Shown here piece by piece: positions 1 through 64,000 of a stretch of DNA of 64,000 nucleotides. Made by a program: the position numbers and the translations under genes. Position 1 is the first letter of the stretch; every line of letters starts with the position of its first letter. The stretch is from an uncultured Flavobacteriaceae bacterium (lineage in GTDB: Bacteria > Bacteroidota > Bacteroidia > Flavobacteriales > Flavobacteriaceae). The stretch spans positions 1 to 64,000 of the forward strand of contig CAKZOO010000067.1 in assembly GCA_937136455.1 (NCBI GenBank), read 5' to 3'. The notes beneath the pieces were generated by a model, which was not told the origin of the DNA, ran no database searches, and was given only the letters and a program-made list of their open reading frames with translations.

Positions 1-656
1 GCAGCATCTCCACCAGCAGTGGCATATCCTAAAACATCGTTATTTCCAATCCACATGGAGTAAAAGCTTGGAGCCTGCGCTAGAGCATCAGCAAATACGG
101 TAGTAGTTGGACTCGATGCAAAACGAGCAAAGTAAGGATTTGCTAGGCCTAAAGCAACCCCCTGAATATTTCCATAACCTGGAGCTAATAAGTGATAGGA
201 TTTAGCTCCTGGTACTCCCATATTGTTATATGAACCGTCTAAGTGTACTCCTATTTCAGTACTAGGTGTTCCAGAAATAACTGTTGGATTTGGAGAACCA
301 CTAGCAAAAGAAAGAATCATTCTATTGGATAGAATTTGAGTTCCTCCAAGTGTGGCACCACCTAAATTGTCAGCCATAAAAGGAATGTCAAAATCTCCAC
401 CACCAGCTAATTCAAATTGATTCGCAAGTAATTTAGAAAATGAATTGGTTTGACCTTCCATAAATAAGGCTCCATCGGAATATCCTGCAGTAAGGGAATT
501 TCCTAATGCGACATAATTGCTAAAATCAGCTGAACCACTAGAGTAGGTTACAGTTTCGTTATTATTGTTGTTGTCGGGGTTGATGAATGGTTCTTCTTTG
601 GAACAATTGACCAATAAAAGTCCGACCAAAGGCAGTAAATAGGTAAGTTTTTTCAT
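1..656 (-). CDS. SGNH/GDSL-type hydrolase lipoprotein (3' end outside window)
   Basis: The start codon and the first 218 codons lie in the window; the C-terminus is cut off by the window edge. The N-terminus is a lipoprotein signal: MKK, a hydrophobic run, then the lipobox LVNC with Cys at residue 18, followed by an Asn-rich linker. About 50 residues in comes VALGNSLTAGYSDG, which matches block I (GxSxxxG) of SGNH/GDSL lipases and esterases and supplies the nucleophilic Ser. WIGNND near the visible end fits the block III GxND motif. It is probably an outer-membrane-anchored esterase; the substrate cannot be told. The catalytic Asp/His near the C-terminus is not in view. Confidence 0.8.
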   Translation of the reverse strand, partial: MKKLTYLLPLVGLLLVNCSKEEPFINPDNNNNNETVTYSSGSADFSNYVALGNSLTAGYSDGALFMEGQTNSFSKLLANQFELAGGGDFDIPFMADNLGGATLGGTQILSNRMILSFASGSPNPTVISGTPSTEIGVHLDGSYNNMGVPGAKSYHLLAPGYGNIQGVALGLANPYFARFASSPTTTVFADALAQAPSFYSMWIGNNDVLGYATAGGDA

Positions 657-738
657 GAATAAACACGTTTAGTTTAGTAAAGCAATAAAGCTCATCCAAC
701 TAAAATAGTAAAATTAAATGAAAAATAAGCGATTATTT

Positions 739-1509
739 TTATTTGAGAAACGCGACAACGATCTCATAAAATCGTTTTGGGTCTTCGGCATGTAGCCAAT
801 GACCTGCCTTGGGAATGCTTTGAAGTTGATTTTGTGGAAAGTGATAATCGAGAATAAATTGATCTTCATCTAAAATGTAATCTGATTGTTCACCTTTGAT
901 AAAAAGCGTTGGTTTTTCAAACTTTTGATCGATTTCTAAAGCTTTTCCAATACTTTTCATATGTTGACCTAATACTTTGATATTAGGTCTAAATCCTAAG
1001 GACTTATCTTCTTTTCTGTAGAGGTTCTTAAGTAAGAATTGACGAATGCCAAAGTCTTTGATGTGTTTACTTAACTCCTGGTCAGCAAAAGCTCTGGAAG
1101 TGATTTCTTGACTCGAGAGTTCCAAAAGGGCAGCGATAATCACTTGGTGGTGTGGCGCGTACTCTTTTGGAGCAATATCGGCCACGATGAGTTTGTCAAA
1201 TCGTTCTGGATAGGTGGTTGTGGCAAACATGGCAGTTTTTCCTCCCATTGAATGGCCAAGGATACTTACTTGTTTTAGTTGATGTGAATCCATGTACCGA
1301 ATGAGATCCTCAACCATTAATTCGTAGGAGAATTCATCAGAGTGAAAACTTCTTCCGTGATTTCGTTGATCGACTAGGTGTACTCTAAAGCCAGCATTTG
1401 AGAAAGCACTTCCAAGGGTTTTCCAATTGTCAGACATTCCCAAGTATCCGTGAAGAATAATGAGGTCTTTGGTGTTCTCTTCACCGAGTATTAGTGAATA
1501 CAAATCCAT
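739..1509 (-). CDS. alpha/beta hydrolase (YbfF-like esterase)
   Basis: A 256-residue single-domain alpha/beta hydrolase. The oxyanion-hole HG is at 20-21 in ILHGYLG, the nucleophile elbow GHSMGG has Ser87, the probable acid is Asp210, and the catalytic His237 is in AGHWLH. A longer reading from an upstream ATG would add 21 residues that overlap the pdxJ coding sequence out of frame and look unlike the family. The internal ATG is therefore preferred: it overlaps the pdxJ stop by one base (TAATG), a sign of translational coupling. The family cleaves short acyl esters or thioesters; the physiological substrate is unknown. Confidence 0.85.
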   Translation of the reverse strand: MDLYSLILGEENTKDLIILHGYLGMSDNWKTLGSAFSNAGFRVHLVDQRNHGRSFHSDEFSYELMVEDLIRYMDSHQLKQVSILGHSMGGKTAMFATTTYPERFDKLIVADIAPKEYAPHHQVIIAALLELSSQEITSRAFADQELSKHIKDFGIRQFLLKNLYRKEDKSLGFRPNIKVLGQHMKSIGKALEIDQKFEKPTLFIKGEQSDYILDEDQFILDYHFPQNQLQSIPKAGHWLHAEDPKRFYEIVVAFLK

Positions 1510-2222
1510 TAACGCATCGCTTTTAAATAGCTCTGAATCACCTGTTCTAATCCTTGGTAGAGGGATTCGCAAATCAGAGCATGTCCGATAGATACCTCGT
1601 CTAAATAAGGGATATTTTTGCTGAAATATTCTATATTTTCAAGACTTAAATCATGACCAGCATTGATTCCAAGTCCTAGCTCATGAGCCAATTCTGCAGC
1701 CTTGATGTAAGGGGCAATTGCCGCTTCTCGATCGATGGAATATTCTTGAGCATAGGCTTCAGTATAGAGTTCAATTCGATCTGTTCCAGTTGCTGCGGCT
1801 GCTCTTATTTGATCTTCTACAGGATCCATGAAGATAGAGGTGCGAATACCTTTTGATTTGAATGTTTCTATTACTCCTCTGAGGTATTCTTGATGTTTAA
1901 TAGCATCCCAACCGGCATTTGAAGTTATGGCATCTACAGCATCAGGAACTAGTGTTACTTGAGTAGGAAGTACTTCTAAAACTAAATCTGTGAACTGATC
2001 AACAGGATTCCCTTCAATATTGTACTCAGTAGTCACAATTGATTTTAGATCTCTTGCGTCCTGGTATCGTATATGGCGTTCATCTGGTCTTGGGTGAATG
2101 GTAATTCCTTGAGCTCCGAACGATTCAATATCAGAAGCACTTTTGAGTAAATCAGGTGTATTCCCGCCCCGAGCGTTACGAAGTGTCGCAATTTTATTGA
2201 TATTTACACTGAGTTTTGTCAT
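1509..2222 (-). CDS. pdxJ: pyridoxine 5'-phosphate synthase
   Basis: A 237-residue TIM-barrel enzyme that condenses 1-deoxyxylulose 5-phosphate with 3-amino-2-oxopropyl phosphate to form pyridoxine 5'-phosphate, the last ring-forming step of DXP-dependent vitamin B6 synthesis. Family signatures are the N-terminal [14 protein letters not shown] segment, HPRPDERHI carrying the active-site His/Arg/Glu, and NAGHDL near the C-terminus. I start at [10 protein letters not shown], which matches the family; a 12-residue longer reading begins inside the promoter region. The gene is cotranscribed with the downstream hydrolase through a one-base stop/start overlap and has its own -7 box 19 nt upstream. 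Confidence 0.95.
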
Positions 2223-2240
2223 AATAAAAGTATTGTGATG

Positions 2241-2248
2241 CAAAAATA
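2241..2248 (-). promoter_or_regulatory. putative -7 box of pdxJ (TATTTTTG on the minus strand)
   Basis: Exact match to the Bacteroidota -7 consensus TAnnTTTG, 18 nt from the pdxJ ATG. I see no convincing -33 TTTG at the usual spacing. Confidence 0.5.
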
Positions 2249-2305
2249 CAAAACCCACTTCCTTTTTCCATTAATTAATTAGTAATTTGCATACAAATAT
2301 CTCTT

Positions 2306-2956
2306 ATGATAAGTACACTCGATAACGACCTGCGAATATTTACACTGCAAGACAGCGTAGGCGATGTATTGGAATACCTCAATCAGGAGGAATTATCCAA
2401 CGCTATCTTTGTTGAAAATGGTTTGTTTCTAGGGGTGATGTCGACGGATCTATTGATGGGATTGGAACCTAAAAAAAAGCTCAACAGTTATGCTTATTTA
2501 TTGAAACCAGATTGTATTTTAAACGATATGCACTGGTTTCATGCCTTTGAGTTGTTTTCCAATTTAAACACCGAAGTTTTGGCAGTTGTCGATCAACATC
2601 AAAACTACTGTGGTGCTTACCGATACGATGATCTAAGTAAGGGTATTTTAAGTTTGTCATTGATTAATCAAGCAGGATCTATTATTGTATTAAGTTTGGA
2701 TCAGCACGATGCTAATTTTGGTCCAATCGTTGAATTGATAGAGCGTAACCAAGGAAAATTACTCGGTATGCTAGTTACGGATCAAGATGAAAATCGAATT
2801 GAGCTCACTGTTAAAATAGCCTTTCAAAACAGAGATATGGTCATTGATGCACTATCGAGAGCAGCATATCAAGTATTGTATTCCGATGTTTCGGATCACC
2901 TTAAAGAAACGCTCAAAGATCACGCAGCCTACTTTAACGCCTATTTAAACCTCTGA
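2306..2956 (+). CDS. CBS-domain protein
   Basis: A 216-residue cytoplasmic protein with two tandem CBS-like motifs in the first ~120 residues (around EELSNAIFVENGLFLGVMS and NTEVLAVVDQHQNYCGAY). The region beyond them resembles the ACT-like tail seen in AcuB-type CBS proteins. CBS pairs bind adenine nucleotides or SAM and act as regulatory modules; no catalytic domain is attached, so the partner is unknown. It lies between pdxJ (divergent) and nadK, whose ATG overlaps its TGA by one base (TGATG). That tight coupling suggests a link to NAD(P) or nucleotide status, but this is inference. Confidence 0.75.
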   Translation: MISTLDNDLRIFTLQDSVGDVLEYLNQEELSNAIFVENGLFLGVMSTDLLMGLEPKKKLNSYAYLLKPDCILNDMHWFHAFELFSNLNTEVLAVVDQHQNYCGAYRYDDLSKGILSLSLINQAGSIIVLSLDQHDANFGPIVELIERNQGKLLGMLVTDQDENRIELTVKIAFQNRDMVIDALSRAAYQVLYSDVSDHLKETLKDHAAYFNAYLNL

Positions 2957-3831
2957 TGAAAGTAGCTTTATTTGGACATAAGATAGAGGAGAGTGATTCT
3001 CATTCAGTTTTAGAATTTTTAAAAGCGCTAAAAAGCATCGATGCTCAAGTCGCTTTTGAATCTGTTTTTTTGAAACATTTAAGAGATCACGAATGTCCAA
3101 TTGATGCAGACGTATTTAGAGCTGATGGAGGTCTTGATTCTTCTTTCGACCTCTTTGTTAGTTTTGGAGGTGATGGAACCATGTTAAGAGCTGTGACCAT
3201 TGTTAAGGATCTAGGAATTCCTATTGTTGGTATTAATACGGGAAGATTAGGTTACCTATCCACTTTTAATAAAGAAGAGGTTCAAAGAGTTATCACTGAA
3301 TTTATAAGTGGAGCTTACACTATTGAAGAGCGTTCATTGATCAGTCTAGAAAACGCATCAGAATTAGGTTTTAATTTAAATTTTGCTCTTAATGAAATCA
3401 CAGTGATTCGAAAAGACACTACTTCGATGATTACTGTTGAAACTTATTTGGATGGAGAGTATCTTACCTCTTATTGGGCTGACGGTTTAATTGTAGCAAC
3501 ACCTACGGGTTCCACAGGGTATTCGTTGAGTTGCGGAGGGCCAGTGATTGCTCCGCTTACGCGATCCATGGTGCTAACTCCTATTGCGCCTCACAATCTC
3601 AATGCACGTCCTTTGGTGATTTCTGAGGATACAGTTGTGAAAATAAAGGTATCGGGAAGAGAGCCGCAGCATGTGCTCTCTTTGGATTCTAGGTTGGCTG
3701 TTGTTGAAACCGGAACCGAATTAATCATCAAAAAAGCTGCATTTAAAGTGAATATGGTCAAGTTTAATTCGGAGAGTTTTATTTCAACACTGAGGAAAAA
3801 ATTGCTTTGGGGTGAAGATAAACGCAACTAA
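2956..3831 (+). CDS. nadK: NAD kinase
   Basis: A 291-residue ATP-NAD kinase that phosphorylates NAD to NADP in the cytoplasm. It shows the hallmark GGDGT at residues 71-75 within FVSFGGDGTMLRA, GINTGRLGYLS just after it, and the substrate-binding stretch around TPTGSTGYSLSCGGP. Length is usual for the family. It starts on the last base of the preceding CBS gene stop codon, so the two form one transcription unit. The porG/bamA block follows after a 91-bp gap with its own promoter-like signal. Confidence 0.96.
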   Translation: MKVALFGHKIEESDSHSVLEFLKALKSIDAQVAFESVFLKHLRDHECPIDADVFRADGGLDSSFDLFVSFGGDGTMLRAVTIVKDLGIPIVGINTGRLGYLSTFNKEEVQRVITEFISGAYTIEERSLISLENASELGFNLNFALNEITVIRKDTTSMITVETYLDGEYLTSYWADGLIVATPTGSTGYSLSCGGPVIAPLTRSMVLTPIAPHNLNARPLVISEDTVVKIKVSGREPQHVLSLDSRLAVVETGTELIIKKAAFKVNMVKFNSESFISTLRKKLLWGEDKRN

Positions 3832-3870
3832 CATACTAAGAATTTAATAATCGAGTTATAGAATGAGTGA

Positions 3871-3889
3871 GGATATCATAGTGATATCC
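3871..3889. repeat. inverted repeat upstream of porG (8-bp arms, 3-nt centre)
   Basis: Perfect arms GGATATCA and TGATATCC flank TAG. The repeat lies 12 nt before the porG -7 box, where a -33 element would be expected, and 40 nt after the nadK stop. It could be an operator for the envelope operon or, with the T-run at 3897-3902, part of a weak nadK terminator. Confidence 0.5.
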
Positions 3890-3901
3890 CAACAAATTTT
3901 T

Positions 3902-3909
3902 TAAATTTG
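3902..3909 (+). promoter_or_regulatory. putative -7 box of the porG-uppS-bamA operon (TAAATTTG)
   Basis: Exact TAnnTTTG match 13 nt before the porG ATG. The -33 position is occupied by the inverted repeat at 3871-3889 instead of a TTTG. Confidence 0.5.
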
Positions 3910-3922
3910 CCTCCTTTATCCA

Positions 3923-4612
3923 ATGAAATTAAAGTGGTTTTTCATCATCGTGTTTTTTAGCACTCTAGCTCCTGCGCAAGTTTTTGAGGCAGGTGTTTTT
4001 GTGGGTGGCTCTAATACGATCTCTGATCTAGGTCCAAGTTGGTATATCAATCCCAACTCTGAAGCCTATGGAGTCCTCTTTAAATGGAATAAAAGTTTGA
4101 GGTACACTTGGAGGATTTCTACGACGCATACACAACTAATCATGGATGATGCTGCTTCTAATATTCCTGCAAGAGCAAAAAGGGGCTATCGCAATGAGAC
4201 AAGACTTAGAGATCTTACCGCTGGTTTGGAAGTGAATTTTAAATCATTTGAATTGCATCGTTTTAATGCTTCATGGACGCCCTATCTATTTACAGGATTG
4301 AGTTATTATCAGTACAAAAGCTCTTTTTATGAAGGTGATTTAGTAGGTTTTTATCCCTTAGGTGTTAAGTATAACTTTGCGCTTCCGTTGATTGTTGGAG
4401 TTAAATACAAAGTTGCAAAATATTTTGTCGCTGCACTTGAAAGTGGAATTCGCTATAGCTTTAATGACAATCTAGATGGTTCTCATCCGATAGGTCCAGG
4501 TTATGAATCCTATGCTTTTGGAAATACGGCATCAAAAGATTGGTATGTATTCTCAGGAATGACACTGACTTATACTTTTGGTAAGAAACCCTGTACTCAA
4601 TGTTATAATTAA
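3923..4612 (+). CDS. porG: DUF6089 / PorG-type outer-membrane barrel protein
   Basis: A 229-residue exported protein with a Sec signal (MKLKWFFIIVFFSTLAPAQ) and alternating amphipathic strands ending in an aromatic-rich segment (WYVFSGMTLTYTFGKK), typical of a small outer-membrane beta barrel. In Porphyromonas gingivalis, PorG is an outer-membrane part of the type IX secretion system associated with the PorK/PorN ring, and its gene lies directly upstream of the undecaprenyl diphosphate synthase, BamA and Skp/OmpH genes. The same order here supports the assignment. The stop is one base before the uppS ATG. Confidence 0.8.
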   Translation: MKLKWFFIIVFFSTLAPAQVFEAGVFVGGSNTISDLGPSWYINPNSEAYGVLFKWNKSLRYTWRISTTHTQLIMDDAASNIPARAKRGYRNETRLRDLTAGLEVNFKSFELHRFNASWTPYLFTGLSYYQYKSSFYEGDLVGFYPLGVKYNFALPLIVGVKYKVAKYFVAALESGIRYSFNDNLDGSHPIGPGYESYAFGNTASKDWYVFSGMTLTYTFGKKPCTQCYN

Positions 4613-4613
4613 T

Positions 4614-5351
4614 ATGTCAACTGCTATCGATATCAATAGAACGCCTTCCCATATTGCCATTATCATGGATGGTAATGGTCGTTGGGCTAAAGAACGAGGA
4701 GAGAAGAGAACTTATGGGCATTCACAGGGAGTAAAAGCAGTGAAACGCACTGTAGAAGCTGCAGTGGAATTAGGAATCAACTATTTGACCCTGTATACCT
4801 TTTCAACAGAGAACTGGAATCGTCCAAAACACGAGGTGGCCTTGTTGATGAAGTTGTTAGTGAAGTCTCTCAATAAAGAGCTCGATAGTTTTATGAAGCA
4901 CAATATTCGATTAAATACGATTGGAGCTATTGAAATGTTGCCTCCTAAAGCATTTAAGGAGCTTCAAAAGGTTTTAAATAAAACCAGTTCTAATGACGGA
5001 ATGACGCTTACCTTAGCGTTGAGTTATGGTTCTAGATCAGAATTGGTGCAAGCGATAAGAAAGATAGCGGACAACGTTAAAAATAATATAATTTCTTCTG
5101 AAAAAATTGATGAATCGATTATAAATACTCATCTTTACACGCATGATTTGCCCGATGTGGATCTGCTAATACGAACCAGTGGAGAACATCGAATTAGCAA
5201 TTTTATGCTTTGGCAAATCGCCTATGCAGAATTGTATTTTATCAATGAGTATTGGCCTGATTTTAGCAAGGAAGAATTGATTAAAGCTATTGTCAGCTAC
5301 CAAAATAGAGAACGAAGATTTGGAAAAACAAGTGAACAATTGGACGAGTAA
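4614..5351 (+). CDS. uppS: isoprenyl transferase (undecaprenyl diphosphate synthase)
   Basis: A 245-residue cis-prenyltransferase that elongates farnesyl diphosphate with isopentenyl diphosphate to make the C55 lipid carrier for peptidoglycan and surface polysaccharides. The N-terminal IAIIMDGNGRWAKERG carries the catalytic Asp19; YTFSTENW and the C-terminal DLLIRTSGEHRISNFMLWQ are also diagnostic. I chose the ATG one base after the porG stop, because an upstream reading would overlap porG by 35 bases without matching the family. It precedes bamA by four bases. Confidence 0.96.
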   Translation: MSTAIDINRTPSHIAIIMDGNGRWAKERGEKRTYGHSQGVKAVKRTVEAAVELGINYLTLYTFSTENWNRPKHEVALLMKLLVKSLNKELDSFMKHNIRLNTIGAIEMLPPKAFKELQKVLNKTSSNDGMTLTLALSYGSRSELVQAIRKIADNVKNNIISSEKIDESIINTHLYTHDLPDVDLLIRTSGEHRISNFMLWQIAYAELYFINEYWPDFSKEELIKAIVSYQNRERRFGKTSEQLDE

Positions 5352-5355
5352 TAGT

Positions 5356-7938
5356 ATGCGAACGATTACTCGATTTTTTATAGTATTAGTCTGCGTTTTA
5401 AGCAGTCTCAACCTACTAGCTCAAACAGACTACGACAATGGTAAAAAATACACCATTGCTGAGCTTAAAATTACAGGATTACAAACTTATAACGAGCAAA
5501 CTGTTAAAACCTACACTGGTTTAAGAGAGGGGATGCTCATTACGATTCCAGGAGAGCAAATCAGTGCAATTATCAATAAACTCTGGGATTTAGAACTCTT
5601 TTCTGATATCAATTTTTATTTGAACAAGGTGGAAGGTGATCAGGCATTTTTAGAGTTAGAAATTATCGAACGCCCTGTACTGTCAGAGGTCAAAGTACTT
5701 GGAATCAATCCTAGAAAAGTAGATGATATCGTTGAAGATACGGATCTTAAAAAAGGTAAAAAAATCACTAAAAGTTTAATTTCAAATACCAAGAATTACT
5801 TAGAAAACAAGTATAAAGATCAAGGGTATTTGAACGCAAAGGTGTTGATTACTACTAAAAATGATACTGCATCTACCAATTCACAGCAGGTAGTGATCAA
5901 TATTGACAAAGGAGCTAAAGTTAAAATTTCAGATATCGTTTTTGAGGGAAATGAAAATTTAAAAGTTAAAAAGCTCAAGAAAGCACTTAAGAAAACTAAA
6001 GTTGCATTTCCTGGGAGATTTTGGAAAAAGTCCAAGTATATTCCAGAGGATTACGATGAAGATTTGGGACTTTTAATCGATGCTTATGCTGAAAACGGAT
6101 TTAGAGATGCTCGTATTTTATCGGATACCATTACTAAGATTGGTGAGGAGCGCATCGGTATTAAAATAAAAGTAGAAGAGGGAAAACGCTACTATTTTGG
6201 AGATATTGACTTTGTAGGAAATACAGTTTATTCCGACAAAGATTTGAGTTCAGTGCTCGGTATTAAAAAAGGTGATACCTACAACGGGGTGTTGCTTCGC
6301 AAGCGTATAGCTGACAATTCTAAGCCAGATGGCGAGGATGTGACCAACCTCTATCAGAATAACGGTTATTTGTTTTCGAGTATCAACCCAGTTGAAATTG
6401 CCGCTGCGAATGATACCATCGATTTTGAAATCCGTATTATTGAAGGTAAAGAAACGTTTTTAAACCACGTAACTGTTGCTGGTAATGACCGTACTAACGA
6501 TCATGTGATCTATAGGGAGCTCAGAACACGTCCTGGTCAGCGTTATTCGAAAGACAATATTATTCGTTCGATTCGTGAATTAGGACAATTAGGATTCTTT
6601 GATGCAGAACAAATTTCACCAGATGTTCAAAATGCAGATCCGAACTCTGGTACTGTAGATTTGCACTATGACCTTGTTGAGTCTGGTTCCTCTCAAATTG
6701 AACTCCAAGGAGGATATGGTGGAGGAGGGTTTATCGGAACTTTAGGATTGGCCTTCAATAACTTCTCGATGAAAAATATTTTCAACAAAGAAGCGTATCA
6801 ACCAGTTCCTATGGGAGATGGACAGAATTTTGCCCTTCGCCTACAAGCCTCGAGAACGTTCAAGGTGTACTCTTTAAATTTTTCCGAGCCATGGCTTGGA
6901 GGGAAGAAACCAGTTCAATTTAATATTTCCCTATCCAGAACACAACAATTCTCTTTTGATTATATTCGAAGAGATGTAGACAAATCGAGATCGTTCGCAA
7001 TCACAGGGATGTCTGTAGGACTTGCAAAACGCCTGCAATGGCCAGATGATTTCTTCACCCTATCAACTGCTTTAGGATATCAGCAATACGATTTCAATAA
7101 CTATAATATAGGACTCTTTAACTTTGGAAATGGATCTTCTAATTCATTGACTTATACCTTTGGACTGTCTAGAAAATCTTCAGGGCCAAACCCAATATTC
7201 CCAACTACGGGTTCAAATTTTGAATTTACTGCTAAATTATCTCCTCCGTTTTCACTAATGGGTTCTGGCAAGGATTTTGCAGCGATCAAAGAGGAAAGTG
7301 ATGAGATTATCGATTTGAGATCTCGTGGAGAAGCAACTGCAGTAGATTTGAGAAGATTAGAAGAACTCGAAGAAGCTCGTTTCAAGTGGTTGGAATTCTA
7401 CAAAGTAAAAATAAAAGGAGACTGGTATACTAGAATCATCGATAAACTCGTTTTAAGAACCAATACTGAGTTTGGTTTCTTAGGCCATTACAACAATGAT
7501 ATTGGATCTGTTCCTTTTGAGCGATTCTTTGTTGGAGGAGATGGACTTGGGAACTTTACTCTTGATGGAAGAGATGTAGTTCAGTTAAGAGGTTATGAGA
7601 ATCAATCACTAACTCCATTAGACCCAATTACAGGTCAACAAGAAGGTGGGGTGATATACAATAAATTCTCAATGGAACTGCGTTATCCATTGACATTAAA
7701 GCCATCAGCGTCTATTTATGCGATGACATTTTTGGAAGCTGGTAATGCTTTTAATACTTTTGAGCAGTTTGATCCGTTTGATATGAAACGATCAGCAGGT
7801 GTAGGGATTCGTGTGTTTATGCCTGCATTTGGTTTATTGGGAATCGACTTTGGTTACGGATTTGATTCAGATAATCAGCCGGGATCTGTTGGACCTAGTG
7901 GATGGCAAACACACTTTATTATTGGACAACAATTTTAA
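5356..7938 (+). CDS. bamA: outer-membrane protein assembly factor BamA
   Basis: An 860-residue Omp85-family protein that inserts beta-barrel proteins into the outer membrane. A signal peptide (MRTITRFFIVLVCVLSSLNLLAQ) precedes about 400 residues of POTRA repeats (for example ERPVLSEVKVLG, KVKISDIVFEGN, RYYFGDIDFVGN), then a C-terminal 16-strand-type barrel from about residue 450. VGGDGLGNF and QLRGYENQSLTP lie in the lid-loop region, where the (V/I)RG(F/Y) motif is expected. The preferred start is the ATG after the uppS stop; a longer reading lacks a signal peptide. Two Skp/OmpH genes, encoding periplasmic chaperones for its clients, follow immediately. Confidence 0.96.
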   Translation: MRTITRFFIVLVCVLSSLNLLAQTDYDNGKKYTIAELKITGLQTYNEQTVKTYTGLREGMLITIPGEQISAIINKLWDLELFSDINFYLNKVEGDQAFLELEIIERPVLSEVKVLGINPRKVDDIVEDTDLKKGKKITKSLISNTKNYLENKYKDQGYLNAKVLITTKNDTASTNSQQVVINIDKGAKVKISDIVFEGNENLKVKKLKKALKKTKVAFPGRFWKKSKYIPEDYDEDLGLLIDAYAENGFRDARILSDTITKIGEERIGIKIKVEEGKRYYFGDIDFVGNTVYSDKDLSSVLGIKKGDTYNGVLLRKRIADNSKPDGEDVTNLYQNNGYLFSSINPVEIAAANDTIDFEIRIIEGKETFLNHVTVAGNDRTNDHVIYRELRTRPGQRYSKDNIIRSIRELGQLGFFDAEQISPDVQNADPNSGTVDLHYDLVESGSSQIELQGGYGGGGFIGTLGLAFNNFSMKNIFNKEAYQPVPMGDGQNFALRLQASRTFKVYSLNFSEPWLGGKKPVQFNISLSRTQQFSFDYIRRDVDKSRSFAITGMSVGLAKRLQWPDDFFTLSTALGYQQYDFNNYNIGLFNFGNGSSNSLTYTFGLSRKSSGPNPIFPTTGSNFEFTAKLSPPFSLMGSGKDFAAIKEESDEIIDLRSRGEATAVDLRRLEELEEARFKWLEFYKVKIKGDWYTRIIDKLVLRTNTEFGFLGHYNNDIGSVPFERFFVGGDGLGNFTLDGRDVVQLRGYENQSLTPLDPITGQQEGGVIYNKFSMELRYPLTLKPSASIYAMTFLEAGNAFNTFEQFDPFDMKRSAGVGIRVFMPAFGLLGIDFGYGFDSDNQPGSVGPSGWQTHFIIGQQF

Positions 7939-7941
7939 ACA

Positions 7942-9003
7942 ATGAATAGAATTACAAAATCACTATTGCTATTGACGTTGCTTTTATGTGGTGTAAATGC
8001 CACTGCTCAAAGAGGAGTGCGTGTTGGTTTTGTCGATTTAGATTATGTGCTAACAAAGGTGCCTTCCTATGATATTGCACAAAAGAATTTAGATGCTAAA
8101 GTAGAGTTGTGGAAACAGGAAATTGCTGCAAGAGAGCAGGCAATTGAAGTTTTGAAAAACGCTCTTGAAGTAGAACGTGTTTTGCTAACCGAAGAACTTG
8201 TCAAAGACAGAGAGATCGAGATCAATGCAGCTACAAAAGAGCTTCTTCAGTACAAACAACAGCGTTTTGGTCCAACAGGCGATTTAATGTTTCAGCAAAA
8301 GGCTATTATGCAGCCTATACAAGACGAACTTTTTTTAATCATCAAAAAAATAGGAGAGGAGAAGAAGTTTGATTTTATCTTTCAAAAGTCAGATGAGGCT
8401 AATTTGCTTTACTCTCAAAAACGCTATGATTTAAGCGATATGATTTTAGATGAATTTGCAAAGGTTGATCGCAAATCCAACTATGAGAAATCAGACAAAG
8501 AAATCAATTCTAAGGAAGACGAAGAATCAGATCTGAACCCTAACGAGGCTGTTGAAGAACGTGAAGATCAAAAGAAAGAAATTGCTGATCAGAGAGCTCA
8601 GTTGTTAGAAGAGAAAAAGAAAAAACAACAAGAAGCTAGAGAACAGCGTCAAGCAGAGTACGAAGCTCGTAAAAAGGCTTTGTTAGATGCTAGAGCAAAT
8701 AAGAAATCAGATACAGATACTACTACCGATAAAAAGGATGAAAGTACCTCTAAAAAAGATACGACCGAATCCAAAACGGAAGTAAAATCTGGCACAACTT
8801 CTAAAACGACTTCGGTAAAGCCCGAGACTTCAAATAAAGATCAAGAAGTTAAAAAAGACAGCACTGTTTCAAAAAGCGAAAGTACTACAGAAGCTAAAAT
8901 GGATGCTAGAGCAAAGCGAAAGGCTGAATATGAAGCACGTAAGAAAAAATTGATGGAAGCACGTAAAAAAGCTGCTCAAAAGAATAAAGATTCTATATCA
9001 TAA
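7942..9003 (+). CDS. long OmpH/Skp-family periplasmic chaperone with charged tail
   Basis: A 353-residue protein. A signal peptide (ending near CGVNATAQ) leads into an OmpH/Skp domain (VGFVDLDYVLTKVPSYDIAQKN, then a long helical hairpin) covering about residues 25-175. The second half is not part of ordinary Skp (about 160-170 residues): it is Lys/Glu-rich coiled coil, then a Thr/Ser/Lys/Asp low-complexity stretch. Two near copies of an element are present, AEYEARKKALLDARA at about 234-248 and AEYEARKKKLMEARK near the C-terminus. It lies three bases after bamA and before a normal-length paralogue. Confidence 0.85.
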   Translation: MNRITKSLLLLTLLLCGVNATAQRGVRVGFVDLDYVLTKVPSYDIAQKNLDAKVELWKQEIAAREQAIEVLKNALEVERVLLTEELVKDREIEINAATKELLQYKQQRFGPTGDLMFQQKAIMQPIQDELFLIIKKIGEEKKFDFIFQKSDEANLLYSQKRYDLSDMILDEFAKVDRKSNYEKSDKEINSKEDEESDLNPNEAVEEREDQKKEIADQRAQLLEEKKKKQQEAREQRQAEYEARKKALLDARANKKSDTDTTTDKKDESTSKKDTTESKTEVKSGTTSKTTSVKPETSNKDQEVKKDSTVSKSESTTEAKMDARAKRKAEYEARKKKLMEARKKAAQKNKDSIS

Positions 9004-9065
9004 ATATTATATTTACCGGATATAAATCAAACAAATAAAAATAAACGTTCAATATTAAAAACAAG

Positions 9066-9575
9066 ATGAGAAATTTAAAGAAGATCGCGGTTGCCTTGAT
9101 GTTATTTGTGGCAGCTTCAAGTTATGTTAATGCACAAAGTAAAGTTGCACATATCAATGTACAGCAATTACTTTCGGAGATGCCAGAGATGAAATCTGCT
9201 GAAGCTGAATTGAAGAAATTGCAAGATACTTATAGAGCTGATATTGAAGATTCAATGACAGAACTCAGAAATAAGTATACCCTTTATTCGAATGAGTCCT
9301 CTTCAAAAACTCAAGAAGAAAACGAAAAGAGAGCTTTAGAATTGCAAGGATACGAAAAGTCGATTCAAGATGCTCAAGCTGCTGCTCAACAAGAATTACA
9401 AAAAAAGCAAGCTGAGTTATTCGCTCCTATTTCTGAAAAAGCGAAAGCTGCTATCGATAAGGTTGCTGCTGCTCAAGGATTTGACTATGTCATTGATGCA
9501 ACTCAAGGATACGGTTTAATCGTTGCAAATGGTACTGATTTATTACCATTGGTTAAAAAGGAATTAGGTTTCTAA
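9066..9575 (+). CDS. skp: OmpH/Skp family outer-membrane chaperone
   Basis: A 169-residue protein with signal peptide MRNLKKIAVALMLFVAASSYVNAQ and a single OmpH domain (VAHINVQQLLSEMPEMKSAEAELKKLQ, a long Ala/Gln/Lys coiled coil, then APISEKAKAAIDKVAAAQGFDYVID). Length is standard for Skp, a trimeric periplasmic holdase that delivers unfolded outer-membrane proteins to BamA. It lacks the charged tail of the upstream paralogue. The 62-bp gap before it is very AT-rich without a clear -7 box, and a strong terminator follows, so it closes the envelope operon. Confidence 0.93.
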   Translation: MRNLKKIAVALMLFVAASSYVNAQSKVAHINVQQLLSEMPEMKSAEAELKKLQDTYRADIEDSMTELRNKYTLYSNESSSKTQEENEKRALELQGYEKSIQDAQAAAQQELQKKQAELFAPISEKAKAAIDKVAAAQGFDYVIDATQGYGLIVANGTDLLPLVKKELGF

Positions 9576-9600
9576 GAAACACAATACAGATCACTTATAG

Positions 9601-9625
9601 AAAAACCGCTATCAGCGGTTTTTTT
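9601..9625 (+). terminator. intrinsic terminator after skp
   Basis: A 10-bp stem (GC core ACCGCT/AGCGGT) with loop ATC runs into seven T. It lies 25 bases after the skp stop and ends the porG-skp operon. Confidence 0.85.
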
Positions 9626-9666
9626 ATTGGATCTACTTGAGTTAACTTGCGTAAAAATTAGTTTAA

Positions 9667-10440
9667 ATGAATGCTCCAATAGGTGTTTTTGATTCTGGTG
9701 TAGGAGGCTTAACTGTCTGGAATGCTTTAGTGCATTTATTGGATCAGGAGTCGACCATATACTATTGTGATTCGGCCTATGCACCCTATGGAAATCGATC
9801 AAAAGAAGAAATTTTGGAGCGTTCTATAAAGGCTACAGAGTTTTTAATAGATAAAGGATGCAAATTAATTTTGGTGGCTTGTAATACTGCAACTACGAAT
9901 GCGATTGCTGAATTGCGGTCCATGTACCCTCATCCTTTTGTGGGGATAGAACCAGCTATTAAACCTGCAGTACTAATGACCAAAACTGGTAAAGTAGGAG
10001 TTTTGGCAACCAAAGGCACACTCTATTCTTCTATGTTTCACAAAACAGTTACGGATTATACTTCGGGTATTGAACTCATCACTCAAGAGGGTACTGGACT
10101 TGTGGAAGCTATAGAGTCCGTGGAGGATAAATCCAAGGAACTCCTTAGGTTATTAGATTCTTATCTTCAGCCAATGTTAAAGCATAATGTGGATACCCTT
10201 GTTTTAGGATGTACGCATTACCCTTATTTAATACCCATGATAGAATCCTTGTTTCAATCGAAGCTACGAATTATAGAATCAAGTCTTCCAGTGGCACTTC
10301 AAGTTAAAAAGCGTCTTGAAGAAATTAAAGCACTAACTAGTTCAAATAAGGCTTCACATCAATTCTATACTACTGGTGATTTGGAACTACTCAAGCGTTT
10401 TGTTCCTCAGAGCCTTCAAGAGAATTGTTATCTTCTCTGA
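9667..10440 (+). CDS. murI: glutamate racemase
   Basis: A 257-residue enzyme that interconverts L- and D-glutamate, supplying D-Glu for peptidoglycan. Both catalytic cysteines are present: Cys72 in VACNTATTNA and Cys182 in LGCTHYP. The N-terminal IGVFDSGVGGLTV carries the acidic Asp9/Ser10 pair. It has its own unit after the skp terminator. Its last 13 bases overlap the 3' end of folA on the other strand, so the two genes converge tail to tail. Confidence 0.95.
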   Translation: MNAPIGVFDSGVGGLTVWNALVHLLDQESTIYYCDSAYAPYGNRSKEEILERSIKATEFLIDKGCKLILVACNTATTNAIAELRSMYPHPFVGIEPAIKPAVLMTKTGKVGVLATKGTLYSSMFHKTVTDYTSGIELITQEGTGLVEAIESVEDKSKELLRLLDSYLQPMLKHNVDTLVLGCTHYPYLIPMIESLFQSKLRIIESSLPVALQVKKRLEEIKALTSSNKASHQFYTTGDLELLKRFVPQSLQENCYLL

Positions 10441-10922
10441 TAAGTTTGAATCGTAAATTCAAACGCGTGTTTGGAATCCTTTGGATGGTAGATGGAATCA
10501 GTTTGTTTCCAAAGTGACTCGTCAATAGTAGGGAAATAAGTATCCGCTTCAAAATCCCCATTGACCCTTGTAAGTATAATTTTAGTGGCAATTTCAATGC
10601 ATTGTGCATAGATTTGACCACCTCCAATCACAAACACATTTTGTGAATCTTTGCACTCTTCCAGACCCTGTTCAATAGAGTGAACAACACTGCAATTTTG
10701 ATTTTCAATGGTAAAGTTGAGGTCTCTGCTAATGATCACATGCTTTCGGTTGGCTAGGACTCCAGGTAAGCTTTCAAAGGTTTTTCTTCCCATCAACATG
10801 GGGTAGCCCATCGTAGACTCCTTAAAATGCTTAAAGTCATCTGGCAAATGCCATAAGAGTTTGTTGTCTTTGCCTAGGACATTGTTATTGCCTACCGCTG
10901 CGATTAGAATCAGCTCTTTCAT
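10428..10922 (-). CDS. folA: dihydrofolate reductase
   Basis: A 164-residue enzyme that reduces dihydrofolate to tetrahydrofolate with NADPH. Evidence is the N-terminal ILIAAVGNNNVLGKDNKLLWHLPDD with acidic Asp29 in the folate pocket, MLMGRKTFESLP for NADPH binding, and FVIGGGQIYAQ. It starts three bases after the thyA stop. ThyA generates dihydrofolate while making dTMP, so the pair recycles the cofactor of the same reaction. The 3' end overlaps murI. Confidence 0.95.
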   Translation of the reverse strand: MKELILIAAVGNNNVLGKDNKLLWHLPDDFKHFKESTMGYPMLMGRKTFESLPGVLANRKHVIISRDLNFTIENQNCSVVHSIEQGLEECKDSQNVFVIGGGQIYAQCIEIATKIILTRVNGDFEADTYFPTIDESLWKQTDSIYHPKDSKHAFEFTIQTYQRR

Positions 10923-10925
10923 ACC

Positions 10926-11750
10926 TTAAATAGCTACTTTTCCCTTGATGTGAGGGTGAGGATCGTAGTTTTCTAGACTAAAGTCTTCAAATTTAAACTC
11001 AAAGATGTCTTTGATGTCTGGATTTATTTTCATTTGAGGAAGCGGTCGTGGTTCTCTACTGAGTTGGAGCTCAATTTGCTCCATATGGTTGTTGTAGATG
11101 TGTGCATCTCCAAAACTGTGTACAAAATCCCCATACTCATAGCCACACACCTGAGCAACCATCATGGTAAAGAGAGCGTAGGAGGCAATATTAAAGGGCA
11201 CTCCTAAAAAGATATCTGCTGAACGTTGGTATAGTTGGCAAGACAGCTTTCCATCAGCTACGTAGAATTGAAAGAAAGCATGGCATGGTGGAAGCGCGGC
11301 TTTACCGTTCGCAACATTTTCTGAAAAGGATACTGAAGTATCGGGCATCACTGAAGGGTTCCAAGCAGAAACCATATGTCTTCTGCTGTTGGGATTGTTT
11401 TTTAATCCATCGATGAGGTTTTTAATCTGATCGATTCCATCCCCGTTCCAATTTCTCCATTGAGCTCCGTATACAGGTCCTAAGTCGCCATTTTCATCGG
11501 CCCATTCATTCCAAATTCGAACTCCGTTTTCTTGTAGGTATTCAATATTAGTATCTCCTGCAATAAACCAAAGTAGTTCGTAAATGATTGATTTTAAATG
11601 AAGTTTTTTAGTTGTTACCATAGGAAATCCCTCTGATAGGTCAAATCGCATTTGATAACCAAAAACACTTTTGGTTCCCGTTCCTGTTCGATCTCCTTTT
11701 TCGATGCCGTTTTCTAGAACGTGCTTGAGTAAGTCGTGATATTGCTTCAT
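10926..11750 (-). CDS. thyA: thymidylate synthase
   Basis: A 274-residue enzyme that methylates dUMP to dTMP using methylene-tetrahydrofolate. The catalytic Cys156 lies in [24 protein letters not shown] at the N-terminus, [18 protein letters not shown] for substrate binding and the C-terminal [10 protein letters not shown] are all canonical. Length equals the usual bacterial ThyA. A TAAATTTA box ends five bases before the ATG, which suggests a start at or near a transcription start. folA follows. Confidence 0.96.
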
Positions 11751-11755
11751 GAGGG

Positions 11756-11763
11756 TAAATTTA
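11756..11763 (-). promoter_or_regulatory. putative -7 box of thyA, leaderless spacing (TAAATTTA)
   Basis: One mismatch to TAnnTTTG, with only five bases between box and ATG. Same geometry as five other genes in the window; the -33 element is unclear. Confidence 0.4.
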
Positions 11764-11824
11764 GGAATTCAATTGGTGTGAACTCGATTTGGACAAGTGC
11801 AATTACCAACAATTTATCAACTAT

Positions 11825-13165
11825 TTATCCCAAAATCATTCCTGCAATAGTTGCAGATAATAGGGAAGCTAGGGTACCTCCTAGAACAGCTTTCATTCCA
11901 AATTTAGAAAGTGTTTTTCTCTGGTTTGGAGCGAGGGAACCTATACCTCCGATTTGAATTCCAATCGAAGCAAAATTCGCAAAGCCACAAAGCATATAAG
12001 TTGCCATAATGACGGATTTATTATAGCTAAAGTGAATGGAGGATGTTACATCCTTTAATGTTGCAAGTTGTGTATAGGCTACGAATTCACTCGATGCTAA
12101 TTTAATTCCTAAGAGTTGCCCCATAAGAGCAATGTCTTCTTTGGCAACTCCAATTAACCACATCAGAGGAGCAAAGACTGTTCCCATAATAGCTTCCAGT
12201 GAAAGACCATCAAAGGCAGTGTTATTTGCGATGAAATCGTTGGTGTTGGTTAAGTTTCCAATCCAATCCAGCAAGCCATTCATCATAGCGATAAATGCAA
12301 CAAACACAAGGAGCATACCTCCAACATTGAGAGCTAACTTTAAGCCTTCAGTAGTTCCATTAGAGATAGCGTCAAGCAAATTAGTTCCAATTTTTTGTTG
12401 TGAAACACTCAAGTCTTGGCTGATTGCTTCTGTTTGAGGATGTAGAATTTTAGAGACTACTATGGCACCAGGAGCGGCCATTACAGAGGCGGCAATTAAA
12501 TGTCTTGCAAACATCAAACGAGTTTCTGGGTCTTCTCCTCCTAAAAATCCAATATATGCTGCCAATACTCCTCCTGCAACGGTAGCCATTCCTCCAATCA
12601 TCACCAATAGAATTTCTGATTTATTCATCTTTTCTAAATAGGCTTTGATCATCAGCGGAGCTTCTGTTTGTCCGAGGAAAATATTCCCAGCTACCGAAAG
12701 ACTTTCAGGTCCAGATATCCCAAGTGATTTGGTGAGAAGCCAAGCGAGACCCTTAACGACCTTTTGAATAATTCCCAGATAGAATAATACAGAGGTAAGT
12801 GCTGAAAAGAAAATAATCGTCGGTAAAATTTGAAAGGCAAAGATGTATCCAATAGAAGGATCAGTGGCATCGAGAAGATTTCCTAAAAGAAATTTAGATC
12901 CTACAATGGTGTAATCGAGTACCGCTACAAAAAGACTGCCAATGGCATTAAAAAAACTTTGAACCCATGAAATTTTCAAGACTCCAACAGCTAAAATTAA
13001 TTGTAGACCGAGTCCAATCCCAACTGTTTTCCAAACAATGGCCTTGCGATTGGATGAAAATAGATAAGCAATTGCGATGACGACTAGCATTCCGATAACT
13101 CCTTTTAAAAGGCTGATACTGCTAAAGGATTCGGATGGGATTAATTGACTTTGTAATAGGATCAT
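11825..13165 (-). CDS. NupC/CNT-family concentrative nucleoside transporter
   Basis: A 446-residue inner-membrane protein with about ten hydrophobic segments. The first helix is around 20-40 (LLKGVIGMLVVIAIAYLFSS). Family-typical stretches are GNIFLGQTEAPLMIKAYL, with the Gln/Thr/Glu nucleoside-binding cluster, and MLCGFANFASIGIQIGGIGSLAPNQR near the C-terminus. It imports nucleosides by H+ or Na+ symport. It lies in a minus-strand run with thyA/folA and shares the pyrimidine theme; the stop of the upstream nuclease gene is only three bases before its ATG. Confidence 0.92.
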   Translation of the reverse strand: MILLQSQLIPSESFSSISLLKGVIGMLVVIAIAYLFSSNRKAIVWKTVGIGLGLQLILAVGVLKISWVQSFFNAIGSLFVAVLDYTIVGSKFLLGNLLDATDPSIGYIFAFQILPTIIFFSALTSVLFYLGIIQKVVKGLAWLLTKSLGISGPESLSVAGNIFLGQTEAPLMIKAYLEKMNKSEILLVMIGGMATVAGGVLAAYIGFLGGEDPETRLMFARHLIAASVMAAPGAIVVSKILHPQTEAISQDLSVSQQKIGTNLLDAISNGTTEGLKLALNVGGMLLVFVAFIAMMNGLLDWIGNLTNTNDFIANNTAFDGLSLEAIMGTVFAPLMWLIGVAKEDIALMGQLLGIKLASSEFVAYTQLATLKDVTSSIHFSYNKSVIMATYMLCGFANFASIGIQIGGIGSLAPNQRKTLSKFGMKAVLGGTLASLLSATIAGMILG

Positions 13166-13168
13166 AGC

Positions 13169-13771
13169 TTAATTGCGTTTGGAAATTTCATCCCTTATAG
13201 TAGCTGCGTATTCGTAGTCTTCCATTTGAACTGCTTGCTCTAGAGCCTCTTTGAGTTTTTCCAAAGAAAGTTTGCTCAGAGTGGGATCTGCTTTAGTGTC
13301 TTGAGGTAATTGTTGAGGTTGTTTGTAGGCTTCTATTTTCTTAGGATCTGCTTCCTTTACATCGAGTATGATTCCTGCTTGTTCAAGAATGCTTTCATAA
13401 GTAAAAATGGAAGTGTCAAAACGAAGAGCCAATGCTATGGCGTCTGAAGTTCTAGCGTCTAATACCTCTTCTTGACCGTCTTTGTGACATACGATACTGG
13501 CATAGAACACCCCATCTACTAATTTGTGAATGATGACCTTTTTCAACTGAATACCAAATCGCTTTGCAAATGATTTGAATAAATCATGAGTTAAAGGTCT
13601 TGGAGGTTTGATGTCTTTTTCAAGAGCTATAGCAATGGACTGTGCTTCAAAAGCTCCAATTACTATCGGTAGTTTTCGATCACCATCAATTTCAGTCAAT
13701 ATAAGGGCATAAGCCCCATTTTGAGTTTGGCTATAGGAAATTCCTTTTATTTTTAAGGGAACCAGATTCAT
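13169..13771 (-). CDS. bifunctional nuclease family protein (DUF151 + UVR motif)
   Basis: A 200-residue protein. Residues 1-135 form a DUF151/BFN domain (LPIVIGAFEAQSIAIALE, RPLTHDLFKSFAKRFG, LDARTSDAIALALRFDTSIFTYE). The C-terminal ~35 residues (LEKLKEALEQAVQMEDYEYAATIRDEI) look like the UvrB/UvrC UVR helical hairpin. Members have been reported with RNase and DNase activity, but the cellular role is unclear. It is part of the etfB-etfA-nuclease-nupC run, 41 bases after etfA. Confidence 0.88.
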   Translation of the reverse strand: MNLVPLKIKGISYSQTQNGAYALILTEIDGDRKLPIVIGAFEAQSIAIALEKDIKPPRPLTHDLFKSFAKRFGIQLKKVIIHKLVDGVFYASIVCHKDGQEEVLDARTSDAIALALRFDTSIFTYESILEQAGIILDVKEADPKKIEAYKQPQQLPQDTKADPTLSKLSLEKLKEALEQAVQMEDYEYAATIRDEISKRN

Positions 13772-13812
13772 TTAAAATAGTAGCTTTTTGAGCGAAACAA
13801 TATAGAAAAATA

Positions 13813-14757
13813 TTAGCTGTTTTCACTTTTAAAAGCCTTTAATTTTTCAATGAGTTGAGGTACTACTTCAAAGGCATCTCCTACAATACCGTAATCAGCT
13901 GCTTTAAAGAATGGGGCTTCAGGATCCGTATTGATCACTACCTTGGTTTTGGAAGCACTCACACCTGCGAGATGTTGAATAGCTCCGGAGATTCCGATGG
14001 CGATATACAAATTACATGAAACTGGTTTTCCTGTTTGACCAACATGCTCGGAATGGGGTCTCCACCCCATATCAGAAACAGGTTTTGAGCAAGCTGTCGC
14101 TGCACCTAATACTTGTGCTAGTTCTTCGATCATTCCCCAGTTTTCAGGGCCTTTGAGTCCTCTTCCTGCAGATACAACAATGTCGGCATCAGCAATCGAT
14201 ATTTGATCGGAAGCCGTTTCGGTAGAGGTGTTCTGAGTCTTGGAATTGGAGCTAACAAGACTGAATTCTAGTTCGTTGATTTGGGTGGGATTTTCGTGAA
14301 CGCCATAAGTATTTGGGGCAATTCCAATGATGGATAACTCACTGTTCACTTTGGTGTGAGCTATACCTTTATTACTAAAGACATTACGAGAATAGGTTCC
14401 TCCTTCAGGTAATGAAATGACATTTGGAATATAAGCTGCCTTGAGAGAGGCTGCTACAAGAGGGGCGATGTATTTTGAATTTGAACTCGATGAGCACACT
14501 AGTACAGTTGCAGCCTCTTGGGCTACTGCAGCCTCAATAGTGGCTGCATACGATGAGGCATTGAACTGCTGAGCGGATACTTTGAGGGCTTTAGAGATAC
14601 CATAAGCACTTAAAACACTACAATTATTAGCGTTGAATACTAGTGCAATGGCATCAGTATTTGTAGCTGCAGCTAAAGCAGCCGTATAGGTAGCAACTTC
14701 TAAGTCACTTTTTTTAAAGCTTCCGTTGTTTGATTCTATAAATGCGAGTACTGACAT
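13813..14757 (-). CDS. etfA: electron transfer flavoprotein alpha subunit
   Basis: A 314-residue FAD-binding subunit. The N-terminal Rossmann-like domain is followed by the C-terminal FAD domain: VVSAGRGLKGPENWGMIEELAQ, then KPVSDMGWRPHSEHVGQTGK and the family signature LYIAIGISGAIQHLAG, with INTDPEAPFFKAADYGIVGD near the end. ETF passes electrons from acyl-CoA dehydrogenases to ETF-quinone oxidoreductase. It lies 11 bases after etfB, so the two subunits are translated from one message. Confidence 0.96.
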   Translation of the reverse strand: MSVLAFIESNNGSFKKSDLEVATYTAALAAATNTDAIALVFNANNCSVLSAYGISKALKVSAQQFNASSYAATIEAAVAQEAATVLVCSSSSNSKYIAPLVAASLKAAYIPNVISLPEGGTYSRNVFSNKGIAHTKVNSELSIIGIAPNTYGVHENPTQINELEFSLVSSNSKTQNTSTETASDQISIADADIVVSAGRGLKGPENWGMIEELAQVLGAATACSKPVSDMGWRPHSEHVGQTGKPVSCNLYIAIGISGAIQHLAGVSASKTKVVINTDPEAPFFKAADYGIVGDAFEVVPQLIEKLKAFKSENS

Positions 14758-14768
14758 GATAACTAATA

Positions 14769-15515
14769 TTAAATGACTTTAGCGTCGTTGTGTAAATGGT
14801 TGATAAGTAAATCTAATTGATCAGCAGGAATCATGGTGATATCAGATTTTGTTTCTGGTTTGTCAAATGTGACATCTGTTGACAGTTGTTCTGTAGCTTG
14901 TGGAGCAATTACTTCAAGTGGTTTTGAACGAGCTGTCATAATTCCTCTCATATTGGGAATTTTTAAATCTTTTTCTTCAACCAGTCCTTTTTGCCCTCCA
15001 ATAACTAGAGGTAGACTGCTTGTGAGAAGTTCTTTGCCTCCTTCGATTTCGCGTTCTGCTTTTACGGATGTACCCTCAACTTCAAGAGCTGTGCACTTAT
15101 TGATAAACTCGTATCCGAGTAAATGAGCAAGGATTCCTGGAACCATGCCTCCATTGTAATCGATAGATTCTCGTCCAGCTATGATCAGATCGTAATTTTT
15201 ATCTTTAACAGCAGTAGCTATTTCAGTTGCAACACTGAAGCCGTCGTTGGGAATCGTGTCAATTCTAAAAGCAGCGTCGGCTCCTATGGCAAGAGCTTTT
15301 CTAAGTGAGGCTTCAACAGAGGCGTCTCCGACTGAAATGACGTCAACACTCGCTCCGACTTTTTCTTTAAACCACATCGCTCTAGTTAGACCAAACTCAT
15401 CATTGGGATTGATGACAAATTGAACAGATGTGGTGTCAAATTGAGTATTGTTGTCCTTAAAATTTATTTTAGAAGTAGTATCGGGAACATTACTAATGCA
15501 TACGAGTATTTTCAT
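14769..15515 (-). CDS. etfB: electron transfer flavoprotein beta subunit
   Basis: A 248-residue partner of EtfA, forming the AMP-binding half of the heterodimer. Recognised by KILVCISNVPDTTSKI at the N-terminus, FVINPNDEFGLTRAMWFKEK, the adenine-binding DLIIAGRESIDYNGGMVPGILA, and SLPLVIGGQKGLVEEKDLKIPNMRGIMTARSKPL. It is the first gene of the minus-strand run. Its promoter region faces that of the pyruvate dehydrogenase beta gene and contains a 14-bp palindrome. Confidence 0.96.
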   Translation of the reverse strand: MKILVCISNVPDTTSKINFKDNNTQFDTTSVQFVINPNDEFGLTRAMWFKEKVGASVDVISVGDASVEASLRKALAIGADAAFRIDTIPNDGFSVATEIATAVKDKNYDLIIAGRESIDYNGGMVPGILAHLLGYEFINKCTALEVEGTSVKAEREIEGGKELLTSSLPLVIGGQKGLVEEKDLKIPNMRGIMTARSKPLEVIAPQATEQLSTDVTFDKPETKSDITMIPADQLDLLINHLHNDAKVI

Positions 15516-15553
15516 CTCTAAAGGGTTAAATTGTTAACAATTCAGTTTACTAT

Positions 15554-15561
15554 CAAATATA
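15554..15561 (-). promoter_or_regulatory. putative -7 box of etfB (TATATTTG on the minus strand)
   Basis: Exact TAnnTTTG match 38 nt before the etfB ATG. The palindrome at 15581-15594 lies 20 bases upstream of it, about where a -33 element would be. Confidence 0.5.
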
Positions 15562-15580
15562 CGGAATTTATTTCAATTTA

Positions 15581-15594
15581 TTATGCATGCATAA
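15581..15594. repeat. perfect 14-bp palindrome in the etfB/pdhB divergent promoter region
   Basis: TTATGCATGCATAA reads the same on both strands. It lies between the divergent -7 boxes of etfB and pdhB, so a dimeric regulator bound here could affect both genes. No regulator is encoded nearby. Confidence 0.5.
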
Positions 15595-15641
15595 GATTAT
15601 TTTTTAGCCAAATTTAGTTCGTAAATGTTTTATTAATTCAC

Positions 15642-15649
15642 TATTTTTG
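15642..15649 (+). promoter_or_regulatory. putative -7 box of pdhB (TATTTTTG)
   Basis: Exact TAnnTTTG match 29 nt before the ATG. A clear Shine-Dalgarno-like AAGGAG lies 9 nt before the same ATG, which is uncommon in this window. Confidence 0.5.
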
Positions 15650-15678
15650 TCACCACTTTAATTAAGGAGTCCACATAG

Positions 15679-16656
15679 ATGAAAACACTACAATTTAGAG
15701 AGGCAATAGCAGAAGCTATGTCTGAAGAAATGAGAAAAGACCCTACAGTTTACCTTTTAGGTGAAGAAGTAGCTGAATATAATGGTGCTTATAAAGCGTC
15801 TAAAGGAATGTTAGACGAGTTCGGTCCTGATCGCGTTTTAGATACTCCGATTTCAGAGCTTGGATTTGCTGGTATTGCTGTTGGATCTGCGATGAACGGA
15901 AATAAGCCAATCGTTGAATTTATGACTTTTAACTTTGCGTTAGTAGGGATTGATCAAATTATCAATAACGCTGCAAAGATTCGTCAAATGTCTGGAGGTC
16001 AGCTCAACTGTCCAATTGTATTTAGAGGTCCTACGGCTTCTGCAGGTCAATTAGCTGCAACGCACTCTCAAGCTTTTGAAAACTGGTTTGCAAACACTCC
16101 AGGTCTTAAAGTGGTTGTTCCTTCGAATCCAAAAGATGCCAAAGGATTGTTAAAAGCTTCGATTCAGGATCCAGATCCAGTAATTTTTATGGAATCCGAA
16201 CAAATGTATGGAGATAAGGGTGAAGTGCCTGAAGGGGAATACACGATTCCATTAGGTGTTGCTGATGTCGTTAGAACTGGAACCGATGTTACAGTTGTGT
16301 CTTTTGGTAAAATCATCAAAGAAGCTTTTATCGCTGCTGATGCTCTTGAAAAAGAAGGAATTTCTATTGAAGTGATCGATTTGAGAACAGTTCGTCCAAT
16401 GGATATTAACTGTATTCTAGAATCAGTTAAGAAAACAAATAGATTGGTAATTCTAGAAGAGGCATGGCCATTTGCAAATGTCGCTTCAGAAATCACTTAT
16501 CAAGTACAGGATAAAGCATTTGATTATTTAGATGCTCCAGTGATAAAAATAAACACTGCCGATACACCAGCACCGTATTCAGCAGCTCTTTTCAAAGAGT
16601 GGCTTCCAGGTTCAGAAGATGTTATAAAGGCTGTTAAAAAGGTGCTTTACAAATAA
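15679..16656 (+). CDS. pdhB: pyruvate dehydrogenase E1 component, beta subunit
   Basis: A 325-residue transketolase-like subunit. With E1 alpha it decarboxylates pyruvate using thiamine diphosphate and acetylates the E2 lipoyl domain. TFREAIAEAMSEEM-like opening, LGEEVAEYNGAYKASKGMLDEFG, DTPISELGFAGIAVGSAMNG and the C-terminal TADTPAPYSAALFKEWLP all match. It stands alone: the alpha subunit and E2 are not in the window, and its own terminator follows, so the complex is encoded at split loci. Other 2-oxoacid dehydrogenase beta subunits are similar, but the sequence best fits the pyruvate enzyme. Confidence 0.92.
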   Translation: MKTLQFREAIAEAMSEEMRKDPTVYLLGEEVAEYNGAYKASKGMLDEFGPDRVLDTPISELGFAGIAVGSAMNGNKPIVEFMTFNFALVGIDQIINNAAKIRQMSGGQLNCPIVFRGPTASAGQLAATHSQAFENWFANTPGLKVVVPSNPKDAKGLLKASIQDPDPVIFMESEQMYGDKGEVPEGEYTIPLGVADVVRTGTDVTVVSFGKIIKEAFIAADALEKEGISIEVIDLRTVRPMDINCILESVKKTNRLVILEEAWPFANVASEITYQVQDKAFDYLDAPVIKINTADTPAPYSAALFKEWLPGSEDVIKAVKKVLYK

Positions 16657-16677
16657 GTATAACTCTATAGAATTTAT

Positions 16678-16710
16678 AAAGAGCTGGCAGTTGTCAGCTC
16701 TTTTTGTTTT
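16678..16710 (+). terminator. intrinsic terminator after pdhB
   Basis: A 9-bp stem AAAGAGCTG/CAGCTCTTT with an 8-nt loop is followed by a T-rich tail, 22 bases after the stop codon. Confidence 0.8.
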
Positions 16711-16794
16711 AAAAGGTAGTAGATAACAATTTGAATTGCAGGGATTTCTTGCTTTTTATTGCAAAAATTAGTTTTAGTTTCGATTTGAAATCAT

Positions 16795-16802
16795 TACTTT
16801 TG
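16795..16802 (+). promoter_or_regulatory. putative -7 box of hppA (TACTTTTG)
   Basis: Exact TAnnTTTG match 25 nt before the hppA ATG. A loose TTTTAG about 20 nt upstream could serve as -33. Confidence 0.5.
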
Positions 16803-16827
16803 CGCCACTTTAAACTAAATATATAAA

Positions 16828-19218
16828 ATGGAATCAAACGTAATTTTTATACCAATAGCTTTTGCAGTTATCGGTTTATTATTCATGTTATCAAAGATGA
16901 TTTGGGTTAAAAAACAAGCATCTGGAAATGAAAAAATGCAGGGAATTTCGACTGCGATTAAAGAGGGAGCACTTGCTTTCTTAAAAGCAGAATACCGATT
17001 GTTATTCGTATTCGTAATCATCGCGTCTGCTGCATTATTTGGGATATCATTGATTGTAGATACTACATCATGGATGATTATTCCAGCATTTATTTTCGGG
17101 GCTTTTTCATCTGCTCTAGCTGGAAACATCGGTATGCGAATCGCTACTGAAGCGAATGCTAGAACTGCTGAAGCTGCTAAAACTTCATTACCTCAAGCAC
17201 TGAAAGTATCATTTGGTGGAGGAACTGTAATGGGATTAGGTGTTGCTTCTTTAGCAGTACTTGGACTTAGCTTACTTTTCTTTGTTTTCTTAGGAATCTT
17301 CTTAGGAAACGGTGGTTCTTTTTACGATGAAATGACTTTAGTTCTCGAAACCTTAGCTGGTTTCTCATTAGGAGCTGAATCTATTGCATTGTTTGCACGT
17401 GTTGGTGGTGGAATTTATACCAAAGCTGCTGACGTTGGAGCTGACCTTGTAGGAAAAGTAGAAGCTGGAATTCCAGAGGATGATCCTCGTAATCCTGCTA
17501 CTATTGCTGATAACGTAGGTGATAACGTAGGAGATGTTGCAGGTATGGGAGCTGACCTTTTCGGTTCCTATGTAGCTACTGTATTAGCTTCTATGGTACT
17601 TGGAAATTACTTGATTAAAGATATGTCATCAACCACAAGCTTTACGGATGCATTTAACAATATGGGACCAATCTTACTTCCGATTGTTATTGCTGGTGTT
17701 GGGATTGTAGCATCGATCATCGGAACTTTCTTAGTAAAAATTAATTCAAACGATGCTAAAGAACCACAAGTTCAAAAAGCATTGGATACTGGAAACTGGG
17801 CTGCTATCGCTCTTACAGTGGTGGCGAGTTGGTTCTTAATCGACTGGATGCTTCCTGAAACCTTACAAATGAACTTCTTTGGAGAAGGTTTAAAAGCTGT
17901 TCCATCAAGACATGTGTTCTACGCTGCTCTTATTGGACTTGCTGTTGGAGCTTTAATCTCTGCAGTAACTGCTTACTATACTTCTTTAGGAAAGAAACCT
18001 GTTTTAGATATCGTTAAAAACTCATCAACTGGTGCTGCTACAAATATTATCGCAGGTCTTTCAGTAGGTATGAAATCTACCTTTGCTTCTGTAATCTTAT
18101 TTGCTGCTGCCATCTATGGTTCTTATGCTTTAGCTGGATTCTACGGAGTTGCTCTTGCAGCTTCTGCAATGATGGCAACTACTGCAATGCAGTTAGCAAT
18201 CGATGCTTTTGGTCCTATTGCAGATAACGCTGGTGGTGTTGCTGAGATGAGTGAATTAGATCCTGAAGTTCGTGAGCGTACCGATATCTTAGATTCAGTT
18301 GGTAATACAACTGCAGCTGTTGGTAAAGGATTTGCAATTGCTTCTGCTGCACTTACTGCATTAGCTCTTTTTGCTGCCTATGTTACCTTTACAGGTATCG
18401 ATGGTATCAACATCTTTAAAGCGGATGTACTTGCGATGTTATTCGTAGGAGGTATGATTCCAGTAGTATTCTCTGCACTTGCAATGGAATCTGTTGGAAA
18501 AGCTGCAATGGAAATGGTACAAGAAGTTAGAAGACAGTTTAGAGAAATCCCTGGAATTATGGAAGGAAAGGGAACTCCTGAATACGCTAAATGTGTTGAT
18601 ATTTCAACTCAAGCTGCTCTTAAAGAAATGATCTTACCAGGTTTAATTACCATCATCACTCCAATTATCATTGGATTGGTATTCGGGGCTGAGCCTTTAG
18701 GAGGTTATATGGCTGGTGTATCTGTTTCTGGTGTTATGTGGGCCATCTTCCAAAACAATGCTGGTGGTGCTTGGGATAACGCTAAGAAATCTTTTGAAGC
18801 TGGTGTTGAAATCAATGGAGAAATGACTTATAAAGGTTCTGATGCTCACAAAGCAGCTGTAACTGGAGATACTGTTGGTGATCCATTTAAAGATACTTCT
18901 GGACCTTCTATGAACATCTTAATTAAGTTAACTTGTTTAGTTGGTTTGGTAATTGCTCCAATCTTAGGAAATGGACATGCAGCTGAGGCTCACCAAGCTC
19001 ATAACACAGTTGAAGTAACTGTAAATGCTACTTCTTCTGATGACTTAGCTGAGGCAACGATCACTGTTCAAACTACTAAAGATGGTGAGGCTCAAACTAA
19101 GACCTACACTGTTAAAGGAACTGAGGCAGAAATTCAAGAACAACTTAAAAAAGTTGAAGCTGAATCTGCTGCAGATGGTGAAATCATCGAAGTGAGAGTA
19201 GAAAAGAAAAATAGCTAA
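16828..19218 (+). CDS. hppA: membrane-bound ion-translocating pyrophosphatase
   Basis: A 796-residue polytopic enzyme that couples pyrophosphate hydrolysis to ion export. Catalytic loops are intact: GGGIYTKAADVGADLVGKVE, DDPRNPATIADNVGDNVGDVAGMGADLF and SMNILIKLTCLVG near the end of the core. Ala in GNTTAAVGKG, where K+-independent enzymes carry Lys, indicates the K+-dependent class. GADLFGSY has Gly where typical Na+ pumps carry Glu, favouring H+ transport, but ion choice needs assay. The core ends near residue 715; about 75 further residues form an acidic soluble tail (TVEVTVNATSSDDLAEATITV...), discussed in the findings. Confidence 0.94.
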   Translation: MESNVIFIPIAFAVIGLLFMLSKMIWVKKQASGNEKMQGISTAIKEGALAFLKAEYRLLFVFVIIASAALFGISLIVDTTSWMIIPAFIFGAFSSALAGNIGMRIATEANARTAEAAKTSLPQALKVSFGGGTVMGLGVASLAVLGLSLLFFVFLGIFLGNGGSFYDEMTLVLETLAGFSLGAESIALFARVGGGIYTKAADVGADLVGKVEAGIPEDDPRNPATIADNVGDNVGDVAGMGADLFGSYVATVLASMVLGNYLIKDMSSTTSFTDAFNNMGPILLPIVIAGVGIVASIIGTFLVKINSNDAKEPQVQKALDTGNWAAIALTVVASWFLIDWMLPETLQMNFFGEGLKAVPSRHVFYAALIGLAVGALISAVTAYYTSLGKKPVLDIVKNSSTGAATNIIAGLSVGMKSTFASVILFAAAIYGSYALAGFYGVALAASAMMATTAMQLAIDAFGPIADNAGGVAEMSELDPEVRERTDILDSVGNTTAAVGKGFAIASAALTALALFAAYVTFTGIDGINIFKADVLAMLFVGGMIPVVFSALAMESVGKAAMEMVQEVRRQFREIPGIMEGKGTPEYAKCVDISTQAALKEMILPGLITIITPIIIGLVFGAEPLGGYMAGVSVSGVMWAIFQNNAGGAWDNAKKSFEAGVEINGEMTYKGSDAHKAAVTGDTVGDPFKDTSGPSMNILIKLTCLVGLVIAPILGNGHAAEAHQAHNTVEVTVNATSSDDLAEATITVQTTKDGEAQTKTYTVKGTEAEIQEQLKKVEAESAADGEIIEVRVEKKNS

Positions 19219-19242
19219 GTTCCACTTAGTCTTATATACAAC

Positions 19243-19275
19243 AAAGCCCACTGAAAAGTGGGCTTTTGTTTTTTA
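19243..19275 (+). terminator. intrinsic terminator after hppA
   Basis: A 10-bp stem AAAGCCCACT/AGTGGGCTTT with a GAAA tetraloop is followed by TGTTTTTT, 24 bases after the hppA stop. Confidence 0.88.
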
Positions 19276-19307
19276 TGATCATTAAGTTTTGTTATTTCAT
19301 TCAGTAC

Positions 19308-19440
19308 AATCTTACGTATTTTTCTATCGCTACGCTCTAGAATAATCTTACGTATTTTTCTAACAAGTTAGAATAATCTTACGTATTTTTCTAACAAGTT
19401 AGAATAATCTTACGTATTTTTCTAACAAGTTAGAATAATC
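19308..19440. repeat. 31-bp tandem repeat running into the deoxynucleoside kinase stop codon
   Basis: Three identical 31-bp units start at 19344, 19375 and 19406. A diverged 36-bp unit is at 19308 and a 4-base partial unit at 19437. Each full unit contains the inverted repeat CTAACAAGTTAG, so the RNA from the minus strand would show a row of small hairpins. The stop codon of the kinase gene (19430-19432) is the start of the innermost unit, and the same TAA recurs in the two other identical units. In the diverged outer unit the hairpin is replaced by an unrelated 17-base segment. Confidence 0.9.
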
Positions 19441-20044
19441 CGTTGATTTCAGCGTTGATTTTATTGATGACTTCACCTAAGTGTTCAGGATTGTTTACAA
19501 AGTCTAAATCGTCCACATCAATAACCAATAGTTTTCCTTTGGTGTAACTCTGAGACCAAGCTTCATAGCGTTCGTTAAGTCTGCTTAGATAATCGATGGA
19601 AATACTGTTCTCATAATCTCTTCCTCTTGTTTGAATTTGTTTTACAAGATTGGGAATCGAACTTCTTAAGTAAATAAGTAAGTCAGGAGGATTTATTAAA
19701 CTCTCCATCAGTTCAAAGAGATCTGAGTAGTTTTTAAAATCTCTATTGGTCATCAGTCCCATCGCGTGAAGGTTGGGAGCAAAGATGAAAGCATCCTCAT
19801 AGATGGTTCGATCCTGAATGACGTTCTTTTCTTTTTTTCTGATCTCTAAAATTTGTTGGTATCTGCTCTTGAGAAAAAAGATCTGAAGGTTAAAACTCCA
19901 ACGTTCCATTTGATTGTAAAAATCATCCAGGTAAGGATTGTCATCTACTTCTTCAAAATGCGGTTCCCAATTAAATTGCTTAGCGAGCAAATTGGTCAAT
20001 GTTGTTTTTCCAGATCCAATGTTTCCAGCGATTGCTATATGCAT
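19430..20044 (-). CDS. deoxynucleoside kinase (dAdo/dGuo kinase family)
   Basis: A 204-residue P-loop kinase that phosphorylates deoxyribonucleosides in the salvage pathway. IAIAGNIGSGKTTLTNLLA is the Walker A loop at residues 3-21; VIQDRTIYEDAFIFA carries the DR(S/T) substrate motif; YLRSSIPNLVKQIQTRGRDYE contains the LID arginines. Its base specificity cannot be read from sequence. The last codons, encoding GLF and stop, overlap the tandem repeat that extends downstream. It faces hppA tail to tail and is divergent from the GLPGLI gene. Confidence 0.92.
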   Translation of the reverse strand: MHIAIAGNIGSGKTTLTNLLAKQFNWEPHFEEVDDNPYLDDFYNQMERWSFNLQIFFLKSRYQQILEIRKKEKNVIQDRTIYEDAFIFAPNLHAMGLMTNRDFKNYSDLFELMESLINPPDLLIYLRSSIPNLVKQIQTRGRDYENSISIDYLSRLNERYEAWSQSYTKGKLLVIDVDDLDFVNNPEHLGEVINKINAEINGLF

Positions 20045-20145
20045 AGAAATGAGTTGTTTGGTTATTTTTGTTCTCCTTCGTAAAGGCTATACAATATAGG
20101 ACAAACTCACAAAGTATCAAAAGGAAGCGATTGAATAAATAAGTG

Positions 20146-20153
20146 TATTTTTG
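20146..20153 (+). promoter_or_regulatory. putative -7 box of the GLPGLI/outer-membrane operon (TATTTTTG)
   Basis: Exact TAnnTTTG match. A small hairpin (AAACCT, TTTT, AGGTTT at 20157-20172) begins at the expected transcript start, 30 nt before the ATG. Confidence 0.5.
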
Positions 20154-20201
20154 ATTAAACCTTTTTAGGTTTTATATGTCTAATAAATCAAACAACTATA
20201 T

Positions 20202-21104
20202 ATGAAAACTATTGTTACACTTTTTTTGACTCTTAGTTCAAGTATTGTTCTTTATGCACAATCATTTAATGGTCAAGCGACTTATGAATCTAAAACTTCT
20301 GTAGATTTTAATTTTGGAGGAAGAGATATGCCTCCTGCTCAAAAAAAGATGATTGAAGAGCGAATGAAGAGTGCTTTTGAAAAAACATTTGTTTTGAATT
20401 TTGATCGAACTTCATCAACCTATAAGGAAAAACAAAAACTGGAACAACCAGGTGGTCAGGGTGGTTTTCGCTTTTCGATGATGGGAGGCGGAGGTGATGA
20501 CCTTTATTACAAAAACATTAAAGAACAACGTTACTCAAATAGCACTGAAACTTTTGGAAAGTTGTTTTTGGTGCAAGATTCATTGAAAAAGCTCGATTGG
20601 AAACTCAGTGGAGAAACTAAAAAGATTGGAAACTACACCTGTTATAAAGCAACTGCGATTCGAAAAGCAGATCCTAATCGCATGCGTTTTGGTCCACCAC
20701 CTAGGGAAGAAAAGAAAGAAGAGGATCAGAAAGATGCGGCTATTGCTAAAGATTCTACCAAGACCGAATCAACTTCCTTATTCGATCGAATGGAAGCACC
20801 AAAGGATATTGAAGTTACAGCTTGGTATACCATGGATATTCCAATAGGTCAAGGTCCTGCTCATTACTGGGGATTACCAGGATTGATTCTTGAAATTCAA
20901 GATGATCGCACCACCTTATTGTGTTCAAAAATAGTTCTCAACCCACAGGAGGCTGAAGAAATTGAAGAACCTATCAAGGGGAAAAAAGTTGATCAAGCTG
21001 AATTTGATGAGATCATTCAAAAGAAAATGAAAGAGATGCAAGAGCGCTTTAGAGCTGGAAACAGAGGTGGAGAAGGACATAGAATCATGATAAGACAAGA
21101 CTAA
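20202..21104 (+). CDS. GLPGLI family protein
   Basis: A 300-residue exported protein with signal peptide MKTIVTLFLTLSSSIVLYAQ. It contains the family-naming motif GLPGLI at 224-229 (HYWGLPGLILEIQD), preceded by VTAWYTMDIPIGQGP. A Lys/Glu/Asp-rich insert lies around 165-195. Function is unknown; these proteins are confined to Bacteroidota and often sit beside an outer-membrane beta-barrel or TonB-receptor-like gene, as here. The stop is one base before the TTG start of that neighbour, so the two products probably work together at the cell surface (inference). Confidence 0.88.
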   Translation: MKTIVTLFLTLSSSIVLYAQSFNGQATYESKTSVDFNFGGRDMPPAQKKMIEERMKSAFEKTFVLNFDRTSSTYKEKQKLEQPGGQGGFRFSMMGGGGDDLYYKNIKEQRYSNSTETFGKLFLVQDSLKKLDWKLSGETKKIGNYTCYKATAIRKADPNRMRFGPPPREEKKEEDQKDAAIAKDSTKTESTSLFDRMEAPKDIEVTAWYTMDIPIGQGPAHYWGLPGLILEIQDDRTTLLCSKIVLNPQEAEEIEEPIKGKKVDQAEFDEIIQKKMKEMQERFRAGNRGGEGHRIMIRQD

Positions 21105-21105
21105 T

Positions 21106-23787
21106 TTGAAACAAAAACAATTTTTGCTACTGATAGGCTGTCTGCTTGTTGTAGCTTTTGGATACGCACAAAAAATTACTTTGAGTGGAACCGTAAAAGA
21201 TGCTCAGGGAACTGCTTTGGATATGGCCAATGTAGTAGCCATTAATTCACTTACCAATGAATTAGATGGTTTTGGAATCACTAATCCTAATGGATTGTAT
21301 CGTATCGATGTTAAAACGAATACGACTTACAGTTTAAAGATTAGTTATATTGGTTTCTCTACTAAAGAACTCACCATTTCAACTAAGGAACTCGACATGA
21401 ATTACGATGTGGTGCTAGATCCTCAATCTGAATCATTAGATGAAGTTGAAATCACCTACGAAATGCCTGTAAAGATTAAAGGAGATACCATAGTGTACAA
21501 TTCAGACTCTTTTACTACAGGTTCTGAAAAGAAATTAGAAGACGTTCTAAAAAAGTTGCCTGGTGTTGAAATTAACGAAGATGGAGAAGTAGAGGTTGAG
21601 GGTAAGAAGGTAACAAAGTTAATGGTGGAAGGTCAGGAGTTTTTTGATGGAGACACCAAGATGGGATCTAAAAATATTCCTGCTAAAGCCCTTGATAAAA
21701 TTGAAGTACTCAGAAATTACTCCGATGTAAACCAACTTAGTGGAGTGACCAATAATCAAGATAATGTCGCTTTAAATATTCGTCTTAAAGAAGGGGAAGA
21801 TCATTTTTGGTTTGGAGAACTCACTGCTGGAAAAGGTTTAGATGATCGTTTTTTAGTACATCCAAAGGTGTTTTATTACTCTAAAAAATTATCAGTAAAC
21901 CTCATTACAGATGTTAATAATATTGGTTCGTTACCTTTTACTCCTAGAGATTATTTTAATTTCACAGGAGGTATGGGAATGCAAACCGCCAATACAGGTA
22001 CCAACTTCAATGTGTCTTCAGGTGGTTTGGGAATTTCTTTAATGCAGAACAATAGAGCCAAATCTATAGACACGAAGTTTGCAGCCTTTAACTTTTCGTA
22101 CAATCCAAGTGACGCTTTTACAATGGGTGGTTTTGCAATTTATTCGTATACGGGGACACAACTAGAGACCAATACCTCTAGAACATTTATCGCTTCAAAT
22201 GAAACGGAGGTTAGTACCACAGCTATTGATCAAAAATCAACCTTGGGACTGGCGAAGTTTAATTTTACCTATAAACCAGATGTCGATTTACAATGGGATT
22301 ACGACATGCTCTATAAGAGCTCTGAACAAGATGAAGATCGCAGCGTATTGTCAGTTTCATCCTTAGTGGATAATATCGAAGAGATTAAAACTCAAAAACC
22401 TGTTTCGGTAACCCAGAACACTAATTTGTACTACACGATTGATGAAAAGAATATCCTAGCAGTTCAAGCCAAGTTCTTACATCAAAATGAAGATCCCTTT
22501 TATCAAGCAATAAAAGAGCAAAAACCTTTTATTGGAATTTTACCACTTGCTGATACTTCACTTTACAATATCAATCAAGAAAAGTTGATAACGACCAATC
22601 GATTGGATGCCAATGTGGATTACTATTTAATCACTGGGGATCAATCAAATTTGAAATTTAGTGTTGGAACACTTCAATCGAGACAATCTTTTGATTCAAA
22701 CATCTTTCAATTATTAGATGGAGGAAACAGCACTAATTTTACTGATGCTACCCTTAATAATGATGTGAACTACAATTTTTCTGATCAATATTTAGGATTG
22801 TTTTACAAAGTAAAGCTCGGTAAATTAACTGTTAACCCTGGAGTTTTAGCACATCAATACAAGATGGTGGATGATCAATTATCAACTGTCATGGAGACTA
22901 AGCAGTTTAATCTCGTTCCGGATTTATTTATCAATTACGATTTAAAAAAATCAGAAAGTCTGCGTTTTAATTATCGAATCAGTAGATCATTTACCGACAT
23001 CGAGAATATTTCAAAGGGGTATGTGTTTTCAAATTACAACCGAATGTTTAGCGGAAATAGAAATTTAGAATCAGCATTGTATCACTCTGCTTCTCTGAAT
23101 TTCTTTAGTTTTAATATGTTTAATTTTCAAAACATCTTTGCAAATCTCAGCTATAACAAACAGTTGAATGCATTTAAGAATCAAACAGCGATTAGTGGAA
23201 TTAATCAGGTCAATTCTGTATATAATTCCAATTTGGCAGATGAGATGATTAATGGTTCTATAAATTATCAGAGAACCTTTGGGAAGATTAAGTTTAGTTC
23301 TTCTGTTCGCATGGCAGGCAATACGTTTAACAATATTATCAATGATCAGGCAAGAGTTTCTACTTCGTTTACGCAATCTTACAGAACTTCTTTAAGAACT
23401 CAATTTTACAAGGCTCCAAATATTGAAATGGGATATTCTTATTCAAACAATCGATATGATAACGGCGGTTTTATGAATAAGTTCTACACCGATAGTCCCT
23501 TTGTGAAATTTGATGCACAATTCTTAAAGAACTTCATATTTACTGCGGATTATGACTATTACAATTACCGAAATGACGCAGGGACGACTTCCAATCAATA
23601 CGAGTTCTTAGAAGCAAATCTTTCGTATCAAAAAGAGGATTCTAAATGGGAGTATTCTTTGGTGGGAACAAATTTATTAGACACAAGAGCACTCAATCAA
23701 GATAGCTTTAACGATTTGTTTAGCTCGACCTCCGCCTATGTCGTTCAACCGCGTTATGTGGTGTTTCAGATTAAGTACGAATTGTAA
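21106..23787 (+). CDS. outer-membrane beta-barrel protein with CarboxypepD_reg-like N-domain
   Basis: An 893-residue protein. After a signal peptide (KQFLLLIGCLLVVAFGYAQ) come a carboxypeptidase-regulatory-like beta sandwich at about 22-110 (ITLSGTVKDAQGTALDMANV), a plug-like region (DTIVYNSDSFTTGSEKKLEDVLKKLPGVEI; LMVEGQEFFDGD), then a long barrel. This is the layout of TonB-receptor-like proteins. The C-terminus YVVFQIKYEL is aromatic, as in barrel proteins. The start codon is TTG, one base after the GLPGLI stop; no in-frame ATG gives a signal peptide. No TonB box is obvious, so a ligand cannot be proposed. Confidence 0.82.
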   Translation: MKQKQFLLLIGCLLVVAFGYAQKITLSGTVKDAQGTALDMANVVAINSLTNELDGFGITNPNGLYRIDVKTNTTYSLKISYIGFSTKELTISTKELDMNYDVVLDPQSESLDEVEITYEMPVKIKGDTIVYNSDSFTTGSEKKLEDVLKKLPGVEINEDGEVEVEGKKVTKLMVEGQEFFDGDTKMGSKNIPAKALDKIEVLRNYSDVNQLSGVTNNQDNVALNIRLKEGEDHFWFGELTAGKGLDDRFLVHPKVFYYSKKLSVNLITDVNNIGSLPFTPRDYFNFTGGMGMQTANTGTNFNVSSGGLGISLMQNNRAKSIDTKFAAFNFSYNPSDAFTMGGFAIYSYTGTQLETNTSRTFIASNETEVSTTAIDQKSTLGLAKFNFTYKPDVDLQWDYDMLYKSSEQDEDRSVLSVSSLVDNIEEIKTQKPVSVTQNTNLYYTIDEKNILAVQAKFLHQNEDPFYQAIKEQKPFIGILPLADTSLYNINQEKLITTNRLDANVDYYLITGDQSNLKFSVGTLQSRQSFDSNIFQLLDGGNSTNFTDATLNNDVNYNFSDQYLGLFYKVKLGKLTVNPGVLAHQYKMVDDQLSTVMETKQFNLVPDLFINYDLKKSESLRFNYRISRSFTDIENISKGYVFSNYNRMFSGNRNLESALYHSASLNFFSFNMFNFQNIFANLSYNKQLNAFKNQTAISGINQVNSVYNSNLADEMINGSINYQRTFGKIKFSSSVRMAGNTFNNIINDQARVSTSFTQSYRTSLRTQFYKAPNIEMGYSYSNNRYDNGGFMNKFYTDSPFVKFDAQFLKNFIFTADYDYYNYRNDAGTTSNQYEFLEANLSYQKEDSKWEYSLVGTNLLDTRALNQDSFNDLFSSTSAYVVQPRYVVFQIKYEL

Positions 23788-23809
23788 TGCAATTCAATAG
23801 GAATAGAAG

Positions 23810-23843
23810 CTTCCCATAGAATTTTCTTTGGGAAGTTTTTTTT
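23810..23843 (+). terminator. intrinsic terminator after the outer-membrane protein gene
   Basis: Stem CTTCCCATAGAA/TTCTTTGGGAAG (one mismatch) with a short T loop is followed by eight T. It lies 22 bases after the stop and just before the metK promoter. Confidence 0.85.
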
Positions 23844-23858
23844 GTCTACTAGTTTGCG

Positions 23859-23866
23859 TATATTTG
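23859..23866 (+). promoter_or_regulatory. putative -7 box of the metK operon (TATATTTG)
   Basis: Exact TAnnTTTG match. Transcription would begin near 23872, about eight bases before the first aptamer stem of the riboswitch, which supports the placement of both. Confidence 0.6.
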
Positions 23867-23879
23867 CATTCTAAATTAA

Positions 23880-24013
23880 AAGAGGAAGGATTTGACTGAT
23901 TGCAACCTCTTGTAGAAAATTCTACAAAAAAAATTGCTAAAGCAGTTGTTTCGGTATCTTATCGTGACATTCTACCTAGCCAATCCTTCCTACCTATAAA
24001 ACAATAAAAGGAT
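23880..24013 (+). promoter_or_regulatory. SAM-II class riboswitch with downstream switch helix in the metK leader
   Basis: P1 is AAGAGG (23880-23885) with CCTCTT (23906-23911). Its loop contains GATTTG (23889-23894) and TTGCAA (23900-23905), as in SAM-II aptamers. The 3' strand TTGC-TAAAG-CAGT (23934-23946) carries the conserved GCTAAA and closes an H-type pseudoknot in the correct order: TTGC with GCAA (23902-23905), and CAGT with ACTG (23895-23898). An extra hairpin (23911-23926) sits in the linker. Downstream, AATCCTTCCT (23982-23991) is exactly complementary to AGGAAGGATT (23883-23892) inside the aptamer. Part of it, ATCCTT, also pairs with AAGGAT (24008-24013), covering the metK start. 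Proposed logic: SAM bound means start codon masked. Class assignment rests on motif matching by eye. Confidence 0.78.
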
Positions 24014-25268
24014 GGCGTATTTATTTACCTCAGAATCAGTTAGCGAAGGGCACCCAGACAAGGTAGCCGATCAAATCAGTGATGCACTTTTGGATTATTT
24101 CTTAGCCTTTGATCCAGAATCAAAAGTAGCTTGTGAAACCCTAGTTACTACAGGGCAAGTTGTATTGGCAGGAGAAGTTAAGAGTGAAACTTATTTAGAT
24201 GTACAGCGTATTGCAAGAGATACCATTAATGCTATTGGATATACCAAGGGTGAGTATCAGTTTAGCGGTGACTCCTGTGGAGTAATTTCTCTGATTCACG
24301 AACAATCTCAAGAAATCAATCAAGGAGTGGATCGTTCTTCGAAAGAGGAGCAAGGTGCAGGGGATCAAGGAATGATGTTTGGTTATGCAACCAAGGAGAC
24401 AGAGAACTTTATGCCTCTTGCTTTAGATATCTCTCACAAGATACTTCAAGAATTGGCTATGGTTCGTCGTGAGGGATCTGCAATCAGCTATTTAAGACCT
24501 GATGCGAAGTCTCAAGTGACGATTGAATATTCTGATGACAACGTGCCTCAGCGTATTGATGCCATTGTTGTATCCACTCAGCACGATCCATTTTTAGCGG
24601 ATGACGATGCCATGCTCGCTCAAATAAAAAAGGATATTATTGAAATCGTAATTCCAAGAGTTATTGAGCAACTACCTGAATATGTTCAAGCATTGTTCAA
24701 TAATCAAATCAAGTACTTTATCAATCCAACTGGTAAGTTTGTGATTGGAGGTCCTCATGGAGATACGGGTCTTACAGGAAGAAAAATCATTGTGGATACT
24801 TACGGAGGTAAAGGAGCCCATGGAGGTGGAGCTTTTTCTGGAAAAGATCCTTCAAAAGTAGATCGTTCTGCAGCTTATGCTGCAAGACACGCCGCTAAGA
24901 ATCTTGTGGCAGCAGGAGTTGCTGATGAAATCCTTGTACAAATATCCTATGCTATTGGCGTAGTAGAACCAACCTCAATTTTTGTGGATACTTATGGTAC
25001 TTCTAATGTCGAATTAAGTGATGGTGAAATCGCTGCACTTGTAGGAAAATTATTCGATATGAGACCATATGCAATTGAGCAACGTCTCAAGCTTCGAAAT
25101 CCTATTTATTTGGAGACTGCAGCTTATGGTCATATGGGGAAACAACCTAAGACTATTAGCAAGGTATTTGAATCACCATACAACGGAAGAATTGAAAAAG
25201 AAGTCGAGCTCTTTACTTGGGAGAAACTCGATTATGTTGATGTTGTTAAGGAAGCTTTTAACCTTTAG
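24012..25268 (+). CDS. metK: S-adenosylmethionine synthetase
   Basis: A 418-residue enzyme that makes SAM from methionine and ATP. Signatures: [22 protein letters not shown] at the N-terminus, [12 protein letters not shown] (ATP site), and the P-loop-like [22 protein letters not shown] near 275-295. It is the first gene of a five-gene methionine operon and sits directly behind a SAM-sensing leader, so the product of the enzyme would repress the operon. The next gene starts nine bases after the stop. Confidence 0.97.
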
Positions 25269-25277
25269 AAAAAGATT

Positions 25278-28200
25278 ATGTTAGAAAAATTAAAAATAGA
25301 TAAGTACACCACAAATACAGGGTATACTATTGATATAGAATTGTCCTACGAGCTTTTTGGAAAAGAATTAGGAACTGCTCCTGTGGTGATGGTGAATCAC
25401 GCTCTTACAGGGAATTCAAATGTAGCAGGAGCGACGGGATGGTGGAAAACGCTCATCGGAGAAGGAAAGTGTATTGATACTAATAAGTATACAATTATTT
25501 GCTTCAATATTCCAGGTAACGGTTACGATGGTTTTGTAATTGATAATTATAAAGATTTTGTGGCTCAAGATATCGCTAAGATATTTCTTTCAGCTTTAGA
25601 GCAGTTGAAAATAGATCAACTATTCGCTTTAATCGGAGGGTCTCTAGGTGGAGGTATTGCATGGGAAATGGCTGCTTTAAATCCAAATCTTACCCAGCAC
25701 TTAATACCGGTAGCTTCGGATTGGAAATCCACCGATTGGTTAATCGCCAATTGTCAAATTCAAGAACAATTCTTGCTCAACTCAAAACAGCCTGTTCACG
25801 ACGCTCGTATGCATGCGATGCTGTGTTATAGAACTCCTGAATCTTTTAAACAACGATTTGGTCGTAGCACTAATGAAGATCTTCAAGTTTTTAATGTAGA
25901 GAGTTGGCTTACGCATCACGGAGAAAAACTTCAAGAGCGTTTTCAGTTGAAGGCTTATAAATTGATGAATCAATTGCTCAGATCGATTGACATCACCAGA
26001 AATGGTACAGCAGCATTTGAAAGACTTCAAAATTCCAACACCAATATTCATATCATCGGTGTGGATTCTGATATGTTCTTTACTGCAGTTGAAAACAAAG
26101 AGACCTTTAAACAATTAGCACAAGCACATAGTAATGTAACCTACGGAGAGGTCAACTCCCTTCACGGTCACGATGCCTTTTTGATCGAATACGATCAGAT
26201 GGAACGCTTGTTGGATTCTGTCTTTAATAAAGATGCTCAATTAGATAAAATCACTGTTTTAAAGTTTGGAGGTCGATCACTTGCAAATGGAACTGGCCTA
26301 GAGCACGTTTTGTCCATTATCGATAAAAAAGCTCATTTGAAAATTCCGATTGCTGTGGTTTTATCAGCAAGAGGAGAAGCAACAGATGCCTTGATTGATT
26401 TATTGTCTAAAGCTTCGAGAGGTGTTTCTTTTTCACAGGACTTTGAAGCCTTCAAAAAAGAACAATCAAGTCCTGTTAAAGCTAGTTTACTCGAAGAAGA
26501 GTTTAAAGCTATTGAGAAATTACTTTCAGGGGTAGCACTTGTCGGTGATTATTCTTCAAAAACCAAAGATCAACTCTTGTCATACGGAGAATTAATTTCA
26601 GTTCGAGTGATTGTGGAGCTTTTGAACAACAGAGGAATTAAAGCTCGAGAAATAGATGCTAGAAAGCTGATTAAAACTAATGATATTCACGGTAATGCTC
26701 AAGTGATTGAACACATTTCAAAAGAAAATGTGATTAAAGCTTTTGAAGAATTGCCCAAAGGAGTGATTCCTGTATTTACTGGTTTTATCGCATCCAATGT
26801 CGATAATGAAACGACAACACTCGGTAGAAATGGATCCAACTATTCAGCGGCTTTACTCGCTAATTTCTTGAATGCTAAAGAACTTCAAAACTACACTCAT
26901 GTAGATGGAATCTTTACGGCAAATCCAGAACTCGTAGAAGATGCAGAACTTATCGAAAACCTCTCATATTCTGAGGCCAATGAGTTAGCAAATTTTGGAA
27001 CGAATATCTTACATGCGAAAACGATTATTCCGCTTATTGAAAAGAATATTCCACTTCGTATTCTCAATACCTTTAACGAGGATAACCAAGGGACACTTAT
27101 TAGTGCTAAGAGTTCTAAGCAAGGAATCAAATCACTTTCGGTGATTGAAGATGTAACACTGATCAATATCGAGGGTAGAGGTCTTCTCGGAAAAGCCGGA
27201 GTAGATGCGCGTATTTTTGGGGCCCTTGGAAATAAAAACATCTCTGTAAGTATTATCTCTCAAGGTTCCTCAGAAAGAGGAATTGGACTTGTGGTAAATG
27301 CCGATGATGCGACTCAGGCAATAATCGCCTTAGAGCGTGAATTTGAACAAGATTTCTATTCTCAAGATGTCAATACCATCAGTGGAGTTGATAATGTATC
27401 GGTGGTTTCGATTGTCGGTCAAGACCTCAGCGGTTTTCACAAACCTTATTCTGCGATTATCAACAACGGAGTAGTTCCTTTATTGTTTAACAATACGGTT
27501 ACTGGTAAGAACGTGAGTTTGGTACTTAAGAAGTCCGATTTACACAAGGCACTTAATGTAATTCACGGTGAAATTTTTGGTCAATCTAAGAAAGTAAACC
27601 TCGCCATTTTTGGTGTAGGTAATGTAGGAGGGACACTAGTGGATCAAATCATCCAAGCTGCGGATACCATCGAACAAAAGAAAGGGATCAAACTCAATAT
27701 TTTTGCTTTGGCCAATTCTAAACAGTTGTTGTTAAATCACAAAGGAATCGATAAAAATTGGAGAGCGCAACTCACTAAGGCTTCTACTTTCAATGATTTA
27801 GCTGAACTGTACACATTTGCAGATCAAAACCATTTAGAGAATCTCATCTTAGTTGATAATACTGCTAATAGTGCTTTTGTAGATCACTATCAAGATATTG
27901 TAGCTCATGGATTTGATTTGGTATCGTCGAATAAGATTGCCAATACTAAATCGATTTCATTCTACAACGAACTTCGAGAAGTCTTGGCTTCAAATCAAAA
28001 GCAATACTTGTATGAGACCAATGTTGGAGCTGGCTTGCCACTGATTAACACCATTGCATTATTGCATCTTTCAGGAGAAAATATCACTCGTATTAAGGGA
28101 GTGTTCTCAGGTTCACTTTCCTATATATTTAACACCTTTTGTGATAAGGACGTTGCCTTCTCAACTCAGGTAAAAGAAGCCTTAGAAAAAGGGTTTACCG

Positions 28201-28664
28201 AACCCGACCCTAGGGAAGATCTCATGGGGAATGATGTCGGTAGAAAACTCCTTATCTTAGCTAGAGAATTGGATTTAGAGAATGAGCTTTCAGAAGTGGT
28301 AATTCAGAATTTGATTCCAGATCATTTAGCTTCCTTGCCAAAAGACGAATTCTTAAACAGAATTGAGGAATTGGATGAAACTTTTGCGGCTTTAAAAGCA
28401 AATCAAAAAGAAGATCATGTATTGAGATATGTTGGAGATCTCTCGGGAGATCTACAGCAATCCAAAGGAAATTTAGAGGTGAAGTTAGTTTCAGTTCCAA
28501 AACAGAGTCCTTTAGGTCAGATGAAAGGTTCTGATTCGCTCATTGAGATTTACACAGAGTCCTATGGAGAAAACCCTATTGTGATTCAAGGAGCAGGTGC
28601 AGGAGCAGCTGTGACTGCAAGAGGGGTGTTTGGAGATATATTACGCATCGTAGAAAAAGCATAG
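25278..28664 (+). CDS. homoserine O-acyltransferase (MetX-like) - aspartokinase - homoserine dehydrogenase fusion
   Basis: One 1128-residue chain. Residues 1-320 are a MetX-type alpha/beta hydrolase: HALTGN, nucleophile Ser122 in GGSLGGG, probable acid Asp265 (GVDSDMFF), His298 (LHGHDAFL). From 325 comes an aspartokinase starting KITVLKFGGRSLANG (KFGGTS is commoner) with TTLGRNGSNYSA. Two ACT repeats follow at about 625-770 (SVSIISQGSSERGIGLVV), and then a homoserine dehydrogenase from about 780: LAIFGVGNVGGTLV and the C-terminal VFSGSLSYIFNTF. The three parts cover aspartate to aspartyl phosphate, aspartate semialdehyde to homoserine, and homoserine to O-acylhomoserine; the semialdehyde dehydrogenase step is missing. 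No internal stop or frameshift is seen. Confidence 0.92.
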   Translation: MLEKLKIDKYTTNTGYTIDIELSYELFGKELGTAPVVMVNHALTGNSNVAGATGWWKTLIGEGKCIDTNKYTIICFNIPGNGYDGFVIDNYKDFVAQDIAKIFLSALEQLKIDQLFALIGGSLGGGIAWEMAALNPNLTQHLIPVASDWKSTDWLIANCQIQEQFLLNSKQPVHDARMHAMLCYRTPESFKQRFGRSTNEDLQVFNVESWLTHHGEKLQERFQLKAYKLMNQLLRSIDITRNGTAAFERLQNSNTNIHIIGVDSDMFFTAVENKETFKQLAQAHSNVTYGEVNSLHGHDAFLIEYDQMERLLDSVFNKDAQLDKITVLKFGGRSLANGTGLEHVLSIIDKKAHLKIPIAVVLSARGEATDALIDLLSKASRGVSFSQDFEAFKKEQSSPVKASLLEEEFKAIEKLLSGVALVGDYSSKTKDQLLSYGELISVRVIVELLNNRGIKAREIDARKLIKTNDIHGNAQVIEHISKENVIKAFEELPKGVIPVFTGFIASNVDNETTTLGRNGSNYSAALLANFLNAKELQNYTHVDGIFTANPELVEDAELIENLSYSEANELANFGTNILHAKTIIPLIEKNIPLRILNTFNEDNQGTLISAKSSKQGIKSLSVIEDVTLINIEGRGLLGKAGVDARIFGALGNKNISVSIISQGSSERGIGLVVNADDATQAIIALEREFEQDFYSQDVNTISGVDNVSVVSIVGQDLSGFHKPYSAIINNGVVPLLFNNTVTGKNVSLVLKKSDLHKALNVIHGEIFGQSKKVNLAIFGVGNVGGTLVDQIIQAADTIEQKKGIKLNIFALANSKQLLLNHKGIDKNWRAQLTKASTFNDLAELYTFADQNHLENLILVDNTANSAFVDHYQDIVAHGFDLVSSNKIANTKSISFYNELREVLASNQKQYLYETNVGAGLPLINTIALLHLSGENITRIKGVFSGSLSYIFNTFCDKDVAFSTQVKEALEKGFTEPDPREDLMGNDVGRKLLILARELDLENELSEVVIQNLIPDHLASLPKDEFLNRIEELDETFAALKANQKEDHVLRYVGDLSGDLQQSKGNLEVKLVSVPKQSPLGQMKGSDSLIEIYTESYGENPIVIQGAGAGAAVTARGVFGDILRIVEKA

Positions 28665-28666
28665 TT

Positions 28667-29848
28667 ATGACTAAGAAAAAGTTTGAAACAAACGCTATTA
28701 GAACTCAAAACGAACGCAGTTCGTTCTTAGAGCATTCCACACCTTTATACTTGACTTCTAGTTTTGTATTTGAGGATGCTGAAGATATGAGAGCTTCTTT
28801 TGCAGAGGAGAAAGAACGCAATATCTATTCCAGATATTCCAATCCCAACTCTTCTGAGTTTATTGAAAAGGTATGTCAAATGGAAGGAGCTGAGGCAGGA
28901 TTTGCCTTCGCATCTGGAATGGCGGCTGTCTATTCAACATTTGCTGCACTGCTTAACAGTGGTGATCATATTGTTTCTTCAGCAAGTGTATTTGGATCGA
29001 CATTAAGTTTGTATAACAATTTCTTTCCCAAGTGGAATATTGAAACCTCACTTTTTAAAGTGACGGATTCAATTGAAACAATTGAGAGGTTGATTAAGCC
29101 AAATTCAAAGATTCTATACGTGGAATCTCCAACCAATCCTGGAGTCGATGTTTTAGATTTAGAAGCCCTTGGAAAACTGGCCAAGAAACACAATATCTTA
29201 TTAATCGTCGATAACTGTTTTGCCTCTCCATATTTACAACAACCTATTGCTTTTGGTGCTGATTTAGTGATTCATTCAGCAACCAAGCTTATGGATGGTC
29301 AGGGTAGAGTTCTTGGAGGAATTACTGTTGGTTCTGCTGAGTTAATCGATAAAGTTTACCGTTTTGCCAGAATCACTGGACCTGCACTTTCTCCATTTAA
29401 TGCTTGGGTACTTTCTAAGAGTTTAGAAACCTTAGCGGTTCGTGTAGATCGTCATTGTGAAAATGCTTTGGCACTCGCCAAGCACTTAGAAGCACATCCC
29501 GAAGTTGAGATGGTGAAATATCCATTTTTGAAATCGCATCCCATGTATGAGGTAGCCAAAAAGCAAATGAAGGCAGGAGGAGCTGTTGTGGCTTTTGAAG
29601 TCAAAGGTGGTTTAGAATCAGGGAAACGATTCTTTAATGCTATTCAAATGTTATCGCTCTCTGCTAATTTAGGAGATTCAAGAAGTATTGTAACCCATCC
29701 TGCATCGACGACGCATTCCAAATTAACTCCTGAGCAGCTTCAAGAAGCAGGTATCAGTGAAGGAATGATTCGCATCTCTGTAGGATTAGAACATATCGAT
29801 GATATCATTGCTGATATCGATCAAGCTTTAGAAAAAGCAAACGCTTAA
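28667..29848 (+). CDS. metZ: O-acylhomoserine sulfhydrylase / trans-sulfuration PLP enzyme
   Basis: A 393-residue Cys/Met-metabolism PLP enzyme. FAFASGMAAVYSTFAALLNSGDHIVSS and VYVESPTNPGVDVLDL-type stretches are diagnostic; the PLP lysine is in VIHSATKLMDGQGRVLGG. The sequence resembles O-succinyl/O-acetylhomoserine sulfhydrylases (MetZ/MetY), which make homocysteine directly from the product of the upstream MetX domain. Cystathionine gamma-synthase is the main alternative. It starts two bases after the fusion gene, and the MetH gene follows. Confidence 0.85.
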   Translation: MTKKKFETNAIRTQNERSSFLEHSTPLYLTSSFVFEDAEDMRASFAEEKERNIYSRYSNPNSSEFIEKVCQMEGAEAGFAFASGMAAVYSTFAALLNSGDHIVSSASVFGSTLSLYNNFFPKWNIETSLFKVTDSIETIERLIKPNSKILYVESPTNPGVDVLDLEALGKLAKKHNILLIVDNCFASPYLQQPIAFGADLVIHSATKLMDGQGRVLGGITVGSAELIDKVYRFARITGPALSPFNAWVLSKSLETLAVRVDRHCENALALAKHLEAHPEVEMVKYPFLKSHPMYEVAKKQMKAGGAVVAFEVKGGLESGKRFFNAIQMLSLSANLGDSRSIVTHPASTTHSKLTPEQLQEAGISEGMIRISVGLEHIDDIIADIDQALEKANA

Positions 29849-29860
29849 ATACAAAATCTA

Positions 29861-32800
29861 TTGGCAACAAAAAAAGACATAGTAGCTCAATTAGAAAAAC
29901 GCATTTTAGTACTCGATGGAGCCATGGGAACCATGATTCAAGAGTACAAATTTACGGAAGAGGATTATCGTGGTAAGCGATTCGCAGATTGGCCTTCTCC
30001 ACTTCAGGGGAATAATGATTTATTAACCCTAACCCAGCCAGAGGCGATTAAGACCATTCATCGCAAATACGCTGAGGCGGGTGCAGATATCATAGAAACC
30101 AATACCTTCTCTTGTACGACCATTGCTATGGAAGATTACCAGATGCAAGAATTGGTCTATGAGTTAAATTTTGAGGCTGTTAAACTCGCCAAAGAAGTCT
30201 GTGATGAGTTTACGAAAAAAGACCCTTCAAAACCTCGCTTTGTAGCAGGGAGTGTCGGGCCTACCAACAAGACAGCAAGTTTGTCGCCTGATGTCAATAA
30301 TCCTGGTTTTAGAGCCATTTCATTTGAAGAGTTAAGAACAGCCTATAAGCAACAGGTCGACGCTCTGGTAGACGCAGGTGTTGATATCATATTAGTCGAG
30401 ACCATCTTTGATACCTTAAATGCAAAGGCGGCATTATTTGCTATCGAAGCGGTTAATAAGGAACGCTCGATCGATTTGCCGATTATGATCAGTGGTACCA
30501 TTACAGATGCTTCTGGTAGAACTCTTTCTGGACAAACGGCTGAAGCCTTTTTAATTTCGATGGCACATGCTAATTTGTTATCCATTGGTTTTAACTGTGC
30601 CTTAGGTGCTGATGCCTTGACTCCACATCTAGAAGTTTTGGCACAGAAAGCTCCTTTTGCAGTATCGGCTCACCCAAATGCTGGTTTGCCAAATGCTTTT
30701 GGAGAATACGATGAGACAGCCAAACAGATGGCTGCTCAAATAAAGAATTATATCGAAAAAGGTCTGGTCAATATTGTTGGAGGTTGCTGTGGAACAAGGC
30801 CAGAACACATAGCAGCTATTGCTCAGGAAGCTTCAAAGGGAAAGCCAAGAGTATTTGGTCAGTCTAAGGATCATCAAATGAAACTCTCTGGCTTAGAACC
30901 TCTAGTAATTACTCCAGAAAGTAATTTTATCAATGTTGGAGAACGTACCAATGTGGCAGGTTCTCGAAAATTCCTTCGACTCATCAAGGATCGCTTGTTT
31001 GATGAGGCTCTTGACATTGCAAGAGATCAAGTAGATAATGGTGCTCAGATTATCGACATCAATATGGACGATGGTCTAATCGACGGTAAGGAGGCTATGG
31101 TAGAATTCTTAAATCTTATTGTTTCTGAACCTGATATTTCAAAGGTTCCCATTATGATAGATTCTTCTAAATGGGAGATTATTGAAGCGGGTCTTCAGGT
31201 CGTTCAAGGAAAATGTGTAGTAAATTCCATTTCACTTAAAGAAGGAGAAGAGAATTTTATCCAACAAGCTACATCCATTAAACAATATGGCGCAGCTGTT
31301 ATTGTGATGGCTTTTGATGAGGTAGGACAAGCTGATAATTACGATCGCAGAATTGAAATAGCCAAAAGATCTTATGATATTTTGGTAGATCAAGTGAATT
31401 TCCCAGCAGAGGATATCATTTTTGATCTCAATATATTTCCAGTTGCTACGGGGATGGATGAACACCGAAAAAATGCGATAGATTTTATCGAAGCGACGCG
31501 ATGGGTACGAGAAAACTTACCGCATTGTAGTGTGTCTGGAGGTGTGAGTAATGTGTCCTTTAGTTTTAGAGGAAACAATCCAGTTCGTGAAGCCATGCAT
31601 TCGGTGTTCTTATATCACGCGATTAAAGCGGGAATGAATATGGGAATTGTCAATCCTGCTTTATTAGAAGTATACGATGACATTCCAAAAGACCTTTTAG
31701 AGCAGGTTGAAGATGTTATCTTAGATCGAAGAGATGATGCAACTGAACGTTTATTAGACTTTGCTGAAACGGTAGTGGGGACTGCAAAAGAATCTAAAAT
31801 AGATCTCTCTTGGAGAGAAGAGCCGCTCCAAAACAGAATCACTAGAGCACTCGTAAAGGGAATCGACTCCTACATTATTGAAGATGTAGAAGAAGCTAGA
31901 TTAGCCAGTAAGAAAACGATCGAAGTCATCGAAGGCAATTTGATGATTGGAATGAATGTAGTTGGAGATCTCTTTGGTGATGGTAAGATGTTCTTGCCAC
32001 AAGTGGTCAAGTCGGCTCGTGTAATGAAAAAGGCGGTAGCCTATTTGTTGCCCTTTATCGAAATTGAGAACAATCAATCAGGTGAGAAGACCAAGGCAGC
32101 TGGTAAGATATTAATGGCGACTGTCAAGGGTGATGTACACGATATCGGTAAGAATATCGTATCGGTCGTTTTAGCTTGTAACAATTATGAAATAGTGGAT
32201 CTCGGAGTGATGGTTCCGCCTGAAAAGATTATTGCCAAGGCCAAGGAAGAACAAGTGGATGTTATTGGACTCAGTGGACTGATTACTCCATCCCTAGATG
32301 AAATGGTGTTCTTAGCTAAAGAAATGAAACGCGAAGGATTTCAAATACCATTACTCATTGGGGGAGCAACGACTTCTAAGGCACATACTGCTGTGAAGAT
32401 TGCACCAGAATACCCATATGGAGTAGTTCATGTCAATGATGCTTCTAGAGCGGTAACGGTGGTTGGAGACTTGCTTCAAGAGGAAACAAGTGATCGTTAC
32501 AAACAGGAAATCCAAAACGAGTACCAGGAGTTTGCCCAGAAGTTCTTGGCTAGAACCAAAAAGAAAACCTATGTGTCCCTTGTCGATGCAAGAGCCGATA
32601 AAGTAGCTCTGAATTGGGATCAATTTCAAGCAGTAGAACCAAAGGAGAAAGGGATTAAGGTTTTAGACTTAAACCTCAATGATCTTAAGGAGTTTATCGA
32701 TTGGACTCCCTTTTTTAGATCCTGGGATTTACACGGAAAATATCCTGCTATTTTAACCGATGAGGTTGTTGGAGAACAAGCGGCGAGCTTGTACAAAGAC

Positions 32801-33523
32801 GCTCTTGGTACTTTAGAGGAACTCATCGTTCAAAAGCAACTACAAGCCAAAGCTGTTTTTGGAATTTTTGAGGCTAATAGTAATGATAGTGATGATATCG
32901 AACTTGCCAATGGCAAAGTATTTAGAACCCTTCGCCAACAGCTCAAGAAGCGAGATGGAGCTTCTTACAGGGCGCTTAGCGACTATATAGCACCTAAATC
33001 ATCAAATGTGACTGATTATATAGGAACTTTCTGTGTGTCGGTATTTGGAGCAGATGAACTAGCAAAACAGCACCAGCAAAATCACGATGACTACAACTCC
33101 ATCATGGTTAAAGCGATCGCTGACCGTTTTGCCGAAGCAGCTGCTGAATACCTCCACAAAGAGGTTCGAACCAATTATTGGGGGTATGCTAAGGATGAGG
33201 ATTTAACTAATGATCAGCTCATCGGTGAACAGTATAAGGGAATTAGGCCTGCCCCAGGCTATCCAGCTTGTCCAGATCACTTAGAAAAAGAAACGATTTG
33301 GGAATTATTAGATGTCGAAAATGTAATTGGGGTAACGCTTACTGAAAGTCTGGCCATGTGGCCTGCAGCATCCGTATCCGGATACTATTTTGCACATCCC
33401 GAGGCCAAGTATTTTGGAGTTGGAAAAATAACTAAAGAACAATTAGAGGAGTACGCCCAAAGAAAGGGAATAGCGATTGAAAAGGCAGAAAAGTGGCTCG
33501 CTCCAAATTTAGCAAACGAATAA
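29861..33523 (+). CDS. metH: cobalamin-dependent methionine synthase, full length
   Basis: 1220 residues with all four modules in the E. coli order. The homocysteine domain has Zn ligands Cys ~246 (GFNCALGA) and Cys ~308-309 ([10 protein letters not shown]). The methyltetrahydrofolate domain is at about 350-620 ([16 protein letters not shown]). The B12 domain has [10 protein letters not shown] with cobalt ligand His760. The SAM-dependent reactivation domain is at about 900-1220 ([13 protein letters not shown]). It methylates homocysteine to methionine. The start codon appears to be TTG, because [23 protein letters not shown] matches the family and no in-frame ATG fits. It lies 12 bases after metZ. 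Confidence 0.96.
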
Positions 33524-33527
33524 GATT

Positions 33528-34478
33528 ATGAAAATTACCGATCATATCAATCAGGCAAAAGACACCTTGTTTTCTTTTGAAATCGTCCCTCCAGTGAAAG
33601 GGAAGGGAATACAGGAATTGTTCAACAATATCGATCCGCTAATGGAATTTAAGCCTCCCTTTATCGATGTGACTACCTCGAGAGAACAGGCCATTTACAT
33701 TCAAAAAGAGGGTGGATTGGAAAAACAGATCACCAGAACCAGACCAGGAACGGTGGGAATCTGTGCTTCGATTATGAATAAATACAAGATCGATGCGGTT
33801 CCTCATGTGATCTGTGGAGGTTTTACCAAAGAAGAAACCGAGTATATGCTGGTTGATTGTCAGTATTTGGGAATTGAAAATGTGATGGCACTAAGAGGAG
33901 ATGCTCGTAGAGAAGAGGCATTTTTCACTCCGACAAAGGGAGGGCATACCTATGCATCAGAGCTCGTTACTCAAATAAAGAATTTAAACAAAGGAAAGTT
34001 TCTGTACGAATCAACAGAGGATGGAGTCTTTTCTGATTTCTGTGTAGGAGTAGCTGGATATCCAGAAAAACATATGGAGGCTCCTTCGCTAAAGACCGAC
34101 TTACAAAGATTACAACACAAGGTAGAACAGGGAGCTGATTATGTCGTAACACAGATGTTTTTTGACAATCAAAAGTATTTTGAGTTTGTAGAGGCTGCAA
34201 GAGCTATGGGAATCACTATTCCAATCATACCAGGAATTAAACCGATTGCAGTAAAGCGTCATTTAAATATCTTACCACAGGTATTTAAAATAGACCTTCC
34301 ACAAGATTTAGTCGAAGCAGTGGAAGCTGCTAAGGATAATAAAGCTGTTAGAGAGGTAGGAACCGAGTGGGCAATTCAACAATCCAAAGAGCTCAAAGAG
34401 GCTGGAGTACCAGTTCTTCACTACTATTCTATGGGTAAATCAGACAATATTTACAATATTGCAAAAGCCTTGTTTTAG
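33528..34478 (+). CDS. metF: methylenetetrahydrofolate reductase
   Basis: A 316-residue FAD-dependent TIM-barrel enzyme that makes 5-methyltetrahydrofolate, the methyl donor for MetH encoded four bases upstream. SFEIVPPVKGKG carries the catalytic Glu near the N-terminus; VMALRGDARR, YVVTQMFFDNQKYFEFVEAAR and IPIIPGIKPI are family segments. It is the last gene of the SAM-controlled operon; I find no strong terminator after it. Confidence 0.96.
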   Translation: MKITDHINQAKDTLFSFEIVPPVKGKGIQELFNNIDPLMEFKPPFIDVTTSREQAIYIQKEGGLEKQITRTRPGTVGICASIMNKYKIDAVPHVICGGFTKEETEYMLVDCQYLGIENVMALRGDARREEAFFTPTKGGHTYASELVTQIKNLNKGKFLYESTEDGVFSDFCVGVAGYPEKHMEAPSLKTDLQRLQHKVEQGADYVVTQMFFDNQKYFEFVEAARAMGITIPIIPGIKPIAVKRHLNILPQVFKIDLPQDLVEAVEAAKDNKAVREVGTEWAIQQSKELKEAGVPVLHYYSMGKSDNIYNIAKALF

Positions 34479-34693
34479 TCAGGTTTAGTTCTTTTTGTCT
34501 TTATAAAACAAAAGAAAAAATAAAAAGATAAAAATGCTGTGAAGATTATACTGCTAAGATCCAGTATGAGATTTACATTGTCTTTAGGAAATCCGTGTTT
34601 TATAATTTCACTCAACTCAATGCCTAATATTAGCCCACCACAACAGAATAGGAATAAATAAATAATTGGATATTTTGATATTGTATTTTTCAT
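34475..34693 (-). CDS. small two-helix membrane protein, hypothetical
   Basis: Seventy-two codons from MKNTISKYPIIYLFLF; a longer start adds six residues. Two hydrophobic segments are visible (about 8-26 and 46-66) joined by a polar hairpin, and the tail is basic (KTKRTKPD). The frame occupies otherwise empty DNA and its last four bases overlap the metF stop region. I do not recognise a family. It is either a real small inner-membrane protein or a chance frame in AT-rich DNA, since T-rich DNA favours hydrophobic codons. Confidence 0.4.
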   Translation of the reverse strand: MKNTISKYPIIYLFLFCCGGLILGIELSEIIKHGFPKDNVNLILDLSSIIFTAFLSFYFFFCFIKTKRTKPD

Positions 34694-34886
34694 ATTACTG
34701 TCACATTTCATTTTTTAATTGCTGTATTGTGTAAAAATATGGAACCGATGATATTTTCAACTAGGGATTCGTTAAACGACATCTTATATCAAATTAGTAA
34801 GAATTAAATTCATCCCTCTTAAATATAATTATATAGAGATAAATTGTGATGAATTATGCTAATTACGTAAAAATCATATGATTTCA
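34694..34886. other. AT-rich intergenic stretch without recognisable gene
   Basis: About 190 bases between the small membrane reading frame and the pheA operon promoter. I find no reading frame with gene-like character, no strong hairpin and no exact TAnnTTTG box here. Confidence 0.5.
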
Positions 34887-34917
34887 TTTGCTCAAATAAA
34901 TTTTAATACTAAATTAG
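34887..34917 (+). promoter_or_regulatory. putative promoter of the pheA operon (TTTG, 19 nt, TAAATTAG)
   Basis: A -33 TTTG at 34887-34890 is followed after 19 bases by TAAATTAG, one mismatch from TAnnTTTG. Transcription would start near 34923, a few bases before the leader-peptide RBS (AAAGGAAAT) and its ATG at 34936. Confidence 0.55.
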
Positions 34918-34935
34918 CAGCTCAATAAAGGAAAT

Positions 34936-34992
34936 ATGAACACTCAATTTTATACTAACGCTTATTTTTACTTCTATTTTAATAGGGGCTAG
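34936..34992 (+). CDS. pheL: Phe/Tyr-rich leader peptide of the pheA operon
   Basis: An 18-codon frame encodes MNTQFYTNAYFYFYFNRG and then TAG. It has four Phe and four Tyr codons, six of them in an unbroken YFYFYF run at 34963-34980, so ribosomes would stall there when charged Phe- or Tyr-tRNA is scarce. AAAGGA lies five to ten bases before the ATG. The frame sits between a promoter and a terminator, in front of genes for phenylalanine and tyrosine synthesis. It is a regulatory peptide, not expected to work as a protein. Confidence 0.88.
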   Translation: MNTQFYTNAYFYFYFNRG

Positions 34993-35060
34993 GGGCTTTA
35001 TATAGTATTTGAGAAATCAACATAAAATTATAGAAGTCCCGCAAGAGCGGGATTTTTTTT
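34992..35060 (+). terminator. transcription attenuator with alternative antiterminator, pheA leader
   Basis: Terminator: TCCCGC (35037-35042), loop AAGA, GCGGGA (35047-35052), eight T or more, ending four bases before the pheA ATG. Antiterminator: GGGGCTTTATA (34992-35002) pairs with TATAGAAGTCCC (35029-35040) through eleven pairs with one bulged G, and it uses up the 5' arm of the terminator stem. The antiterminator 5' strand begins on the last base of the leader stop codon. A ribosome that finishes the peptide masks it, allowing termination; one stalled in YFYFYF leaves it free. Confidence 0.88.
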
Positions 35061-35064
35061 TAAA

Positions 35065-35892
35065 ATGAGTTTAACAATAGCAATACAAGGGATCAAGGGG
35101 TCCAATCACCATCAAGTAGCTTTAGACTATTTTGGAACTGATATTACACTCAGCGAGTGTGATAGCTTTGATCAAATGGTTCGTCAGATACTCGATGGTA
35201 GTGTTGATAAGGGAGTGATGGCCATAGAGAATTCTATAGCAGGTTCAATTATTCCAAACTATGCACTTGTTCATCACAACAAGCTTCATATTATTGGAGA
35301 ACACTATTTGAATATTCATCATCATCTTATGGCTTTAGAAGGCCAATCGCTAGAGGATATTAAAGAGGTTCACTCTCATCCTATGGCGCTTCTTCAGTGT
35401 AAAAAATTCTTTGATGACTACCCACATATTAAGTTAGTGGAGACTAGTGATACTGCTGATTCTGCTAAACATATTCAGGAGCAAAAGCTCAAAGGTATTG
35501 CTGCTATTGCTCCAAAAAAAGCAGCTGAATTATACCATCTGGAAATCATCGCAGATGATATTCAGACGATTAAACACAATTCGACTCGTTTTATCATTAT
35601 AAAGGCAAGCAACAAGGAACTTCCAAAGAGTGAAATCAACAAGGCGTCACTTCGTTTTGTTCTCGATCACAAAAGAGGATCCCTCGCTACGGTGCTAAAC
35701 GTATTAAGTGATTGTTCGATTAACCTTACAAAGATTCAATCCCTTCCAGTGATTGATGTGCCTTGGAAATATGCCTTTTTTGTTGATGTGACCTTTGACA
35801 AGTATGAAGACTACCAAAAAGCCCATTCATTATTGGAGATTATGGCAGAAGAATTTTTAGTCTTAGGGGAATATAAAAATGCTCGATTATGA
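35065..35892 (+). CDS. pheA: prephenate dehydratase
   Basis: A 275-residue enzyme that converts prephenate to phenylpyruvate. The periplasmic-binding-protein-like catalytic half spans 1-180: GSNHHQVALDYFG, GVMAIENSIAGSI, and NSTRFIII with the catalytic TRF. A C-terminal ACT domain from about 193 (LRFVLDHKRGSLATVLNVLSD; LTKIQSLPV) is the usual site of Phe feedback. No chorismate mutase is fused here; that activity is carried by the fourth gene of the operon. It begins four bases after the attenuator T-run and overlaps the next gene by four bases (ATGA). Confidence 0.95.
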   Translation: MSLTIAIQGIKGSNHHQVALDYFGTDITLSECDSFDQMVRQILDGSVDKGVMAIENSIAGSIIPNYALVHHNKLHIIGEHYLNIHHHLMALEGQSLEDIKEVHSHPMALLQCKKFFDDYPHIKLVETSDTADSAKHIQEQKLKGIAAIAPKKAAELYHLEIIADDIQTIKHNSTRFIIIKASNKELPKSEINKASLRFVLDHKRGSLATVLNVLSDCSINLTKIQSLPVIDVPWKYAFFVDVTFDKYEDYQKAHSLLEIMAEEFLVLGEYKNARL

Positions 35893-37037
35893 TTGAAAAT
35901 GCCAATAGATTACAATCAGTAAAAGAATACTACTTCTCTCAAAAATTGAGAGAGGTTAGAGGACTAGTGTCCCAAGGAAGGCCAATCATCAATATGGGAA
36001 TAGGTTCTCCAGATTTGCCACCTTCTCAAAAGGTGCTCGATGCGCTTACTGATGCTATTTCGCATCCATCAGCACATCAATACCAATCGTATCAGGGACT
36101 ACCTGAGTTAAGAGAGGAGATGGCGAATTTTTACAGGACCTATTACGGAGTTTCTCTTGATCCAACTAGTGAAGTATTACCACTGATGGGATCCAAAGAG
36201 GGAATCATGCATATTTCTATGGCCTTCTTAAATCCAGGAGATAAGGTGTTGGTTCCAAATCCTGGATATCCAACCTATACCTCTGTAACGCGCTTGGTTG
36301 AAGCAGAGCCTTTGTTTTACAATTTAGAAGAAAAACACAATTGGTTTCCACAGGTTGCAGATCTAGAAAAAATGGATTTAAGTGGGGTAAAACTCATGTG
36401 GCTAGGATACCCTCATATGCCTACGGGTGCTATAGCAAAAGATGCTGATTTAGAAGCTTTAATAGCCTTTGCTCATAAGCATCAAATATTATTAGTTAAA
36501 GACAACCCTTACAGTTTTGTGCTCAACAAAACGCCCAAGAGTATCCTTGCCTTTGAAGGAGCTAAAGAAGTCGTTTTAGAACTCAATTCGCTTTCAAAGT
36601 CATTTAATATGGCAGGTTGGAGAGTTGGAATGCTCATGGGAAGAGCTGATTTAGTAGAATCGGTACTCAAAGTAAAAAGCAATATGGATTCTGGAATGTT
36701 TTACGGAATTCAAAAAGGAGCTATAGAAGCCTTAAAAGCACCTAAATCATGGTTTGATGGACTTAATGAAATTTACACCAAACGCAGAAAGGCCATCTTC
36801 GCATTAGCTGACAAACTCAATTTGAATTATGATCCTTCAGCTGTAGGAATGTTTGTGTGGGCAAAGATTGGCGATAATCATACCACAAGTGAAATGTTGG
36901 TGGATCAACTTTTATACGAGCATGACATCTTCATCGCACCTGGAACGATATTTGGATCGAATGGAGAAGGCTATGTGCGTTTTTCACTTTGTGTCCCTGA
37001 AGAAAAAATTGTCGAAGCATTAAATCGATTTAATTAA
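35889..37037 (+). CDS. class I/II aminotransferase (aromatic/aspartate type)
   Basis: A 382-residue fold-type I PLP enzyme. The Schiff-base Lys237 is in LNSLSKSFNMAGWRVGM. GIGSPDLPPSQKVLDAL at the N-terminus and NPGYPTY are family features, with an Arg near the C-terminus (EGYVRFSLC) for the alpha-carboxylate. Because it is sandwiched between pheA and tyrA with a four-base overlap, it most likely transaminates phenylpyruvate and 4-hydroxyphenylpyruvate to Phe and Tyr; sequence alone does not exclude an aspartate or LL-DAP type specificity. Confidence 0.85.
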   Translation: MIENANRLQSVKEYYFSQKLREVRGLVSQGRPIINMGIGSPDLPPSQKVLDALTDAISHPSAHQYQSYQGLPELREEMANFYRTYYGVSLDPTSEVLPLMGSKEGIMHISMAFLNPGDKVLVPNPGYPTYTSVTRLVEAEPLFYNLEEKHNWFPQVADLEKMDLSGVKLMWLGYPHMPTGAIAKDADLEALIAFAHKHQILLVKDNPYSFVLNKTPKSILAFEGAKEVVLELNSLSKSFNMAGWRVGMLMGRADLVESVLKVKSNMDSGMFYGIQKGAIEALKAPKSWFDGLNEIYTKRRKAIFALADKLNLNYDPSAVGMFVWAKIGDNHTTSEMLVDQLLYEHDIFIAPGTIFGSNGEGYVRFSLCVPEEKIVEALNRFN

Positions 37038-37038
37038 G

Positions 37039-37896
37039 ATGAATGTATTTTTAATCGGTGTTGGTTTAATAGGAGGGTCTTTTGCTAAGGACCTTAGAAT
37101 TCAATACCCTGATACTAATTTCTTCGGAATCAGTAGAAGAGAGGCAACTCTTGACAAGGCTGTGGAGCTAGGAATTATAGACCACAAAGCTACAATGGAG
37201 GATTTGTCAAAGGCTGATGTCGTAATACTTAGTATTCCAGTGGATGTCAGTGTTCCAGTTCTTGTCGATGTATTGGATCGTATTTCTGAAAAATGCTTGG
37301 TTTTTGACGCAGGATCGATCAAAGAACCGATTTGTGAGGCAGTGAAGAATCATCCCAATCGCAAAAACTTTTTAGCATGTCACCCTATTGCAGGTACTGA
37401 ATTTTCTGGACCAGAAGCAGCATTAGAGGGTCTGTATCAAAACAAGACTATGATTATTTGTGAAGTGGAAGCCACCGCTTTTAAACTTCAAGAAAAAGCA
37501 GTAGAGCTCTTTAGAGCAATAGGGATGCGCATTCGATATATGAATGCCAAGTCACACGACAAGCACATTGCATATGTGTCGCATCTATCACATATTAGCT
37601 CTTTTATGTTAGGGAAGACGGTTATTGAAAAGGAAAAGAATGAAAATGATATTTTTGACATGGCTGGATCAGGTTTTGAAAGCACGGTTCGACTTGCCAA
37701 AAGTTCACCTGCAATGTGGACCCCCATATTTGCTGAAAATAAATCTAATGTCATTGAAGCATTAGAAGAATATATCTCTAATTTAACAGCATTCAAAAAA
37801 TTGATGGAAGATGATTCTTACGAGGCTGTTTTTAACGAGATGGAACAAACGAATAAAATAAAGGAAATATTAAATGGGATTCCCCATAATAATTAA
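37039..37896 (+). CDS. tyrA: prephenate dehydrogenase
   Basis: A 285-residue NAD-dependent oxidative decarboxylase giving 4-hydroxyphenylpyruvate, the tyrosine precursor. The N-terminal Rossmann motif is IGVGLIGGSFAKDL; the catalytic His lies in ACHPIAGTEFSGPEAA; SHDKHIAYVSHLSHISSFML and DMAGSGFESTVRLAKSSPAMW complete the signature. One base separates it from the aminotransferase gene. It has no ACT domain, so tyrosine control may rest on the leader attenuator. Confidence 0.94.
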   Translation: MNVFLIGVGLIGGSFAKDLRIQYPDTNFFGISRREATLDKAVELGIIDHKATMEDLSKADVVILSIPVDVSVPVLVDVLDRISEKCLVFDAGSIKEPICEAVKNHPNRKNFLACHPIAGTEFSGPEAALEGLYQNKTMIICEVEATAFKLQEKAVELFRAIGMRIRYMNAKSHDKHIAYVSHLSHISSFMLGKTVIEKEKNENDIFDMAGSGFESTVRLAKSSPAMWTPIFAENKSNVIEALEEYISNLTAFKKLMEDDSYEAVFNEMEQTNKIKEILNGIPHNN

Positions 37897-37904
37897 TTAA
37901 AACG

Positions 37905-38987
37905 ATGGAAAATTCAAAGAATTTGAGAAAGTGGTTGGATGATATGAACTTAGATCATCCCCTAGTGATTGCAGGACCCTGTAGTGCTGAAACAGAAGAG
38001 CAAGTATTAAAAATAGCTCATGAGCTTAAAGATACTGATGTCAATTATTTTAGAGCAGGTATTTGGAAACCTAGAACAAGACCAGGAGGATTTGAAGGTG
38101 TTGGCGCTTTGGGATTAAAATGGTTACAAAAAGTTAGAGAAGAGACGGGATTAAAAACAGCTACTGAAGTTGCCAACAAAGATCACGTTAAACTCGCTTT
38201 GGAATACGATGTTGATTTATTGTGGATTGGAGCTCGTTCTACCGTATCTCCGTTTATTATTCAAGAAATTGCTGATGAATTAAAAGGGACTGATAAGATT
38301 GTTCTTATTAAGAATCCTGTGAATCCAGATTTAGCATTGTGGTTAGGTGCTGTTGAGCGTTTGTACAATGCCGGTATTAAAAACTTAGGAGTGATTCACA
38401 GAGGATTCTCTACTTATGAGAAAACAAAGTACAGAAATATTCCAGAATGGCAATTAGCGATTGAATTGCAACAAAGATTCCCTGATTTACCAATCATCAA
38501 CGACCCTTCTCATATTACGGGGAAAAGAGACATGGTTCACGAAGTTTGTCAGACTGCACTTGATTTGAATTTTGATGGATTAATGGTTGAAACACATCAC
38601 GATCCAGATAATGCATGGTCTGATGCACCTCAACAAGTGACACCTGCTTCCTTGATTAAAATGATGAAGGATTTAAAAGTGCGTAAGCAAAATGATCCTG
38701 AACAGGCATTTAACAATGAAATTGGAACGCTTCGTTCTCAAATCGATGTGATCGATGAGCAATTGTTAGAGAGCTTAGGGAAACGTATGAAAATTTCAGA
38801 TGCAATTGGACAACTAAAAGAAGCACACAACGTTTCTGTATTACAGAGCAGTCGTTGGAATGAAATTTTAGGAAGAATGATTTTAGAAGGTGAAAAGAGA
38901 AATCTATCTGAAGAGTTTGTTTTAAAATTGTTTAAAGCGATTCACCAAGAGTCGATTAATCATCAAGAAAAAATTGTAAACCACTAA
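37905..38987 (+). CDS. bifunctional DAHP synthase / chorismate mutase
   Basis: A 360-residue fusion. Residues 1-265 are a 3-deoxy-7-phosphoheptulonate synthase of the KdsA-like type (PLVIAGPCSAETEEQ; VHRGFSTYEK-like region; PIINDPSHITGKRDMV). Residues from about 268 form an AroQ-type chorismate mutase helix bundle (EIGTLRSQIDVIDEQLLESLGKRMKISDAIGQLK). It catalyses both the first step of the shikimate pathway and the chorismate to prephenate step that feeds pheA and tyrA of the same operon. The mutase domain often also confers feedback inhibition on the synthase. A terminator follows within ten bases. Confidence 0.93.
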   Translation: MENSKNLRKWLDDMNLDHPLVIAGPCSAETEEQVLKIAHELKDTDVNYFRAGIWKPRTRPGGFEGVGALGLKWLQKVREETGLKTATEVANKDHVKLALEYDVDLLWIGARSTVSPFIIQEIADELKGTDKIVLIKNPVNPDLALWLGAVERLYNAGIKNLGVIHRGFSTYEKTKYRNIPEWQLAIELQQRFPDLPIINDPSHITGKRDMVHEVCQTALDLNFDGLMVETHHDPDNAWSDAPQQVTPASLIKMMKDLKVRKQNDPEQAFNNEIGTLRSQIDVIDEQLLESLGKRMKISDAIGQLKEAHNVSVLQSSRWNEILGRMILEGEKRNLSEEFVLKLFKAIHQESINHQEKIVNH

Positions 38988-38996
38988 TAATGATAG

Positions 38997-39020
38997 GGGG
39001 CTTTTAAGCCCCTTATTTTT
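38997..39020 (+). terminator. intrinsic terminator ending the aromatic operon
   Basis: Stem GGGGCT/AGCCCC with loop TTTA is followed by a T-rich tail, ten bases after the stop and just before the rsgA -7 box. Confidence 0.8.
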
Positions 39021-39028
39021 TATCTTTA
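39021..39028 (+). promoter_or_regulatory. putative -7 box of rsgA, leaderless spacing (TATCTTTA)
   Basis: One mismatch to TAnnTTTG; four bases separate it from the GTG start. The -33 region would lie inside the preceding terminator stem, which lowers confidence. Confidence 0.4.
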
Positions 39029-39032
39029 GACC

Positions 39033-39980
39033 GTGAAAGGAATCGTATACAAATCTACTGGTAGTTGGTATGTTGTGAAAACAGCGTCGGGTGACGTATA
39101 CGAATGCCGCATCAAAGGAAAATTTCGAATTAAGGGGATTAAGAGTACCAACCCTATTGCTGTTGGAGATCAGGTTGAATTTGATGTTGAAAAAAAAGGA
39201 GACGATACGATAGGTATTATTTACTCCATAGAGGAACGTAAAAACTACATTATTAGAAAGTCGGTCAACCTCTCCAAGCAAACTCAAATCATTGCCTCCA
39301 ATATAGACTTGGCGCTTTTGTTAGTTACCATTGACAATCCACCGACCTTAACTGCTTTTATCGATCGTTTTTTAGTAACAGCAGAGGCTTATGATATTCC
39401 AGTTGTACTCGTTTTTAACAAGGCAGATTCGTATACCGATCAAAGTAAAGATGAAGCTCAGTACTTGCAAATGCTCTATAAGTCTATTGGATATCAATGC
39501 GTTGAAATTTCTGCGATTAAAAATATTGGCTTAGATCAAATTGTCAATTTGATGAAAGTTAAAACGACTTTAGTGTCGGGTCATTCAGGTACTGGTAAAT
39601 CAACTTTGATCAATGCAATATCACCTGGATTGAAATTAAAGACTACTGAAATTTCAGAATTGTACAGCCAAGGACAACACACCACGACTTTTGCTGAAAT
39701 GTACGATTTGTCTTTTGGAGGACGAATCATCGATACTCCTGGTATTAAAGGTTTTGGTGTTGTTGATATGGAACCGGAGACGATTGGAGATTACTTTCCA
39801 GAGTTTTTTAAACTAAAATCAGCTTGTAAGTTTCACAATTGTCTTCATAAAGATGAGCCCCATTGTGCCGTTAAAGAAGCATTGGATGAAAATCGCATTG
39901 CCTGGTCTCGGTACCGTTCTTATATTCAAATGTTAGAAGGTGAAGATGAGAATTATAGGGTTAACAACTATAGTGAATAA
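39033..39980 (+). CDS. rsgA: ribosome small-subunit-dependent GTPase A
   Basis: A 315-residue circularly permuted GTPase acting late in 30S assembly. An OB-fold N-domain (KGKFRIKGIKSTNPIAVGDQVEF) precedes G motifs in the permuted order: NKAD at about 130, GHSGTGKSTL at about 185, DTPGIKGFG at about 235. The C-terminal zinc cluster is CKFHNCLHKDEPHC. The start codon is GTG; a later Met would cut into the OB fold. It heads a run with dtd, a MazG-like gene and aroA. Confidence 0.95.
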   Translation: MKGIVYKSTGSWYVVKTASGDVYECRIKGKFRIKGIKSTNPIAVGDQVEFDVEKKGDDTIGIIYSIEERKNYIIRKSVNLSKQTQIIASNIDLALLLVTIDNPPTLTAFIDRFLVTAEAYDIPVVLVFNKADSYTDQSKDEAQYLQMLYKSIGYQCVEISAIKNIGLDQIVNLMKVKTTLVSGHSGTGKSTLINAISPGLKLKTTEISELYSQGQHTTTFAEMYDLSFGGRIIDTPGIKGFGVVDMEPETIGDYFPEFFKLKSACKFHNCLHKDEPHCAVKEALDENRIAWSRYRSYIQMLEGEDENYRVNNYSE

Positions 39981-39982
39981 GA

Positions 39983-40435
39983 ATGAGAGCTGTAATTCAA
40001 AGAGTTAAAAACGCTAGTGTTGTAGTCGAAGGTGTGACGATTTCTGAAATTGATTCAGGACTTTTGGTGCTTTTAGGAGTTACCCATTCGGACGATCAAT
40101 CTGACATCGAATGGTTGTCAAAAAAGATACTCAATCTTCGTATTTTTAACGATGAAAATGGAGTGATGAACAAGTCGCTTTTGGATGTTGGAGCGGATTT
40201 AATAGTCGTGAGTCAATTTACACTTTACGCTGCGACAAAAAAGGGCAATAGACCCTCGTACATCACCGCAGCTAAGCCTGAGGTGGCTAATGAATTATAC
40301 GAGAAATTCGTGGTGGCTTGTGAGCTTCAATTAGGAAAGAAAGTAGGTACAGGAGTCTTTGGGGCAGATATGAAAGTATCGCTTTTGAACGACGGTCCGG
40401 TTACCATAAGTATCGATACACATAACAAAGAATAA
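39983..40435 (+). CDS. dtd: D-aminoacyl-tRNA deacylase
   Basis: A 150-residue enzyme that hydrolyses D-amino acids (and Gly) mischarged on tRNA. It carries both cross-subunit signatures of the DTD dimer, VVSQFTLYA and a C-terminal NDGPVTISID, plus MRAVIQRVKNASVVVEG at the start. Length is standard. It starts two bases after rsgA and ends one base before the MazG-like gene. Confidence 0.95.
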   Translation: MRAVIQRVKNASVVVEGVTISEIDSGLLVLLGVTHSDDQSDIEWLSKKILNLRIFNDENGVMNKSLLDVGADLIVVSQFTLYAATKKGNRPSYITAAKPEVANELYEKFVVACELQLGKKVGTGVFGADMKVSLLNDGPVTISIDTHNKE

Positions 40436-40436
40436 G

Positions 40437-40763
40437 ATGGATATCAAAAACGCACAATTAGCAGTAGATGAGTGGATTAAAACTCATGGGGTTCGTTATT
40501 TTAACGAACTGACCAATATGGCTCAACTCACAGAAGAAGTAGGAGAGGTCGCTCGAATTATCGCTAGACGTTATGGAGAACAATCTGAAAAGGAATCAGA
40601 TAAAGACAAAGATCTTGGGGAAGAATTGGCAGATGTGTTATTTGTAGTTCTTTGTTTAGCAAATCAAACCGGAATTGATCTTCAAAAGTCCTTTGATAAA
40701 AAATTAGATCTCAAATCTAAACGCGATCACGATAGACATCACAGTAACACTAAATTAAAATAA
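40437..40763 (+). CDS. MazG-like nucleotide pyrophosphohydrolase
   Basis: A 108-residue all-alpha NTP pyrophosphohydrolase. It shows the Mg-binding acidic pattern EEVGEVARII and EELADVLFVVLCLANQTGID expected of the MazG / dUTPase-like superfamily, in the short single-domain form. Such enzymes remove non-canonical or excess NTPs; the substrate here is unknown. It is tightly packed between dtd and aroA. Confidence 0.85.
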   Translation: MDIKNAQLAVDEWIKTHGVRYFNELTNMAQLTEEVGEVARIIARRYGEQSEKESDKDKDLGEELADVLFVVLCLANQTGIDLQKSFDKKLDLKSKRDHDRHHSNTKLK

Positions 40764-40767
40764 GACT

Positions 40768-42018
40768 ATGTCTTTATTAACTTTTGAATTGTCTTTGCCT
40801 AAGTCAAAGAACCTACAAGCGGACATACAAATAACAGGATCAAAGAGTGAAACCAATAGACTCTTGTTATTACAAGCACTTTTTGATAAGATCAGTATTC
40901 GTAATACCTCCAATTCTGACGATGCTGTTGCAATGGCAGCTGGACTAAAGATTGAGCAAGGGGAAGTGGACATTCATCACGCTGGAACAGCCATGCGTTT
41001 TTTGACTTCCTATTTTGCATCCAGTGAGGGAAAAGAGGTAGTACTTACCGGGTCTAAACGTATGCAGGAACGCCCTATAAAGATTTTAGTAGACGCCCTT
41101 AGATCGCTTGGAGCTTTAATTGAATACACTAAAAACGAAGGCTATCCACCGTTAAAAATTACTGGAAAAAAATTAGAACAAAACAAAGTAGTGATGGCTG
41201 CAAATGTTAGTAGTCAGTATATTTCCTCATTACTGTTAATTGCTCCAAGTCTTCCTAATGGTTTGGAGTTACATTTAGAAGGCAAAATCACTTCGGTTCC
41301 CTACATTAAAATGACCTTAGCACTGTTAGACAGTATCGGTGTTGAGAATAGTTTTGAAGGACAAATTATCAAAGTAGGACACAAGTCAACTGTAGCAGCA
41401 CAAGAATTAGTAGTGGAGTCCGATTGGAGTTCTGCATCCTATTTTTATAGCCTTTGTGCCTTGGCTGATAAAGGTTCTCAAATTAAACTCTCTTCTTATA
41501 AAAAGAACTCTCTTCAAGGAGATTCTGTTCTGGCACAAATCTACACTGAACTAGGAGTTGAAACGACTTACGAAGGTCACTCAATTGTACTTAAAAAGCT
41601 TGGTGAAGTATCAGAGAAAGTGAAGAATTATGGTTTGGTATGGGATTTGGCAAATGCACCAGATATAGCTCAAACTATAGCAGTAACTTGTTTTGGTTTG
41701 GGAGTTTCTTGTTCATTGACTGGATTACACACACTTAAAATAAAAGAGACCGATCGTCTTGTGGCTCTTTACAATGAACTGTCAAAGTTCGGAGCTAAGG
41801 TAAGCATCGATGACAAATCACTTCAATTAGAGGCCTTTGTTGGTGATTATAATTTAGAAGTATCTGTTGCGACTTATAACGATCATCGAATGGCAATGGC
41901 TTTTGCTCCATTAGCCCTTTTAGTTCCTTTCAAAGTTGAAGACGCTATGGTAGTCACTAAGTCATTTCCTGACTTCTGGGAGGACATGCAAACCATAGGA
42001 ATAGGAGTATCTCAATAG
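40768..42018 (+). CDS. aroA: 3-phosphoshikimate 1-carboxyvinyltransferase (EPSP synthase)
   Basis: A 416-residue two-domain enzyme joining shikimate 3-phosphate and phosphoenolpyruvate, the sixth step of the shikimate pathway. Recognised by ITGSKSETNRLLLLQAL with the PEP/S3P-binding Lys, HAGTAMRFLTSYFA, ANVSSQYISSLLL, and the C-terminal IKETDRLVALYNEL and DHRMAMAFAPLAL. It is separated from the other aromatic genes by the terminator at 38997 and three unrelated genes, so it may not share their attenuator. Confidence 0.95.
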   Translation: MSLLTFELSLPKSKNLQADIQITGSKSETNRLLLLQALFDKISIRNTSNSDDAVAMAAGLKIEQGEVDIHHAGTAMRFLTSYFASSEGKEVVLTGSKRMQERPIKILVDALRSLGALIEYTKNEGYPPLKITGKKLEQNKVVMAANVSSQYISSLLLIAPSLPNGLELHLEGKITSVPYIKMTLALLDSIGVENSFEGQIIKVGHKSTVAAQELVVESDWSSASYFYSLCALADKGSQIKLSSYKKNSLQGDSVLAQIYTELGVETTYEGHSIVLKKLGEVSEKVKNYGLVWDLANAPDIAQTIAVTCFGLGVSCSLTGLHTLKIKETDRLVALYNELSKFGAKVSIDDKSLQLEAFVGDYNLEVSVATYNDHRMAMAFAPLALLVPFKVEDAMVVTKSFPDFWEDMQTIGIGVSQ

Positions 42019-42034
42019 ATTTATTGCCATTTAC

Positions 42035-42072
42035 TTGACAACCCCCTAGTTGAGGTTGTATATTTGCAACCT
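42035..42072 (+). promoter_or_regulatory. promoter of queA with inverted repeat around the -7 box
   Basis: TTG at 42035-42037, then 21 bases, then TATATTTG at 42059-42066: a good -33/-7 pair. AGGTTG (42053-42058) and CAACCT (42067-42072) flank the -7 box exactly. Another CAACC at 42039-42043 could pair with the same GGTTG. The start codon is 25 bases downstream. Confidence 0.65.
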
Positions 42073-42097
42073 TTATAAAAATTGAATCTATACAACT

Positions 42098-43147
42098 ATG
42101 AAGTTATCTCATTTTAATTTTGATCTTCCAAAGGATCTATTAGCAGAATATCCATCAGAACACAGAGACGAAGCTCGTTTGATGGTCATCAATAGAAAGG
42201 ATGGAAGTATTGAACACAAGTATTTTAAAGATCTAATCGATTATTTTGACCAAGATGATGTGATGGTACTCAATAACACTAAGGTGTTTCCAGCGCGTCT
42301 TTACGGAAATAAAGAAAAGACTGGAGCTAGAATTGAAGTGTTCTTATTAAGAGAATTAAATGAGGAACAACGTTTGTGGGATGTGCTTGTTGATCCTGCT
42401 CGTAAGATTCGAATTGGAAACAAACTATACTTTGGAGATGATGATTCCTTAGTAGCTGAAGTAATTGACAATACAACTTCAAGAGGAAGAACCCTTCGTT
42501 TCTTATACGATGGATCCTACACAGAGTTTAGAAAAAAACTTAGAGATCTTGGAGAAACGCCACTTCCAAAATATATCAAAAGAGAAGTAGAGCCAGATGA
42601 CGAAGAGCGTTATCAAACCATCTACGCCAAAAATGAAGGTGCTGTAGCAGCTCCTACTGCAGGATTGCACTTTTCAAAACACTTGCTAAAGCGTTTAGAA
42701 ATTAAAGGAGTTAATTTTGCAGAATTGACCCTTCACGTTGGATTGGGAACCTTTAATCCAGTTGAAGTAGAAGATTTATCAAAACACAAAATGGATTCTG
42801 AAGAATTAGTGATACCTGAAGAATCTGTAGCGGTTGTCAACAATGCTAAACTTCATAAAAAAAGAGTTTGTGCTGTTGGTACAACGGTTATGAGAGGATT
42901 AGAATCTTCTGTTAGTTCAGAGCAAACTCTAAACCCCTACGAAGGATGGACCAATAAGTTTATTTTTCCACCGTATGATTTTAGTATTGCAAACTGTATG
43001 ATTACCAATTTTCACACGCCTAAATCAACTCTTTTGATGATGATTTCAGCCTTTATGGGGCATGATTTGATGAAAAAAGCATATAAAGAAGCAGTAGAAC
43101 AAGGATATAAGTTCTATTCTTATGGTGATGCTATGTTGATTCTTTAA
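42098..43147 (+). CDS. queA: tRNA preQ1(34) S-adenosylmethionine ribosyltransferase-isomerase
   Basis: A 349-residue enzyme that transfers the ribosyl part of SAM to preQ1 in tRNA to form epoxyqueuosine. Opening [43 protein letters not shown] and the C-terminal [20 protein letters not shown] are strongly conserved. It is a single-gene unit with a promoter upstream and a terminator close behind the stop. Confidence 0.96.
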
Positions 43148-43160
43148 ACAAAAAAATACA

Positions 43161-43182
43161 GGCCCGTTATCGGGCCTTTTTT
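43161..43182 (+). terminator. intrinsic terminator after queA
   Basis: Stem GGCCCG/CGGGCC with a TTAT loop and six T, 13 bases after the stop and 11 bases before rlmN. Confidence 0.9.
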
Positions 43183-43192
43183 AAAAGCACCT

Positions 43193-44224
43193 ATGAAAAA
43201 AGATATTCGTTCCATGGATAAGGACGCTCTCAGAGATTTTTTTGTCTCCAGGGGGGATAGTGCTTTTAGAGGAAATCAAGTGTATCAGTGGCTGTGGCAA
43301 AAAGGAGCACATCACTTTGAGGATATGACCAACCTCTCCAAAGAAACACGTGCACTTTTAGACGAGCATTTTGTAATCAATCATATAGCTGTTGATCAAA
43401 TGCAGCGTTCTGTTGATGGTACTATTAAAAATGCAGTTCGACTTCACGATGGTTTGATTGTGGAATCAGTGCTGATACCCACCAAAAAGAGAACCACTGC
43501 TTGTGTTTCTTCTCAAGTTGGTTGCAGTTTGGACTGTAAGTTTTGTGCGACGGCGCGATTAAAGAAAATGCGCAATCTCAATGCGGATGAAATATACGAT
43601 CAGGTAGTTGCAATCGATCGTGAAAGTCGATTATATCAGAATATGCCCCTTTCAAATATTGTATTTATGGGGATGGGAGAACCACTGATGAACTATAACA
43701 ACGTTCTCAAGGCGATTGATAAGATCACTTCTGAGGAGGGACTTGCGATGTCTCCTAGGAGAATTACTGTATCTACTTCAGGAATTCCTAAGATGATTCG
43801 CAAAATGGCTGACGAGGAGGTTAAATTTAATTTAGCAGTTTCCTTGCATTCAGCAATCGATGAAGTGAGAAGTTCCATTATGCCTTTTAATGAAACATTT
43901 CCCCTGAGTGATCTAAGAGCAGCATTAGAATATTGGTATTCGAAAACCAAAAATCGAATTACGTATGAATACGTTGTTTGGAAGGGTGTCAATGACCAAC
44001 AAAAGGATATCGATGCTCTGGTGCGTTTTTGTAAATTTTCTCCAGCTAAGGTCAATTTAATTGAATACAATCCCATCGATGGAGGGGATTATCAACAAGC
44101 CTCAGAAGAAGCGATTCAAAACTATATCAAAACCTTAGAAGAAAACCACATCACCGTTACAGTGAGACGATCTAGAGGTAAGGATATTGATGCTGCCTGT
44201 GGTCAATTAGCCAATAAATCGTAG
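43193..44224 (+). CDS. rlmN: dual-specificity rRNA/tRNA adenine C2-methyltransferase
   Basis: A 343-residue radical SAM enzyme that methylates A2503 of 23S rRNA and A37 of some tRNAs. The cluster cysteines are Cys111, Cys115 and Cys118 in GCSLDCKFCATA. SNIVFMGMGEPLMNYNNVLKAI follows, and the second catalytic Cys is near the C-terminus in DIDAACGQLA. The gene begins immediately behind the queA terminator, and a run of 12 T begins right after its stop. Confidence 0.96.
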   Translation: MKKDIRSMDKDALRDFFVSRGDSAFRGNQVYQWLWQKGAHHFEDMTNLSKETRALLDEHFVINHIAVDQMQRSVDGTIKNAVRLHDGLIVESVLIPTKKRTTACVSSQVGCSLDCKFCATARLKKMRNLNADEIYDQVVAIDRESRLYQNMPLSNIVFMGMGEPLMNYNNVLKAIDKITSEEGLAMSPRRITVSTSGIPKMIRKMADEEVKFNLAVSLHSAIDEVRSSIMPFNETFPLSDLRAALEYWYSKTKNRITYEYVVWKGVNDQQKDIDALVRFCKFSPAKVNLIEYNPIDGGDYQQASEEAIQNYIKTLEENHITVTVRRSRGKDIDAACGQLANKS

Positions 44225-44241
44225 TTTTTTTTTTTTGATAC

Positions 44242-44844
44242 TTATTCTTGAATGAGTTCAACCTGAGCGTTGGGTTGGAATAAGTAGATTTTCTTAGTTG
44301 TCAGTTCCATGCACTCATAGCGTTTTACTCTTTTAGAGACTTTTTTAAAGACTCTGTTGTTGGGTGTTTTAAAGAGGCTTCCATCGGGAAGCTCATAGAT
44401 AAATACAAAAAAGCTATTCCTTTTATCGTATTGTTTTAATGCAATAGAAAGTACCGCATCGGTATCGGAACTCGCTTTAGGATTTTTAAAGTGCTTTGCT
44501 AATACGGGTAGTAGTTGTCCTGGAAAAACCTCTGGCCTTAAAAAGGGTAGCATCATATGCTGAAAACAATGCTTCCATTCTCTGCCATGAGGCTTAATTC
44601 CCCTTCCATAAGTTTTATAGGCCAGTAAGTGTGCAAGTTCATGGATCAGCGTAATTAAAAAGCTGTAGGGATTTAGAGAAGCATTAATAGTTATCAAATG
44701 CCTACCACTAAGATCTTTTCGGTAATCTCCGTGTCTTGTCCTGCGTTCTCTGACGATTTTTAGATGAACTTCCTGTTGTTTGATCAATTCAAATACGGGT
44801 TGAACGGCTGTTTTTGGGAGGTATTTCTCGAGTAGTTGTTCCAC
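44242..44844 (-). CDS. SprT-like zinc metalloprotease domain protein
   Basis: A 200-residue protein with the zinc motif HELAH (LITLIHELAHLLAYKTYG) in an SprT-like fold, followed by HGREWKHCFQHMM, which supplies a further conserved His. A C-terminal basic beta region (NNRVFKKVSKRVKRYECMELTTKKIYLF) resembles the zinc-ribbon end of the family but has a single Cys, so the ribbon is degenerate. The related SPRTN proteins degrade DNA-protein crosslinks; the bacterial role is not settled. The start is GTG, preceded by TAAATTTA four bases upstream. Confidence 0.82.
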   Translation of the reverse strand: MEQLLEKYLPKTAVQPVFELIKQQEVHLKIVRERRTRHGDYRKDLSGRHLITINASLNPYSFLITLIHELAHLLAYKTYGRGIKPHGREWKHCFQHMMLPFLRPEVFPGQLLPVLAKHFKNPKASSDTDAVLSIALKQYDKRNSFFVFIYELPDGSLFKTPNNRVFKKVSKRVKRYECMELTTKKIYLFQPNAQVELIQE

Positions 44845-44848
44845 TTGT

Positions 44849-44856
44849 TAAATTTA
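44849..44856 (-). promoter_or_regulatory. putative -7 box of the SprT-like gene, leaderless spacing (TAAATTTA)
   Basis: One mismatch to TAnnTTTG, ending four bases before the GTG start on the minus strand. Confidence 0.4.
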
Positions 44857-44889
44857 TGAAAAAGATGTTTAATGTAATGATAGGGTTTG

Positions 44890-44897
44890 TAATTTTG
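44890..44897 (+). promoter_or_regulatory. putative -7 box of the pirin gene, leaderless spacing (TAATTTTG)
   Basis: Exact TAnnTTTG match ending four bases before the ATG, so the transcript would begin at or within the start codon. Confidence 0.5.
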
Positions 44898-44901
44898 CTT
44901 C

Positions 44902-45774
44902 ATGAAAAAAAGATCAGTAGATATTGTTGTTTCTCCTAGAGTACCTCACTTTGTAGGAGACGGATTTAGAGTTCAGAATTTTATTCCTTCGGCATATGGT
45001 TTAGATATGCAGGCGATGGATCCTTTCATTATGTTAGATTATAACGCTCCCTTTTATTTTGAAGCGACGGATACTCCTAGAGGAGTAGATGTGCACCCGC
45101 ATCGAGGATTTGAAACTGTGACCGTTGCTTTTAAAGGCAAGGTGGCTCATTACGATTCTGCTGGAAATTCTGGAGTCGTAGAAGAGGGTGGAGTGCAGTG
45201 GATGACAGCTGCTTCTGGAGTCCTTCACAAAGAATACCACGAAAAGGAATTTGCTAAAAATGGAGGGATTTTTTCAATGGCTCAGCTTTGGGTCAATCTT
45301 CCAGCGAAACACAAGATGGATCCTCCAAAATATCAAGGTTATACAAAAGAGGATATTCCAGTTGTAAGTCCTTCAAAGGGCGTGGAGGTCAAGGTGATCG
45401 CAGGTAGTTTCGAAGGAGTCACTGGACCTGCTCATACGCATACTCCAATTCACTTATATCGAATTGAAATGGACGAGGCTACTTCTTTGGAACTGTCTTT
45501 TCCTTCAAATTACAACACTGGAATCATCGTTGTTGATGGGATTGTCTCTATTAATGAAGGAGATGCTATTGAGGTTGATCATTACATTCGTATGGCAAAC
45601 GATGGAGAAGCTTTTAGTATAAATTCAAAAACAAAGGTGACATTGCTACTGATGAGTGGCGAACCAATTGGTGAACCCATTGCGGCTCAGGGACCCTTTG
45701 TAATGAATACCAAAGCAGAGATCATGCAGGCGATGCGTGATTTTTACGAGGGTAAATTTGGTCACCTAAATTAA
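44902..45774 (+). CDS. pirin family protein
   Basis: A 290-residue bicupin. The N-terminal cupin holds the metal-binding histidines (RGVDVHPHRGFETVTVAFKG; MTAASGVLHKEYHEKE); the pirin C-terminal domain starts near 170 (EVKVIAGSFEGVTGPAHTHTPIHLYRI). Bacterial pirins bind Fe and some show quercetinase-like or redox-sensing roles; function here is unassigned. It is transcribed away from the SprT-like gene, and its last four bases overlap the 3' end of the SDR gene on the other strand. Confidence 0.92.
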   Translation: MKKRSVDIVVSPRVPHFVGDGFRVQNFIPSAYGLDMQAMDPFIMLDYNAPFYFEATDTPRGVDVHPHRGFETVTVAFKGKVAHYDSAGNSGVVEEGGVQWMTAASGVLHKEYHEKEFAKNGGIFSMAQLWVNLPAKHKMDPPKYQGYTKEDIPVVSPSKGVEVKVIAGSFEGVTGPAHTHTPIHLYRIEMDEATSLELSFPSNYNTGIIVVDGIVSINEGDAIEVDHYIRMANDGEAFSINSKTKVTLLLMSGEPIGEPIAAQGPFVMNTKAEIMQAMRDFYEGKFGHLN

Positions 45775-46454
45775 GGGGTTGAATTAGATACTTCGATAAT
45801 TTTTCCGTTGAACAAACGAGCTCTGTGTAGGGCGAAATCTAAAAGGTATTCTGCCATCATTGCAGGAGTTGTTGGAGGTTCATAACCCGGAAAGGCTTCT
45901 TGAAGCATTTCTGTGTTTACTGCACCAAGAGCCATCACATTGAAATGTGGCCCTTTGTCTTTGTACTCTTCAGCTAGAAGTTCTGTCAGTGTGATGATAG
46001 CTCCTTTACTCGAACTGTAAGCGGCAAGTCCCGGAAACTTCACTGATCCTTGTACGCCTCCAATAGAGCTGATATTTAAAACATTAGCATCGGTATTCAT
46101 ATAGGGGACGACTGCCTTTATCAATGCTGCAGGTCCAAAAACGTTAACTTTGTAAACTTCTAAAAAGTCTTCCTCCTGCGTTTGTTCAAAGGCTTTATTG
46201 ACAAGTGCACCAGCATTGTTGATGAGAGCGTCTACTTTAGAATCCCATTGTGTTTCTACAAAGTTTTTAACCTTTGAAATAGACTCTTGATCCGTAATAT
46301 CAAATTCAAAAGAGTGTAGGTTCTTTAGGTTTAAATTTTGAATAGGGCTTGCATTTCTGGAAAGCGCTAGCACCTGATGATTTAATTCTGCAGCTTGTTT
46401 TGCGAGTTCAAACCCAATTCCTCTACTACATCCTGTGATGATGATTGTCGCCAT
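45771..46454 (-). CDS. short-chain dehydrogenase/reductase
   Basis: A 227-residue SDR with the NAD(P) motif TGCSRGIGFEL, NNAG (DALINNAGALV), Ser in LNISSIGG and the catalytic YxxxK in YSSSKGA. The substrate is unknown. It starts two bases after the mlaF stop and may be carried along by the mlaEF operon. It converges with the pirin gene. Confidence 0.9.
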   Translation of the reverse strand: MATIIITGCSRGIGFELAKQAAELNHQVLALSRNASPIQNLNLKNLHSFEFDITDQESISKVKNFVETQWDSKVDALINNAGALVNKAFEQTQEEDFLEVYKVNVFGPAALIKAVVPYMNTDANVLNISSIGGVQGSVKFPGLAAYSSSKGAIITLTELLAEEYKDKGPHFNVMALGAVNTEMLQEAFPGYEPPTTPAMMAEYLLDFALHRARLFNGKIIEVSNSTP

Positions 46455-46456
46455 AA

Positions 46457-47221
46457 TTATCCTTTTAAGTATACTTCACGAACCTTTTTAAACAAATCAG
46501 AAGAGTAAACAAATGAACTGACCGCTTCATTGTCGGTTTTAAAAATTTCTTTGTTTGAACCTTCCCATGCCTTAAGTCCGTCTTTTAAAAACAGAATTTT
46601 ATCTCCGATTTCCATAACAGAATTCATGTCGTGAGTGTTAATAACGGTAGTAATATTGTATTCTTGGGTAATTTCTTGAATAAGGTTATCGATAATCATA
46701 GCCGATTTAGGGTCCAATCCTGAGTTCGGCTCATCGCAAAACAAATAGTTGGGATTCATTACAATAGCTCTTGCTATGGCCACCCTTTTTTGCATTCCAC
46801 CTGAAATTTCATCTGGAAAGCGTTTAAATGCTTCTTCCTTAAGATTGACTCTTTGTAATACTGCAGCAGCTCGATCTCGCATTTCAGATTCGGATTGATT
46901 TGTAAACATCTTAAGGGGAAAGGCTACGTTTTCTATGACGGTCATCGAATCGAATAGGGCAGAACCTTGAAAAACCATTCCTAATTCCCTTCTGATATCC
47001 ATTTTGCCATCGGCATCTAAATTTTGATAATCTTTTTGATCGAAAAAGATGTGTCCTGAATCTACCTCATACAATCCCAATAAGCACTTCATCAATACGG
47101 TCTTACCTGAACCACTTTGACCGATGATTAAATTGGTCTTTCCTTTCTCGAATTGAGTACTTATCCCTTTGAGAACGTGATTGTCTCCAAATGATTTTTG
47201 TATTTTTTCTACGTTAATCAT
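46457..47221 (-). CDS. mlaF: phospholipid-transport ABC ATPase (MlaF-like)
   Basis: A 254-residue ABC ATPase energising retrograde phospholipid transport between the membranes. Walker A is GQSGSGKTVL at about 38-47, the signature ISGGMQKRVAIARA, and Walker B YLFCDEPNSGLDP. I start at MINVEKIQKSF; a 20-residue longer reading lies wholly within the mlaE gene. The stop of mlaE overlaps this ATG by one base (TGATG). An MCE-domain partner (MlaD) is not in the window. Confidence 0.93.
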   Translation of the reverse strand: MINVEKIQKSFGDNHVLKGISTQFEKGKTNLIIGQSGSGKTVLMKCLLGLYEVDSGHIFFDQKDYQNLDADGKMDIRRELGMVFQGSALFDSMTVIENVAFPLKMFTNQSESEMRDRAAAVLQRVNLKEEAFKRFPDEISGGMQKRVAIARAIVMNPNYLFCDEPNSGLDPKSAMIIDNLIQEITQEYNITTVINTHDMNSVMEIGDKILFLKDGLKAWEGSNKEIFKTDNEAVSSFVYSSDLFKKVREVYLKG

Positions 47222-47958
47222 CAGCCTAGGATTAGTTGAGTTAATATGTAATTCATAATAATGATGACAATTGTGGTCCACACAAAAGCAGTTGTACTCG
47301 CTTTACCAACATCTAAGGCTCCCCCTTTCATATAATATCCGTGATAGGATGGAATTGTCGCCAATAGGAATGCAAATACCATGGTTTTGATAAAGGCATA
47401 AGTCACGTGATAAGGGTCAAAATCCAATCGGATACCCTCTATAAAGTCGGTTGAAGTCGATAGTTCTGCGATATTAATTGCTGAAAAGCCACCTAGAACT
47501 CCCATATACATGGCAATTGCAATAATAAAGGGATACATAAGTAAGGCGATAATTTTTGGATAGACTAAATAGTTGAGAGGGTTTACTCCCATAACTTCAA
47601 GCGCATCGATTTGTTCTGTAACTCTCATCGTACCGATACTAGAAGTGATAAAAGAACCTATTTTACCCGCTAATACAATAGAAGTCAATGTAGGAGCAAA
47701 CTCCAAAATAACCGATTGTCTTGTGGCAAAACCAATAAGAGATTTTGGGATAAGAGGGTTTTCAAGGTTTAATGCCGTCTGAATAGCAACAACTCCTCCA
47801 ATAAAGAAACTGATAAAAATGACAATTCCTAAGGAACCAAATATCAGTTCATCAATCTCTTTGTAAATAAGGGATTTCATAATGCTTTTCTTGGTAGGTT
47901 TTTTAAAAACCTCCTTGATCATTATCATATATCTTCCGATTGCAGCTATGTGTTTCAT
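47221..47958 (-). CDS. mlaE: MlaE-family ABC permease
   Basis: A 245-residue inner-membrane permease of the MlaE/DUF140 family with about five hydrophobic segments. Family-typical stretches are GGVVAIQTALNL, LAGKIGSFITSSIGTMRVTEQIDALEVMGVNPLNYLVYPK and the C-terminal TTAFVWTTIVIIIMNYILTQLI. It pairs with the ATPase gene that overlaps its stop. With an MCE protein it would move phospholipids across the periplasm to keep outer-membrane asymmetry. Confidence 0.93.
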   Translation of the reverse strand: MKHIAAIGRYMIMIKEVFKKPTKKSIMKSLIYKEIDELIFGSLGIVIFISFFIGGVVAIQTALNLENPLIPKSLIGFATRQSVILEFAPTLTSIVLAGKIGSFITSSIGTMRVTEQIDALEVMGVNPLNYLVYPKIIALLMYPFIIAIAMYMGVLGGFSAINIAELSTSTDFIEGIRLDFDPYHVTYAFIKTMVFAFLLATIPSYHGYYMKGGALDVGKASTTAFVWTTIVIIIMNYILTQLILG

Positions 47959-48045
47959 TGATTGAGTATCGATGCTATAAAGGTAAAAATACTAATCTTA
48001 ACACAGAATTGATATCTAATTTCTTTTTTACTTTTTTAAAAATCT

Positions 48046-48053
48046 TACTTTTG
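48046..48053 (+). promoter_or_regulatory. putative -7 box of pafA (TACTTTTG)
   Basis: Exact TAnnTTTG match 16 nt before the ATG. Confidence 0.5.
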
Positions 48054-48069
48054 AGAAACAAATCCATAT

Positions 48070-49710
48070 ATGATGAATTTAAAAACCCTTACTCAAGTAC
48101 TTTTATCTTTTCTATTAGTACTTACATTTAGCCTTAAAGCACAAACATCAACTTCTGCACCTAAATTAGTAGTTGGAGTTGTTGTCGATCAAATGCGCTA
48201 CGATTATATCACTAGATTTTGGAACGATTACTCCAATGACGGATTTAAAAGATTGATCTCTGAGGGCTTTAATTGTGAAAACAATCACTTCAATTATGCA
48301 CCCACTTATACGGGTCCTGGTCATGCGTCTGTTTACACTGGAACTACCCCTGCGGTTCACGGAATTATTGGAAATGATTGGTATGATAAAGAATCTGAAA
48401 AAATGGTTTACTGTGTAGCGGATGATCAATACAGTTCTGTGGGAACTGTATCCACAGCTGGACAAATGTCTCCTCATCGAATGGTGACTACAACTGTGAC
48501 AGATCAACTTCGCTTACACACTCAAAAGGGATCTAAAGTGATTGGTGTGTCTGTGAAGGATAGAGGAGCTATTCTTCCTGCAGGTCATATGGCCAATGCT
48601 GCCTATTGGTTTGAAGGCAAGAAAGAAGGTAATTGGATCTCCAGTTCTTACTATATGGATGAATTGCCAAATTGGGTAAAGAAATTCAACAAGAAGAAAT
48701 CGGTATCTCAATATAAAAAAGATTGGACCTTACTCAAGCCCATTGAGGATTATCAAGAATCAGTTGTTGATGCCAATAATTTTGAAGGAAAATTCAAAGG
48801 GGAAAGCACAACTAGTTTTCCTCACAAGTTTACAGAGCTATGGGATACCAATGGTCATTATGATGTTATCAAATCTTCTCCGTATGGAAACAGTCTTGTG
48901 ACAGATTTTTCGATTGAAGCCCTTAAAAAAGAAGAATTGGGCAAGGGTGCCTTTACCGATTTTCTAGCGATAAGTTATTCTTCTACAGACTATGTGGGAC
49001 ATATGTTTGGGGTAGATTCTAAAGAGGTTCAGGATGTTTATATGCGTTTGGATTTAGATATAGCTCGTTTGCTTCAAACACTTGATGAGCAAGTAGGAAA
49101 AGGAAACTATTCTTTATTTCTAACAGCAGATCACGGAGCTGTACAGGTTCCTGCTTATTTGCAATCAGTTAAGGTACCAGCAGGACTCGTTAATGGAGCT
49201 GAAATCAAATCTGATATCGAAGCCTATGTATTGGATCGTTATGGTCCAGATTTAATTGAAAATATCTCGAATCATCAAATCTTTTTAAATCGTGAGAAGG
49301 TAGATGAAATGGGCTATGATTTAAAATCTGTACAAGAGGCTATCGCTATGAGACTACTAGAGCAAAAAGATATATACAAGGTTTATACAGCGTATCAAAT
49401 GTGGCAAAATGAATATGTAGATGGCGTAGAGGCGATTGTTCAAAACGGTTACAATCAAAAACGCTCTGGAGATGTGATGTTCGTTTTTAAGCCTGCTCAT
49501 ATCACTTACTCAAATTACGGATCTACTCATGGTTCGCCTATGGATTACGACACCCATGTGCCTTTGATCTTTTTTGGCAAAGGATTTAATACAGGAAAAA
49601 CGACAACAAGAACAGAAATTTACGATATCGCTCCTACTGTTGCAGCAATGTTGAAGATTGCTTTTCCAAATGGAACTACAGGTAGTCCTATTGTAGAGGT
49701 TCTAGATTAG
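48070..49710 (+). CDS. pafA: PafA-type alkaline phosphatase, exported
   Basis: A 546-residue phosphomonoesterase of the alkaline phosphatase superfamily, the same length as the PafA of Elizabethkingia/Flavobacterium. After signal peptide LSFLLVLTFSLKAQ come VVVDQMRYDYI with a metal-binding Asp, the nucleophile Thr in NYAPTYTGPGHAS, Asn in GIIGNDWYDK, the Lys/Arg substrate clamp in SVKDRGAIL, and metal ligands in LFLTADHGAV and HGSPMDYDTHVP. PafA enzymes are calcium-dependent, periplasmic or lipoprotein phosphatases not inhibited by phosphate. No Pho-type regulatory site is visible. Two adjacent ATGs exist; the first is used. Confidence 0.9.
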   Translation: MMNLKTLTQVLLSFLLVLTFSLKAQTSTSAPKLVVGVVVDQMRYDYITRFWNDYSNDGFKRLISEGFNCENNHFNYAPTYTGPGHASVYTGTTPAVHGIIGNDWYDKESEKMVYCVADDQYSSVGTVSTAGQMSPHRMVTTTVTDQLRLHTQKGSKVIGVSVKDRGAILPAGHMANAAYWFEGKKEGNWISSSYYMDELPNWVKKFNKKKSVSQYKKDWTLLKPIEDYQESVVDANNFEGKFKGESTTSFPHKFTELWDTNGHYDVIKSSPYGNSLVTDFSIEALKKEELGKGAFTDFLAISYSSTDYVGHMFGVDSKEVQDVYMRLDLDIARLLQTLDEQVGKGNYSLFLTADHGAVQVPAYLQSVKVPAGLVNGAEIKSDIEAYVLDRYGPDLIENISNHQIFLNREKVDEMGYDLKSVQEAIAMRLLEQKDIYKVYTAYQMWQNEYVDGVEAIVQNGYNQKRSGDVMFVFKPAHITYSNYGSTHGSPMDYDTHVPLIFFGKGFNTGKTTTRTEIYDIAPTVAAMLKIAFPNGTTGSPIVEVLD

Positions 49711-49714
49711 TTTT

Positions 49715-50572
49715 TTAAGGAATCAGTTTTTTAAAGATTCCGCTCCAACGTAATTTTCGAATATAAGCTCCTTCTGTCTCAGTGACAAGGTAAGGGGCTT
49801 TTTCTTTTTTAGCCTTTAAATAACCTTGAATTTGATCGATGATGAGTTTTAACCTGGCTTGTTTGAAAGCGCTTTTAATACTGGCTATTAGGCTAAGTGT
49901 AAATCCATAACGCAATCCGTACATTGCTTTGCCTTGAAGTAATTTAGCCTTTTTGTTATAGGCTTTTCCTAAAGGACGAAGGTGTTTGACTTTTAGTTGG
50001 TCTAGGGTTTTGATTTTATACCCATGATATTGTGCGAGAAGCTCGTCGGCAGTGTCCCATCCCATTGCTACACGAAGCCCTCCCATTGCTCTAAACAGCT
50101 CTTTTCGATAGGTTTTGAAGGCACCTCGAACATGTTCTTTATTCATGGGGTGGTTGAGTTTCCAATTACCACTTTTGTCTTGTTCATAAGCAAAACCACC
50201 TACAATACCTATTTGATCGTCTGATTGAAAACAGTTGATGACTTCTTCAAAATAAGTAGATGGAAGTATGAGATCTGCATCGAGTTTGACAATTAAATCG
50301 ATAGTGTCGAGGTCGATTTCTGCAAGTCCGTAATTAAAAGCTGCAATTACCTTAGAACCAGGCATATGTTCACTAGAAGAACTGTGATGTAAGACTTTTA
50401 GTTCGGGATAGTTGGATTGAAACTCTTTGAGGAGTTTTTCGGTATGATCGGTTGAATTGTCATTGACAACTACTACCTCCTTAGGAAGTATTGTTTGAGA
50501 AAAGACGCTGTTTAAACAATCTATGATAAAATCCTCTTCGTTATGTGCAGCTATGACGAGAGAATAGTTCAT
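49715..50572 (-). CDS. family 2 glycosyltransferase
   Basis: A 285-residue GT-A fold transferase without membrane helices. YSLVIAAHNEEDFIIDCLNSV is the N-terminal nucleotide-binding strand, VVNDNSTDHTEKLL and LIVKLDADLILP (DXD-like metal site) follow, and a cationic C-terminal tail. Sugar donor and acceptor are unknown. It lies six bases downstream of the KAS-III-like gene, so the two may take part in one lipid- or polysaccharide-modifying pathway; that link is inference. Confidence 0.88.
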   Translation of the reverse strand: MNYSLVIAAHNEEDFIIDCLNSVFSQTILPKEVVVVNDNSTDHTEKLLKEFQSNYPELKVLHHSSSSEHMPGSKVIAAFNYGLAEIDLDTIDLIVKLDADLILPSTYFEEVINCFQSDDQIGIVGGFAYEQDKSGNWKLNHPMNKEHVRGAFKTYRKELFRAMGGLRVAMGWDTADELLAQYHGYKIKTLDQLKVKHLRPLGKAYNKKAKLLQGKAMYGLRYGFTLSLIASIKSAFKQARLKLIIDQIQGYLKAKKEKAPYLVTETEGAYIRKLRWSGIFKKLIP

Positions 50573-50578
50573 TTTAAA

Positions 50579-51637
50579 CTAGTATCTGTATACGATCGCA
50601 TTGATATTCATACCAGCTCCTACACTTGCAAAAACACAAACATCACCTTTTTTTATTTGATGACCTTCTAGCTGATTTTTACAAACCAAGTCGAATAGTG
50701 TAGGTACAGTAGCTACTGAGCTATTTCCAAAAGTTTGAATATTCATAGGCATGATACCTTCTGGAACTTTCATCTTGTAAAGACGGTAAAGTCTTTTGAT
50801 AATCGCATCATCCATTTTTTCATTCGCCTGATGAATAAATATTTTTTTGATATCCAAGATATCAACGCCACTTTGATCAATTGCTGCTTTGATAGCTGCA
50901 GGTACATGAGTCACTGCAAATTCGTATATCTTACGTCCATACATTTTGATGTAACGCTGATCTTCGGTAGCTTCATCGTTATAAGACTCTCCAAAAAATA
51001 AGTATTTTGCTTCGTCAAAAGCAAAGGTTTGAGATCCTGTAGAAAGGTATTCGCCTCCGTCTTCAGTTACTTCCACTATAGTAGCTCCAGCACCATCGGC
51101 ATAGATCATAGAATCTCTGTCGTGTGGATCGACAACTCTTGAAAGGGTTTCTCCACCAATCACCAAACATTTCTTAGCCATTCCTGCTTTAATGAATGCA
51201 TAGGCTTGAATCATACCCTCAACCCATCCTGGACATCCGTATAGGACATCATAGGCCACACAATTTGGGTTTTTAATTCCCAAACCGTGTTTTACACGAG
51301 TCGCTAAACTCGGTAGGGTATCGGATTGGTTTTGTCCGTATTTAATATCACCAAAGTTATGAGCAAAGATGATGTAGTCTAATTCTTCTTGGTCAATTCC
51401 TGCATCAGCGATTGCTTTTTTGGAAGCATCGATACCTAAATCAGAGGTATTGAGATTGTGGTCTGCATATTTGCGTTCTTCGATCCCTGTAATTGCCTTG
51501 AATTTTTCAATAATAATGTCATTGTCAGCATCAAATGCTGATCCATCCATATCTAAAAATTCGTGATTTAAAAAGGTGTCGTTTTTTACGATTTGAGAAG
51601 GGTAATGAGACCCTGTTCCAGTAATGCTAATTTTCAT
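50579..51637 (-). CDS. 3-oxoacyl-ACP synthase III family protein
   Basis: A 352-residue thiolase-fold enzyme. The catalytic triad is readable: Cys in LYGCPGWVEGMIQA, His in IFIHQANEKMDDAI, Asn in FGNSSVATVP. KAS III enzymes start fatty-acid chains from acyl-CoA and malonyl-ACP, but FabH paralogues in Bacteroidota also serve flexirubin, secondary-lipid or olefin-type pathways, so I leave the symbol open. I start at MKISITGTGSHYPSQ; the 27 residues of the longer reading are hydrophobic and atypical. Confidence 0.88.
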   Translation of the reverse strand: MKISITGTGSHYPSQIVKNDTFLNHEFLDMDGSAFDADNDIIIEKFKAITGIEERKYADHNLNTSDLGIDASKKAIADAGIDQEELDYIIFAHNFGDIKYGQNQSDTLPSLATRVKHGLGIKNPNCVAYDVLYGCPGWVEGMIQAYAFIKAGMAKKCLVIGGETLSRVVDPHDRDSMIYADGAGATIVEVTEDGGEYLSTGSQTFAFDEAKYLFFGESYNDEATEDQRYIKMYGRKIYEFAVTHVPAAIKAAIDQSGVDILDIKKIFIHQANEKMDDAIIKRLYRLYKMKVPEGIMPMNIQTFGNSSVATVPTLFDLVCKNQLEGHQIKKGDVCVFASVGAGMNINAIVYRY

Positions 51638-51656
51638 AATTGACGTTATCTTAACA

Positions 51657-51664
51657 CAAAGGTA
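51657..51664 (-). promoter_or_regulatory. putative -7 box of the KAS-III gene (TACCTTTG on the minus strand)
   Basis: Exact TAnnTTTG match 19 nt before the ATG. Confidence 0.5.
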
Positions 51665-51686
51665 AATTAATTTGAATAAAACCGAT

Positions 51687-51730
51687 AAAAAGGCTTGTAG
51701 AGAATAAAAAAATCTCAAACAAGCCCTTTA
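51687..51730 (-). terminator. intrinsic terminator after gcvP
   Basis: On the minus strand, GGCTTGT and ACAAGCC form the stem (plus GAGA/TCTC inside), followed by TTTTT. It lies within 50 bases after the gcvP stop and before the KAS-III promoter. Confidence 0.8.
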
Positions 51731-51741
51731 TAGTCAATGTT

Positions 51742-54582
51742 TTATTCTTCGTAATCAGAGATAGGATTACAGCTGCAAATTAAATTTCTATCCCCATAAG
51801 CGTCATCAACTCTTCTGACACTTGGCCAGAATTTATTCTGGGTGATGTAGTCTAATGGGAATGCGGCATTACTTCTTGAGTAGGGGAGGTCCCAATTATC
51901 AGAAGTGACCAATCGCTCTGAATGCGGTGCATTTATTAATGGATTGTTGACATCATCTTTGCTACAGTTTATAATTTCATTATGAATATTCAAAAGTGCA
52001 TCACAGAAGCGATCAAGCTCTGCCTTACTTTCACTTTCTGTAGGTTCGATCATCATTGTTCCTGGTACAGGGAATGACATCGTAGGAGCGTGGAATCCGT
52101 AATCCATCAATCGTTTAGCGATATCGACAACCTCGATGCCGTACTCTTTAAAAGGTCTACAGTCAACGATCATTTCATGAGCTGCTCTTCCTTGTTCTCC
52201 GGTGTAGAGGATTTGAAATTTGGATTCCAATCTACTTTTGATATAATTGGCATTTAAAATGGCAATCTTAGTCGAATGAGTCAATCCTTCTTCTCCTAAC
52301 ATCTTGATATAACCATAAGAAATGAGAGCTACCAAAGCAGATCCATAGGGTGCAGCTGAGATGGCATCTGTAGCCTTTTCATATCCTAAATCCAAAAGTG
52401 GATGTCCTGATAAGAAAGGTGTGAGCTGTGGTGCAACACATATAGGTCCTACGCCAGGTCCACCACCCCCATGAGGTATTGCAAAGGTTTTGTGGAGGTT
52501 GAGGTGGCATACGTCCGCTCCAATTGTAGCTGGATTTGTCAATCCAACTTGAGCATTCATATTGGCTCCGTCCATATACACTTGTCCACCGTGATCGTGA
52601 ATGAGTTTAGTTATTTGTTTTATAGATGATTCAAACACTCCGTGAGTAGAAGGGTAGGTAATCATCAAAGCAGCTAAGTTTTCAGAATGTTGAATTGCTT
52701 TTGCTTCCAAGTCTTCTAAATCGATATTTCCCTTATCGTCAGTTTTAGTTACGACAACTTTCATACCAGCCATAACTGCTGATGCAGGATTCGTCCCATG
52801 AGCAGAAGCAGGAATCAAACAAATATTTCGATGCGAATCTCCTCTCGATTCGTGGTAGGCACGTATCACCATCAGACCAGCAAATTCTCCTTGTGCTCCA
52901 GAATTTGGTTGAAGTGATGTCGCTTCAAACCCAGTAATTACTGCTAATTGACGTTCTAGTTCTTGTAGCATTTCAATATATCCCATCGCTTGTTCTTTTG
53001 GAACAAATGGATGAATTGAAGCCCATCTCGAATCACTTAAAGGCAATAATTCAGAAGCGGCATTGAGTTTCATCGTACAAGATCCCAAAGAAATCATTGA
53101 GTGGGTTAGCGATAAATCCTTGCGTTCTAGAGATTTGATGTAGCGCATTAAATCTGTTTCTGAATGATAACTTCTAAAGACATCATTGAGTAAGAACTCA
53201 GATGTTCTTTGAAGTGCAGAAGGGATGATTTCTTCCTCATTGGTTTGTAAGGAAGCTTTCTCAATAGTTAATGCTTTTGAAAAAATTGAGAGAATTTGAT
53301 CTAAATCTTCTCTTGTAGTCGTTTCATTGATCGAAATTCCAATTCCTTTTTCAGTGTATAAGAAATTGACTTCTTCCGCTTCAGCCACTGCTTTAACAGC
53401 TTTTTGATCCGCATTTATGAGTAGGGTGTCAAAATAAGATTTATTGAGGAGTTCAATCCCCATATGATTTAAACCAAGAGCTAAATCCTTAGTGTTTTTA
53501 TGAATCTTCGATGCGATGTATTGTAATCCCTTTGGACCGTGATACACAGCATACATTCCTGCCATAACTGCTAGAAGTACCTGAGCAGTACAAATATTAG
53601 AAGTAGCTTTATCTCTTTTAATGTGTTGTTCGCGCGTTTGAAGTGCCATTCTAAGGGCTCTATTGCCATCCGCATCTTTTGTAACACCAATAATTCTACC
53701 AGGGATTGAGCGTTTGTACTCATCGTGTGTTGCAAAATAAGCTGCATGAGGACCTCCATATCCCAAAGGAATTCCAAATCGTTGAGTGGTACCAACAACG
53801 ACATCTGCACCCCATTCTCCTGGTGGGCTAAGTAGTACTAATGACATCAAGTCCGCAGCGACAGCAACTTTTATATCCTTTTCTTTTGCATTGGAAACAA
53901 AACCTCTATAGTCATTAATTTCACCTAATGATGAAGGGTATTGTAATAGACAGGCAAAGTATTCTTCAGAAAAATCAAATGATGCAGCATCACCAACTAC
54001 AAGTTCTATTCCAATAGGATTCGAACGTGTTTTTAAGATGGATAGTGTTTGTGGAAGTACTGTTTCATCTACAAAAAACTTAACGGCATCCAATTTTTTT
54101 TGCTCTCTAGTTCTAAGACCAAAAAGCATACTCATCGCTTCAGCAGCAGCAGTTCCTTCATCTAATAGAGAAGCATTGGCGAGCTTCATTCCAGTCAAAT
54201 CTCCAATTGCAGTTTGGAAGTTTAAAAGGGCTTCTAAACGACCTTGTGAAATCTCCGCTTGATAAGGAGTATAGGCAGTATACCATCCTGGATTTTCGAG
54301 GATATTTCTCTTGATAACCGAAGGAGTAATCGTATGGTGATACCCTAATCCTATATAAGTTTTAAAGAGTTTGTTTTTGTTAGATAGTTCTTCTAAGTGA
54401 GTCAAATAATCGAATTCACTTAAAGGACGTTCTAATTCAAGAGGGCTAGAAAGGCGAATATCATTTGGAATTGTTTGCTCGACTAGTTGATCTAAACTAC
54501 TTACCGAAAGGGCTTCAAGCATACTGCTTAAATCTTCATTGTGAACTCCGATATGCCTTCTGTTAAAAACGTCTGTATTCAT
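51742..54582 (-). CDS. gcvP: glycine dehydrogenase (decarboxylating), P-protein
   Basis: A 946-residue full-length P-protein with both halves fused, the PLP-binding unit of the glycine cleavage system. It decarboxylates glycine and passes the aminomethyl group to lipoylated H-protein. FNRRHIGVHNEDLSSML is the conserved N-terminus, the N-half has YTAYTPYQAEISQGRLEALLNFQT, and the PLP lysine is in CHLNLHKTFAIPHGGGGPG. I start at MNTDVFNRRHIG in place of a 10-residue longer reading. gcvT and gcvH are not in the window. No glycine riboswitch fits in the short leader. Confidence 0.96.
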   Translation of the reverse strand: MNTDVFNRRHIGVHNEDLSSMLEALSVSSLDQLVEQTIPNDIRLSSPLELERPLSEFDYLTHLEELSNKNKLFKTYIGLGYHHTITPSVIKRNILENPGWYTAYTPYQAEISQGRLEALLNFQTAIGDLTGMKLANASLLDEGTAAAEAMSMLFGLRTREQKKLDAVKFFVDETVLPQTLSILKTRSNPIGIELVVGDAASFDFSEEYFACLLQYPSSLGEINDYRGFVSNAKEKDIKVAVAADLMSLVLLSPPGEWGADVVVGTTQRFGIPLGYGGPHAAYFATHDEYKRSIPGRIIGVTKDADGNRALRMALQTREQHIKRDKATSNICTAQVLLAVMAGMYAVYHGPKGLQYIASKIHKNTKDLALGLNHMGIELLNKSYFDTLLINADQKAVKAVAEAEEVNFLYTEKGIGISINETTTREDLDQILSIFSKALTIEKASLQTNEEEIIPSALQRTSEFLLNDVFRSYHSETDLMRYIKSLERKDLSLTHSMISLGSCTMKLNAASELLPLSDSRWASIHPFVPKEQAMGYIEMLQELERQLAVITGFEATSLQPNSGAQGEFAGLMVIRAYHESRGDSHRNICLIPASAHGTNPASAVMAGMKVVVTKTDDKGNIDLEDLEAKAIQHSENLAALMITYPSTHGVFESSIKQITKLIHDHGGQVYMDGANMNAQVGLTNPATIGADVCHLNLHKTFAIPHGGGGPGVGPICVAPQLTPFLSGHPLLDLGYEKATDAISAAPYGSALVALISYGYIKMLGEEGLTHSTKIAILNANYIKSRLESKFQILYTGEQGRAAHEMIVDCRPFKEYGIEVVDIAKRLMDYGFHAPTMSFPVPGTMMIEPTESESKAELDRFCDALLNIHNEIINCSKDDVNNPLINAPHSERLVTSDNWDLPYSRSNAAFPLDYITQNKFWPSVRRVDDAYGDRNLICSCNPISDYEE

Positions 54583-54609
54583 ATTATAGGTCAGTTTAAA
54601 ATAATGGAG

Positions 54610-54617
54610 CAAAAGTA
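54610..54617 (-). promoter_or_regulatory. putative -7 box of gcvP (TACTTTTG on the minus strand)
   Basis: Exact TAnnTTTG match 27 nt before the ATG. Confidence 0.5.
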
Positions 54618-54703
54618 CATATAATCAATATATTTTTAAGAATTTAAAATCATCTTATCCCATCTATTTTTTAACAAAATGGAAGTGGTTATTAACTTTT
54701 CTA

Positions 54704-54711
54704 TACTTTTG
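54704..54711 (+). promoter_or_regulatory. putative -7 box of the UbiA-like gene, leaderless spacing (TACTTTTG)
   Basis: Exact TAnnTTTG match ending four bases before the ATG. Confidence 0.5.
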
Positions 54712-54715
54712 AAAG

Positions 54716-55519
54716 ATGAAGCTATTGGCTTATCTTTTTAGGGTCTATCTCAAAAGCAGCATTCACATTGCTTTAGCTGTTTGTTCGCTTTTGTATATCA
54801 GTATTAAATCGCATCATATTGAATACCAAAAAGCACTCTATGAATTGGTGTTTTTTGGATCGATAGTAGCTTATAATTTCATCAAGTACGGTTTAGAAGT
54901 TAAGAGGTATTTCATCAGTTCCAAGCGAGTGATGATACCGCTATTGTTGATTTCTATTTTTTCTATTGGAATTTCTGTATTAGCCCTTTTTGAGCTTACT
55001 TACAATCAGATTCTTTTGGTGTTACTTATGGGTTTTTTGATCTATTTATACACCATTCCCTTTATTCCATCGCTTCCCAATTTTAGAAATCTATCTAGGA
55101 TCAAAATATATATTGTCGCATTTGTATGGGCAGGAATGACCACACTTTTACCCTTGATTGATCAATCGACCGATTTTCTGTTAATCGAGTTTGTACAGCG
55201 ATTTATACTAGTTCTTGTTTTGATGATTCCCTTTGAAATTCGCGATCTAAAATACGATGATAATTCACTTAATACGCTGGCTCAATCACTAGGAGTCAAT
55301 GGAGCAAAAAGGTTAGGTTATCTACTGGTGTTGTTGTGGCTGTTGAGTTCGAGTTACTTAGGATTAAAACCTATTGCTCTTGTGATTATTATCGCTGTAC
55401 TTTTAATATTGGCATTAGCCTATTCCAACAGCGAACGCAATCGAGTGTATACTGAATTTTGGGTTGAAAGCATTCCGATTGCTTATGCGCTTATCGATGC
55501 AGTTGTCTTAAATTATTAG
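54716..55519 (+). CDS. UbiA-like integral membrane protein
   Basis: A 267-residue protein with seven to nine hydrophobic helices. PFEIRDLKYDDNSLNTLAQSLGVNGAKRLGYL after helix 5 looks like the second Asp-rich motif of UbiA prenyltransferases and the following Gly/Ala helix. The first motif, normally NDxxDxxxD, is not recognisable; in its place is NFIKYGLEVKRYF. It may be a diverged prenyltransferase or a non-catalytic relative. It is divergent from gcvP and followed 44 bases later by a rhodanese lipoprotein gene. Confidence 0.55.
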   Translation: MKLLAYLFRVYLKSSIHIALAVCSLLYISIKSHHIEYQKALYELVFFGSIVAYNFIKYGLEVKRYFISSKRVMIPLLLISIFSIGISVLALFELTYNQILLVLLMGFLIYLYTIPFIPSLPNFRNLSRIKIYIVAFVWAGMTTLLPLIDQSTDFLLIEFVQRFILVLVLMIPFEIRDLKYDDNSLNTLAQSLGVNGAKRLGYLLVLLWLLSSSYLGLKPIALVIIIAVLLILALAYSNSERNRVYTEFWVESIPIAYALIDAVVLNY

Positions 55520-55563
55520 TATCTTCATCCACATAATTTTAATAACCTCTATAAAATAATAGC

Positions 55564-55983
55564 ATGAAAAAATTTAATATGTATATCGCCTTGATTTTAG
55601 TGATGAGCTTGTTTGCTTGTAATGGTCAAAAATCATCTCAGGCCAATCAAACGATTCAAGCACAAGAAGCACCTAACACTGTTGCGATGAGTTCTCAGCC
55701 CATCAGTGTTCTCGATCAACTCAATTTAAGTGAGATCGTGTTAATCGATGTGAGAACTCCAGAAGAATATCAAGCAGGACACGTTGAAAATGCTTTGAAC
55801 ATTAATTTCTTTGATGAGAACTTTACAGATCAAATTAAGGACTTGAATACCGATAAAACGCTTTATCTCTACTGTAGATCGGGTAAACGTTCGATGAATG
55901 CTTCAAAAGCTTTGAGTTCCTTAGGTTATCAAGTAGTTAACCTTGAAGGAGGCTATAATGTCTATTCTGCTTTAAAACAGTAA
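55564..55983 (+). CDS. rhodanese-like lipoprotein
   Basis: A 139-residue lipoprotein. Signal MKKFNMYIALILVMSLFAC has the lipobox Cys at 19, a Gln/Ala/Ser-rich linker follows, and a single rhodanese domain spans about 45-139: VLIDVRTPEEYQAGHVENALNINFF and the active-site loop CRSGKRS. Rhodaneses carry persulfide sulfur on that Cys; a periplasmic or surface anchor suggests handling of extracytoplasmic sulfur, which is inference. It converges with the M3 peptidase gene, two bases apart. Confidence 0.88.
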   Translation: MKKFNMYIALILVMSLFACNGQKSSQANQTIQAQEAPNTVAMSSQPISVLDQLNLSEIVLIDVRTPEEYQAGHVENALNINFFDENFTDQIKDLNTDKTLYLYCRSGKRSMNASKALSSLGYQVVNLEGGYNVYSALKQ

Positions 55984-55985
55984 TC

Positions 55986-57998
55986 TTACAAAAGCCCGGA
56001 TCGTTGGAGTAAAGCCTCGATACTGGGCTCTTTTCCTCTAAAGCTCTTGTAGAGCTGCATCGGTTTTACTGTGCCACCCTTGGAAAGAATATGCTCTTTA
56101 AAGGAAGAAGCAACTTCTTGATTAAAGATGCCTTTTTCTTTAAAGTATGCAAAAGCATCAGCATCTAAGACCTCTGCCCATTTATAGCTGTAGTAACCTG
56201 CCGAATAACCCCCTTGGAAAATGTGAGAAAAAGCGGTGCTCATACAGCTTCCGTCTACTTGTGGATACAAATCGGTATGCTCAAATACCGAAGCTTCAAC
56301 TTCTTCTATTGTAGAAGGTAAATAGTTAGGGTTTGTACTGTGCCACTTCATATCCAAAAGACCAAAACTGAGTTGTCTCATGGTAGCTAATCCCTCCATG
56401 AAATTGGAGGCTTCTTTAATTTTTTTCACTAGGGTTAATGGAATGAGCTCATCACTTTGATAGTGTTTTGCAAAAAGCTCTAATGCTTCTTTTTCATAAC
56501 ACCAATTTTCGAGAATTTGAGAAGGCAATTCTACAAAATCCCATGAAACAGAGGTTCCTGATAAACTTTTATACTGAGTGTTTGCCAGCATTCCATGGAG
56601 CGCATGTCCAAACTCGTGAAATAAAGTAGTCACTTCATTAAAAGTGAGTAATGAAGGTTTTGATGCGGTTGGTTTGGTAAAATTACAAACGATAGATACG
56701 TGAGGTCTAATATTCTCTGACTCTGTTTTGTATTGCGATTTGTAAGAAGTCATCCAGGCTCCATCTCTTTTGCCAGCTCTTGGGTGAAAATCTGCGTAAA
56801 ATAGGGCCACTTCCTTACCACTATGATCAATGACTTCGTAAGTTTTGACATCTGGGTGGTAGACTTCAATCTGTTGGTTGGCTTTAAATTCAAGTCCGTA
56901 GAGTTTTTGAGCAACTTTAAAAACTCCCTCAATAACACGGTCCAATTCAAAATAAGGTTTTAAAACTTCATCATCCAATTCAAATTTTTCCTTCTTGAGT
57001 TTTTCTGAGTAATAGGCCGCATCCCATTTTTGCAATTGATCAACACCGTCTTTGGCAGCGTATTCGCAAAGGGATTTAAATTCTCTTTCAGCTGCTGGTT
57101 TTGCTTTTATACTCAGTTGTTCTAGGAACTCAAATACTTTTTTTGGAGACTCAGCCATACGCTCTTCTAGGATATAATGTGCATGTGACTCATATCCCAA
57201 TAATTGAGCTCTATCATATCTCAATTTGACAATGGATTGAATGATTTTTGTGTTGTTATTTTCATTGTCTTGAAATCCTCTAGCTGAGAAAGCTCTGTAG
57301 AGCTTTTCTCTTAGAGCTCTTTTTTTAGAGAATTTCATAAAAGGTACATAGCTAGGGTAGGACAGGGTGATGATCCAACCTTTGAGATTTTTTTCATCAG
57401 CAGCTGTCTTTGCCATTTCGATAAAACCCTCTGGAAGTCCTTCTAAATCTTCTTCTTTTTCAATGAGGAGTTCATAGGCGTTAGAATCTGCAAGTACATG
57501 TTGACCAAACTCTAAAGACAATTTGGATAATTGCTCATCAATGGCTCGGAGTTCCTTTTGTTTTTCTAAATCGAGAAGGGCACCATTTCTGGTAAAACTT
57601 TTGTATTGTTTTTCGAGTAGCATTTGAGATTCAGCATCCAATTCCAAGTTTTGATCAACCACGGCTTTTACTCTATCAGATAAGTGTTGATTAAGTATGA
57701 TATCGTTTTTAAAAGTGCTAAGCCAAGGAGCTATTTCTTGTGCTATTTCTTGAATTTCAGGACTGGTTTCTGCTGAATTGAGATTAAAAAAAATAGAGGA
57801 GATGCGATCCAATTGAGCTCCTGATCGATCTAATGCAACTATGGTATTTTCAAATGTTGGTTCGCCCTTAGAGTGAGCAATAGCATCGATCTCAGCTCTT
57901 GCTATTTCGATGGCTTTTTCAAAAGCTTCTTTGTAGTGTTCAGTTTTAATTTTTGAAAAGGGGGCCTGATCAAAGGCTTCTAACAAAGGATTTTGCAT
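55986..57998 (-). CDS. M3 family oligopeptidase
   Basis: A 670-residue zinc metallopeptidase of the thimet/oligopeptidase A/Dcp group. The HEFGH zinc motif is at about 461-465 (TLFHEFGHALHGML), with the third ligand Glu about 25 residues on in VELPSQILENW, and HIFQGGYSAGYYSYKWAEVLDADAF near the C-terminus. No signal peptide is seen, so it is probably cytoplasmic and degrades short peptides. It sits 40 bases after purE in the same direction. Confidence 0.92.
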   Translation of the reverse strand: MQNPLLEAFDQAPFSKIKTEHYKEAFEKAIEIARAEIDAIAHSKGEPTFENTIVALDRSGAQLDRISSIFFNLNSAETSPEIQEIAQEIAPWLSTFKNDIILNQHLSDRVKAVVDQNLELDAESQMLLEKQYKSFTRNGALLDLEKQKELRAIDEQLSKLSLEFGQHVLADSNAYELLIEKEEDLEGLPEGFIEMAKTAADEKNLKGWIITLSYPSYVPFMKFSKKRALREKLYRAFSARGFQDNENNNTKIIQSIVKLRYDRAQLLGYESHAHYILEERMAESPKKVFEFLEQLSIKAKPAAEREFKSLCEYAAKDGVDQLQKWDAAYYSEKLKKEKFELDDEVLKPYFELDRVIEGVFKVAQKLYGLEFKANQQIEVYHPDVKTYEVIDHSGKEVALFYADFHPRAGKRDGAWMTSYKSQYKTESENIRPHVSIVCNFTKPTASKPSLLTFNEVTTLFHEFGHALHGMLANTQYKSLSGTSVSWDFVELPSQILENWCYEKEALELFAKHYQSDELIPLTLVKKIKEASNFMEGLATMRQLSFGLLDMKWHSTNPNYLPSTIEEVEASVFEHTDLYPQVDGSCMSTAFSHIFQGGYSAGYYSYKWAEVLDADAFAYFKEKGIFNQEVASSFKEHILSKGGTVKPMQLYKSFRGKEPSIEALLQRSGLL

Positions 57999-58038
57999 AG
58001 CTTTTGTATGAATTGTTTCTTAATAAAGAAAGATTGTA

Positions 58039-58524
58039 TTATTGATTGATGGATTTAGCTCCTTCAATTACTTTTGTTTTGAGTGATTCTTTGTAAGCTA
58101 CTATTTTTTGAAGCACATCAGGGTTGGAGCTTCCGATGATTTGAGCAGCTAAGATACCAGCGTTTTTAGCTCCGTTTAAGGCTACAGTCGCTACTGGAAC
58201 TCCTCCTGGCATTTGTAGAATAGAGAGAATAGAATCCCAACCATCAATGGAATTGCTGCTCTTTACGGGAACTCCTATGACAGGAAGTGGAGACATGGAA
58301 GCCACCATTCCAGGTAGGTGTGCGGCACCTCCAGCACCAGCAATAATAACTTGGATGCCTTTCTTATGAGCGTTGGTGCTAAAATCAAAAAGCTTTTCAG
58401 GAGTGCGATGTGCAGATACAATATCCACTTCTACATCAATACCTAGTTCTTTTAAGAAATCTACGGCTTCCTGCATTACAGGCAGATCACTTGTCGATCC
58501 CATTACAATGGCAACTTTACTCAT
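58039..58524 (-). CDS. purE: N5-carboxyaminoimidazole ribonucleotide mutase
   Basis: A 161-residue enzyme of class I PurE, converting N5-CAIR to CAIR in purine synthesis. VAIVMGSTSDLPVMQEA, SAHRTPEKLFDF with the catalytic His, and IAGAGGAAHLPGMVAS are the three signature segments. The partner PurK is encoded three bases upstream, confirming the two-enzyme bacterial route. Confidence 0.96.
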   Translation of the reverse strand: MSKVAIVMGSTSDLPVMQEAVDFLKELGIDVEVDIVSAHRTPEKLFDFSTNAHKKGIQVIIAGAGGAAHLPGMVASMSPLPVIGVPVKSSNSIDGWDSILSILQMPGGVPVATVALNGAKNAGILAAQIIGSSNPDVLQKIVAYKESLKTKVIEGAKSINQ

Positions 58525-58527
58525 ATT

Positions 58528-59691
58528 TTACTTTTTAGTTGTACTTATTACTCGAATGGTTTTTTTAACCCATGCGGCTTTTTCTCTTGCGTTTTTTAAA
58601 TCTTCATCTACGATGGTCACATGTCCCATCTTTCTAAAAGGGCGTGTTTCACGTTTTCCATAGATGTGTGGATTCACTCCTTTTTCATTTAGAATGGACT
58701 CCATGTTTTCATAGGTCACATCTCCATGATATCCCTCTTCACCCACTAAGTTAACCATAACTGCTGACAACACGCTATCGGTACTTCCCAGAGGTAAGTT
58801 TAGGATGGCTCTTAAATGCTGTTCGTATTGGCTCGTAATACTAGCCTCAATGGTATAGTGGCCAGAGTTATGTGGCCTTGGTGCAACCTCGTTTATGAGT
58901 ATTTCTCCCGAAGCAGTCATAAAGAGTTCAACTGCTAAAAGTCCAACGATATCTAGATGTTCAGCAACTTTCATCGCTATTTCTCTGGCCTTAATATCGA
59001 TAGATTCATCGATTTGAGCTGGACATAGAACGTATTCTACTTGATTGGCCTCTGGATGAAATTCCATTTCAACTAGGGGATAAGAAGTGGCGTTTCCATC
59101 TGGAGTTCTAGCGACGATAACAGCTAGTTCTTTTTCAAAAGGAACCAATGCTTCTGCGATGCATTTATCAGTAGCTAAACCCCTTAAATCTTCAGCAGAA
59201 CGTACGACTTTTACTCCTTGCCCATCGTATCCAAATTGAGCAGATTTCCAAACAAAGGGAAGTGATTGACTGTTCTCGGAAACAGCAGTCTTAAGTTCTT
59301 CTAAAGAGCAATACACCTCAAAATCAGAGGTTGGTAAACCGTGCTCTCTGTAAAATTCTTTTTGTTTTGCCTTATCGACAATAACTTCTAAACTCGATGG
59401 TTTAGGAAATACCTTGACTCCCTCCTTTTCTAATTTTTTTAAAGCTTCAATGTTGATGTGTTCAATTTCAATGGTCAGAAGATCCAAAGCCTTTCCGAAA
59501 TTGTAAACCGTATCGTAATCCATTAGATCCCCAACTGTAAATTCGTTTGAAGCAATTCTTGAAGGTGCTTCTTTACTGGGATCCAAGACTTTGGTGAAGA
59601 TATCCCACTTACGCGTTTCGCAAAGGAGCATCTTACCCAATTGACCTCCACCTACAATTCCTAATTTAAAATCTGAAGAGAAATAATTCAT
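58528..59691 (-). CDS. purK: N5-carboxyaminoimidazole ribonucleotide synthase
   Basis: A 387-residue ATP-grasp enzyme that carboxylates AIR with bicarbonate and ATP. LGIVGGGQLGKMLL opens the N-terminal domain; PFVWKSAQFGYDGQGVKV is the ATP-grasp loop, and EVAPRPHNSGHYTIEASITSQYEQHLRAI the metal/substrate region. It is first in the purK-purE pair, with its own -7 box 18 nt upstream, divergent from adk. Confidence 0.96.
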   Translation of the reverse strand: MNYFSSDFKLGIVGGGQLGKMLLCETRKWDIFTKVLDPSKEAPSRIASNEFTVGDLMDYDTVYNFGKALDLLTIEIEHINIEALKKLEKEGVKVFPKPSSLEVIVDKAKQKEFYREHGLPTSDFEVYCSLEELKTAVSENSQSLPFVWKSAQFGYDGQGVKVVRSAEDLRGLATDKCIAEALVPFEKELAVIVARTPDGNATSYPLVEMEFHPEANQVEYVLCPAQIDESIDIKAREIAMKVAEHLDIVGLLAVELFMTASGEILINEVAPRPHNSGHYTIEASITSQYEQHLRAILNLPLGSTDSVLSAVMVNLVGEEGYHGDVTYENMESILNEKGVNPHIYGKRETRPFRKMGHVTIVDEDLKNAREKAAWVKKTIRVISTTKK

Positions 59692-59708
59692 GTTTGTGCT
59701 TTGGAAAG

Positions 59709-59716
59709 CAAAAATA
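59709..59716 (-). promoter_or_regulatory. putative -7 box of purK (TATTTTTG on the minus strand)
   Basis: Exact TAnnTTTG match 17 nt before the ATG. Confidence 0.5.
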
Positions 59717-59770
59717 CAGCTTTATTGCTTAATCACCAGTCAGATGGGTAAAAAAGAGATATATTATCAT

Positions 59771-59778
59771 TATCTTTG
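59771..59778 (+). promoter_or_regulatory. putative -7 box of adk (TATCTTTG)
   Basis: Exact TAnnTTTG match 35 nt before the adk ATG. A longer upstream reading of adk would begin at this box, which argues against that start. Confidence 0.5.
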
Positions 59779-59813
59779 TGGCTTCTTATTTTGAATCAAA
59801 TACCGACTACACA

Positions 59814-60386
59814 ATGATTAATTTAGTTTTATTTGGAAAACCTGGTGCAGGTAAAGGGACCCAAGCAGAATTTTTAAAGACACAGTACAACTTAAAACAC
59901 ATCTCAACAGGTGATGTATTCAGATACAATATTTCACAGGGAACTGATCTTGGAAACCTTGCCAAGTCCTATATGGACAAAGGAGACTTAGTACCTGATC
60001 AAGTGACCATCGACATGTTGCAAGCTGAGGTGGAGAAAAACCCTGAAGCAAGTGGATTTATATTTGATGGTTTTCCAAGAACAACTGCTCAAGCTCAGGC
60101 TTTGGATGCATTTTTACAAACCAAATCAATGCAAATCAACGCCTGTGTCGCTTTGGAGGCCGATGAGGATGAGTTGACAAAACGTCTTTTAGAGCGTGGA
60201 AAAATAAGTGGAAGAAGTGATGATCAAGATGAATCAAAAATCAGAAATCGCTTTCAAGAGTACAATGATAAAACAGCTCCATTAAAGGATTTTTATCAAG
60301 GGCAAAACAAGTTTTACGCTGTTGATGGAATTGGTGAGATCGCTGAAGTAACCAATCGTATTGCAACTGTAATTGATAATCTGTAA
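59814..60386 (+). CDS. adk: adenylate kinase
   Basis: A 190-residue short-LID form interconverting ATP + AMP and 2 ADP. The P-loop is LFGKPGAGKGTQ at about 6-17; HISTGDVFRYNI binds AMP; FDGFPRTTAQAQALD is the PROSITE-type signature. No zinc cysteines are in the LID. I start at MINLVLFGKPG, because the 12 residues of the longer reading overlap the probable promoter. It precedes obgE by three bases. Confidence 0.95.
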   Translation: MINLVLFGKPGAGKGTQAEFLKTQYNLKHISTGDVFRYNISQGTDLGNLAKSYMDKGDLVPDQVTIDMLQAEVEKNPEASGFIFDGFPRTTAQAQALDAFLQTKSMQINACVALEADEDELTKRLLERGKISGRSDDQDESKIRNRFQEYNDKTAPLKDFYQGQNKFYAVDGIGEIAEVTNRIATVIDNL

Positions 60387-60389
60387 CAG

Positions 60390-61403
60390 ATGACTGAAGG
60401 AAATTTTGTAGACTATGTAAAAGTGCATTTATCTTCTGGAAACGGAGGAAAGGGGTCTATGCATTTCCACAGAGAGAAGTACATCGCTAAGGGTGGACCT
60501 GATGGAGGAGATGGTGGTCGAGGAGGTCATGTAATTGTAAAGGGTAATAAGAACCTTTGGACTTTGGTGCACTATAAATTCAAAAAACACTTTAAGGCAG
60601 AACACGGTGAACACGGTTCTAAAAGTAGAAGTTTTGGAGCTGATGGTAAGGATGTGATTTTAGAAGTTCCACTTGGAACTGTTGTGAAAGATTCAGAAAC
60701 CTTAGAAGTGCTTTTTGAAATTACAGAGCACGATCAAGAAGTGGTTGCATTAGAAGGAGGAAAAGGAGGACTTGGTAACTGGCATTTTAAATCATCTACC
60801 AATCAAACTCCTCGTTATGCGCAACCTGGAATTCCAGGCCAAGAGCGCACTGTAACTTTAGAGCTCAAGGTTCTTGCAGATGTTGGATTAGTTGGGTTTC
60901 CAAATGCTGGTAAATCAACCCTTTTATCGGTGATTACTTCTGCAAAACCCAAAATTGCAGATTATGAATTTACCACTCTAAAGCCCAATTTAGGAATTGT
61001 TCAACACAGAGATTTTCAGAGTTTTGTGATGGCCGATATCCCGGGAATCATTGAAGGTGCTGCTGAGGGGAAAGGTTTAGGGCATTATTTTTTACGCCAC
61101 ATTGAGCGTAATGCAACCCTGCTATTTTTAATTCCTGCAGACAGTAAAGATATTGTTAAAGAATACCATATTCTTTTAGATGAATTGAGAAGATACAATC
61201 CTGAACTACTAGACAAGGAACGTTATTTAGTGATTTCTAAATCTGATATGTTAGATGAGGAACTCAAAGAAGAGATCAGTACAGAACTTAAATCTTCTTT
61301 AAAAGACATTTCATTCTCATTTATCTCATCGGTAGCTCAGCAAGGAATTCAAGAACTCAAAGACAAACTTTGGGAATTGATTAAAAACAATAAGGAAGAC
61401 TAA
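60390..61403 (+). CDS. obgE: Obg-family GTPase
   Basis: A 337-residue GTPase for 50S ribosome assembly and stress response. The glycine-rich OBG fold spans 1-158 ([26 protein letters not shown]); G motifs are [11 protein letters not shown] at about 168 and [17 protein letters not shown] with the Obg-specific switch. The C-terminal OCT domain of some homologues is absent, as is usual outside Firmicutes. Its stop overlaps the mpl ATG by one base (TAATG). Confidence 0.96.
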
Positions 61404-62752
61404 TGCGCGTACACTTTATCGCAATTGGAGGTTCTGCTATGCACAATTTGGCTTTAGCGCTTCAGGCTAAAGGAGACCAGGTCACTGGTTCTGACGATGT
61501 AATTTTTGAACCTTCAAAATCCCGATTAGAAGCAGTTGGGCTCTTACCTGAATCATTTGGTTGGTTTGAGGATAAGATCACTTCAGATATCGATATGGTG
61601 GTTCTAGGTATGCACGCCAAGGAAGATAATCCGGAATTAAAAAGAGCTTTAGCGTTAGGGCTAAAAGTTTATTCCTATCCAGAATTTTTATACGAGCATT
61701 CTAAATCCAAAACTAGAGTAGTGATAGGAGGGTCACATGGAAAGACCACTATTACTTCGATGATTCTACACGTATTAAATTTTTGGAATAAAGAGGTGGA
61801 TTATATGGTAGGAGCACAACTAGAGGGCTTTGATCGTATGGTGCACTTAACCGATACCAATGAGTTCATCGTTTTAGAAGGAGATGAATACCTATCTTCT
61901 CCAATAGACAGACGTCCTAAATTTCATTTGTATCAACCCAATATTGCCCTTTTGAGTGGAATTGCTTGGGATCATATCAATGTGTTTCCAACTTTTGAAG
62001 AATACAAAAAGCAGTTTTCAATATTTGTCGATCAAATTATAGATGGAGGAACTCTTATTTACAATTCAGAGGACCAGGTTTTAAGTGAGGTGGTGTTGGA
62101 AAATAATCATCCTATTCGAAAAATACCTTATCAAACTCCTACATATCACTTAGAAGGCAATCAAACTTATATTGAAACAGAGGAGGGAGAACTCCCTTTG
62201 GAAATCTTTGGCGCACACAATCTCAATAATCTTGCTGGAGCTCAGTGGATATGTCAACTGATGGGAATTGATCCCATGGAATTCTACGAGGCAATTACTA
62301 GTTTTAAAGGGGCTTCTAAACGATTGGAACTTGTTCTTGAAAGTGATCAACTGACTATTTTTAAAGATTTTGCTCACGCACCGTCTAAGGTTGTTGCAAC
62401 GACCAATGCTGTTAAAGAACAGTACTCTAATTCTAATTTTATTGCAGTCTTAGAACTTCACACCTATAGTAGTTTAAATCCAGAGTTTATTGTTCAGTAC
62501 AAAGATTCTTTAAAAGCTGCAGACAGGGCCATTGTTTTTTTTGATCCACATGCTTTAAAAATAAAGAAGATGGAGTCGATAAGCCACAATCAGATCAAAG
62601 AAGCCTTCAATGATTCAGGGTTAGAAGTTTATGACGATCCTCAACAACTCGCTCAAATGCTTTACGAATTGAAAACCCAGAATGCCACCTTGCTCTTTAT
62701 GAGTTCAGGTAATTTTGGAGGATTGAATCTAGAGCGAATAGGGAGAGGCTAG
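61403..62752 (+). CDS. mpl: UDP-N-acetylmuramate:L-alanyl-gamma-D-glutamyl-meso-diaminopimelate ligase
   Basis: A 449-residue Mur ligase that reattaches recycled murein tripeptide to UDP-MurNAc. HFIAIGGSAMHNLALALQAKGDQVTGSDD is the N-terminal UDP-binding motif; VIGGSHGKTTITSMI the ATP P-loop; LEGDEYLSSPIDRRPKF is typical of Mpl, as opposed to MurC; KDFAHAPSKV lies at the end of the central domain. It implies cell-wall recycling in this organism. It is translationally coupled to obgE. Confidence 0.93.
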   Translation: MRVHFIAIGGSAMHNLALALQAKGDQVTGSDDVIFEPSKSRLEAVGLLPESFGWFEDKITSDIDMVVLGMHAKEDNPELKRALALGLKVYSYPEFLYEHSKSKTRVVIGGSHGKTTITSMILHVLNFWNKEVDYMVGAQLEGFDRMVHLTDTNEFIVLEGDEYLSSPIDRRPKFHLYQPNIALLSGIAWDHINVFPTFEEYKKQFSIFVDQIIDGGTLIYNSEDQVLSEVVLENNHPIRKIPYQTPTYHLEGNQTYIETEEGELPLEIFGAHNLNNLAGAQWICQLMGIDPMEFYEAITSFKGASKRLELVLESDQLTIFKDFAHAPSKVVATTNAVKEQYSNSNFIAVLELHTYSSLNPEFIVQYKDSLKAADRAIVFFDPHALKIKKMESISHNQIKEAFNDSGLEVYDDPQQLAQMLYELKTQNATLLFMSSGNFGGLNLERIGRG

Positions 62753-62786
62753 TCGTTTATCGAATACTTCTAGATTAGTTCACAAA

Positions 62787-62806
62787 ATAGGGTATTTTTA
62801 CCCTAT
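62787..62806 (+). promoter_or_regulatory. perfect inverted repeat over the radC start (8-bp arms)
   Basis: ATAGGGTA, TTTT, TACCCTAT; the second arm ends in the first two bases of the radC ATG. The centre TATTTTTA (62793-62800) resembles a -7 box and ends four bases before the ATG. It is either an operator over a leaderless promoter or an RNA hairpin masking the start codon. Confidence 0.6.
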
Positions 62807-63500
62807 GTCATTTAAGAAATACTTACCGATATCACTTTGGGATACTGCTGATCAGCCTCGGGAGAAACTGGATCGTTTAGGTCCCAATTCCCTTTCAAAT
62901 GCTGAATTAGTAGCAATTATTTTACAGAATGGTTATTCAGAAGTATCGGCTCTTGATTTGGGAAAACAATTCTTGTCTCATTTTGATAACAACCTCAATT
63001 TAATGTCGAAATCTTCCATTCACTCTTATCAAAAAGTAAAGGGAATTGGCAAAGCTAAAGCAGTTATATTAAAAGCAGCATTAGAGCTAGGTAAACGATC
63101 CTATACCCATAGAGAACAAGCTCCCAATTATGTAAATTCAAGTGAATCGGCTTATCGAACCTTTAAATCATCATTGGAAGATCTCTCTCGAGAGGAATTT
63201 TGGGTGGCCTACCTTAACAATGCACATCAACTGATAAAATTGGAGCAATTGAGTAAAGGTGGGATGACTTCTACAGTAGTCGACATTCGGGTGCTTCTAA
63301 AGAGAAGTATCGAACTCGAAGCGGTTGCTATTGTAGTAGCGCATAATCATCCATCTGGTAAATTACAACCCTCAATGGCTGATAAGAACTTAACTCAAAA
63401 AATACTCGAAGCTGCTAAAACAATGGATATAGCACTCTTAGATCACATTATTATTACCCCGACAAATTACTTTAGTTTTGCAGATCATAGTTTGTTATAA
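62805..63500 (+). CDS. radC: RadC/JAB-domain protein
   Basis: A 231-residue protein with an N-terminal helix-hairpin-helix region (about 25-85; VKGIGKAKAVILKAALELG) and a C-terminal MPN/JAB metalloprotease-like domain with the zinc motif HNHPSGKLQPSMAD. Historically called a DNA-repair protein, but its biochemical role is unproven. It begins 52 bases after mpl, behind the inverted repeat described separately. Confidence 0.93.
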   Translation: MSFKKYLPISLWDTADQPREKLDRLGPNSLSNAELVAIILQNGYSEVSALDLGKQFLSHFDNNLNLMSKSSIHSYQKVKGIGKAKAVILKAALELGKRSYTHREQAPNYVNSSESAYRTFKSSLEDLSREEFWVAYLNNAHQLIKLEQLSKGGMTSTVVDIRVLLKRSIELEAVAIVVAHNHPSGKLQPSMADKNLTQKILEAAKTMDIALLDHIIITPTNYFSFADHSLL

Positions 63501-63529
63501 ATACTTAATTTTAGGCTTTAAATTCAACT

Positions 63530-64000
63530 ATGCTACTGATCTATTCCCATCAAATTAATTCTAGATTGCGATATACTGCTAAGCAGGTATTTGGGACTAT
63601 TTTAGGTATAGAAATTAAATTGACTTCAGAGGTTTCAGATTTTGTGAAACATCAAGGGCCTAAGATGTCTTATACAAAGCATCCCTTGGGGTCTGAATTC
63701 TTTGTAAAGAGTCACGATCTCTTATTTGAACAGGGAATCAATGATCATACGATCAAAACTTTTAAATGGAAAGAGTTGAGTTGCTTTTTTCAAACGACGG
63801 AACAGTCTAAAATACCCTTTGACTTTTTAGCAGCAAGTTTTTATTTGCTGAGTCGTTATGAGGAATACTTACCTCATCTCAAAGACCATCACGGTCGATT
63901 TCCAGCCTTTGATAGTGTTGCATTTTCTCATGGTTTTTTGAATCGTCCTATCGTCGATTCATGGGCCTATGCTTTTTTGGAGTTATTATTAGAATCATTT
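63530..64000 (+). CDS. polysaccharide deacetylase family protein, N-terminal part
   Basis: The first 157 codons of a gene that runs off the window. LLIYSHQINSRLRYTAKQVFGTILGIEI at the start and KMSYTKHPLGSEFFVKSHDLLFEQGI match, from memory, the N-terminal domain (DUF7033-like) that precedes a polysaccharide deacetylase domain in flavobacterial proteins encoded next to radC. LAASFYLLSRYEEYLPHLKDHHGRF also fits. The catalytic deacetylase part lies outside, so activity cannot be judged. It begins 29 bases after the radC stop. Confidence 0.75.
   Translation, partial: MLLIYSHQINSRLRYTAKQVFGTILGIEIKLTSEVSDFVKHQGPKMSYTKHPLGSEFFVKSHDLLFEQGINDHTIKTFKWKELSCFFQTTEQSKIPFDFLAASFYLLSRYEEYLPHLKDHHGRFPAFDSVAFSHGFLNRPIVDSWAYAFLELLLESF

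Follow-up and report, generated by a model that had tools for sequence, protein, structure and literature searches.

What controls the pheA operon of an uncultured Flavobacteriaceae bacterium, and does the DNA immediately preceding that operon, i.e., positions 34887-35064, supply that control? These positions lie in a window of 64,000 nucleotides, the window here being that whole stretch, as found within a Flavobacteriaceae genome bin whose nearest named record is isolate HF-Dia05 (98% PheA identity). The bin itself is 4.06 Mb with 6.18% contamination, its 11 genus mates range from 1.4 to 2.7 Mb, and it perhaps is a mixed bin. An earlier note on this DNA had proposed an attenuator. By anatomy the element indeed falls into the known class of ribosome-mediated attenuators, an assignment that is well supported, and it reaches threshold with no Rfam leader family. 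Very probably it attenuates transcription in the trp/phe manner, through a ribosome. Its short leader frame, rich in Phe and Tyr (F/Y) codons, would most likely switch the pheA operon on or off according to how a ribosome reads it, as judged from comparison of sequences.

The features of the element and of the operon following it are collected in Table 1. The enzymes of that operon make both Phe and Tyr, with the ACT domain match of PheA falling below its curated cut-off. Gene order was considered among named loci, i.e., the best 80 of 120, which at 70% or greater PheA identity are close relatives and include a near twin of the window (L103). The aminotransferase gene adjoins pheA in 80/80 of these, tyrA is found in 78/80 and the DAHP synthase-chorismate mutase gene in 77/80, and all four genes occur in order in 77/80. 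The leader's upstream neighbour is the gene for MTHFR, with a promoter box between the two. MetH and MTHFR genes together occupy 29861-34478, just 5' of the leader, and a SAM-II riboswitch is present further upstream (23876-23950, + strand, 69.1 bits).

Table 1. Positions, in the window, of the leader element and of the operon genes that follow it.
Feature	Positions	Strand	Basis or detail
-33-like promoter element, TTTG	34887..34890	+	sequence; 19 bases 5' of the -7 box
-7 promoter element, TAAATTAG	34910..34917	+	TAnnTT[A/T]G box upstream of family leaders
Leader peptide frame, 18 codons + TAG, MNTQFYTNAYFYFYFNRG	34936..34992	+	4 Phe + 4 Tyr codons
Possible 1:2 hairpin inside leader frame, arms 34960-34977 / 34982-34996	34960..34996	+	fold of 34957-35004, -6.3 kcal/mol
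Strand 2, antiterminator 5' arm, GGGGCUUUAUAUA	34992..35004	+	RNAduplex; 2:3 covariation
Strand 3, antiterminator 3' arm and terminator 5' arm, UAUAGAAGUCCCGC	35029..35042	+	duplex; covariation
Strand 4 (GCGGGA) + intrinsic-terminator T-run	35047..35061	+	-15.5 kcal/mol; 3:4 covariation
pheA, prephenate dehydratase	35065..35892	+	PF00800, E 6.8e-60
Class I/II aminotransferase, operon gene 2	35889..37037	+	PF00155, E 6.5e-61
tyrA, prephenate dehydrogenase, operon gene 3	37039..37896	+	PF02153, E 8.9e-34
Fused DAHP synthase and chorismate mutase, operon gene 4	37905..38987	+	PF00793 + PF01817

As the earlier note had read it, the leader is an 18-codon frame with eight aromatic codons (ATG AAC ACT CAA TTT TAT ACT AAC GCT TAT TTT TAC TTC TAT TTT AAT AGG GGC TAG), i.e., four Phe plus four Tyr, and it lacks a Trp codon. 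Against a background F+Y frequency of 7.2%, as taken from eight neighbouring proteins, the binomial probability of at least eight F/Y among its 17 post-Met residues is about 1e-5. Runs of six F/Y codons are found, though, at 33 places in the same genome, versus 56 for a reversed control pattern. Because such a run is not rare genome-wide, it is context and conservation that serve as evidence here rather than the run itself.

Conservation was looked for upstream of the pheA genes of relatives, where an absence of the F/Y-rich frame or of the stems would speak against an attenuator; instead both the frame and covarying stems are kept. PheA was found in 268 of 299 family genomes, from which 30 loci were taken along with 60 more from among the matches listed. 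In the first set of 41 genus and family loci, window included, an F/Y leader precedes pheA in 39, with a frame like MTKQYFWNGFYFYFFFKRGTGLF; L012 and L013, the two loci lacking one, encode PheA proteins of only distant homology (25% and 29% identity). A leader is present as well at 59 of the 60 further family loci, 57 of these found at once and two more found further upstream, with none found before the pheA of G189. These 60 loci stand at 61-72% PheA identity, so the weakest PheA proteins are hardly sampled. The named loci (again the best 80 of 120), which include Maribacter, Zobellia, Muricauda/Allomuricauda and Cellulophaga, possess leaders in 79/80 cases, as compared with 3/514 control ORFs, i.e., other frames of 200 codons or more from the same DNA; the single miss among the 80 is that of Muriicola marianensis (L159), at which no leader was called. 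As expected of an attenuator, therefore, a short frame that is rich in codons for the operon's own products stands before the operon's first gene.

A fixed rule calling for both frame and terminator was used to score loci across a wider range of relatedness. Positive by this rule were 53/60 family loci (0/600 shuffles), 14/20 loci of an order set, four of the 20 being family members (0/400 shuffles), 21/35 of a class set (0/700 shuffles) and 2/19 from the rest of the phylum outside of the class (0/380 shuffles). Leaders thus were not called by the rule at 6/20 order-set, 14/35 class-set and 17/19 other-class loci. It is the stricter of the approaches used, as five loci that are negative there (L197, L210, L213, L230 and L233) nonetheless display leaders in other scans; L241, an order locus without a leader in its scan, is absent from the fixed-rule sets. 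The PheA proteins of the two positives found outside of the class, L247 (G538) and L262 (G579), match the window's with E values of 8e-72 and 3e-65. Among the outside-class genomes listed, G632 alone is as close in PheA, the rest being at 9e-46 or weaker. This combination in two genomes of a class-like PheA with a leader suggests either horizontal transfer or misplaced bins. Within the class, a prephenate dehydratase domain is found in 29/99 genomes, with no Pfam match at E <= 0.001 in 70.

Two sets of leaders were carried forward. The first consists of 96 family leaders, i.e., 98 frames minus those of L012, a distant homologue lacking a terminator, and L085, which is a spurious TTG frame. An inner ATG was chosen for L037, L052 and L083, and the further-upstream leaders of L058 and L077 (as L242 and L243) are not among the 96. 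The second consists of 42 wider leaders, drawn from the sets for order, class and phylum and chosen after the leader scan of those loci. These include weak ones (L220, L226 and L239), family members (L187, L188, L189 and L206) and near copies (L190, L191 and L192).

The proposed promoter, TTTG-N19-TAAATTAG, is present in the window at 34887-34917. A TAnnTT[A/T]G box is found within 75 nt upstream of the leader in 91/96 family leaders versus 10.9% of shuffled upstreams; TAnnTTTG is the -7 consensus given in PMC9723704. The ribosome binding site which had been included as a functional part does not hold up in the same manner. That is, AAAGGA is an RBS-like motif at the window's leader, but AGGA-like motifs at -18..-4 are found in just 3/96 family leaders, two of which are the window's and that of its near-identical relative, L003. 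A Shine-Dalgarno site, in other words, is not conserved among the 96. The GC-rich terminator, by contrast, is where it was said to be, right before pheA: positions 35032-35061 fold at -15.5 kcal/mol as a hairpin followed by nine T, with the T-run's end, at 35061, 3 nt 5' of the pheA ATG (35065). An intrinsic terminator thereby lies between leader and operon, as an attenuator should have. For 34921-35062 as a whole the folding z-score is -3.16, with 2/200 shuffles folding equally well.

A terminator alone does not make an attenuator, which should possess also an alternative, mutually exclusive helix. In the window the antiterminator, i.e., the 2:3 helix, shares the 5' arm of the terminator, i.e., of the 3:4 helix, such that only one of the two can form at a time. 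The antiterminator had been described as an 11-pair helix starting on the leader's stop codon. Its start is as described, with strand 2 beginning on the last base of that codon, whereas the pair count needs correcting: RNAduplex returns 12 pairs with one bulged A (34992-35004 with 35029-35040, -13.0 kcal/mol). Two main types of stem are seen within the family, one with leaders ending like TGL(L/F) and with a strand 2 of CGGGAC facing a strand 3 of GTCCCG, the other with leaders ending like ETLYV and with CGAGAC facing GTCTCG, and strand 4 nearly repeats strand 2. A MAFFT alignment places strand 2 of these two types one base out of register, and pairs for that reason were counted from anchored six-mers (strand 2 of L002 and L003 being set by hand) and additionally on an alignment, A1, of 96 rows, 94 of them distinct, that was cut to start at strand 2.

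Counted from the six-mers over the 96 loci, 558/576 cells of the 2:3 helix are standard pairs, where the maximum of 2000 shuffles is 542, and 575/576 cells of the 3:4 helix are paired. On A1, both sides have changed at 6/7 pairs of the 2:3 helix, involving 35 such cells versus a shuffled mean of 11.2 and with 0/500 shuffles as high. For the 3:4 helix, both sides have changed at 7/8 pairs, with 59 cells versus 20.0 shuffled; one of five measures there, further pair types, is reached by 28/500 shuffles. These counts are made with certain A1 rows, such as L014, L024, L043 and L051, one column off at strand 3 and therefore counting as broken pairs. Since the sequences share ancestry, shuffles that ignore this overstate significance, and better guards are slide controls and divergent loci. 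Upon sliding of the partner by one to three columns, paired cells fall from 91% to 24-52% for 2:3 and from 96% to 24-53% for 3:4. As to divergent loci, stems in the wider set, some of whose 42 members are closely related among themselves, often have other letters, such as GAGGCUUU/AAAGCCUC and GAGCGGUC/GACCGCUC, with pairing kept. The 2:3 duplex is better than shuffles (p <= 0.05) at 77/96 family loci and 32/42 wider loci. In that test the window's best strand-3 match is a stretch of the codon run; RNAduplex nevertheless favours strand 2 over the codon run as strand 3's partner, at -13.0 versus -8.0 kcal/mol. In two genomes from other families, at L223 and L226, pheA is preceded by a pair of F/Y leaders, one after the other and both with a GC hairpin and T-run of their own, i.e., attenuators in tandem; in the first of the L226 leaders the 2:3 duplex is not significant.

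Less can be said for a 1:2 helix. Across 41 equal-length, ungapped leaders RNAalifold does return one, in which codons 7-11 pair with strand 2 around an inner hairpin. Its pairs show a few alternative types and many G-U, a count that is confounded by coding constraint, and in the window this helix is weak (-6.3 kcal/mol). It would account, according to that fold, for the conservation of certain non-aromatic codons, namely those of N8-G9 and T-G-L. At equilibrium the RNA of the window, taken from strand 2 on, favours the terminator. With the terminator favoured once strand 4 is present, antitermination must be kinetic, as it is in other attenuators.

For a ribosome to choose between these helices, control codons should be so placed that a ribosome stalled upon them leaves strand 2 free, while one reaching the stop codon covers it. 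The last F/Y codon begins 13-14 nt ahead of the strand-2 six-mer in 89/96 family leaders (13 in the window), 16 nt ahead in five, and 12 and 9 nt ahead in one each. Among the 42 wider leaders it begins 10-15 nt ahead of the best strand-2 match in 34, as against 15.6% for shuffles. There is, consequently upon these distances, a firm comparative case that the spacing would approximate one ribosome footprint. The stop codon, on the other hand, shifts within the family, its start lying between 8 nt upstream and 17 nt downstream of the six-mer's first base, and early stops of the window's kind are seen again elsewhere (L046, L063, L070, L080, L082, L090 and L098). With the spacing near-fixed while the stop moves, it is the stall site that is held more than is the end of the peptide. 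Comparison thus establishes, at the level of sequence, the frame, both of the helices that strand 3 can enter (2:3 and 3:4) and the spacing, and to this extent, with stems conserved via compensatory changes, the phe/trp-type attenuator logic recognized previously is borne out.

The same placement can be modelled if the ribosome is assumed to reach 11 nt beyond the first base of its A-site codon, and the modelled step rests on that assumption. The mean probability over the 96 leaders of the 2:3 helix is then 0.99 while the last F/Y codon occupies the A site, falls to 0.77 after one further codon and to 0.05 after two, and is 0.003 once the stop codon is reached; it is higher at the last F/Y codon than at the stop in 96/96. 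By spacing and by this assumed-footprint model, therefore, the control codons are positioned as an attenuator's should be. With the ribosome left out, the 2:3 helix averages 0.67 and stands at 0.99 in the window, as from an equilibrium model that ignores the 1:2 helix being made before strand 3; the latter value implies that the 1:2 helix is no strong default in the window.

From these elements we infer stalling, a response to both amino acids, and a regulatory effect, as follows. RNA polymerase would start about 15 nt before the leader frame, judging from the -7 box, and a ribosome would translate the leader behind it. Given plentiful charged tRNA-Phe and tRNA-Tyr, this ribosome would pass the F/Y codons and cover strand 2, leaving strand 3 to pair with strand 4, and transcription would stop just before pheA. 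Were Phe or Tyr instead short, the ribosome would stall with an F/Y codon in its A site and strand 2 just outside of its footprint. Strand 2, then free, could pair with strand 3 before strand 4 is made, such that no terminator would form and the operon would be read. If the leader is left untranslated, a 1:2 helix would favour termination, a step with weaker support than the others.

Does such a leader sense both amino acids? Phe and Tyr codons both are present in 96/96 family leaders and in 42/42 wider leaders, a firm comparative case for the two kinds of codon together, and the operon makes both amino acids, which together support the dual readout that had been suggested. A Trp codon is found too in 66/96 family leaders and 10/42 wider leaders. 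One leader reading several aromatic tRNAs fits this codon content. It is conceivable, if unlikely, that an attenuator of the same type senses only one amino acid, most likely Phe, with the other aromatic codons being passengers of a T-rich run. Phe codons do outnumber those of Tyr, 574 to 319 over the 96 leaders; codons 14-16, the nearest to strand 2, mostly are Phe in the 41-leader set; and the enteric pheA leader is Phe-only. The ratio in the 42 wider leaders is less unequal, however, at 195 Phe to 151 Tyr, no leader of either set is without Tyr, and in the model strand 2 becomes exposed whichever F/Y codon the ribosome stalls at. With F and Y freely allowed, and both expected, this argues against selection for Phe alone and is no proof of Tyr sensing. 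A further idea, which we consider very improbable, is that sensing is of the amino acids themselves rather than of charged tRNAs, with a nascent aromatic peptide arresting the ribosome on free Phe or Tyr in the manner of TnaC. Aromatic residues indeed interchange within sites, e.g., site 7 is Trp, Phe or Tyr in 40/41 leaders, and some non-aromatic residues (N8 and G9) are conserved. N8-G9 and the C-terminal T-G-L nevertheless may owe their conservation to a place in the 1:2 and 2:3 helices, and leaders from other families are without an obvious common peptide motif, by eye, beyond their F/Y richness. The logic also would run the wrong way, because an excess of amino acid would open a biosynthetic operon.

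Two other accounts do without leader-based attenuation of transcription. That the T-run ends so near to the pheA ATG in the window is what would be seen were control instead translational, i.e., with the hairpin hiding the start site of pheA. Over the 96 family loci, though, the distance from T-run to gene varies from almost 0 to about 100 nt, with hairpin and T-run kept, and we hold this account to be very improbable indeed. Mere chance would have an AT-rich intergenic stretch happen to read as F/Y, next to what is just the ordinary terminator of the upstream MTHFR gene. Six-codon F/Y runs are common enough in the genome for the first half of this, even if fewer than for the control pattern. 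The conservation and covariation, the 53/60 family upstreams satisfying the leader-plus-terminator rule against 0/600 shuffles, and the promoter box sitting between MTHFR and leader reduce the likelihood of such a coincidence to nearly nothing. The preferred reading accordingly continues to be that of a ribosome-mediated attenuator.

How does such an attenuator compare with those already described? None of 4227 Rfam families is called at 34887-35064 at gathering thresholds. A T-box or riboswitch was considered and set aside, there being no covariance-model match at those positions, and the window's only gathering-level match is the SAM-II riboswitch noted above. A permissive scan does bring up Phe, Leu and Trp leaders there, at 20-28 bits and thus below threshold; membership in Phe_leader (RF01859) was rejected at 28 bits and E 0.01, versus a gathering threshold of 55. 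The enterobacterial pheA attenuator (pheL, RF01859) is alike in having a leader peptide that contains its operon's own amino acid, in its alternative helices and terminator and in standing before pheA. It differs in that leaders of the window's type code for Tyr, and in the above-noted 66/96 for Trp, besides Phe, lack a conserved Shine-Dalgarno sequence, and head an operon for both Phe and Tyr. The trp attenuator (Trp_leader, RF00513) is similar in its 2:3 and 3:4 helices, and would be so in a 1:2 helix, predicted here with weaker support, and in a stalled ribosome freeing strand 2. The window scores 20.3 bits against it, however (gathering, 41), most family members have a strand 2 that runs into the leader frame, and lineages differ in where the stop codon falls. 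That one leader may serve several amino acids is known from the Thr/Ile (thr) and Ile/Val/Leu (ilvGMEDA) leaders of E. coli, which are, by contrast, proteobacterial and concerned with other amino acids.

The switch type thus is classical, though little described in Bacteroidota. A comparative study by Vitreschak et al. in 2004 reportedly includes candidate attenuators in Bacteroidetes/Chlorobi. The suggestion of little description is a fair one that nevertheless is incomplete, as PMC9723704 names a pheA element and clues to attenuation. There, in the transcriptome of Flavobacterium psychrophilum, Guerin et al. (2021) report conserved, structured 5' elements upstream of pheA, hisG and others, the pheA element being kept in other genera and having no Rfam hits. 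Ahead of amino-acid operons they report 'strong clues' that leader peptides attenuate transcription (PMC9723704). The pheA element belongs to the same family, Flavobacteriaceae, and the same gene, which would suggest that it is the window's element; the main-text section of PMC9723704 shows neither a leader sequence nor helices or a spacing, and no range for it outside the family. A 'pheA' motif of Weinberg et al. (2010), a candidate RNA also named after pheA, differs, its listing being under Actinobacteria and showing no Rfam accession (PMC2864571). For Bacteroides thetaiotaomicron, a passage of PMC7366714 describes short frames in long 5' UTRs as 'reminiscent of leader peptides'.

Two further candidates are found in the window's own genome. 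Upstream of hisG (L267, G000:C179) is a His-codon leader, MKKIHSHHHIVNYFQTR, then a terminator, AGACCCGTTTGA/TCAAGCGGGTTT, which likely is a His attenuator. Upstream of trpE (L268, G000:C66) is a GTG-started frame, VNKNYTNTKWWWNSQS, with three consecutive Trp codons, followed by a hairpin with a weak T-run that was read by eye, the terminator scan having reported none; this is a possible Trp attenuator.

A larger proposal may be offered tentatively, as one that we think rather doubtful. It holds that a class-wide, ancient attenuator senses how far the tRNAs for Phe, Tyr and Trp are charged (codons for all three being found together in 66/96 family leaders) by means of a spacing of about one footprint, that this spacing is kept while stop codon, stem letters and peptide change, and that some lineages have doubled the device in series. 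If true, then in Bacteroidota, on mRNAs without Shine-Dalgarno sites, the ribosome must follow RNA polymerase closely. Translation in Bacteroidota starts without Shine-Dalgarno pairing, as described in PMC6847099, and the pheA leader would provide a clean, testable case of leader-peptide control in such a phylum. The leader alignment, moreover, could found an Rfam family. Since attenuation needs fast ribosome loading as well as following of the polymerase, this element would serve as a natural reporter of transcription-translation coupling in Bacteroidota.
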